Below the pieces are notes generated by a model. It searched no databases. It worked only from the letters and a program-made list of their open reading frames with translations, and was not told where the DNA came from. DNA of 27,716 nucleotides, from IMG/VR virus record IMGVR_UViG_3300032291_001968, positions 1 to 27,716 of that record; one strand, written 5' to 3'. The DNA comes from a virus. The translations under genes were made by a program, and so were the position numbers. Of this stretch, positions 1 through 27,716 are shown in pieces (the first letter of the stretch is position 1; each line of letters starts with the position of its first letter).

Positions 1-16
1 CAGTGCATGCATCTCA

Positions 17-61
17 CTGCACCTCACCCTGCACCTTACCTAAGGTGCAAGTAAGGTGCAA
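17..61. repeat. TGCACCT direct/inverted repeat cluster
   Basis: A 12-bp unit CTGCACCT(C/T)ACC is tandemly repeated at 17-28 and 29-40. It is followed by two inverted copies TAAGGTGCAA at 41-50 and 52-61. Units two and three form a dyad with 9-bp arms (30-38 and 41-49) around CC. The cluster lies about 35 bp upstream of the promoter proposed for the GP88 operon. An operator array or a replication/packaging-associated repeat are both possible; the sequence alone does not decide. Confidence 0.6.
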
Positions 62-95
62 ACCTGACAAAAGCAGGTGGTTATTATTTATTGTG

Positions 96-124
96 TTGTG
101 TTTTTCTCATCATGTTGCCATAAT
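96..124 (+). promoter_or_regulatory. Candidate sigma70 promoter for the GP88 operon
   Basis: A -35-like TTGTGT (96-101) is separated by 17 bp from CATAAT (119-124), which matches 5 of 6 bases of the -10 consensus. It lies in an A/T-rich stretch about 47 bp before the first start codon of the operon. The -35 is weak (TTG only), so activation through the upstream repeats is possible. Confidence 0.45.
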
Positions 125-170
125 GCATGCACGGCAATACCGCCGACAACGATGACAACGAGGAACAACG

Positions 171-251
171 ATGAAAACTGAAACTATTGAAATGCTGGCC
201 TGCATGGCCGTTTTTGCCCTGTGGGGCGTGCTCTTGGCGCTGGGGGTTTGA
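171..251 (+). CDS. Tiny single-pass membrane protein (26 aa)
   Basis: This 26-residue reading frame has an ATG preceded by a GAGGA ribosome-binding site at proper distance. The product has a short polar N-terminus (MKTETIEM) and then one hydrophobic segment of about 18 residues, so it is predicted to span the inner membrane once. Its stop lies two bases before the ATG of the GP88 gene, which suggests translational coupling. The function is not recognised. Three similar tiny one-helix proteins occur in the recombination operon at 5.7, 6.7 and 9.2 kb. The good ribosome-binding site and tight spacing are the main evidence that it is real. Confidence 0.5.
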   Translation: MKTETIEMLACMAVFALWGVLLALGV

Positions 252-253
252 TC

Positions 254-934
254 ATGCGAATCATCCCCCTGAAAAAGATCGAAGCGCAGGCCGTTTGTGG
301 CTCACTCACGCAAACCTCAAAGATGCCCTGCAAGTCTTCCAGCCTGCCGACTGAAACATGTGAAACCGGTTTCCGCATGGCCAAGATCGCGGGCAGTATC
401 TGCGCGTCTTGCTACGCTGACCGTGGCTTCTATTCCATGTATCAAAACACTATCAAGCCCGCACAATTTGCGCGCTGGGATGCAGTGATGCAGGCCTGCG
501 AATCGGATGAAGCTGCTGAGCTTTGGGTGTCTGGCATGGCCGCGATGATCGGCACCGACCAGTATTTCAGACACCACGACAGCGGAGACCTTCAAGGCCT
601 GCGACACCTCGAGCTGATCGCAGAGCTGGCGCGTGCAACACCTCACACGCGGCACTGGCTCCCGACGCGTGAATATGGTGTTGTGAAAGCCTTCATTGAA
701 AAGCACGGCCGCGATGCACTGCCTGAGAATTTGATCGTCCGCCTGTCGGCCATGTTTCCTGACCGTGCCGTTGTGATTCCCGCATCTTTGCGCGGTATTC
801 ACAATGTGACCGCGTCAAACGTTCACACGGCCCAGCCACTGGGCACGGCCTGCCGCGCACCTGAGCAAAAAGGTGAATGCCGCGACTGCCGCGCTTGCTG
901 GACGTCTGAAGTTATTTCCTACCGCATGCACTGA
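254..934 (+). CDS. GP88-family phage protein
   Basis: The 226-residue product resembles the phage 'gene product 88' (GP88) family. Visible hallmarks are the N-terminal TSKMPCKS(S)SLPTETC stretch near residues 22-38, the ICASCYADRGFY motif near 50-61, a central HDSGD, and a C-terminal cluster of cysteines ending RDCRACW. The conserved Cys residues suggest a bound metal or Fe-S centre, but the family's biochemical role is not established and none is asserted. The start ATG at 254 was chosen over an upstream in-frame GTG (221) because it sits two bases after the preceding small gene's stop and keeps the family N-terminus. It is followed closely by another small conserved gene. Confidence 0.85.
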   Translation: MRIIPLKKIEAQAVCGSLTQTSKMPCKSSSLPTETCETGFRMAKIAGSICASCYADRGFYSMYQNTIKPAQFARWDAVMQACESDEAAELWVSGMAAMIGTDQYFRHHDSGDLQGLRHLELIAELARATPHTRHWLPTREYGVVKAFIEKHGRDALPENLIVRLSAMFPDRAVVIPASLRGIHNVTASNVHTAQPLGTACRAPEQKGECRDCRACWTSEVISYRMH

Positions 935-945
935 AAGGATTTTTT

Positions 946-1128
946 ATGTATATCGTCTGCTGGATGACTGAATCGAAGCGCAGCTATTGGGCCGCGTTTG
1001 AGGATCACGACGACGCGCTCAAAGAGTATGAGCGCCTGAGAGCTCACCCAAAAACCTACACGGCCAGCATGGCCGGGGTGATGGAATCGACAGACTATGC
1101 GCCAGCGCGTGAGCTGCTGACCGCATAA
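946..1128 (+). CDS. Small conserved phage protein (60 aa)
   Basis: The gene starts 11 bp after the GP88 stop with a purine-rich ribosome-binding site (GAAAGGA). The acidic 60-residue product has the pattern MYIVxW...AL..YE.L...P.TYTAS...V.ESTDY, which I recognise from small uncharacterised proteins of beta- and gammaproteobacterial phages. No catalytic motif or membrane segment is visible. A strong terminator follows immediately, so this is the last gene of the short rightward GP88 operon. Confidence 0.7.
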   Translation: MYIVCWMTESKRSYWAAFEDHDDALKEYERLRAHPKTYTASMAGVMESTDYAPARELLTA

Positions 1129-1131
1129 CCT

Positions 1132-1157
1132 ACCCGGCCCCCCGCCGGGTTTTTTTA
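1132..1157 (+). terminator. Rho-independent terminator of the GP88 operon
   Basis: A 7-bp stem ACCCGGC (1132-1138) / GCCGGGT (1144-1150) with a five-C loop is followed directly by a T-rich tract to 1157. It starts three bases after the TAA of the 60-aa gene. Confidence 0.9.
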
Positions 1158-1356
1158 TTGTCCTGCACCTAGGCTGAGCGCGTTTGCGCGTGGCTGGGTG
1201 AGAGTGCACGCCCCTGCCCTTGCGTGGCGGTGCGGTAGCGTGCCCGCGTTTGATTGACTGCCCCCGCGGTAGGAGTGAGACGCGCACACGCAGGCAGAGC
1301 TGAAAGTGCGTCAAACTCTAATTTTGGGTAAACCAAAATCGACAGGATTTTGAATC
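1158..1356. other. Convergent intergenic region, no gene seen
   Basis: About 200 bp separates the rightward GP88 operon from the leftward early operon. The left part is G/C-rich and the right 50 bp is strongly A/T-rich with small dyads. Open frames across it lack ribosome-binding sites and convincing composition. No terminator with a T-run for the leftward operon was identified here; the dyads at 1321-1339 and 1345-1359 are the only candidates. Confidence 0.4.
1321..1339. repeat. A/T-rich inverted repeat downstream of the leftward operon
   Basis: ATTTTGG (1321-1327) and CCAAAAT (1333-1339) are perfect 7-bp arms around GTAAA. On the minus strand the centre reads GGTTTACCC, a 9-mer also found in the centre of the dyad at 5548-5565. 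It lies 18 bp past the last gene of the leftward operon. It could be a protein-binding site or a weak transcript-end hairpin; there is no U-run. Confidence 0.4.
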
Positions 1357-1494
1357 CTAAATTTTCAAATTTGGTTTTGGCTTTGCAGGCAATTGCGGAG
1401 CTGGTGTCTTTGTGCCAAAGATCCTTTCCCACGCATCCTGGTAGCCCTGTCCTGGTCTGCGGTCTGACCCTTTGCCGCCGTCACTTGATGCCAT
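1357..1494 (-). CDS. Small KGS-type phage protein (45 aa)
   Basis: The product begins MASSDGGKGSDRRPGQGYQDAW and continues to WERIFG. It resembles the very short phage proteins of the pattern KGSxxRP...W..IFG that are widespread in enterobacterial and betaproteobacterial phages and have no assigned role. The ATG at 1494 was preferred to an upstream in-frame start at 1578, because the longer extension would overlap most of the preceding small gene and is not part of the pattern. It overlaps the stop of the previous gene by 14 bp. This is the last gene of the leftward early operon. The C-terminus is Lys/Pro-rich. Confidence 0.65.
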   Translation of the reverse strand: MASSDGGKGSDRRPGQGYQDAWERIFGTKTPAPQLPAKPKPNLKI

Positions 1495-1609
1495 TGCGTC
1501 TCTCCAATCGTTTAAGTGCAGGCGCGATGAGCTTGGCCACCCACCACGTCGTTTTGTTTTTGATCTTGATCCTGGCAAGGTGCAGGTGTTTGCGTTGCCT
1601 GACTTTCAT
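1481..1609 (-). CDS. Very small basic protein (42 aa)
   Basis: The 42-residue frame starts at an ATG that overlaps the stop of the preceding gene (ATGA) and ends inside the next gene. The product is strongly basic (many Lys/Arg in the first 20 residues and again near the end), with a short WWVAKLIAPAL stretch in the middle. No family is recognised. It is called because it fits the unbroken overlap chain of the operon. The alternative is that the region is only the leader of the next gene. Confidence 0.45.
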   Translation of the reverse strand: MKVRQRKHLHLARIKIKNKTTWWVAKLIAPALKRLERRNGIK

Positions 1610-1764
1610 GCTTTACTCCAGTAGTTCTCAATCCAGTGGTCATACATGGCCCAGATAACCAGGTATTGCCAGCCCAAGTGCGTAGAGCGCTTGAACGGTC
1701 CATCGAACAGAAGTTCGGCCATGCGCAGGCACATCTCCTTTGATGGTGGTTTGTCATTGGTCAT
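1606..1764 (-). CDS. Small conserved protein (52 aa)
   Basis: This 52-residue protein is coupled to the glutaredoxin gene by an ATGA overlap. It is rich in aromatic residues in its second half (WQYLVIWAMYDHWIENYW), with a KRSTHLGWQY stretch in the middle, and is probably an all-helical soluble protein. I do not recognise a characterised family. A different-frame reading of the same strand (81 residues) has biased composition and was rejected in favour of this one. Confidence 0.55.
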   Translation of the reverse strand: MTNDKPPSKEMCLRMAELLFDGPFKRSTHLGWQYLVIWAMYDHWIENYWSKA

Positions 1765-2000
1765 GCTTGTCCCTCCATTTGCTTGATCGCAGCCTGCAGC
1801 CCAGCTAGGCCCCCGACTCGCTGATCGTTGATAAAGATCTGAGGCATCTGCCGCAAGTCTGGGTAGCTGAACTCGAACGCCTGACGCACGCCCACGTCAT
1901 CAATGCTGTTTTCAACGTAGCGCAGGCCTTTGGACTTCAAGAGCTGCTTAGCGGCCACGCAATTGGGGCAGCTGCTCTTTGTGTAGATGAAGATGTTCAT
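1761..2000 (-). CDS. Phage glutaredoxin
   Basis: This is a complete monothiol/dithiol-fold glutaredoxin of 79 residues, the normal size of the family. The active site is CPNC at residues 11-14, after the first beta strand MNIFIYTKS. The cis-proline follows Met52 (QMPQIF), and GGL at 63-65 forms the glutathione/anion-binding turn. It probably reduces disulfides in the cytoplasm, for example supplying electrons to ribonucleotide reductase during phage DNA synthesis; no reductase gene is in the window, so the host enzyme would be the partner. It overlaps both neighbours by four bases and belongs to the leftward early operon behind the replication protein. Confidence 0.9.
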   Translation of the reverse strand: MNIFIYTKSSCPNCVAAKQLLKSKGLRYVENSIDDVGVRQAFEFSYPDLRQMPQIFINDQRVGGLAGLQAAIKQMEGQA

Positions 2001-2305
2001 CGCTGCTCCCTGATCCAGATTGAGAACGATGCCGCGGTGTCACCAAAGGGCATGCGGTCAATCTGCTCGGCCAGGCGCTCGCGTTCTGCTGCGCGTTCAT
2101 CGGCTAACCGACGTTCAAAGCACTTGGCGACCCAATCGATAAAGACTTTGGCGCTTTCCTCGGCATCACCAGTGAACACAAGGGTGGGGCCATTGAAGTC
2201 AAGCTTGCCAATCTGCTTTTCATCCTTGTGCAGCGACAAGTTGTAATCGGGTTTTATTTTGAACGTGTTTAGCTCACCGATCGGTTGAATGATGTATTCT
2301 GTCAT
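1997..2305 (-). CDS. Conserved phage protein (102 aa)
   Basis: The 102-residue product has an N-terminal beta-rich half with the stretch FNGPTLVFTGDAEESAKVFIDWV near residues 38-60, followed by a highly charged helix (FERRLADERAAERERLAEQ). The GDAEESAKVFIDWVAK stretch recurs in uncharacterised phage proteins near replication genes. No catalytic motif is evident. ATGA overlaps on both sides tie it to the zinc-binding protein and to the glutaredoxin. Function unknown. Confidence 0.7.
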   Translation of the reverse strand: MTEYIIQPIGELNTFKIKPDYNLSLHKDEKQIGKLDFNGPTLVFTGDAEESAKVFIDWVAKCFERRLADERAAERERLAEQIDRMPFGDTAASFSIWIREQR

Positions 2306-2481
2306 TTGCTTGGTCTCCTTGTTGCTCTATGTGTCCAGCAGGCTGCGCAGATCCATCTGGCCGCGCTCATCTGCACACCGCCCTCTGGCGGCTTTAACTC
2401 TTCGCACTTGTTGCACAGCTTGAACTTGTGCATGTTCTTTGATGACTTGGGCATCTCAATTTGGTTTTTCACAAAGCTCAT
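2302..2481 (-). CDS. Small four-cysteine zinc-binding protein (59 aa)
   Basis: The start codon overlaps the stop of the replication gene (ATGA) and the stop overlaps the next ATG in the same way. The product carries two CxxC pairs, C23-N-K-C26 and C45-A-A-C48, spaced about 18 residues apart: a treble-clef or zinc-ribbon type site. The N-terminus is basic and Ser/Lys-rich. Such proteins commonly bind DNA or a partner, but no specific family is recognised. Confidence 0.65.
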   Translation of the reverse strand: MSFVKNQIEMPKSSKNMHKFKLCNKCEELKPPEGGVQMSAARWICAACWTHRATRRPSK

Positions 2482-4589
2482 GCGTCTGCCTCCTCACGCT
2501 GTGCCCAGGTGGGCCCGGCTCCGCTGCCTAGTGCTACACGCGTCTGGCCTGCTTGAGTGAGCACCACGCGCTGGCCTGACATGCGGTTGGCTTTCTTGTA
2601 GGTTTCGAGTGCGACCAGGCCTTCGCGCTCCATGTCTCGCATGATTCCGAAGAACACCTTGCGGTCCAAATGGTTGGGGAACTCTGTGTCGTCTGCCAAA
2701 ACGTTGTAGATGTTTGAGCGCGGTGAGTTGCTGCTCATTGAAAGGTTGACGCCTGCTGCCACTGCTCTGCCGACCAGTTTGAGAATCGCAGCGCGTTGTG
2801 TATTTCGCACCAGTGATTGCGCAGCTTTTTGGCCTGGGATGGTTCCAAAGCGCTTGAAGACTTTGGCGACTGAGTCGAACTCGATGCGCAGCTCTTCTTG
2901 CAGTGGCCCCAGGTTGCACTTCTCATGTCTGAGCACCACGGTGTCAGCATCACGCACCATCGCCCAGCGCGACCTGGCTGAGTTGTTCCAGGCTGTGGAC
3001 CCAGAGAACGTCGTGTTGCTGTCCAGGCCTGCACCACCGCGCACGCTCGCCTTGTCAACGTGCGCCAGCAGCAGGACCGCTGCGCGTGTGACGTTGGCGA
3101 TCAGGTTTAAAGCACGCATGAAACCGCGCACCTCTGTCCTGTCGTTCTCGTTAGACGCGAAGACGTCCGAGGCGTTGTCGATGATGACGACGTTGGCCTT
3201 GCTGGCCACAGTCACATCGGCCAGCCACTGCATGCGCTCTGTAATGGCGCCGTCCTTCCACAGAATGCAGTCGGCCTGGGTCAAGTCATAAACGACCAGG
3301 CGATCGCGCAGCTCTGACATGGAGATGCCAAGGTCTTGGCAAATGTTGGCCACGCGAAAGTGCACGGTGCGTGCCTCGTCCTCGCCGGACAGGATCAGCA
3401 CCTTTGATGGTTTGGTCTCGATGTCAAACAGGCTCATGCCGTGAGCCATCGCCACGCCCAGCTGCAGTGACAGGTTGGACTTGCCCACGCCACCGTTGGC
3501 ACTGAGCAAAGTGACTGTGCCCTCTGGCAGCCAGCCCTCGTAGCGCCAGTTGGTTGGCTCTGGCTGTGTGTGCTCGAGCACGCCCCAGTCCATCGGCTGC
3601 AGGTCGCCAGCAGGTGGCTGCACTGGCTCATCAACTGAGCCACCAGGCATGGATAGATTGACAGTGATGCTCGGCGGCTGGCGCTCTTCAGGCGCGAACT
3701 TCTCAGCACTCTTGACTGCGCGTGGGATCTCAGCGCGCCTGGATTCCCAGCGACGCATCTCCTCTGGATCGCCTGGGCGGTTTTCATCCATCAGGCTGTA
3801 GAGGAAGTCCACAGCTGCACCAGGGAACATGCCACCGGCCACAAGAGAAGCGGCCAAGCGCGTGATGCTTTCGTGATAGACGCGAGCGCCTGGGTTGGGA
3901 TCTGTCAGGCCGGCAATCATTTCGCCTGCATGAGTTGTCGCGCCAGTAGTTGAAGACTTCGTTGTCGGCAACTGTGCAGCAATGCGCAGACCGTCTAAGT
4001 CAATCCCGATGGCCGCGCAGGCGTCGTCCAGGCTCCAGCGAATGTTTGGCTGCCAGACTTCGAGCTTTACTTTCCACTCGCCGGCAGCGCGTGGCTTGGT
4101 GTTCATGCCATTTGGCAGGCGAACGTATCGCACGCAGGCATTGCCAGAGGCGTCATTGCTCCGACCGCGGGCGGCCAAAGCCGACATAAGACGGTCGATC
4201 AATACTTTGTTCGAGGTATCGGCGTCTTCCCCGTCGAGAAAAATACCTACCTGGAACTTGCCAGGACTGGTTTGCAAAGCGTAGGAAAAGCCTTGCACAT
4301 CAGACAGTTGGACGTCGTCTAAGACAAGCACAGCGAGTCGGACAAACGCCGACTTGTTTCTAGCAATTTCACCGTCTGGTGTTGCCGTCAAAACTGACGT
4401 GCAGAAGTAGGTGTTGTCTTGGACAGAACGATCGATCAGGGCCGCTTGATTGGGCAGGCCCTTGTATGCGCGGCCCGACCACACAGCTGGGGGCGCGTTG
4501 TTAGGATCAGCGCGAAACGAGCACACCCAGCCGTGGGTGCCTGGCTCCATCTCGCCGTATATCTCCGCAAGAAAGTCACTGTTGGTCAT
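2478..4589 (-). CDS. Replication protein: primase-like domain plus RepA-type AAA helicase
   Basis: The 703-residue product appears to have two parts. The first ~210 residues resemble plasmid/phage RepB-like primase domains, with a hydrophobic strand ending in two acidic residues (AVLVLDDV) and a later NACVRYVRLPNGMNTK segment. The second part is a RecA-fold helicase of the RepA/AAA_25 type: Walker A ANGGVGKS at about residues 364-371 and Walker B VVIIDNASD at about 466-474, followed by a LLLAHVDK sensor-like strand. The C-terminus may be a winged helix. It probably primes and/or unwinds DNA at the phage origin. The ATG at 4589 was chosen over 4652 or 4610 because GAGG precedes it at a good distance. 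It lies immediately behind the Cro-like gene. Confidence 0.85.
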   Translation of the reverse strand: MTNSDFLAEIYGEMEPGTHGWVCSFRADPNNAPPAVWSGRAYKGLPNQAALIDRSVQDNTYFCTSVLTATPDGEIARNKSAFVRLAVLVLDDVQLSDVQGFSYALQTSPGKFQVGIFLDGEDADTSNKVLIDRLMSALAARGRSNDASGNACVRYVRLPNGMNTKPRAAGEWKVKLEVWQPNIRWSLDDACAAIGIDLDGLRIAAQLPTTKSSTTGATTHAGEMIAGLTDPNPGARVYHESITRLAASLVAGGMFPGAAVDFLYSLMDENRPGDPEEMRRWESRRAEIPRAVKSAEKFAPEERQPPSITVNLSMPGGSVDEPVQPPAGDLQPMDWGVLEHTQPEPTNWRYEGWLPEGTVTLLSANGGVGKSNLSLQLGVAMAHGMSLFDIETKPSKVLILSGEDEARTVHFRVANICQDLGISMSELRDRLVVYDLTQADCILWKDGAITERMQWLADVTVASKANVVIIDNASDVFASNENDRTEVRGFMRALNLIANVTRAAVLLLAHVDKASVRGGAGLDSNTTFSGSTAWNNSARSRWAMVRDADTVVLRHEKCNLGPLQEELRIEFDSVAKVFKRFGTIPGQKAAQSLVRNTQRAAILKLVGRAVAAGVNLSMSSNSPRSNIYNVLADDTEFPNHLDRKVFFGIMRDMEREGLVALETYKKANRMSGQRVVLTQAGQTRVALGSGAGPTWAQREEADA

Positions 4590-4611
4590 TGTTGATGCCT
4601 CAATGACCATC

Positions 4612-4854
4612 TCAAACCTCAACGGCAGCAAGCTCCTCGAGAGTGATGTCAACGCCTTGCTGGCGCGCCATCACAACCAATGCGGACCAATACCGCTGCG
4701 GGATCACGCCGCCCGTTCCGCCTGGTTTTGGCTGACACCAACGCGAGAGGGTTGATTTATCAAGATTTAATGATTCGGCCACACTGGCCTTGCCACCGAG
4801 CTTCTCAATGACACCAAACGCCGGCTCAAGTGTGTGAATTGTGGGGATGCTCAC
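4612..4854 (-). CDS. Cro-like HTH regulator
   Basis: This 80-residue protein has a helix-turn-helix typical of the small 'carph-isopro' Cro analogues. It shows FGVIEKLGGKASVAESLNLDKSTLSRW, then a GGVIPQRYWSALVVMA stretch. It starts at GTG, with AAAGGAGA seven bases upstream. Its position as first gene of the leftward early operon, divergent from the CI-like gene, is the classic cro arrangement. It is expected to bind the intergenic operator and set the lytic choice. The C-terminus is short and acidic (ITLEELAAVEV). Confidence 0.8.
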   Translation of the reverse strand: MSIPTIHTLEPAFGVIEKLGGKASVAESLNLDKSTLSRWCQPKPGGTGGVIPQRYWSALVVMARQQGVDITLEELAAVEV

Positions 4855-4880
4855 CTAAATTCTCCTTTTTGTAATATTAA

Positions 4881-4896
4881 ATTGAGATTGACTCAT
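4881..4896. promoter_or_regulatory. Candidate immunity operator (TGAG-N5-CTCA)
   Basis: In the 92-bp divergent spacer, the minus strand reads ATGAGTCAATCTCAAT. This matches 13 of 16 positions of the perfect dyad at the integrase promoter (TTGAGACAATCTCAAC, 10515-10530). Both have TGAG and CTCA half-sites five bases apart. It overlaps a TTGACT hexamer (4888-4893) that could be the -35 of the repressor promoter, and lies just downstream of the leftward promoter candidate. Inferred binding protein: the CI-like or Cro-like product. Confidence 0.5.
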
Positions 4897-4903
4897 CGTG
4901 GAG

Positions 4904-4932
4904 TTTATGTCACTATGCTTTTTCCCAAACAA
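4904..4932 (-). promoter_or_regulatory. Candidate leftward early promoter
   Basis: On the minus strand TTGTTT (4932-4927) and CATAAA (4909-4904) are 17 bp apart. Transcription would start near 4897, over the proposed operator, and reach the GTG at 4854. A second possible -10 (TAATAT) lies further downstream without a good -35. Both hexamers are weak, so the exact promoter is uncertain. Confidence 0.35.
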
Positions 4933-4946
4933 AATTCGGGTGAAAA

Positions 4947-5537
4947 ATGAATACACAAATGAACACACAATGGTTCAGAGACCGACTTAAAGACAAACAA
5001 ATCTCACAGAGGGGGCTTGCTAAATTGTTAGATATTGACCCTGCAGCGGCCTCTTTGATGCTGCGCGCAAAAAGAAAAATGACAACGCATGAAGCGCATC
5101 AAATTGCAACGATATTGGGTCTGCCGCTCAATGAAATTATGCGCAACGCTGGAATTGAAGTGATTGATGATGTGCGTCGTGTTCCGATCACGGCCTATAT
5201 GGACGAGCACGGTATTGTCTCGCTCATGCCTGCGCGCACGCACGACACAGTTGTTGGCCCTGCTGACTGCCCCATCGGCACTTACGCGATACAGGTGCGC
5301 TCACCAGCAATGATCAAAGACGGCTGGCTGCTGTTTGTGACCCCGACTCAATCGCCAGCTGCGGACAACATTGACAAGCTGTGCTCAACAGCTACAGCTG
5401 AAGGCAAGCAGATCGTTGCAGTGGTTCGCCGTGGATACAGACGCGACACCCACAACCTGATCATGTGGCCCAGCATGCAAGTCTTGGCCGACTCAAATGT
5501 CGCCTGGACGTCCCCTGTTCTTTGGATCAAACCGTAG
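4947..5537 (+). CDS. CI-like repressor with degenerate S24-like domain
   Basis: The 196-residue protein has an N-terminal XRE-type helix-turn-helix (about residues 9-65: ISQRGLAKLLDIDPAAASLMLRAKR) and a C-terminal half resembling the S24/LexA-like oligomerisation and peptidase fold. The motif that normally carries the catalytic serine (GDSM-type) reads SPAM at 119-122, with Ala121 at the serine position. The region where the general-base lysine is expected (VVRRGYRRD, 159-167) has arginines and no lysine. The protein is therefore likely a repressor that does not self-cleave. It is divergent from the Cro-like gene and should maintain lysogeny. A second in-frame ATG exists at 4959. Confidence 0.8.
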   Translation: MNTQMNTQWFRDRLKDKQISQRGLAKLLDIDPAAASLMLRAKRKMTTHEAHQIATILGLPLNEIMRNAGIEVIDDVRRVPITAYMDEHGIVSLMPARTHDTVVGPADCPIGTYAIQVRSPAMIKDGWLLFVTPTQSPAADNIDKLCSTATAEGKQIVAVVRRGYRRDTHNLIMWPSMQVLADSNVAWTSPVLWIKP

Positions 5538-5547
5538 TTTTTCTGCA

Positions 5548-5565
5548 ACTAGGGTTTACCCTAGT
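5548..5565. promoter_or_regulatory. 18-bp palindrome upstream of the recombination-operon promoter
   Basis: ACTAGGGTTTACCCTAGT has perfect 8-bp arms around TT. It begins 11 bp after the repressor gene's stop and ends 20 bp before the -35 of the next promoter. No T-run follows directly, so it looks like a protein-binding site (operator or activator site) more than a terminator, though a weak repressor-transcript terminator cannot be excluded. Confidence 0.5.
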
Positions 5566-5585
5566 GATTTTTGTTGATCTTGTTG

Positions 5586-5614
5586 TTGTGATTTTCGCAT
5601 CATTGACTTATATT
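5586..5614 (+). promoter_or_regulatory. Sigma70-like promoter of the rightward recombination operon
   Basis: TTGTGA (5586-5591) and TATATT (5609-5614) have the ideal 17-bp spacing. The first gene starts 40 bp downstream. This would drive the 12 tightly packed genes from 5654 to 10489. Confidence 0.6.
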
Positions 5615-5653
5615 CACAACTTGTTTTTAACACAACAGCAAGAAAGAACCTAA

Positions 5654-5821
5654 ATGCTGAAACCCAGCCACTTCCAAACCCCCCGCACCCTCGCTGACTG
5701 CACCTTTCCGGTCGGTTACGCAGACAAAGAACCCGTTTACGAATCAATCCTTGGCTACTGCCTGGCACTGGCCATCGGCGTTGGCCTTGCAGTCCTCCTC
5801 GTTGCCTGGTGGAGCAGTTGA
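5654..5821 (+). CDS. Small single-pass membrane protein (55 aa)
   Basis: The 55-residue product begins MLKPSHFQTPRTLADCTF, a start I recognise from small uncharacterised proteins of Burkholderiales phages. It ends in one strongly hydrophobic helix (about residues 33-52, ALAIGVGLAVLLVAW). It is predicted to sit in the inner membrane with about 30 N-terminal residues on one side. It is the first gene behind the operon promoter and overlaps the next gene. The role is unknown. Confidence 0.65.
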   Translation: MLKPSHFQTPRTLADCTFPVGYADKEPVYESILGYCLALAIGVGLAVLLVAWWSS

Positions 5822-6018
5822 ACTGCCCACGCTGCGGAACTTGGACAGAGGTTCTGGAAACCAGGACCAAGCAGGACAACACCAAGCGACGCAGATACCA
5901 ATGCGCAAACCTGCACCGATTTACAACGATAGAACTAGTCAACGAAAAAGTTTCCCCTGAAGTACCCCAAAAAAAAAGCAGTAATTTTTTAAACCCACGA
6001 CTGGACCCACAACTATGA
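5809..6018 (+). CDS. NrdR-like zinc-ribbon protein
   Basis: The product (up to 69 residues) carries CPRCG at the N-terminus, then VLETRTKQDNTKRRRYQC and HRFTTIE. This is the zinc-ribbon pattern of the NrdR N-terminus (CPxCG...V.dtR....RRR.eC..HRFTTxE), but without the ATP-cone domain. It may be a stand-alone DNA-binding zinc ribbon; a role in regulating ribonucleotide reductase is only speculation. The start is uncertain: GTG at 5809, or TTG at 5818, which overlaps the previous stop and has GGTGGAG just before it. The last four bases overlap the next ATG. Confidence 0.7.
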   Translation: MEQLNCPRCGTWTEVLETRTKQDNTKRRRYQCANLHRFTTIELVNEKVSPEVPQKKSSNFLNPRLDPQL

Positions 6019-6395
6019 ACTTAGACGAACTAGCAACAAAGTGGCGAGAAGCCAAACAACGCGAAGAGGCGGCCCGCAATGACCGGGTTGCCATTGAGCA
6101 AGAGATCATTGAACTGCATCCCGCCAAAGAAGAAGGCGCGGTCACGGTGCACACAGCAGGTGGGAACAACGTCACCCTTACCGGCAAGTTAACTTACAAG
6201 GTTGACATCGAAAAGCTGACAGCTCTCACGGGTAGCTGGCCAGCAGAGATTCGGCCCCTCAAGACTAAGGTTGAGGCCGATGAAACCAAACTAAAAGCAA
6301 TTCGCAACGACGTCCCCAAGCTCTGGGCCGAGATCGCTGCTGCTGTAGAAACCAAACCCGCAAAAACTGGGGTTGCAATTAAGTTTAAAGAATGA
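6015..6395 (+). CDS. Conserved phage protein with coiled-coil ends (126 aa)
   Basis: The 126-residue protein has an N-terminal charged helix (MNLDELATKWREAKQREEAARNDR...), a central beta segment (GAVTVHTAGGNNVTLTGKLTYKVD) and a second helical part (PLKTKVEADETKLKAI). This shape occurs in uncharacterised proteins next to Sak4/SSB recombination cassettes of beta- and gammaproteobacterial phages. It may be an accessory factor of recombination or a nuclease modulator; this is inference from position only. It is coupled to both neighbours by ATGA overlaps. Confidence 0.65.
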   Translation: MNLDELATKWREAKQREEAARNDRVAIEQEIIELHPAKEEGAVTVHTAGGNNVTLTGKLTYKVDIEKLTALTGSWPAEIRPLKTKVEADETKLKAIRNDVPKLWAEIAAAVETKPAKTGVAIKFKE

Positions 6396-6694
6396 TCAGC
6401 GGTGAACAGCTGCGCGACCAGGGCATCACGCTGGTCCTCGACAACGCTGCTGACTGGGCGCTGGTGTCACAAGTCAACTTCACCTTCTGGCTTGAGCATG
6501 TGGCTCCCACAGAGTTCAGCATTGAAGACTTCCGCATCTACGCGGCCAAGAACGGCATGCCAGAGCCGCACCACCCCAACGCCTGGGGCGCAATGAGCAA
6601 ACGCTTTTCTCACCTAATCCAGCCAGTTGGCTACACACAGAGCCGGCGCCCCGCTGCTCACTCTCGTTTAACTCGTACTTATAAAAGGGCCTGA
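6392..6694 (+). CDS. Conserved phage protein (100 aa)
   Basis: The 100-residue product begins MISGEQLRDQGITLVLDNA and contains FSIEDFRIYAAKNGMPEPHHPNAWGAMSKRF, a pattern seen in uncharacterised phage proteins of recombination/replication operons. The C-terminus is basic (RRPAAHSRLTRTYKRA) and could contact nucleic acid. A helix-turn-helix-like region around FSIEDFRIYAAKNG is possible. No enzymatic motif is visible. The start overlaps the previous stop by four bases. Confidence 0.6.
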   Translation: MISGEQLRDQGITLVLDNAADWALVSQVNFTFWLEHVAPTEFSIEDFRIYAAKNGMPEPHHPNAWGAMSKRFSHLIQPVGYTQSRRPAAHSRLTRTYKRA

Positions 6695-6696
6695 TC

Positions 6697-6768
6697 ATGG
6701 CATTCGACTCTCTCTATCTAATTTTTCTTGCGCTGTGCTTTATCGCTGGCGTTCTCATTGCCAAATAA
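6697..6768 (+). CDS. Tiny single-pass membrane protein (23 aa)
   Basis: The frame encodes a 23-residue peptide that is nearly all one hydrophobic helix, ending GVLIAK. It starts two bases after the stop of the preceding gene in the TGATCATG context that also precedes the genes at 254 and 8010. Its first four codons (MAFD) match the start of the next gene, possibly a remnant of a local duplication. Whether it is a functional micro-protein or a coupling leader is unresolved. Confidence 0.35.
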   Translation: MAFDSLYLIFLALCFIAGVLIAK

Positions 6769-6779
6769 AGGAAACAAAC

Positions 6780-7523
6780 ATGGCATTCGATCTCTCATCC
6801 ATATCGCGCACAAAGCGCATGCGCGCTCCCAAAATTGTCATTGCCGGCCCAGGCAAGATCGGCAAGACAACCTTTGCTTCTCAGGCGCCAAACGCTGTCG
6901 GCATCTTGACTGAGGACGGCGCTGACGCGGTCGATGCTTCGGCCTTCCCGTTGTGTTCTTCGCTATCCGATGTCTATTCAGCAATAGGAACGCTGCTCAA
7001 AGACAAGCACGACTTTGAGTCTGTCTTTTTGGATTCCCTTGACTGGCTTGAGCCGCTGCTGCACCAGCATGTGTGCGAGGCCAACAAGTGGGCATCGATC
7101 GAGGCGCCTGGTTACGGCAAGGGCTACATCGCTGCAGCTGAAGAGTGGCGCACGTTGCTCTCAGGCCTGGAGGCTCTTCGCGCTCAACGCAACATGGCCA
7201 TCATCTTGATCGCGCACGACAAGATCAAGCGCTTTGAGTCACCTCTGCATGAGGGCTACGACCAATACACATTGAAGCTGCACGACCGCGCTGGCGCTCT
7301 TGTCCAGGAATGGGCAGACGTCATTGGCTGGGCCAACTACCGCGTCGTGACTACGCAGTCCGATGCAGGCTACGGCAACAAAGAAACAAAGGCCCGCACT
7401 ACGGGCGAACGAATCCTTCACGTCGAACCGCACCCCGCTCACATGGGTGGAAACCGTTTCGGTTTGAAGAATATGCCTCTCAGCTGGGAAGCATTCGCTG
7501 CTGCACTTGCAGCCAACAACTAA
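6780..7523 (+). CDS. Sak4-type recombination ATPase
   Basis: The 247-residue protein has a RecA-like P-loop near the N-terminus (GPGKIGKTT, residues 23-31), a Walker B-like strand ending in aspartates (FESVFLDSLDWLEP) and a later MAIILIAHDKIK strand. This is the AAA_24/phage nucleotide-binding family that includes Sak4, which stimulates single-strand annealing in phage recombination. The single-strand-binding protein gene directly downstream supports this. The ATG at 6780 (preceded by AAAGGAAAC) was chosen over the upstream in-frame start, which would overlap the tiny membrane-protein frame. Confidence 0.85.
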   Translation: MAFDLSSISRTKRMRAPKIVIAGPGKIGKTTFASQAPNAVGILTEDGADAVDASAFPLCSSLSDVYSAIGTLLKDKHDFESVFLDSLDWLEPLLHQHVCEANKWASIEAPGYGKGYIAAAEEWRTLLSGLEALRAQRNMAIILIAHDKIKRFESPLHEGYDQYTLKLHDRAGALVQEWADVIGWANYRVVTTQSDAGYGNKETKARTTGERILHVEPHPAHMGGNRFGLKNMPLSWEAFAAALAANN

Positions 7524-7545
7524 GCCATCAACCAGGAGAAACAAC

Positions 7546-8007
7546 ATGGCCTTATTCAACTTCAACGCTGCCACTGTCGAACCAATGCAAGCGCGCTCAT
7601 TTGAGCCGCTGCCAAAAGGCGACTACGAAATGATGATCGTCAAATCAGACGTCAAGCCAACGCAGGCCGGCACTGGTCACTACATCGAGCTTGAGATGCA
7701 CGTCCTGAACGGTGAGCACTCAGGCCGCCGCCACTGGGAGCGCTTGAATGTAGACAACCCAAACAAGACAGCGCAAGACATCGCCAACGCGGCCCTGGCC
7801 TCTCTTTGCTATGCCATCGGCATCGAGGACATGACCGAGACAGAGCAGCTGCATGACCAGCCGTTTGTTGCGCATGTGGAGATCGACAAGAAAGATCCAA
7901 CACGCAACCGCGTCATGGGTTATGCCACCGCAGGCGCGCCAGCACCTAAAGCAGCGCCAGCAGCACGTCCCGCGGCTGCAGCTCCAGCTAAGAAGCCCTG
8001 GGGTTGA
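7546..8007 (+). CDS. DUF669-type single-strand DNA-binding protein
   Basis: The 153-residue product starts MALFNFNAATVEP and continues with LPKGDYEMMIVKSDVKPTQAGTGHYIELEMHVLNGEHSGRRHWERLNV, the hallmark of the DUF669 family of phage proteins thought to bind single-stranded DNA. The C-terminal ~25 residues are an Ala/Pro linker ending KKPWG, which recalls a flexible SSB tail although it is basic instead of acidic. AGGAGAAAC precedes the ATG. The upstream in-frame start at 7507 lies inside the Sak4 gene and was rejected. It works presumably with the Sak4-like ATPase and the nuclease. Confidence 0.85.
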   Translation: MALFNFNAATVEPMQARSFEPLPKGDYEMMIVKSDVKPTQAGTGHYIELEMHVLNGEHSGRRHWERLNVDNPNKTAQDIANAALASLCYAIGIEDMTETEQLHDQPFVAHVEIDKKDPTRNRVMGYATAGAPAPKAAPAARPAAAAPAKKPWG

Positions 8008-8009
8008 TC

Positions 8010-9194
8010 ATGGCGCGAGTGCCCGAGTCACAGCACACAACGGCCACCGCCATCGTGCGGTGGTACGAGAGCAAGCCACAAGAGCACCGCCCTCACATGG
8101 GCGCGTCTCTGATTGGCCACCAATGCAATCGCTACATCTGGCTGACATGGCGCTGGGCGCTCAAGCCTGAATTCTCAGGCCGCATGCTGCGCTTGTTCAG
8201 CACCGGCCAGCGCGAGGAATCTCGCCTGATTGAAGAGCTGCGCGGCATCGGCGCGACTGTGTGGGACCGTGATCCAGACACTGGTGAACAGTTTCGCGTG
8301 TCGGCCTGCAATGGCCACTTCGGTGGCTCACTCGATGGCGTTGGCAAAGGTTTGCCAGAGGCGCCAAAGTCACCTTGCGTGCTCGAGTTCAAGACACACA
8401 ACGACAAGTCATTCAATGACCTGTGCAGCAAGAAAGTGCAAGGCGCAAAGCCTCAGCACTACGACCAGATGACGGTCTACATGGGGCTGATGGAGATCGA
8501 TCGCGCCATGTACATGGGCGTTAACAAAAACAACGACGACGTCTACTGCGAGTGGGTCCATTTTGACAAGGACCACTTTGCAGTGCTGATGGATCGCGCA
8601 CAGCACCTGATTGAGCAGACAGCATCACCAGAGCCACTGAGCCGCGACCCAAGCTACTACATCTGCAAGATGTGCAGCTTTCACAAACACTGTCATGGTG
8701 GCCTGGCTGCCGAGATGAACTGCCGCACATGTTGCCATTCCTCACCCGTTGAAAACGCGGCGTGGCAATGCGTGAAGTTCAGCAAGCAGCTGACTGACAA
8801 AGCGCAGCGCGCAGGCTGTGAGGCTCACCTGATGATCCCCTCATTGATTCCCTACGCGGAAGCAATCGACGGCGGCGAGTCATGGATTGCCTACAAGCAC
8901 CGCGAGACTGGTGCGACTTTTGTGAATGGCCAAGAGACGATTCAAGAGTACGGCCAGAGCTTTTCGAGCAAAGAGCTGCAATTGTGTCCAGGCACATTGA
9001 TCTCTGAAGTGGCCGCGCTCAAGGAACAGTTTCCAGGCAGCACGGTTGCGAGCGGCAGCTTGACCATATTTGACGATCTGGCCACGCACCCTGATGACAT
9101 CCCAGTCAAGAAGGACAACCCGACCAAGGCAGAAGCCAGGCGCAAGACAAGCGCTGCAGTTGAGGCAATGAAACGTTTCGGAGAGACGCGATGA
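8010..9194 (+). CDS. PD-(D/E)XK nuclease with Fe-S cysteine pattern (Cas4/RecB-like)
   Basis: The 394-residue protein shows a PD-(D/E)XK core: Asp109 in GSLDG, and Glu126 and Lys128 in VLEFK, followed by QHYDQMTVYM, the RecB/Cas4-type QxxxY-like motif. Cys39, Cys219, Cys222 and Cys228 (CKMCSFHKHC) match the spacing of the 4Fe-4S site in Cas4/AddB-type nucleases. A further Cys-rich stretch (CRTCCHSS) follows, and the C-terminal ~110 residues form an extra domain. It is probably the exonuclease that produces the single strands used by the Sak4/SSB pair. The ATG at 8010 lies two bases after the SSB stop; a TTG at 8004 is an alternative start. Confidence 0.85.
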   Translation: MARVPESQHTTATAIVRWYESKPQEHRPHMGASLIGHQCNRYIWLTWRWALKPEFSGRMLRLFSTGQREESRLIEELRGIGATVWDRDPDTGEQFRVSACNGHFGGSLDGVGKGLPEAPKSPCVLEFKTHNDKSFNDLCSKKVQGAKPQHYDQMTVYMGLMEIDRAMYMGVNKNNDDVYCEWVHFDKDHFAVLMDRAQHLIEQTASPEPLSRDPSYYICKMCSFHKHCHGGLAAEMNCRTCCHSSPVENAAWQCVKFSKQLTDKAQRAGCEAHLMIPSLIPYAEAIDGGESWIAYKHRETGATFVNGQETIQEYGQSFSSKELQLCPGTLISEVAALKEQFPGSTVASGSLTIFDDLATHPDDIPVKKDNPTKAEARRKTSAAVEAMKRFGETR

Positions 9195-9304
9195 TCAAGA
9201 ATGTCTGCATCTATGTGAGCCTGTGGTGTGCCAGCCTGGTCATCATTGGCTTGATTGCGAAGGCCACTTACTACGTCTTCATGTTGGGGTGGAACGCGCT
9301 GTGA
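9191..9304 (+). CDS. Small single-pass membrane protein (37 aa)
   Basis: The 37-residue frame overlaps the nuclease stop (ATGA) and its own stop overlaps the GTG of the HNH gene (GTGA). It encodes a single hydrophobic helix (CIYVSLWCASLVIIGLIAKATYYVF). No family is recognised. The exact double overlap in a tightly packed operon is the main support. Confidence 0.5.
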   Translation: MIKNVCIYVSLWCASLVIIGLIAKATYYVFMLGWNAL

Positions 9305-9801
9305 CCATCATCGACATGATCAAAGAACGCACGGTTGAAGTGGGCGATTGCTGGGAGTGGCAAGGAGCTTTGCAGGCGTGTGGAACAACACCCACGATTC
9401 GTCACAAGCAGCGGACCATGTCTGTGCGTCGATTGATCATGGAGGTGCAGGGCTATTCGCTTGAAAGCAAAGTTGCCACATGCACATGCGGCAATCACTT
9501 GTGCGTCAATCCTGAGCATGTGGAAATCATCACCAGGAAGAAACTCACAAAGCGAGTCGCATCACAAATCAGGCGCTCAGTCAGCGTGATTCGCATGGCC
9601 AAGATTTCATCAGTGGCGCGTCAACACGCAAAGCTCAATGAGCAGCTGGCTGAAGAGATCAGGCAGGCCGATGGCACACAGCGCGAGATCGCCAAACGCT
9701 TTGGCGTGAGCCAGGCAACAGTCAGCGTGATCAAGCGCGGCAAGACCTGGCGCGACTACAACAACCCTTTCGCTCAGCTTATTGGAGCAAGTAACAAATG
9801 A
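9301..9801 (+). CDS. HNH endonuclease with C-terminal helix-turn-helix
   Basis: The 166-residue product has CWEWQG near residues 17-22 and the HNH motif CTCGNHLCVNPEHV at 61-74 (His66, Asn70, His73, with Cys61, Cys63 and Cys68 as likely structural metal ligands). This is the HNH_3-type phage nuclease layout. The last ~50 residues form a resolvase/sigma-like helix-turn-helix (REIAKRFGVSQATVSVIKRGKTW), probably for DNA targeting as in free-standing homing endonucleases. The GTG start overlaps the previous stop. An upstream in-frame GTG (9223) would cover the membrane-protein gene and was rejected. It may be a mobile nuclease or a recombination accessory. Confidence 0.8.
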   Translation: MTIIDMIKERTVEVGDCWEWQGALQACGTTPTIRHKQRTMSVRRLIMEVQGYSLESKVATCTCGNHLCVNPEHVEIITRKKLTKRVASQIRRSVSVIRMAKISSVARQHAKLNEQLAEEIRQADGTQREIAKRFGVSQATVSVIKRGKTWRDYNNPFAQLIGASNK

Positions 9802-10016
9802 AAAACCAACCAGCGTTCCCAAGACCAGCCTCAGCAGCACATGCGCATGGCATGCACAGTCCTCAAGAAGGCATGACCTTGCGTGACTACTTTGCGGCTA
9901 AGGCGATGCAAGGCATGTTTGCAAGCGGTAATTTGCCACAGTCAGTGCAAGACGATGAGCTTGCTTTTGCCGCCTACAACATGGCAGACGCAATGCTGAA
10001 AGCGAGGGAAGCATGA
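9798..10016 (+). CDS. Small conserved phage protein (72 aa)
   Basis: The 72-residue product has the pattern GMTLRDYFAAKAMQGMFA...AAYNMADAMLKARE, which I recognise from short uncharacterised proteins present in many proteobacterial phages. It is predicted to be helical in its second half. It is coupled by ATGA overlaps to the HNH gene before it and the RuvC-like gene after it. Function unknown. Confidence 0.75.
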   Translation: MKNQPAFPRPASAAHAHGMHSPQEGMTLRDYFAAKAMQGMFASGNLPQSVQDDELAFAAYNMADAMLKAREA

Positions 10017-10489
10017 GCTTCATCATTGGCATCGATCCAGGCGCGTCCGGCGCCGTTGCGATCCTGGAGAAGAGCGGAAAGCTGGTCCATGTCTTTGACA
10101 TGCCATCAGTCGAAGTCATGGCAGGTGGCAAAGCTAAAAAACGAGTGAGCCCTGAGATGCTGGCCGCCGAGCTCAAGCTCTACGCCGACCAGGGCGCCAC
10201 AGCTGTGGTCGAGCAAGTGGGCGCGATGCCTGGCCAGGGCGTGAGCTCCATGTTTGCCTTTGGTGAATCGTTTGGCTTGGCCAAGGGAGTCCTGGCCGGC
10301 CTGGGCATCCCGACCAGCACGGTGACGCCTGGTAAGTGGAAAAAAGCAATGGGAGTCAACGCAGGCAAGGACGGCAGCCGGGCCAAGGCAGCGCAGCTGT
10401 GGCCTACCCAGGCGGGCGAGTTCAAGCGCGTCAAGGACGATGGCCGCGCCGAGGCAGCGCTAATTGCCGAATGGAGCCGTCTTAACTGA
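10013..10489 (+). CDS. RuvC-like Holliday junction resolvase
   Basis: The 158-residue protein keeps the RuvC acidic residues: Asp8 in GIDPG, Glu67 in VVEQV, and a C-terminal DDGRAEAALIAEW (Asp142, Asp143, Glu147). Its length is close to that of bacterial RuvC (about 170). It should cut four-way junctions left by the upstream recombination proteins, or resolve DNA before packaging. It is the last gene of the rightward operon; the integrase that follows has a separate promoter. Confidence 0.9.
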   Translation: MSFIIGIDPGASGAVAILEKSGKLVHVFDMPSVEVMAGGKAKKRVSPEMLAAELKLYADQGATAVVEQVGAMPGQGVSSMFAFGESFGLAKGVLAGLGIPTSTVTPGKWKKAMGVNAGKDGSRAKAAQLWPTQAGEFKRVKDDGRAEAALIAEWSRLN

Positions 10490-10495
10490 CACATG

Positions 10496-10530
10496 TTGAC
10501 ATTTCCGATGATAGTTGAGACAATCTCAAC
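10496..10530 (+). promoter_or_regulatory. Integrase promoter with overlapping palindromic operator
   Basis: A perfect -35 TTGACA (10496-10501) is 17 bp from GACAAT (10519-10524). The perfect dyad GTTGAGA-CAA-TCTCAAC (10514-10530) covers the whole -10. The site resembles the dyad at 4881-4896 in the immunity region. A bound repressor would block transcription of the integrase gene, whose ATG is at 10554. Confidence 0.65.
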
Positions 10531-10553
10531 ATCAAATTAAGGAGTTCCAAAAA

Positions 10554-11510
10554 ATGGCACTTATTCTCAGAGGCGACAACTATTGGATGGACGTCCAGAT
10601 CAATGGCAAGCGTTTGCGTGAATCACTCAAGACCGGCGACAAGAAGCTGGCCCAGCAGCTGCACGACATGCGCAAGGCTGAGCTCTGGCGCGAGGGCGTA
10701 CTGAAGGAGAAGCCCAAGAAGACATTCAAGGAGGCCTGCGCACGCTGGGTGGTCGAGCGCGCACACAAGCGCTCACTGCCTGATGACGAGCTCAAGATCA
10801 AGTTTCTCCTCCCAAAGATAGGCACTGTGCTGCTGTCTGAGCTCACTCGAGACAAGATCGAAAGCGTGCTGCCCAAGGAGGTTGCAGGCGCCACCAGGAA
10901 CCGCTACCGCGCCCTGATTCGGGCCATGCTGCGTGCTGCTGAGCGCGAGTGGGACTGGCTTGACCGCGCCCCCATCCTCAGAACAGAGGCAGAGCCAAAG
11001 CGCCGCGTCGCATATCTGACACGCGAGCAAGCCGAGGTTTTGATCGCTTGTCTCCCGGAAAAGTATCGGATGCCAGTCCGTTTCGCTTTACTCACCGGGT
11101 TGAGAAGATCGAATGTTTTTGGTTTGACCTGGGAGGCTGTAGATCTGGCCAACAGCATGGTGCATGTGGCCGAGGAAGACGCCAAAGCTGGCCAGCGCAT
11201 CCTGGTCCCGCTCAACAAGTCGGCCAAGGCACTTCTGGAATCCTTCCCTGAGCCCCGCAAAGGCCGCGTGTGGGGCGATATGGACCGCGTCTGGGCCAAC
11301 ACCTGGACAGGCGCCTGCAAGCGCGCTGGCGTGCCTGGCTTTAGGTTCCATGATTTGCGCCACACCTGGGCGTCTTGGCATGCGATGGCCGGAACTCCCC
11401 TGTCGGTGCTCCAGGAGCTGGGTGGATGGCATTCACATGAGATGGTTCAGCGCTACGCACACCTTTCGCCGGAGCATTTGGCGAACGCTGCCGAGCGGGT
11501 TAACTTCTGA
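10554..11510 (+). CDS. int: Tyrosine integrase
   Basis: The 318-residue site-specific recombinase has an N-terminal arm-binding-like region (LILRGDNYWMDVQINGKRLRESLKTGDKKLAQ), a SAM-like core-binding domain around residues 55-145, and a catalytic domain with Arg in TGLRRSN (about 183), HDLRH (His266, Arg269), the GGWHSH box (about 290) and the nucleophile Tyr301 in QRYAHL. The ATG at 10554 was chosen because AAGGAG lies upstream and the longer start at 10515 falls inside the operator. It catalyses integration and excision at attP, which lies immediately downstream. No excisionase gene was recognised. Confidence 0.95.
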   Translation: MALILRGDNYWMDVQINGKRLRESLKTGDKKLAQQLHDMRKAELWREGVLKEKPKKTFKEACARWVVERAHKRSLPDDELKIKFLLPKIGTVLLSELTRDKIESVLPKEVAGATRNRYRALIRAMLRAAEREWDWLDRAPILRTEAEPKRRVAYLTREQAEVLIACLPEKYRMPVRFALLTGLRRSNVFGLTWEAVDLANSMVHVAEEDAKAGQRILVPLNKSAKALLESFPEPRKGRVWGDMDRVWANTWTGACKRAGVPGFRFHDLRHTWASWHAMAGTPLSVLQELGGWHSHEMVQRYAHLSPEHLANAAERVNF

Positions 11511-11515
11511 TTTAC

Positions 11516-11532
11516 GGCACAAAAATGTCACA
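11516..11532 (+). repeat. Left copy of 17-bp direct repeat at attP
   Basis: GGCACAAAAATGTCACA occurs here and, identically and in the same orientation, at 11699-11715. The pair brackets the tRNA-like core. A third partial copy, TGTCACA, lies at 11685-11691. Arrangement and position suggest integrase arm-type binding sites. Confidence 0.7.
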
Positions 11533-11579
11533 ACAACCAGAAAATCAAAACTCTAAAACGCTGAGAACCGCATAAACAT

Positions 11580-11628
11580 TGGGGTGGCTGATGGGGCTCG
11601 AACCCACGACAACAGGAATCACAATCTG
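11580..11628 (-). other. attP: attP core: 3' half of tRNA-His(GTG)
   Basis: On the minus strand the 49 bases read from an anticodon loop TTGTGAT through a T-arm (GGGTTCGAGCCCC) and the 3' acceptor strand ATCAGCCACC to CCCA. This is the 3' half of a betaproteobacterial tRNA-His with anticodon GTG. The 5' half is missing and the anticodon stem does not close, so it is not a functional tRNA gene. Its position just after the integrase gene, between direct repeats, identifies it as the phage attachment core. Integration would restore the host tRNA 3' end. Confidence 0.85.
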
Positions 11629-11635
11629 AATATAC

Positions 11636-11661
11636 CAAAAAAAGCCCCCAATTACGGGGGC
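11636..11661 (-). terminator. Terminator at the end of the leftward late operon
   Basis: Read leftward, the stem GCCCCC (11661-11656) / GGGGGC (11649-11644) with a six-base loop is followed by seven T. It lies about 55 bp past the lysozyme stop and inside attP. It probably also keeps late transcripts from running antisense into the integrase gene. Confidence 0.85.
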
Positions 11662-11698
11662 AAAGGTGCAGATGGCAACTGCTCTGTCACAAACGAAT

Positions 11699-11715
11699 GG
11701 CACAAAAATGTCACA
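11699..11715 (+). repeat. Right copy of 17-bp direct repeat at attP
   Basis: This is an exact copy of the repeat at 11516-11532. It ends one base before the stop codon of the lysozyme gene. See the left copy for the interpretation as arm sites. Confidence 0.7.
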
Positions 11716-11716
11716 T

Positions 11717-12244
11717 TTATTCTTCCTCGGTTTCCATCGAACTGAGGAACAAGGCCTTCTCTGCCTTGCGCCGCTTAACTAGGCCCGGCAATTCTTTGCC
11801 GCCGCCGCGAGTCCACTGCATGAAAGCCTCCGCAGCGCCCTCCCAATCCTTGCGCCCGATCTTCATCCGAATAGTGGAACGCTGAAAGTTTCCCAGCCCG
11901 GCATTGAACGCAAAGCTGGTACACGCGTCGAAAGCGCCTTGATTGCCAAGTAGATTGGGAGCAAGTCGTAGAACACCACGCTCAAAACTAGCGACGTCAC
12001 TTGCGAATAGCGCATCGATCTCCTGTTGACTCCAAACACGGCTGTCCTCCGGTCTTAGTGGGTGTTCCTTGCGGATCACGGGGCTGTGGATCTCCTTCAC
12101 CCGCACCATTGGCAGCCTGATCTGCTCCTGGTAGAGCACATGCCCCCAGCCGATCGTCCAGATGTGCGCGGGGCATAGGTATGGCCGGTTTCTGCAGCCC
12201 TCGTACTGGTGCATGAGATCTGCACCGGCCTTGCTCAATTTCAC
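11717..12244 (-). CDS. Endolysin, glycoside hydrolase family 24 lysozyme
   Basis: The 175-residue lysozyme has its catalytic Glu15 in YEGCR, Cys24 where T4 lysozyme has Asp20, and Thr30 in WTIGWGH, i.e. the E-8-(D/C)-5-T arrangement. It continues with the family motif AFDACTSFAFNAGLGNFQRST. It cleaves the murein glycan strands. There is no signal or SAR segment at the N-terminus, so release should depend on the holin-like protein upstream. The GTG start overlaps that gene's stop by four bases. It is the last gene of the late operon; the C-terminus ends in a run of acidic residues. Confidence 0.92.
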   Translation of the reverse strand: MKLSKAGADLMHQYEGCRNRPYLCPAHIWTIGWGHVLYQEQIRLPMVRVKEIHSPVIRKEHPLRPEDSRVWSQQEIDALFASDVASFERGVLRLAPNLLGNQGAFDACTSFAFNAGLGNFQRSTIRMKIGRKDWEGAAEAFMQWTRGGGKELPGLVKRRKAEKALFLSSMETEEE

Positions 12245-12744
12245 TTCTTGCTCCAGCTGCGTGAGCCAAACCAGAAGCCGATGATCCCGCCTAGCATGGC
12301 CATCTCGTCAGAGCTGAAGATGATGTCTGACAGGCGAATCAGGTCGTCCATGCTTTGAACCAGGCTAGGCCTGCTGTAGACATAGAAAGCGATCCAGGCG
12401 TTGATCGCGCAGAGCTCAAGCACAAAGATGTAAGTCACCATCGGGCGCACAGTGCCCACGAAGTTGACGACCCAGGTGCTGGCACGCTCTAGGACCTTCT
12501 TGTCGTGGTCATAGGCTGCCACAGTCATCTGCGCGTCGGTCTGCATGGCGATCTGATCGGTGCGGATCTCCTCGACCTTCTGCTGCGCTGCAAAGCCCTT
12601 GGCCGCCAGCTCGAGCTCACGTTCTGTCTGCACCCTGGCCAACGCCAGCTCATGCTTCTGGTCAGCTTTGTTCTGGAAGTAGTCCAGGAGCTTGGGAAGG
12701 CCTGAGATCAGCAGGCCGCCGAGGGTTGAGAACAGAGACAGCAT
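12241..12744 (-). CDS. Holin-like protein (3-TM type)
   Basis: The 167-residue product resembles the 'holin of 3 TMs' family. It has a hydrophobic/amphipathic start (MLSLFSTLGGLLISGLPKLL), then a charged coiled coil (about residues 22-80, rich in Gln/Glu/Lys), then hydrophobic segments around PMVTYIFVLELCAINAWIAFYVY and, near the C-terminus, MLGGIIGFWFGSRSW. It is expected to open the inner membrane for the downstream lysozyme. The four-base overlap with the lysozyme start supports the lysis role. Confidence 0.75.
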   Translation of the reverse strand: MLSLFSTLGGLLISGLPKLLDYFQNKADQKHELALARVQTERELELAAKGFAAQQKVEEIRTDQIAMQTDAQMTVAAYDHDKKVLERASTWVVNFVGTVRPMVTYIFVLELCAINAWIAFYVYSRPSLVQSMDDLIRLSDIIFSSDEMAMLGGIIGFWFGSRSWSKK

Positions 12745-12746
12745 TT

Positions 12747-12896
12747 TTAAAGTCCAATCTTTGCAAGTAGTAGGGTCACGATCTTGTTGGAGAGGTCGTC
12801 AGGCAGGAAGCGGAGCAGGCCCAGGAACCACCAAGCCGCCCAGCCGTAACAGAGCACTTTGCAAAACAGGTTGAATTGCTTCTGGTACTCATTCAT
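12747..12896 (-). CDS. Small membrane-associated protein (49 aa)
   Basis: The 49-residue frame lies between the coiled-coil membrane protein and the holin-like gene and overlaps the upstream stop by four bases. The product has an aromatic hydrophobic segment (FCKVLCYGWAAWWFLGLL) and an amphipathic C-terminal helix. It may be a second small holin or antiholin-type component; this is inferred from position only. No family is recognised. Confidence 0.5.
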   Translation of the reverse strand: MNEYQKQFNLFCKVLCYGWAAWWFLGLLRFLPDDLSNKIVTLLLAKIGL

Positions 12897-13390
12897 CGAC
12901 CACAGCGGCGTGTTGTTTCGCAGAAGTCCATCAGCTCAACGACGCCGATGAAAACCAGGAGCACAACGAACGCGATGCCGCCAATGAGCGCGGCCATCTC
13001 TATCTGCTCCTGCTCTTTTTCCTTGCGCTTTTTTTCCTCGGCCTTGAGCTTGCGTGCCTCATGCGCGTCGTCGGCGTCCATCTGCGCCTGACGCTGCTTT
13101 ATCTTTGCCCAGACGTCAGCGCGGCCAGATGCCTGGAACAGGAGCATCAGCTCTGCCTCGAAGCGCTTGGCCTCGTCCAAGGCCATCTCGATTTGTAAGG
13201 CTGTGCCAAGGTTGGATTTGTTGCCGGATCTTTTGGCCTCCACCATCGCTTTGGTGGCCATGCTCTTGGCGTCGAACATCTTGCCGATCATGGGCGCCAG
13301 GCCGCCTAGGTCATTGGCGACCTTGCTGGCCTTCTTGACCATGCTGATGGCTTTTTGTAGGCCCTCCAGGGCGCTGATTGGATCGATCAC
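12893..13390 (-). CDS. Coiled-coil protein with C-terminal membrane helix (165 aa)
   Basis: The product has an N-terminal part of the type VIDPISALEGLQKAISMVKK...LAPMIGKMFDAKSMATKA, a long charged helix rich in Glu/Lys (around 100-132) and one hydrophobic helix near residues 133-153 (IGGIAFVVLLVFIGVVEL). Similar proteins of unknown function occur beside lysis genes of aquatic podoviruses. Because no Rz/Rz1 pair is seen, a spanin-like or holin-accessory role is conceivable but unproven; the topology does not fit a classic Rz. The GTG start at 13390 overlaps the previous gene's stop; the longer frame up to 13540 was rejected. Confidence 0.7.
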   Translation of the reverse strand: MIDPISALEGLQKAISMVKKASKVANDLGGLAPMIGKMFDAKSMATKAMVEAKRSGNKSNLGTALQIEMALDEAKRFEAELMLLFQASGRADVWAKIKQRQAQMDADDAHEARKLKAEEKKRKEKEQEQIEMAALIGGIAFVVLLVFIGVVELMDFCETTRRCGR

Positions 13391-13488
13391 GATGGCAGCC
13401 TCCACATGAAGACCATGACGTAGACCGACCACAGGATCAGGCCGCACATGGCGGCTGCAGAGATGAACGCGATCAGCCAGTCTTTCAT
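13387..13488 (-). CDS. Tiny membrane protein of the lysis region (33 aa)
   Basis: The 33-residue frame begins at ATG 13488, six bases after the previous stop. It encodes one hydrophobic helix (AFISAAAMCGLILWSVYVMVF) followed by a short basic tail. Its stop overlaps the next GTG. It fits the tight packing of the lysis cassette; the function is unknown. Confidence 0.5.
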   Translation of the reverse strand: MKDWLIAFISAAAMCGLILWSVYVMVFMWRLPS

Positions 13489-13493
13489 GGCGA

Positions 13494-13679
13494 TCACTTA
13501 GGCAATGAGTTATGGCCTGCAAGCCACATAAACAGGCCAATCACTGCCGCGCCTGTGAGCCAGGCGAGCTTCTTTAAGACTGACTTGCCTACTTCGGTGT
13601 AGACCTTGTTCAAGGCGACCTCGGCAGCACGCTCCGCGATCGCCTCGATCTGGTCATCAGTCAGTGGTACTTCCTTCAT
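13494..13679 (-). CDS. Small tail-anchored membrane protein (61 aa)
   Basis: The start MKEVPLTDDQIEAIAERAAEVAL and one C-terminal hydrophobic helix (about residues 38-56, LAWLTGAAVIGLFMWLAG) match a widespread type of small phage protein next to lysis genes. The N-terminal half is an acidic amphipathic helix that would lie in the cytoplasm. The ATG at 13679 was preferred to 13742 because it keeps this conserved start. It overlaps the preceding gene by 23 bp. Confidence 0.7.
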   Translation of the reverse strand: MKEVPLTDDQIEAIAERAAEVALNKVYTEVGKSVLKKLAWLTGAAVIGLFMWLAGHNSLPK

Positions 13680-13833
13680 CGCCTGCCCCTTCGGTGTTTC
13701 TCGGGAGCTGGACTTCAGCCTGGGCGCGGATCTTGGCCGCAAGAGGCCAGATGTTTGTGCTGGTTGGCAGCTGACCGATGACGTTCAGCAGGCCGTTGAC
13801 TTCGTTCAGCTCGAGTTTGAAAGTGATTTCCAT
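13657..13833 (-). CDS. Small conserved phage protein (58 aa)
   Basis: The 58-residue product begins MEITFKLELNEVNGLLNVIGQLP and continues AAKIRAQAE, a pattern common among short uncharacterised phage proteins (usually MEITFxLxLNExNxVLxxLGxxP). It is soluble and mostly helical. TGGAGAAACAC precedes the ATG. It is the first gene of the lysis cluster after a 181-bp gap following the tail-fibre accessory genes. That gap holds an A/T-rich stretch with a possible -10 (GATAAT on the minus strand), but no convincing full promoter was found. Confidence 0.75.
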   Translation of the reverse strand: MEITFKLELNEVNGLLNVIGQLPTSTNIWPLAAKIRAQAEVQLPRNTEGAGDEGSTTD

Positions 13834-14014
13834 GTGTTTCTCCAGTAGGTGTCGTGGGTTTCTTTTTTACTATCGCGGAGTGATTATCGCATCGACGTGG
13901 CAACTAAAAATGGCAAAAAGCCAGATCAAACTGCCCCGCGTAAACAATCGTCATAATTTTGTTATGAAGCTAAACTAAAAAATTGGTTCGCTGTTTCAAT
14001 TGGCAGTTGCAAAA

Positions 14015-14302
14015 TCATTCTGTTATCTCCGCAGGCGTAGGTTCTACAGGTGTAGGCTCAACGTAGGTTGGGTCTTCTTCCACCTGTTGGGTTGACTCGT
14101 TCCACAAATGTTTGCCGTGTACCAAGTTAATTTCAATTGGCGCAGGTTCGATATAAGTTAAATCAGACGCTTGTTCTGTAGTTAACTTATTATCTTTAAC
14201 ATAAATATTAAACCACGTCTGAGCATCAGTTTGGACTGTGGAACTATCGTTTCTGTAATGCACAATGTGTTTTGTAGATTTCTTATAAATAATCATGAAC
14301 AT
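14015..14302 (-). CDS. Putative tail-fibre accessory protein (95 aa)
   Basis: The 95-residue product is visibly A/T-rich in coding sequence compared with the flanking genes. Its N-terminus is MFMIIYKKSTKHIVHYRNDSS, and its C-terminus has a repeated PTYVEPTPVEPTPAEI segment. Small genes directly after tail fibres often encode fibre-assembly chaperones or fibre-tip decorations, and this is the best guess; no family is recognised. AAGGAAAAATT precedes the ATG. Confidence 0.6.
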   Translation of the reverse strand: MFMIIYKKSTKHIVHYRNDSSTVQTDAQTWFNIYVKDNKLTTEQASDLTYIEPAPIEINLVHGKHLWNESTQQVEEDPTYVEPTPVEPTPAEITE

Positions 14303-14313
14303 AATTTTTCCTT

Positions 14314-14793
14314 TTAAGATTCTGTAACAGTTGTGAATGAATAAGCTACATTGATGTTCTGGTTATTATTGTCATACCAAGATAACGAGACTGAATCAGA
14401 TGGCCCTATCCAGAAGTTACTTGCCGCAAATGTTGTGCCAGCGGATATATTATTAACTCGCATAGCCTGCAATAGAGCTGGATAATTTCCTGCTACATTA
14501 CCAAACACGCTGTTTGAACTGTTGCTAGTTACACTGGGTATACCGCCAGAAATTTGCCCACCATAATTTGATGAGTTATTAGCCCAACCAGCAACCACAC
14601 CAGCACCACCCGCTGATGAGGTGTGATATAAAACACAGTTAGGTGATGAATAAGAATTTGTTCCAGTATTATAAAACGCAACCCAATTAAGAATCACCCT
14701 AGTAGCAGTACCGCCACTTTGCGTGAATAAAGTTACTGAGCTACCATTTGCACACGATGTTGTGCCTCGTATCATTGCAATTGTTTGTGGCAT
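14314..14793 (-). CDS. Putative receptor-binding/tail-fibre tip protein (159 aa)
   Basis: The 159-residue product is rich in Ser, Thr, Asn and Gly and predicted to be all beta, with no charged clusters: for example GTTSCANGSSVTLFTQSGG, LNWVAFYNTGTNSYSS and SDSVSLSWYDNNNQNINVAYSF. This composition is typical of phage adhesin or fibre-tip proteins. It starts 18 bp after the main tail-fibre stop and shares its A/T-rich composition. It may bind the host receptor or decorate the fibre; this is inferred from composition and position. Confidence 0.65.
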   Translation of the reverse strand: MPQTIAMIRGTTSCANGSSVTLFTQSGGTATRVILNWVAFYNTGTNSYSSPNCVLYHTSSAGGAGVVAGWANNSSNYGGQISGGIPSVTSNSSNSVFGNVAGNYPALLQAMRVNNISAGTTFAASNFWIGPSDSVSLSWYDNNNQNINVAYSFTTVTES

Positions 14794-14811
14794 TTTTATT
14801 CTCCTTAAAAA

Positions 14812-17800
14812 TTAAACTCTACCAGTGGAACCAAAGGCGACGAATGCTCCAGCCCCGCCACCTGGTGTAGACCAAGTAGGCGCAGAACCTGAACCTTGTG
14901 ATGTTAAGACTTGACCTGCTGTGCCGTAGGATGGGGATGCACCGATACCAAGTTGACCTGCTGTACCATGTGTAAATCTTAGCGCACCATTTACCCAGAA
15001 CTGCTGAGGTGTGCTAACCGAAACCCATTGAGTTGCTGAGCCTGTGTAATAAATAAATGCTTGTTCGGTTGTGCCGTCTTGAACACTGACAATACCATTG
15101 ACCGACAGTTTGCGTGAACCCGGGTTGGCGGTAGTTCCAATACTTACATTTCCAAATGAACCACCACCAACATAAAGATTGTCGTTTAGTGCAAGATTTA
15201 CATATGCAGAACTAGTACGGTTGTAGCCTCGCAATCCTGCGTAAGTTGCGTCGTAATACAATTCAGCACCAGTTCCTGATGCGGGTACTGTTTGTGTTGT
15301 ACTTCTAATTGTTCCTGCTGTATCTAACTTTGCCGCAGGCAAACTTGTACCAATACCCAACCCTGTTGAGGTGAGGCGCATTTGTTCTGTGCTAGATTGC
15401 AAAAATGTTAATGCGCCACTTTCAACGCCAAAGCCATAAATGTTGCTACCACCGCTTTGATACAAAGCAAACTTTGCACCAATGGTTGCACCCATGTAAA
15501 GGTTAGTCCCATCAAAAGTAAGCGCAGAGCCACTTGTCAGAACCTTTGAACCATTGAGATAGGTCACTCCATTGGCTGTGCCTCCAGACAGCGTGACAGC
15601 GCCAGTCGCTGACAACGTAGTGAACGCGCCGGTGTTGGGCGTCGTTGCACCAACTGTGCCGTTGTGAGGGCCAGAGAACTGCGTGCTGGCTGTAATTGTC
15701 GTTCCGCTCACAGTGGTAAACGCGCCAGTGTTTGGTGTCGTCGCACCCACCGTGCCGTTGTGAGGGCCGGTGTAAGTCTGGCCAGCGGCGAACACAATCG
15801 CGCCGGTCATTGTTCCACCAGTCAGTGCCAGGTAGCCGGCTGCAGGAATGTACGCAGCCACCCATGCGCTGCCGTTGTAGACGCGCATCTCGCTGACTGT
15901 GCTGTTCCAGTACAAGTTGCCGGCCACCAAAGCGCCGCCAGTGTTGTTGGTCGATGGGTCAGAAGACTTGTCGCCCAGGTACTGGTTGTTGAAATTTGTG
16001 TACGAGGTGGCTGCGTTGGTTGCCTGCGTTGTTGCGATGCCTGCTTGTGTCGTTGCAATACCGGCCTGCGTTGTGGCAATACCAGCCTGAGTGGTTGCGG
16101 TAGCCGCAGACGCGGCAGCTGTCGTTGTCGATCCAAAAATCGTGTCGATGTAGTTCTTTGTCGCAGCATCCTGGGCAAGCGTTGGATCACCCAGGCCGGT
16201 GATCTTGTTGGCGCCCATCGCGATGGCGCCTGACATGGTTCCACCAGTCAAGTTAAGCTTCAAAGCCAGACCGGTGTCGGTGTAGTCCTTAGTAGCCGCA
16301 TCAGCAGAGGAGGATGGAGCGCCAAGGCCAGTGACCTTGAAACCGCCCATCGCCAGGTTGCCCGACATCGTGCCGCCAGACAGATTCAGCTTTGCAGCCA
16401 AGAACGTGTCTGTTTGCGTTTGCGTGTAGGCGTCAGTGATGCCAAAGCCAGCCAAGGTCGTTGGGTTTGTGCCGGCAGTCACGCGGCCATAGGCGTCAAC
16501 AGTCACCGACTTGTAGGTCGATGCAGTCACGCCAGTGGTGGCCAGGTCGATGTCGTCTGTGTTGACAACAATGCGTGAGCTCGAGGCCGTGCCAACGCTG
16601 ATCGTGTTGCCGGTCTTTGTCAGACCAGCGCCAGCAGTGATCTGGCCAGCTCCAGAGAACTGCTCCCAGGTCACAGCAGTCACGCCAAGCGTACCACCAG
16701 CAGGCGATGTGCAGACCCATCCAGAGTTGTCGTTGACTGTGCCTTCTTCTACAAAGGTGAAAGCACCAACCAGCTCTGCCCAGGTGTCAGCATCAGCTGC
16801 ACGCGACCAGGAGCCTGCAGCCACGACATAGATGCCGTTGTTGGCCGCTGTGGACTGGTCTTTGACCAGGACGCGATCGCCTGCGATGACGGCCACGCCG
16901 TCGATCGTCTGAGTGCCAGACAAAGAGATGTTTGCGACTGTCGCTACGCGGCAGGAGCCCTTGACGTCGAGGCCCTGGGCCACTGAGTCAACGTAAGCCT
17001 TTGTGGCCGCGTCCTGGTCAGCTGTCGGAGTGCCAAGGCCAGTGATCTTGCTAGAGCCCATTGCGATCGCGCCAGCCATCGTGCCGCCGGCCAGAGCCAA
17101 GCGAGTCGCGACCTGGGCGTCAACGTAGGTCTTGTTGGTGGCGTCACCACCAGCGCTTGGGGCGCCCAGTCCAGTGACCAGGTTGCTACCCATGGCGATG
17201 TTGCCGCTCATCGTGCCGCCCGTGAGCGACAGCTTCAATGCGTCTTGCGTGTCAACGTAGCCCTTGTTGGCTGCGTCAGATGCGTTGGTTGGGTTGCTCA
17301 GGCCAGTGATGGTCGCGGAGCTGCCGGCAGTCATGTCCAGCGAGCCTGTGATCACCACGTCGTTAAACGTCGATGTGCCAGAGCCAGCCGTCACGTTGCC
17401 GGTGACGTTGCCAGAAACGCCACCCGTTGCTGTTATCGCACCAGTAACGGCCAAAGTTGAGGACAAGGTGGTCGAGCCAGTCACGGCAAACGTGCCGCTC
17501 ACAGACGCATTGCCCAAAGCGGTCAAAGCCTTACCAAAAGGAACCGTCAAACCAACAGTCGAGAACTGAGCGACGTTCACGCCCAGGACGGCCATCCAGG
17601 TCGAGCCAGATCCAGAACGATAGAGGCCGGTGTTGGTCTCGTTCAGGTAGGACAGGCCTGGTGCGCTGATGTTGCCGTCAGCAATGCGGAAAGGCGCCAA
17701 CATACCGCCGGCGCCAGTGCGAGATAGAGAGTTCGTCAGCGCGTCAGCAACGTCCTCCAGCGTTATATTGGCCCATTCGGCCTCGATGACGTCACCAGGC

Positions 17801-17853
17801 GTGACGGGGTTGCCGCCTGGTAGCGTGTAAATACCGGATGCGTTGCGTGGCAT
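14812..17853 (-). CDS. Long tail fibre protein (1013 aa)
   Basis: The N-terminus (MPRNASGIYTLPGGNPVTPGDVIEAEWANITLEDVADAL...MLAPFRIADG) is the virion-attachment type seen in fibres of Burkholderiales and other podoviruses. The shaft has four full and two partial copies of a ~38-residue repeat (GGTMxGxIAMGxxKITGLGxPTxxxDAATKxYVD), a TTQAGIA heptad repeated in tandem, and two copies of GPHNGTVGATTPNTGAFTT. The distal ~250 residues are beta-rich, coded in more A/T-rich DNA, and end in a Gly-rich tail (TPGGGAGAFVAFGSTGRV). It binds the host surface. AAGGAG precedes the ATG. Confidence 0.9.
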   Translation of the reverse strand: MPRNASGIYTLPGGNPVTPGDVIEAEWANITLEDVADALTNSLSRTGAGGMLAPFRIADGNISAPGLSYLNETNTGLYRSGSGSTWMAVLGVNVAQFSTVGLTVPFGKALTALGNASVSGTFAVTGSTTLSSTLAVTGAITATGGVSGNVTGNVTAGSGTSTFNDVVITGSLDMTAGSSATITGLSNPTNASDAANKGYVDTQDALKLSLTGGTMSGNIAMGSNLVTGLGAPSAGGDATNKTYVDAQVATRLALAGGTMAGAIAMGSSKITGLGTPTADQDAATKAYVDSVAQGLDVKGSCRVATVANISLSGTQTIDGVAVIAGDRVLVKDQSTAANNGIYVVAAGSWSRAADADTWAELVGAFTFVEEGTVNDNSGWVCTSPAGGTLGVTAVTWEQFSGAGQITAGAGLTKTGNTISVGTASSSRIVVNTDDIDLATTGVTASTYKSVTVDAYGRVTAGTNPTTLAGFGITDAYTQTQTDTFLAAKLNLSGGTMSGNLAMGGFKVTGLGAPSSSADAATKDYTDTGLALKLNLTGGTMSGAIAMGANKITGLGDPTLAQDAATKNYIDTIFGSTTTAAASAATATTQAGIATTQAGIATTQAGIATTQATNAATSYTNFNNQYLGDKSSDPSTNNTGGALVAGNLYWNSTVSEMRVYNGSAWVAAYIPAAGYLALTGGTMTGAIVFAAGQTYTGPHNGTVGATTPNTGAFTTVSGTTITASTQFSGPHNGTVGATTPNTGAFTTLSATGAVTLSGGTANGVTYLNGSKVLTSGSALTFDGTNLYMGATIGAKFALYQSGGSNIYGFGVESGALTFLQSSTEQMRLTSTGLGIGTSLPAAKLDTAGTIRSTTQTVPASGTGAELYYDATYAGLRGYNRTSSAYVNLALNDNLYVGGGSFGNVSIGTTANPGSRKLSVNGIVSVQDGTTEQAFIYYTGSATQWVSVSTPQQFWVNGALRFTHGTAGQLGIGASPSYGTAGQVLTSQGSGSAPTWSTPGGGAGAFVAFGSTGRV

Positions 17854-17863
17854 GTCTTACTCC

Positions 17864-19531
17864 TTATTGCTGACTGTTCACGCCGGCCCCACGGGCCAGC
17901 GAAATGACGCCCTGTGGGCCATATTTTCGCAGAGCTTCATCGATTGCTTGAGTAGGCACGCCACGCAACGTCAGTTGCTTAACGGCGGCCTCATACAAAG
18001 GTTCGATGCCCTGCATTGCAAATTTGCTTCCGCCGCGTGTGTAGAAGGGCAGCGCAAGCGCGGCGCCTCCAGCCATAGAGGCTGGGTCTATGCCGGCAGC
18101 ACTACCTGCACCAAGTGCACCTGCTCCCCACATGAGGCGGGTTGCCGTGCCGCTATCAGGCACAGAATCGCCAAGGACTTTTTCGCCTTGACGAGTCAAA
18201 GTGTTCAGTTTTTCAAACGGCGTGTTTCCACCGCGCAAAGCGCGTGTCACATTATTGAACTGAGACTGATCAGACGTCTCAATAGAACGTCGTAATGAGT
18301 TTGGTGTAAAGCGGCCTGCAACCTCGTTGGCCGCCACGTTCTGATTGCCGCGATAGCCGCCTGCGCGATCAAGCGCAACCAACGAACGCCATGAGGCATC
18401 GTTTTGTCGCAAGGCTGCGCCTGCTCCTGGCGCTACTTGATCAACCGCATCGGGCAACAGACGGCGCCATTCAGTGTTGACCTGAGATAGCGCGTCGCCA
18501 ATCGCACGTTCCTCTTGCGAGCTAGACGACTTCAAACCTGACACAAACTTACCAAAGTCTGACTCCACCTCTTTGGCAGTGTCGCCTGTAATGTTTTTGC
18601 TGCGGTCGATAACGTTCTTTTGAACGTAGTCATAAACGCGCTTCTTAGCGGATTCAGTCAAGCCCAGCGATGGATCATCTGCAGCCTTGATGGTCGCCTT
18701 AATCAGCGAGCTGTCGTCAATCGTGACGTTTGTGCCCTTGGGAATCAGCGTCTTGTAGTTGTCGCTCAAAGTCTCTCGAGCAGCAAGCAACGCCTCATCG
18801 CCAATGCCCTTGCTAGTTGGCACGGCAGTCTGAATTGCCTTTTCATTAAATTCATTGACAGCTCGTTCGCGAGAGTTGCGAATTACGTCGCCAATCAATG
18901 GCAACGATTTGAGCTTCTGCTCTGCTGTGTTGACAGCACCGCCAATGGCCTGACCAATCGTAGGTTGAACACCTTGACTTGACAGGGCTTGAGCATCCTT
19001 GCTGACCAGCGGCTTAATCAAGCCACCTGCCAAGCGGTTGACACCCATGCCTACACCAGTGCCGATTGCGCCACCAGCAGCACCGCCTGAGCGATCCTCT
19101 GGGCTTGTCAGTGCGCCGTAGCCAGCACCAAACCCAAGTTCTGCAAGAGTGCGTGCAAGCAGTGGCGCTTTGCTCACAGCCTGCGTCACACGGGCGGCAG
19201 GCGCCAGCGACATGCCAACATCAGCGCCAATGCTTCCAACTGTTGCAGCCGTACCGCCTTCTTTTTCAAAGCTACGGCCTTGCGCTAAAAGCGCTTTGTC
19301 TTCTGGCGTTAGATCAGTGAAGACGCCCTTAAGACCCATCGCAGCGCGATCAAACGAAGTTTTTGCGCCGCCTAAGCCGCGCATAAGCGCACCCATCTGA
19401 CCGACGTCCTCGCCGGCATACTGGTTGGCCAATTCGCGCTGGGTTGTGGGAGCGCTTTGAGTATCTTGAGCGCGGGCGCGAGCAGAAGCTAAAGCCAGAG
19501 CTTTCTTTTGCTCAAGTGTTAGTTCTGCCAT
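17864..19531 (-). CDS. Putative internal virion/DNA-ejection protein (555 aa)
   Basis: The 555-residue Ala/Gly-rich helical protein contains two glycine-rich hydrophobic stretches (SGGAAGGAIGTGVGMGVNRLAGG near 150 and WGAGALGAGSAAGIDPASMAGGAALALP near 480) that could insert into a membrane. Long charged helices lie between them. Its position between the tail fibre and another helical virion protein matches the ejection-protein genes of P22-like and other podoviruses. There is no sequence motif that fixes the function. It overlaps the upstream gene by 13 bp. Confidence 0.6.
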   Translation of the reverse strand: MAELTLEQKKALALASARARAQDTQSAPTTQRELANQYAGEDVGQMGALMRGLGGAKTSFDRAAMGLKGVFTDLTPEDKALLAQGRSFEKEGGTAATVGSIGADVGMSLAPAARVTQAVSKAPLLARTLAELGFGAGYGALTSPEDRSGGAAGGAIGTGVGMGVNRLAGGLIKPLVSKDAQALSSQGVQPTIGQAIGGAVNTAEQKLKSLPLIGDVIRNSRERAVNEFNEKAIQTAVPTSKGIGDEALLAARETLSDNYKTLIPKGTNVTIDDSSLIKATIKAADDPSLGLTESAKKRVYDYVQKNVIDRSKNITGDTAKEVESDFGKFVSGLKSSSSQEERAIGDALSQVNTEWRRLLPDAVDQVAPGAGAALRQNDASWRSLVALDRAGGYRGNQNVAANEVAGRFTPNSLRRSIETSDQSQFNNVTRALRGGNTPFEKLNTLTRQGEKVLGDSVPDSGTATRLMWGAGALGAGSAAGIDPASMAGGAALALPFYTRGGSKFAMQGIEPLYEAAVKQLTLRGVPTQAIDEALRKYGPQGVISLARGAGVNSQQ

Positions 19532-20766
19532 AAAGACTTCTCCTGCGGCGTCATTGCGTTCCAGACTTTCGGATCAACGCCGGCAGGCGCGTCTGATTTG
19601 CCAGTCGCTTTGGGCAAAACACTCTTGCGCTCGGGGGCCACAAACGGCTTGCTAAAGTCAATCTTGCCGCCTTGGTCGCGGTAGCGATTCTTGATGTCAG
19701 CGCTGTAGCCGCCACCAACGTTGGCAATAGCTTCGTTGACCTTAGGAAGAATCACGTTCTTATATGCGTTTAAAAAGTCGTCTTCACTAAACTTTCCAGA
19801 GGCCATGTTGGACAAGGTCTGACGCTCATACTCATTGATCGTTACAGCCTGACCAGACGCTGCTCGCAACAGTTCATTGGCAACGTTCTTGACCATCGAG
19901 CGATTGGCTTTGCCTTCTTTGCCCATCATCGCGCCCGAAATATCGAGTCCCATGATGCTCATGTCGCTGCCGTAGCCAATGCCTGGAATTGTTTTTCCTT
20001 CCGGGACGTACTGACCCAGAGTGTTGTTCAATTCACGCACGCCAGCGACAAGGTTGACGTAGTCATCAGCCTGCTTGGACAGCTTCTGTGTGCCCTCGCC
20101 AAGTTGCTTTTCCTTCTTGTCAGTGGCGTTCTGCTCAGCCAAAGCTCGAGTGGCCGCGGCAGTCTGGGCACGCATGTCCAAACTTTGCTGTTGCAGCTGA
20201 ACGCCCATCAAGCGAAGTTGGTTTTGGATCTCGTTCTGCGCACGCTGTGCGGCAATACGCTCGCGGGCAGTCTCAGCAGTCGCGGCCATCGTCTCGTAGG
20301 CTTTGGCCTGCTGTAGCAAGAACTCAGCTTTCTTGTTTTGCGCAGCTTCGGGATCTTTGAGGTACTCGCCTTCAGCGGTAATGACGCCACTGCCCATCTT
20401 CATGGGGTCGCGTGACGTGGCAGCCTTCTTTAAATACTGCTCTTGCACGGGGGCAAAGCTCTCCCCTGCAAACTGAGCTGCCAACGCGTTGAGCATAGCC
20501 GCGTCGCCCTGCTGGGCACGCTGCTTGGCAAACTTTTGAAACTGCGAAAAGTCAGGCTCTTGGTTGTAGAGGTCGCTGCCTTGTTGGTACAGGTCTGTAG
20601 CTTTAGATCGATACGCGTCAATCGCGTTGGGAAGCATGCCGCCTTGATTAGGCCGCACTGTGTTTGACAGAACGCCGCCAGGCGACTGAATCATCGCCCT
20701 CGACTTTTTTAAGAGGCCATAGCTTGGCTGCTCCTCTTCGTTGTTGAACAAGGTGTAATCGGACAT
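19519..20766 (-). CDS. Putative internal virion protein (415 aa)
   Basis: The 415-residue protein is rich in Gln, Ala and Lys. A long coiled-coil region spans about residues 125-240 (ARERIAAQRAQNEIQNQLRL...), and the N-terminus contains repeated LYQQGSDLYNQ. The C-terminal third is mixed and ends in DPKVWNAMTPQEKSLWQN. Such proteins sit between tail and ejection genes in podoviruses and are likely carried in the virion for DNA injection. No catalytic domain is visible; it does not look like a lytic transglycosylase. Confidence 0.55.
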   Translation of the reverse strand: MSDYTLFNNEEEQPSYGLLKKSRAMIQSPGGVLSNTVRPNQGGMLPNAIDAYRSKATDLYQQGSDLYNQEPDFSQFQKFAKQRAQQGDAAMLNALAAQFAGESFAPVQEQYLKKAATSRDPMKMGSGVITAEGEYLKDPEAAQNKKAEFLLQQAKAYETMAATAETARERIAAQRAQNEIQNQLRLMGVQLQQQSLDMRAQTAAATRALAEQNATDKKEKQLGEGTQKLSKQADDYVNLVAGVRELNNTLGQYVPEGKTIPGIGYGSDMSIMGLDISGAMMGKEGKANRSMVKNVANELLRAASGQAVTINEYERQTLSNMASGKFSEDDFLNAYKNVILPKVNEAIANVGGGYSADIKNRYRDQGGKIDFSKPFVAPERKSVLPKATGKSDAPAGVDPKVWNAMTPQEKSLWQN

Positions 20767-20768
20767 GA

Positions 20769-21149
20769 TTAGTACCCAGCACCAGGCATATCAAAGCCAT
20801 AATTTTCGGTGTTCATTCCGCCGCCCAAGCCGGCGTTGGGCATTGAACTAGCGCCCATGCGACGCTTGCGCAGCTGCTCAAGGGCCATGCGTTGGCGATC
20901 ATTCATGCCGCGCATGCCGCTGTCAACGCCGCCCTGTGCCTGTGAGGCCAGGTAGCCTTGACCCAGCTGCGAGAGCGCTTGGCCGATGCCTGGCGCAACG
21001 TAGTGCTTGCCGACCATCTCGCCCTGCATTGGACTCATGGAGTTCTTGCGGAGCGCGTCAACCATTGCTTGCTTTTTTTTCAGCTCAGCTTCTTCAGGAC
21101 GCATTTGGCCCATCTGGACCAGGTACTCAAACATCAAATCGTCATTCAT
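20769..21149 (-). CDS. Small virion-associated protein (126 aa)
   Basis: The 126-residue product is rich in Met, Gly and Gln (KKQAMVDALRKNSMSPMQGEM, GIGQALSQLGQGYLASQAQGG, QRMALEQLRKRRMGASSMPN). This composition resembles small structural proteins encoded beside podovirus ejection genes. The ATG at 21149 follows GGAGG by six bases and overlaps the upstream stop; a GTG three bases earlier is the alternative. Function unknown. Confidence 0.6.
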   Translation of the reverse strand: MNDDLMFEYLVQMGQMRPEEAELKKKQAMVDALRKNSMSPMQGEMVGKHYVAPGIGQALSQLGQGYLASQAQGGVDSGMRGMNDRQRMALEQLRKRRMGASSMPNAGLGGGMNTENYGFDMPGAGY

Positions 21150-22441
21150 CACAGACCTCCGTAATTCACCATCAAATAGCCACTGGCGTGACGCTTGACG
21201 AGGTCAGGTCGCACCGCTTCAACTTCTTGGGCAATCACACCGCGTTGCGGCATTCCCATCATTGTGTAGTCATAAATTCCCACGCCAATTGCGTGAGTGC
21301 CGACGCGCTTGATATTCGACTTCAAGCGACGATCGGAGAACATGAACGCGGCAGATCCAAGCTGTGCGCCGGCGCCCAACAGGTTGCCGAATGCAGCGTT
21401 CTGCGCGTTGGCCGCGCCCAGCTGGGCATCGTATGCGGACTGCGTTGCGCCCAAGATGTTGGGAGTCTGTGACTGCTGTGCAGCCACAAACGATGGCATT
21501 TGAGGCATGCTGACCTGCTGGCCAGACAGCAACGCGTTCATCTCGTTCAGAGACATGCCGCGGCGCTGTGCCTGCTCCGCAATCGCTTGCTGACGCAGTT
21601 GGTTCTGCGCATTGGCGTACTGCTGGTTGAGGCCGTATTGCTGGGAAATCGCGTTGTTCTGCGCATTCATGTTTGCCAGATCCAACGCGGAGCCTTGGCC
21701 CAGCGCCTGGTTCTGGAACTGAGCCGCTTGCAGGTTCTGGTTGTAGCCCTGCTGCGCAGTGCCCATCTGCATGTTGTACAGGCGCTGTGCCTCGTTGCCT
21801 GCTGTATCAAGCGCGTTGTAGCGCTCGGCAGACTGCCGTTGAGCCATGTTGTTCAACTCGCGGTCATAGCCCTCAGTGCCTGGGCGGAAACCCATGTTTG
21901 AGAGCTTTGTCTCAAGCTGGCGCTGCTGGTAGTCATGCACCGGCTGCATCTTCTGCATGAGCTGATTTGCAACTGTGTCGCGATAGCTCGAGTCGAACTG
22001 CGGCAAAGGAGAGCCAAAGTTGAAACCAGTCGTCAGGCCAGCTGAGTAGTCCTTCACGCCTGTAGACAAGTTGCCAGGCGCATTTGCGGACGTCATCTGC
22101 GGCAGGTTCTGATAATCAAATGGTTGCGAATACTCGTTTGCCACTCGACCCATAAAACTGTTTGCAAGATCGCTACGGCCTCCTTGGATCTGGATCTGAT
22201 CGTTCAAGGCATCTTGAAGACCTGGCGCAAGGGTGTTGTTCTGAGTCCATTGAGTGACCGCTTGGCCAGACGCAGGATCAGTTACAGACTGGGTTCCCCA
22301 TGACTGCGTACCAAACGGCGTGTTGATAACAGGCCGGTTGGCAAAGTTCTGAATGTTGGTCAACTCTTTAGAAGCTGCCGCCTGAGTATTTGCTGCACCG
22401 AGATAGTCAGGTGTCGCTGGTGCTGACGCTTTTCCGCCCAT
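21149..22441 (-). CDS. Virion protein with C-terminal S74-like chaperone domain (430 aa)
   Basis: Residues 1-350 are Gln/Asn/Ala-rich and mostly helical (e.g. AQNNAISQQYGLNQQYANAQNQLRQQ), and look like an internal or tail-associated rod. Residues from about 370 form a short S74/endosialidase-type intramolecular chaperone: SDRRLKSNIKRVGTHAIGVGIYDY, then GVIAQEVEAVRPDLVKRHASGYLMVNY. In this family the Ser of SDxRLK is the self-cleavage site and the domain drives trimerisation. The protein is therefore probably trimeric. AAGGAGAAAGAAC precedes the ATG, and the gene overlaps the acetyltransferase-like gene by 35 bp. Confidence 0.75.
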   Translation of the reverse strand: MGGKASAPATPDYLGAANTQAAASKELTNIQNFANRPVINTPFGTQSWGTQSVTDPASGQAVTQWTQNNTLAPGLQDALNDQIQIQGGRSDLANSFMGRVANEYSQPFDYQNLPQMTSANAPGNLSTGVKDYSAGLTTGFNFGSPLPQFDSSYRDTVANQLMQKMQPVHDYQQRQLETKLSNMGFRPGTEGYDRELNNMAQRQSAERYNALDTAGNEAQRLYNMQMGTAQQGYNQNLQAAQFQNQALGQGSALDLANMNAQNNAISQQYGLNQQYANAQNQLRQQAIAEQAQRRGMSLNEMNALLSGQQVSMPQMPSFVAAQQSQTPNILGATQSAYDAQLGAANAQNAAFGNLLGAGAQLGSAAFMFSDRRLKSNIKRVGTHAIGVGIYDYTMMGMPQRGVIAQEVEAVRPDLVKRHASGYLMVNYGGL

Positions 22442-22847
22442 GTTCTTTCTCCTTGATCCATCGGCAGTCGTCTGCCTTCATTTCAAACATCACACAATCA
22501 ACGGTCTCGGCAATCTGCCGAAATCCTAGCTTGCGATTCATCCTTACAGCATCTTCCAAGTGCTTTGGTGTGAGGCCGTAGACCGCTTCCTTGCCGCATG
22601 TAATCAGCGGGTATTCGAAAGCCGCACGCCAAAGCTCACGGGTCAAACTGTGCGGAGTGTCAAATGCAACGTGCATCCAGCACCCCTTTTCTGTCCACGC
22701 GTTGTACGCAACAGCTGCCCCAATTGTGCCGTCATCACGCATCGCTGCTATCGCTCGCAGGTCACTACTCCAAGGCAGGTTTGTCTTCCTGTGCATCCAT
22801 TCCCAGATGACAGGACGCTCTCCTGGTTTGTCAGTAGTGAGCTGCAT
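22407..22847 (-). CDS. GNAT-like acetyltransferase protein (146 aa)
   Basis: The 146-residue protein has the GNAT layout: a strand with GTIGAAVAYNAWTEKGCWMHVAFD, a helix with a Leu/Arg start in place of the usual Q/RxxGxG/A loop, then CGKEAVYGLTPKHLEDAVRMNRKLGFRQIAETVDCVMFEM, where AVRMNRKLGF is the typical C-terminal GNAT 'N..LGF' motif. The acetyl-CoA loop is degenerate, so it may be a non-catalytic fold. T7-like podoviruses also encode a GNAT-like virion protein among their internal proteins, which fits this position. Confidence 0.7.
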   Translation of the reverse strand: MQLTTDKPGERPVIWEWMHRKTNLPWSSDLRAIAAMRDDGTIGAAVAYNAWTEKGCWMHVAFDTPHSLTRELWRAAFEYPLITCGKEAVYGLTPKHLEDAVRMNRKLGFRQIAETVDCVMFEMKADDCRWIKEKEHGRKSVSTSDT

Positions 22848-22850
22848 CCT

Positions 22851-23812
<962 letters not shown>

Positions 23813-23813
<1 letters not shown>

Positions 23814-25408
23814 CACATCACTCCACCAATTTCAGTCATCACATTGCATGAAGTGAAGACAGTTTGTGGCAGGCCGCGCACCTTCATGCGCAGCGAGCCG
23901 TAATACCCAAGGCCAGTCGTACCAGCCCAACCCTGGTAGGTGTTTGTTCCCACCCAGGTTGACGTGTTCCAAATGCCCTCGTCCCAAACGGCTCCGCTGT
24001 CCTTGGTGAAGAACGGCGAGCCGCCCACGGGGGTGAGCTGGAACTGAGTGTTCATTTGCAGCTTGATCGCTGGCGCAGCCGTCGAGATAAACGTCGGACG
24101 CACCATGCCAAACTTCTTGAGCTGCGCTGGCGTGTTGAATGCCTGGAAGGACGTCTGCACGTCTCCCTCGACATAGTTGCCGCCGTCGCCGTTGGCGTCC
24201 GCGCCATCTTTGTCGCCTGTCAGGCCTTCGCAAACGTAACCGTCAACCGTTCCAAATAGCAGGCGGCCACCGATGATGCCGGCGCATCGCATGGGGATGC
24301 CGACAAACTGACACCAGGCGCCTGTGATCACATTCATCGCAAACTGGCGATACGTTCCACCGTCAGCCGGCAGCTTGATCACCATCACGTCGGAAGACGG
24401 CACGACAAACACGTCGAAATACTTTTCGTTGATCAGTCTGCGCACCAGGGGCGCAAAGACCGACTGAATCTTGGACGCGGGGCCTATTTGCTGGTCTTCG
24501 GTGTACTGGCCATTGACGAGCTTGGACATAGGGACCAGGCCTAGCTCGGAGACGATCATCACGTCACCGCCAAACGGGGTGAAGAACGTGCCGTGCTTAG
24601 GGACGGGGCCGACGTACCAGACGCCCTTCAGGCTGAAGGTGTCGGCGCTGGTGGGGTCAGTGCCCTGCCACACGCCGATGTCGCCCTCTGTGCCGACAAC
24701 GATCAGGAAGTCGTCGATTGAGAAGCCAGCATCCATCGTCCAGTTAATTAGCGCGGAGACATAGCCGCCGTTGCGCAAAGATGAACCCATTGCAAATGAT
24801 GTGCAGGCGCCTGTCACGACATCCACGGCGTCCAGGTAGTAGACGTTGGAGTCACCTTCAGCGGTGAACCAAACGCGCTGCTTCCACACGGCCACAGTGC
24901 GCACGGTTGTTGGCAAGCCGGTGGTTGTCGCTGTGCGATCGACCCAGCCAGTGCCCGTGCTGTAGGTCCAGTACCCGGCGCCAGGCGAGACGGCCAACAG
25001 GAAAGTGTCGGCAGGCGTGGAGAACTGAGTCGTCCACCACTCGTCAGCATCACTACCCGTGCCTGTTACAGCAAGCACGGGGGCGCCGGGGTCAGTTACG
25101 TCATAGATGTTGCCGTTGGCAGCAATGAAGCGCTTGTCGTCATCGTTGACGGGCGCCTTATAGCCAAAGACAGACTCGACAGAGTCTTCCAAAGGCGTGG
25201 TGTATGAGAACCAGCCTTTGCGCAGCTCCACGCCCTGCTGGCGCGGAATGAAGTTGGTCAACGCAAGCGCGTCCAGTGGCGACATGGCCGCGATAGGATC
25301 GCGGTAGTTCAAGCCACCCGTTGGAGCTGGAATGACACCGACCTGCGCTGTTTGAGCGGCGTAAGACTTTCTAGAGACACGCGGAGATTGAAGCGGCAAC
25401 AGAGGCAT
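23813..25408 (-). CDS. P22 gp10-like tail/DNA-stabilisation protein (531 aa)
   Basis: The 531-residue all-beta protein starts with a proline-rich segment, then GGLNYRDPIAAMSPLDALALTNFIPRQQGVELRKGW, a pattern of large podovirus tail-hub proteins of the P22 gp10 / tail-tubular-B kind. Repeated blade-like beta units follow (e.g. KRFIAANGNIYDVTDP, GDVMIVSELGLVPMSK). It probably forms part of the short tail that closes the portal after packaging. It follows the adaptor gene, as in P22-like and T7-like phages. The assignment to a particular family is by layout and composition. Confidence 0.75.
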
Positions 25409-25410
25409 GA

Positions 25411-26160
25411 TCAGACTCCATAGCCGGTGTCTGGCGTGTTCGTCAGAGGCTGAATGTATGGGAAGCGGAAGTCACGCGTCATGCTCAAAACAGGGGCGCC
25501 TTTTTCTGCGCCCTTGCGGTTCTCAAAAGCGATCTGGAAGTCGCGCATGGCCGCGGCAGTGTCCAGGCCCTTCATCTCGAGCCACTTCACGCGGGTGTAC
25601 AGCGTGATCAGCGTTGGATCGAGCAGAGCCTTATCACCGTTCTTGGTGATGCGGTTCTTGTACAGCGTTGGATCATCCTGGTCCTGCACCCACGCCTGAG
25701 ACAGATAAAACACGTTCATCGTCTGGGGCGAGTTGGGAGGCGCCAGGACATAGATCAAGTTGTCGCGCACCTGCCAGTAGAACGACAGCACTGGCAGCGT
25801 TGTGCGGATCAGCAGCTGCTGCCACATCTGTGGCGAGACAGGGCCGAGGGACGGGAACTGCGTTGTCGCGTTCCAGTTGGTTTGGTCGATCCAATCGAAG
25901 AAGTCTTCAGGCAGAGGGAAACCTTTTTCCTTCTGGTTGGTGTAGTCAGACTGAATCGGGATCACATAGTTTTTGATCAGCTCTTGCCAGTCGTACATGG
26001 TGAGCAGCTCAATGCCGGCCATGTTGGCCGCCTGGATGAACTGCTGAACCGTAGGATCTGGATCGCCGGCAGGGTCTTGAGGGACGGGGAAGGCCACCAT
26101 CGAGGCCACGTTCTGCACGATGGCCGAGAGGGTCGATTCGTTAACGATTTGAAAGGCCAT
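25411..26160 (-). CDS. Head-tail adaptor (P22 gp4 / tail-tubular-A-like, 249 aa)
   Basis: The 249-residue product is mostly helical at its N-terminus (ATGAELLT-like: QFIQAANMAGIELLTMYDWQEL). It then has FPLPEDFFDWIDQTNW, a beta-rich centre (LIYVLAPPNSPQTMNVFYLS), and a C-terminal helix (WLEMKGLDTAAAMRDFQIAFENRKGAEKGA). This is the pattern of podovirus connector/adaptor proteins. It would bind beneath the portal and carry the tail-stabilisation protein encoded next. AGGAGTAGGGG precedes the ATG. Confidence 0.75.
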   Translation of the reverse strand: MAFQIVNESTLSAIVQNVASMVAFPVPQDPAGDPDPTVQQFIQAANMAGIELLTMYDWQELIKNYVIPIQSDYTNQKEKGFPLPEDFFDWIDQTNWNATTQFPSLGPVSPQMWQQLLIRTTLPVLSFYWQVRDNLIYVLAPPNSPQTMNVFYLSQAWVQDQDDPTLYKNRITKNGDKALLDPTLITLYTRVKWLEMKGLDTAAAMRDFQIAFENRKGAEKGAPVLSMTRDFRFPYIQPLTNTPDTGYGV

Positions 26161-26173
26161 CCCCTACTCCTAT

Positions 26174-26788
26174 TTACTCGACGTCAGCTGTTGCTGGCGC
26201 CACGTTGCGCTTGGCGGGCTTGGCGCTGGCTTGCAGTGCCTCGACCATCGTGCGCAGGTTCTCGATCTCCGCGTCGCGCTTTTGCAACTCGGCGTTCATC
26301 TTCTCGATCGGGGCGTTGTTGGCCGCGACCTCCATGAATGCCTTGGCGCGTTGCTTGTCTTGCTGGAATGACATGAACTTGCCGCCCAGGTTGTCATTTG
26401 CGTCAGCGAGCTGCTCGACGGTGATGATCTTGAAGAACTTGTATTCCTCAACCTTGGACGCGTTCATGCCTGGCAAGGCGCTCAATGGAGTGCCGGTGAC
26501 AGCTTCTTCCTGGCCGGCCTTCCACTTGTTGTATCGGTCCTGAAAGCGAAAAACGTCCTGCTGACTTAAAGGACGCTCAATCACAGAGGACTTGTCGCCC
26601 GGCACATGAATGCGGACGTAATCGACTTCTTCATACACAGCGCGGCCAGCTTCCCGGCTCTTGCCAGGTTGCATGACAGGCTTGCGGAAAAACTCGACGT
26701 AGAGTTTGTTATCGGCGGCAAAGCGAGTCTCGTCCGGTTTGGAAAAGTCGCTTGGCTCGTCGAAGATGGTTGGTGTCGTGGGTTGCAT
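26174..26788 (-). CDS. Conserved head-region protein (204 aa)
   Basis: The 204-residue protein has a central mixed region (YVEFFRKPVMQPGKSREAGRAVYEEVDYVRIHVPGDKSS), then VFRFQDRYNKWKAGQEE, and a C-terminal coiled coil (about residues 155-190, MNAELQKRDAEIENLRTMVEALQAS). Similar proteins occur downstream of coat genes in podoviruses of unknown function. A coiled-coil C-terminus suits a scaffold- or completion-type role, but scaffold genes usually precede the coat gene, so this stays open. Confidence 0.6.
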   Translation of the reverse strand: MQPTTPTIFDEPSDFSKPDETRFAADNKLYVEFFRKPVMQPGKSREAGRAVYEEVDYVRIHVPGDKSSVIERPLSQQDVFRFQDRYNKWKAGQEEAVTGTPLSALPGMNASKVEEYKFFKIITVEQLADANDNLGGKFMSFQQDKQRAKAFMEVAANNAPIEKMNAELQKRDAEIENLRTMVEALQASAKPAKRNVAPATADVE

Positions 26789-26807
26789 CTCTGACCTTTT
26801 TTATTGA

Positions 26808-26993
26808 TTAAGCGTTGGTCTCGATCTTGAGATCGGTACCAGGGGAACCACCGATGCGGGAACCGCCGATGGATGCACCGTCAACGCCTGTCAGGCCAAT
26901 GCCTTCACAGACGGCGCCAGTGTCTTGGGACGCAGCCGTGTCTACGACTGCGGGAGCGTTTGCGGAAACTGCGCCGCTAAATGTTGCTGCCAT
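26808..26993 (-). CDS. Small Ala/Gly-rich protein (61 aa)
   Basis: The 61-residue product starts MAATFSGAVSANAPAVVDTAAS and is rich in Ala, Gly and Ser with a GGSRIGGSPGTD motif. The ATG is preceded by GGAAGGA at good distance, and the gene sits between the coat attenuator and the 204-residue protein. It may be a small head decoration protein; no family is recognised. Confidence 0.5.
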   Translation of the reverse strand: MAATFSGAVSANAPAVVDTAASQDTGAVCEGIGLTGVDGASIGGSRIGGSPGTDLKIETNA

Positions 26994-27010
26994 GATTTAT
27001 TCCTTCCGTT

Positions 27011-27064
27011 AAAAAACCCGAGGGGTTGTGGGTCTCCCCAGTCCCTCGGGAAAGGGAGACCCAC
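27011..27064 (-). terminator. Structured terminator/attenuator after the coat gene
   Basis: In the leftward transcript the stem CCCGAGGG (27050-27043) / CCCTCGGG (27024-27017) is followed by six U: a terminator. A longer 11-bp stem, GTGGGTCTCCC (27064-27054) / GGGAGACCCAC (27038-27028), overlaps it in an interleaved manner, so the two either exclude each other or form a pseudoknot. It lies 16 bp beyond the coat stop and before the next gene, so it would lower but perhaps not abolish transcription of the tail genes. Confidence 0.75.
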
Positions 27065-27079
27065 GACGGCCCACCAAAA

Positions 27080-27716
27080 TTAGTTTTGGATACGACCTTG
27101 GAACTGAGCACCAGAGGTGGTCAGGTTGCCAGCCCAAGCCAAGATCTGAACTTCAGCGTCCTGGTTGATGGCGTAGCGGCGGTTAGGCGACAAAGGAACC
27201 ATGTTGCGGTCCTTGTGAGGGCGCCATTTGATGTACTTGCTGTTGAGCATGAAGCCGGTGTTGGCAGGGCAATAGCCGCCGATACCGCCGTCCAAAACAA
27301 CGTCAGCATCCATGAACTTCAATGTGGGGAAGCCCAAATTGCCAGTCTCAGGAGATGTGAAACGCTGCTGGGCTTGCAAGCTGCCCATGTAGTAAGTCCA
27401 ATAGTTGTTGTCCAACACGATCAAGTCGGGACGGTCAGTGCCGCGAACCAAAGAAGACCACAAAGAATTCATTGCGGCTTGGATGGTGGTGGCGCTGGGA
27501 GTCACGCTTTGAGCGCTGAAGTCATACAACTTGGAGCGCCAGAAAGTCCAGGTAGCGCGGTTGATGCCACCGTAAGTGCCAGTTGTGGGGTCAGCAGGCA
27601 CAGCGGCGTTCAAGCCAGTGACTTCCTTACCGCCAGAGCCAGTGCCGTCTGAGTAGATGGACTGGGCCAACTGGTTGACCATTGTGGATTCAGCCACGTT
27701 CAAACGAGCTTCGAGC
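27080..27716 (-). CDS. Major coat protein, 3' part (cut by window edge)
   Basis: The open frame runs off the right edge; about 211 C-terminal residues are visible. They include TYGGINRATWTFWRSKLYDFSAQSVTPSATTIQAAMNSLWSSLVRGTDRPDLIVLDNNYWTYYMGSLQAQQRFTSPE, then LGFPTLKFMDADVVLDGGIGG and KDRNMVPLSPNRRYAINQDAEVQILAWAGNLTTSGAQFQGRIQN. This is the end of a phage major capsid protein of the HK97 fold as found in podoviruses: a late beta strand with 'DADVVLDGG', and the final 'AQFQGRI' motif. The in-frame TTG at 27703 is not the start, since coding continues upstream (LEARLNVAES). It is the first gene in the window of the leftward structural operon. Confidence 0.85.
   Translation of the reverse strand, partial: LEARLNVAESTMVNQLAQSIYSDGTGSGGKEVTGLNAAVPADPTTGTYGGINRATWTFWRSKLYDFSAQSVTPSATTIQAAMNSLWSSLVRGTDRPDLIVLDNNYWTYYMGSLQAQQRFTSPETGNLGFPTLKFMDADVVLDGGIGGYCPANTGFMLNSKYIKWRPHKDRNMVPLSPNRRYAINQDAEVQILAWAGNLTTSGAQFQGRIQN

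Follow-up and report, generated by a model that had tools for sequence, protein, structure and literature searches.

In the tRNA-dependent lysogeny described for actinophages, the attachment core measures about 8–17 bp and cannot restore the host tRNA, and lysogeny requires a phage-encoded tRNA of matching isotype (PMC10865867). The phages that carry a phage tRNA in Table 2 of that paper are those listed there as not restoring the gene. Both modes occur among near relatives: sister phages of the gene-restoring mycobacteriophages Boilgate and Ximenita, at 78% in Int, use the tRNA-dependent mode (PMC10865867). Guerrero-Bustamante and Hatfull stated that it is not clear how tRNA-dependent and tRNA-restoring lysogeny are related in evolution, and that the spread of the former beyond actinophages needs study (PMC10865867). 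Among non-actinobacterial cases, elements of Sinorhizobium are reported in which an interrupted tRNA is replaced by an element-borne isoacceptor, a system that we liken to the present one by its description (PMC11476347), and Mesorhizobium-phage-like prophages are another mention in print (PMC12429752).

Here we analysed a 27,716-bp IMG/VR virus record (the whole stretch is referred to as the window), with a follow-up of an earlier note on its attachment site. Taken together, the results make it very probable that this site is the tRNA-His attP of a lambda/P22-type tyrosine integrase with a core that restores the target gene, that some related phages carry a complete tRNA-His at this place, and that the window most likely came to lack a tRNA through replacement by a stretch like that of a related phage, L008.

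The attachment site and its tRNA-His target

Profile searches of the window identified repressor-like, Sak4-like, Cas4-domain exonuclease, Holliday-junction resolvase, tyrosine integrase, lysozyme, tail, virion and major-head genes. The integrase gene (int; 10554–11510, plus strand, the start being taken as the ATG at 10554 in a frame open from 10515) matched Pfam Phage_integrase (3.8e-24) and PHROG integrase (2.1e-64), and its product is about 40% identical to the integrases of P22-like phages, with Salmonella phage P22/ST64T as the nearest annotated isolates. A consensus scan alone placed a promoter-like site, TTGACA-17-GACAAT, ahead of int (10496–10524, plus strand). The attP site fills the gap between the int stop at 11510 and the phage lysozyme gene on the minus strand (11717–12244; Pfam Phage_lysozyme 4.8e-34, PHROG endolysin), which forms its far-side phage flank. 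An intrinsic-terminator-like hairpin with a T run, found by a scan where the leftward lysis genes end (11637–11661, minus strand) and retained in the five nearest relatives, would stop the leftward lysis transcript just ahead of the core. Searching bases 1–25000 of the window against phage DNA records gave no match. The window is itself a fragment: its major-head gene (27080–27715) is cut off on the right, and related contigs include several of 34–38 kb. A further gene among the structural genes, 22407–22847, matched the PHROG annotation 'acyl-CoA N-acyltransferase', and the same annotation stands next to a homologous tail/amidase gene in the Myxococcus phages Mx8 and Mx9.

The attP core is the 3' half of a tRNA-His(GTG), running from the anticodon loop (11618–11624) to CCA at 11580–11626 on the minus strand. 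The earlier note had placed this half directly behind the integrase gene; it does adjoin int, with the correction that it lies on the opposite strand. The 49-bp core given there likewise needs a distinction, since the tRNA half itself measures 47 bp, and 49 bp (11578–11626) are invariant across the six nearest phages. Neither ARAGORN nor Rfam detected a complete tRNA in the window. The predicted host target was borne out: an exact copy of a 46-bp core was present in 31 of the 399 genomes sampled from Burkholderiales, the order of Advenella mandrilli (the genome of L003), and the host sequence continues as a complete tRNA-His at the core matches inspected. Both flanks of the site consist of phage genes that align to relatives over several kilobases, in agreement with the claim that the sequenced molecule is not integrated. 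Related integrases at other tRNA genes, which the earlier note had named as evidence against its reading, were found in part: relatives at 66–70% identity have tRNA-Cys, -Ser or -Asn as their target. The integrase family is thus not restricted to tRNA-His, although tRNA-His is the target of all of the nearest relatives. For His, Cys, Asn and Ser targets alike, the tRNA homology of attP ends at the anticodon loop. Taken alone, the attP of the window is unexceptional and of a well-known kind.

The core is flanked by two exact copies of the 17-bp repeat GGCACAAAAATGTCACA, at 11516–11532 and 11699–11715, just as the earlier note had described. With up to three mismatches allowed, these two copies are the only ones in the whole window, and shuffled sequences averaged 0.16. 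Internally the repeat consists of two tandem copies of a motif of about 7 bp, G[G/T]CACA, spaced about 10 bp apart. The left arm (11516–11532, plus strand) thus carries a pair of arm-type motifs, identified from the exact repeat and from the motif pairs that flank the core in related phages, and the right arm (11685–11715, plus strand) carries three, at 11685, 11698 and 11709, identified from sequence and conserved spacing; all are putative integrase binding sites. The third, partial TGTCACA claimed earlier is present at 11685–11691; its count is unremarkable (5 in the window vs. 5.4 expected), but of the five nearest relatives four retain it. Among viral contigs the 17-bp repeat was found in 15 stretches, four of which (L031, L032, L038 and L044) belong to this integrase family; by a rough size estimate, the others look like chance matches.

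Motif pairs on both sides of the core, with spacing conserved across related loci, support the proposal of candidate arm sites. As scripted, the distance from the anticodon loop to the right pair is +81 to +84 bp in 38 of 44 related loci, a count that rises to 42 of 44 after re-measuring L160, L162, L163 and L190 on their true core; the exceptions are L020, at +73, and L008, which has no intact pair. This spacing holds across tRNA-His, -Cys, -Asn and -Ser targets. The left pairs fall at -77/-79 in short-core loci and one Cys row, at -100 to -102 in loci with His or Cys 3' halves, and at -121 in Asn and Ser loci; where the pattern found a pair, these classes differ by steps near two helical turns. 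Between the left arm and the core, perfect matches to the IHF-like consensus WATCAANNNNTTR were present in 15 of 37 loci, compared with 0.11 expected from shuffles; with one mismatch allowed, the number rose to 29 of 37 (1.76 expected). The arm pattern was composed after the window had been seen, and the loci are related, so that the arm and IHF counts are not independent. The window has one IHF-like site with a single mismatch at -74 and none at -53, where its relatives have one. The window is thus a poor example for IHF, and the description of its attP as complete is somewhat generous.

Attachment devices among the integrase relatives

Relatives of the integrase were drawn from viral contigs, all of them from metagenomes. 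The resulting tree comprised 54 rows after removal of L030 (a fragment), L002/L003 and L191–L232 (47–48% identity or less), with nine re-fetched contigs (L155–L157, L166, L169–L172 and L179) counted once. Only the 3' half of tRNA-His was present in three rows (the window, L008 and L015), whereas 21 rows (L009–L014, L024, L025, L027, L028, L158–L165, L167, L168 and L190) combined a complete tRNA-His with a short core, in which the shared stretch corresponds approximately to the anticodon arm, for example ACCAGAATCACAA. A mixed state, with both a complete tRNA-His and a restoring core, was found in four rows, L004–L007, which are 98–99% relatives of the window. The 3' half of tRNA-Cys, -Ser or -Asn was found in 19 rows, and seven rows had no recognised 3' half. 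The short core thus coincides with a complete tRNA-His in 21 of 21 cases, whereas no complete tRNA was found beside int in any of the 19 Cys, Ser and Asn rows, all of which keep the 3' half. L015, which has the 3' half and no complete tRNA, is nested inside the complete-tRNA clade (98/90 support), and the history is therefore not a simple one-way series; its placement in the tree is possibly the mark of a second switch between the two lysogeny modes.

Two further observations were made on attP architecture. In L029 (about 6035–6086), L178, L180, L182 and L183 (5 of 54 rows), attP contains an apparent 5' half of a class II tRNA (GGAGAGGTGGCCGAG...), and the arm motifs of this clade are in the opposite orientation; the printed stretch of L178 ends inside the 5' half. 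A search of 60 genomes with up to two mismatches allowed gave no match to this 5' half. If real, it would mean that the restored tRNA needs a phage promoter. L005 has int, tRNA and attP in common with L004, L006 and L007, and its lysis-side sequence is unrelated to that of the window, so that attP also marks a module border in that phage.

In the 25 of 54 rows that have it, the complete tRNA-His always occupies the interval from the int stop to the left arm and runs antisense to int; in L013, L024, L025 and L159–L162 it lies behind a small open frame. In all 25 rows it is a single tRNA of the target isotype in the orientation of the host tRNA. Its eight distinct sequences have 100% paired stems, with four pairs changed on both sides, which argues that the carried genes have been kept as tRNAs; separate captures from hosts could also have produced such paired changes. 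The carried anticodon stem is CTGGA/TCCAG (U28-A42) in 25 of 25 rows, and the other stems vary. Of 120 host genomes, 89 had a match to a tRNA-His pattern; counted by eye in these 89, pair 28-42 was C-G in 59, A-U in 23, U-A in 7 and another pair in 1, one genome having two types. This distribution suggested a reason for carrying the gene, in that a 3' half exactly fits one stem type and a complete tRNA fits any host. The complete tRNA of L004, L006 and L007 was also considered as the attL of an integrated prophage and rejected, because phage DNA homologous to the window continues beyond it; L005 diverges from the window on the far side of the tRNA.

The restoring capacity of these sites was evaluated in silico by joining the phage half by script to host 5' halves and reading the product with ARAGORN. 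At the int-side junction, the core of the window gave tRNA-His in 30 of 30 hosts chosen by exact core and in 11 of 12 hosts of a second set, ten with other anticodon stems, for which the uncut-site control gave tRNA-His in 12 of 12. The junction opposite the int side gave a tRNA in 0 of 30 hosts. The site of the window can therefore restore its target gene in silico. In contrast, the short-core rows gave no tRNA at the junction in any of the 30 hosts (17 of 17 rows tried) or of the 12 hosts (11 of 11 rows tried). The 30-host test covered 24 of the 28 tRNA-His rows, with L160, L162, L163 and L190 left out, and the 12-host test covered 15 of the 28. The idea that a 3' half with the wrong stem fails to restore the tRNA was unsupported, as ARAGORN accepted one stem mismatch.

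Genome searches were performed for lysogens. The earlier note had advised looking in Burkholderiales genomes for prophages with this integrase bordering tRNA-His and a duplicated core; the core was found in tRNA-His, and duplicated in two genomes, but no prophage with this integrase was found in the genomes searched. These genomes yielded no lysogen, attL or attR of the window integrase, whose best match was 49% in the 399 genomes of the order, 47% in a set of 43 genomes and 45% in a further genome search. Searches at E <= 1e-90 of 74 genomes with the integrase and of 369 genomes with the integrase query L161 returned empty output, which by itself shows nothing. In the two genomes with a duplication, G018 and G063, the 46-bp core occurs twice on one strand, 29–32 kb apart, with the full tRNA-His at one end. 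They were rejected as lysogens of the window phage because the four fetched end stretches of 12–12.5 kb contain no close integrase, the best matches in these ends (the middles not included) being 54 residues at 37% and 40 residues at 40%. We read both genomes as carrying other elements at the same tRNA-His, which, with the core duplicated, makes this gene a used attachment site in Burkholderiales. Moreover, a 34-bp tRNA-His core was found in 77 viral stretches (L079–L150, L008, L031, L032, L038 and L044), of which five carry a window-type integrase (92–99%) and the rest, within the stretches searched, gave no match or at most 31%. Since most of them are without this integrase, tRNA-His is a shared hot spot and not a mark of the family. 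The anticodon loop of tRNA-His appears as a hot spot common to unrelated elements.

A mosaic tract beside the integrase gene

The window is about 92–100% identical to L004–L007 over most of 7301–11350, and again to L004, L006 and L007 from 11651, with some lower stretches in both parts, whereas its identity to L008 is mostly 65–85% outside int. Within 11351–11650 this order flips, with 93 and 90% to L008 and 83–89% to L004–L007. The pattern of informative sites delimits a recombinant L008-like tract at 11343–11577, which is without the complete tRNA-His of L004–L007. Inside this tract 25 of 30 informative sites are L008-like, compared with 13 of 682 elsewhere, a clustering reached by none of 10,000 label shuffles; 8 of the 25 sites are consecutive and may represent one event. 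The left border falls in the int gene (11316–11342), in about 26 bp of shared sequence, and the right border falls inside the 49-bp core common to all six phages.

In L004–L007 the complete tRNA lies inside the tract region, directly after the int stop. The simplest reading of this alignment is that a tRNA-bearing segment was replaced by a tRNA-less one in the lineage of the window. The reverse direction, a tRNA gain in the ancestor of L004–L007, may apply instead, because L008 is likewise without a tRNA and the tree is weak within the group. An origin of the window arrangement through excision, by the integrase, of the DNA from the carried tRNA to the core was rejected: the left arm would have gone with it, and the window has this arm. 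Either way, the tRNA-bearing arm appears to behave as a swappable cassette between two lysogeny modes.

Proposed mechanism and comparison with known systems

We propose that the integrase would bind the GKCACA motifs on both sides as arm sites and that IHF would bend the DNA between arm and core. The integrase is predicted to cut the host tRNA-His gene in the anticodon loop, where the strands would be exchanged. The host 5' half with its promoter would then be joined to the phage 3' half on the int side, restoring the tRNA, and the host 3' half would remain at the other prophage end. In the short-core relatives, an integrase of the same type would act on a core unable to restore the tRNA, with a complete tRNA-His carried behind int. 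Given the strand and side on which that gene lies, transcription from the promoter of the interrupted host tRNA may run past the broken 5' half and reach it about 100 bp downstream, which predicts that the carried tRNA is expressed only after integration. In the window, about 235–310 bp between the int 3' end and the core would have been exchanged for the L008-like stretch.

The carried tRNA might instead serve lytic growth or evasion of anticodon nucleases, its place on the attP side being a capture site. PMC10865867 and PMC13015707 consider roles of this kind for phage tRNAs, but this explanation appears unlikely here, since the gene is a single tRNA of the target isotype placed between int and attP in host orientation in every case (25/25), accompanies a short core in 21 of 21 rows, and was not found beside int in any of the 19 Cys, Ser and Asn rows, each with a 3' half. 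For the window, a chimeric metagenome assembly of an L004-like phage and a short L008-like piece would also produce a mosaic. The tract is indeed short and one of its borders lies in an identical 49-bp stretch, whereas the left border shares only about 26 bp and L008 is not the donor (93/90%), which makes such an artefact quite unlikely. Apart from the L008-type match, no further record with the exact left arm was found, an observation that is neutral in this respect.

The 3' half could also be a relic of a tRNA-dependent ancestor that lost its tRNA, leaving a phage that is crippled for integration or kills its lysogens, as reported for Rumpelstiltskin and Daredevil. Tying in with this, natural tRNA-less members of tRNA-dependent clusters are described as making clear plaques (PMC10865867), and the window is without a tRNA, lost or never possessed, and without the IHF-like site at -53. 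Nevertheless, a relic seems very unlikely: the half is complete over its 47 bp and gives a restored tRNA in silico, and the 49 bp are invariant in six phages. Compared with these alternatives, the reading that we prefer remains a gene-restoring tRNA-His attP in a phage that most likely acquired an L008-like arm. We further speculate, as a tentative proposal with somewhat less than even chances as a whole, that restoring and tRNA-dependent lysogeny interconvert in one lineage via the mixed state (L004–L007), by homologous swap of a cassette of about 300 bp comprising the int end and the left arm, with the window as a natural swap. The complete tRNA would free the phage from matching the host stem at pair 28-42 and thereby widen the range of lysogenisable hosts, and the U28-A42 stem may bar the carried gene from use as an internal attB.

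Among described systems, the window resembles the attP of Boilgate and Ximenita, phages whose target tRNA is restored at attL; that attP likewise has a 3' tRNA half as its core (43–45 bp there), a lambda-like tyrosine integrase and arm sites (PMC10865867). The window differs from them in its integrase lineage, in belonging to probable Burkholderiales phages, in its tRNA-His target and in the convergent arrangement of int and tRNA. By integrase alone, its nearest likeness is the integrase module of Salmonella phage P22/ST64T (about 40%). In contrast, the short-core relatives appear to share their anatomy, a short anticodon-arm core with a complete cognate tRNA, with Fionnbharth, Cluster L and Gaia as described in PMC10865867; in the relatives the tRNA directly adjoins attP, unlike in those phages. 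The window has neither the short core nor the complete tRNA and belongs with the restoring type. The mixed state of L004–L007, a complete tRNA together with a restoring core, is absent from Table 2 of PMC10865867. The present comparison adds a family of phages, probably from Burkholderiales, whose closely related integrases are found with restoring, tRNA-dependent-type and mixed states. Besides the first two states, the family includes four separate metagenome records of the mixed state and one recombinant without the tRNA, which it either lost or never acquired. Because the integrases of the mixed-state phages and the window are 98–99% similar, almost a single integrase would suffice to test in which order the steps occurred and what the phage gains from the tRNA.
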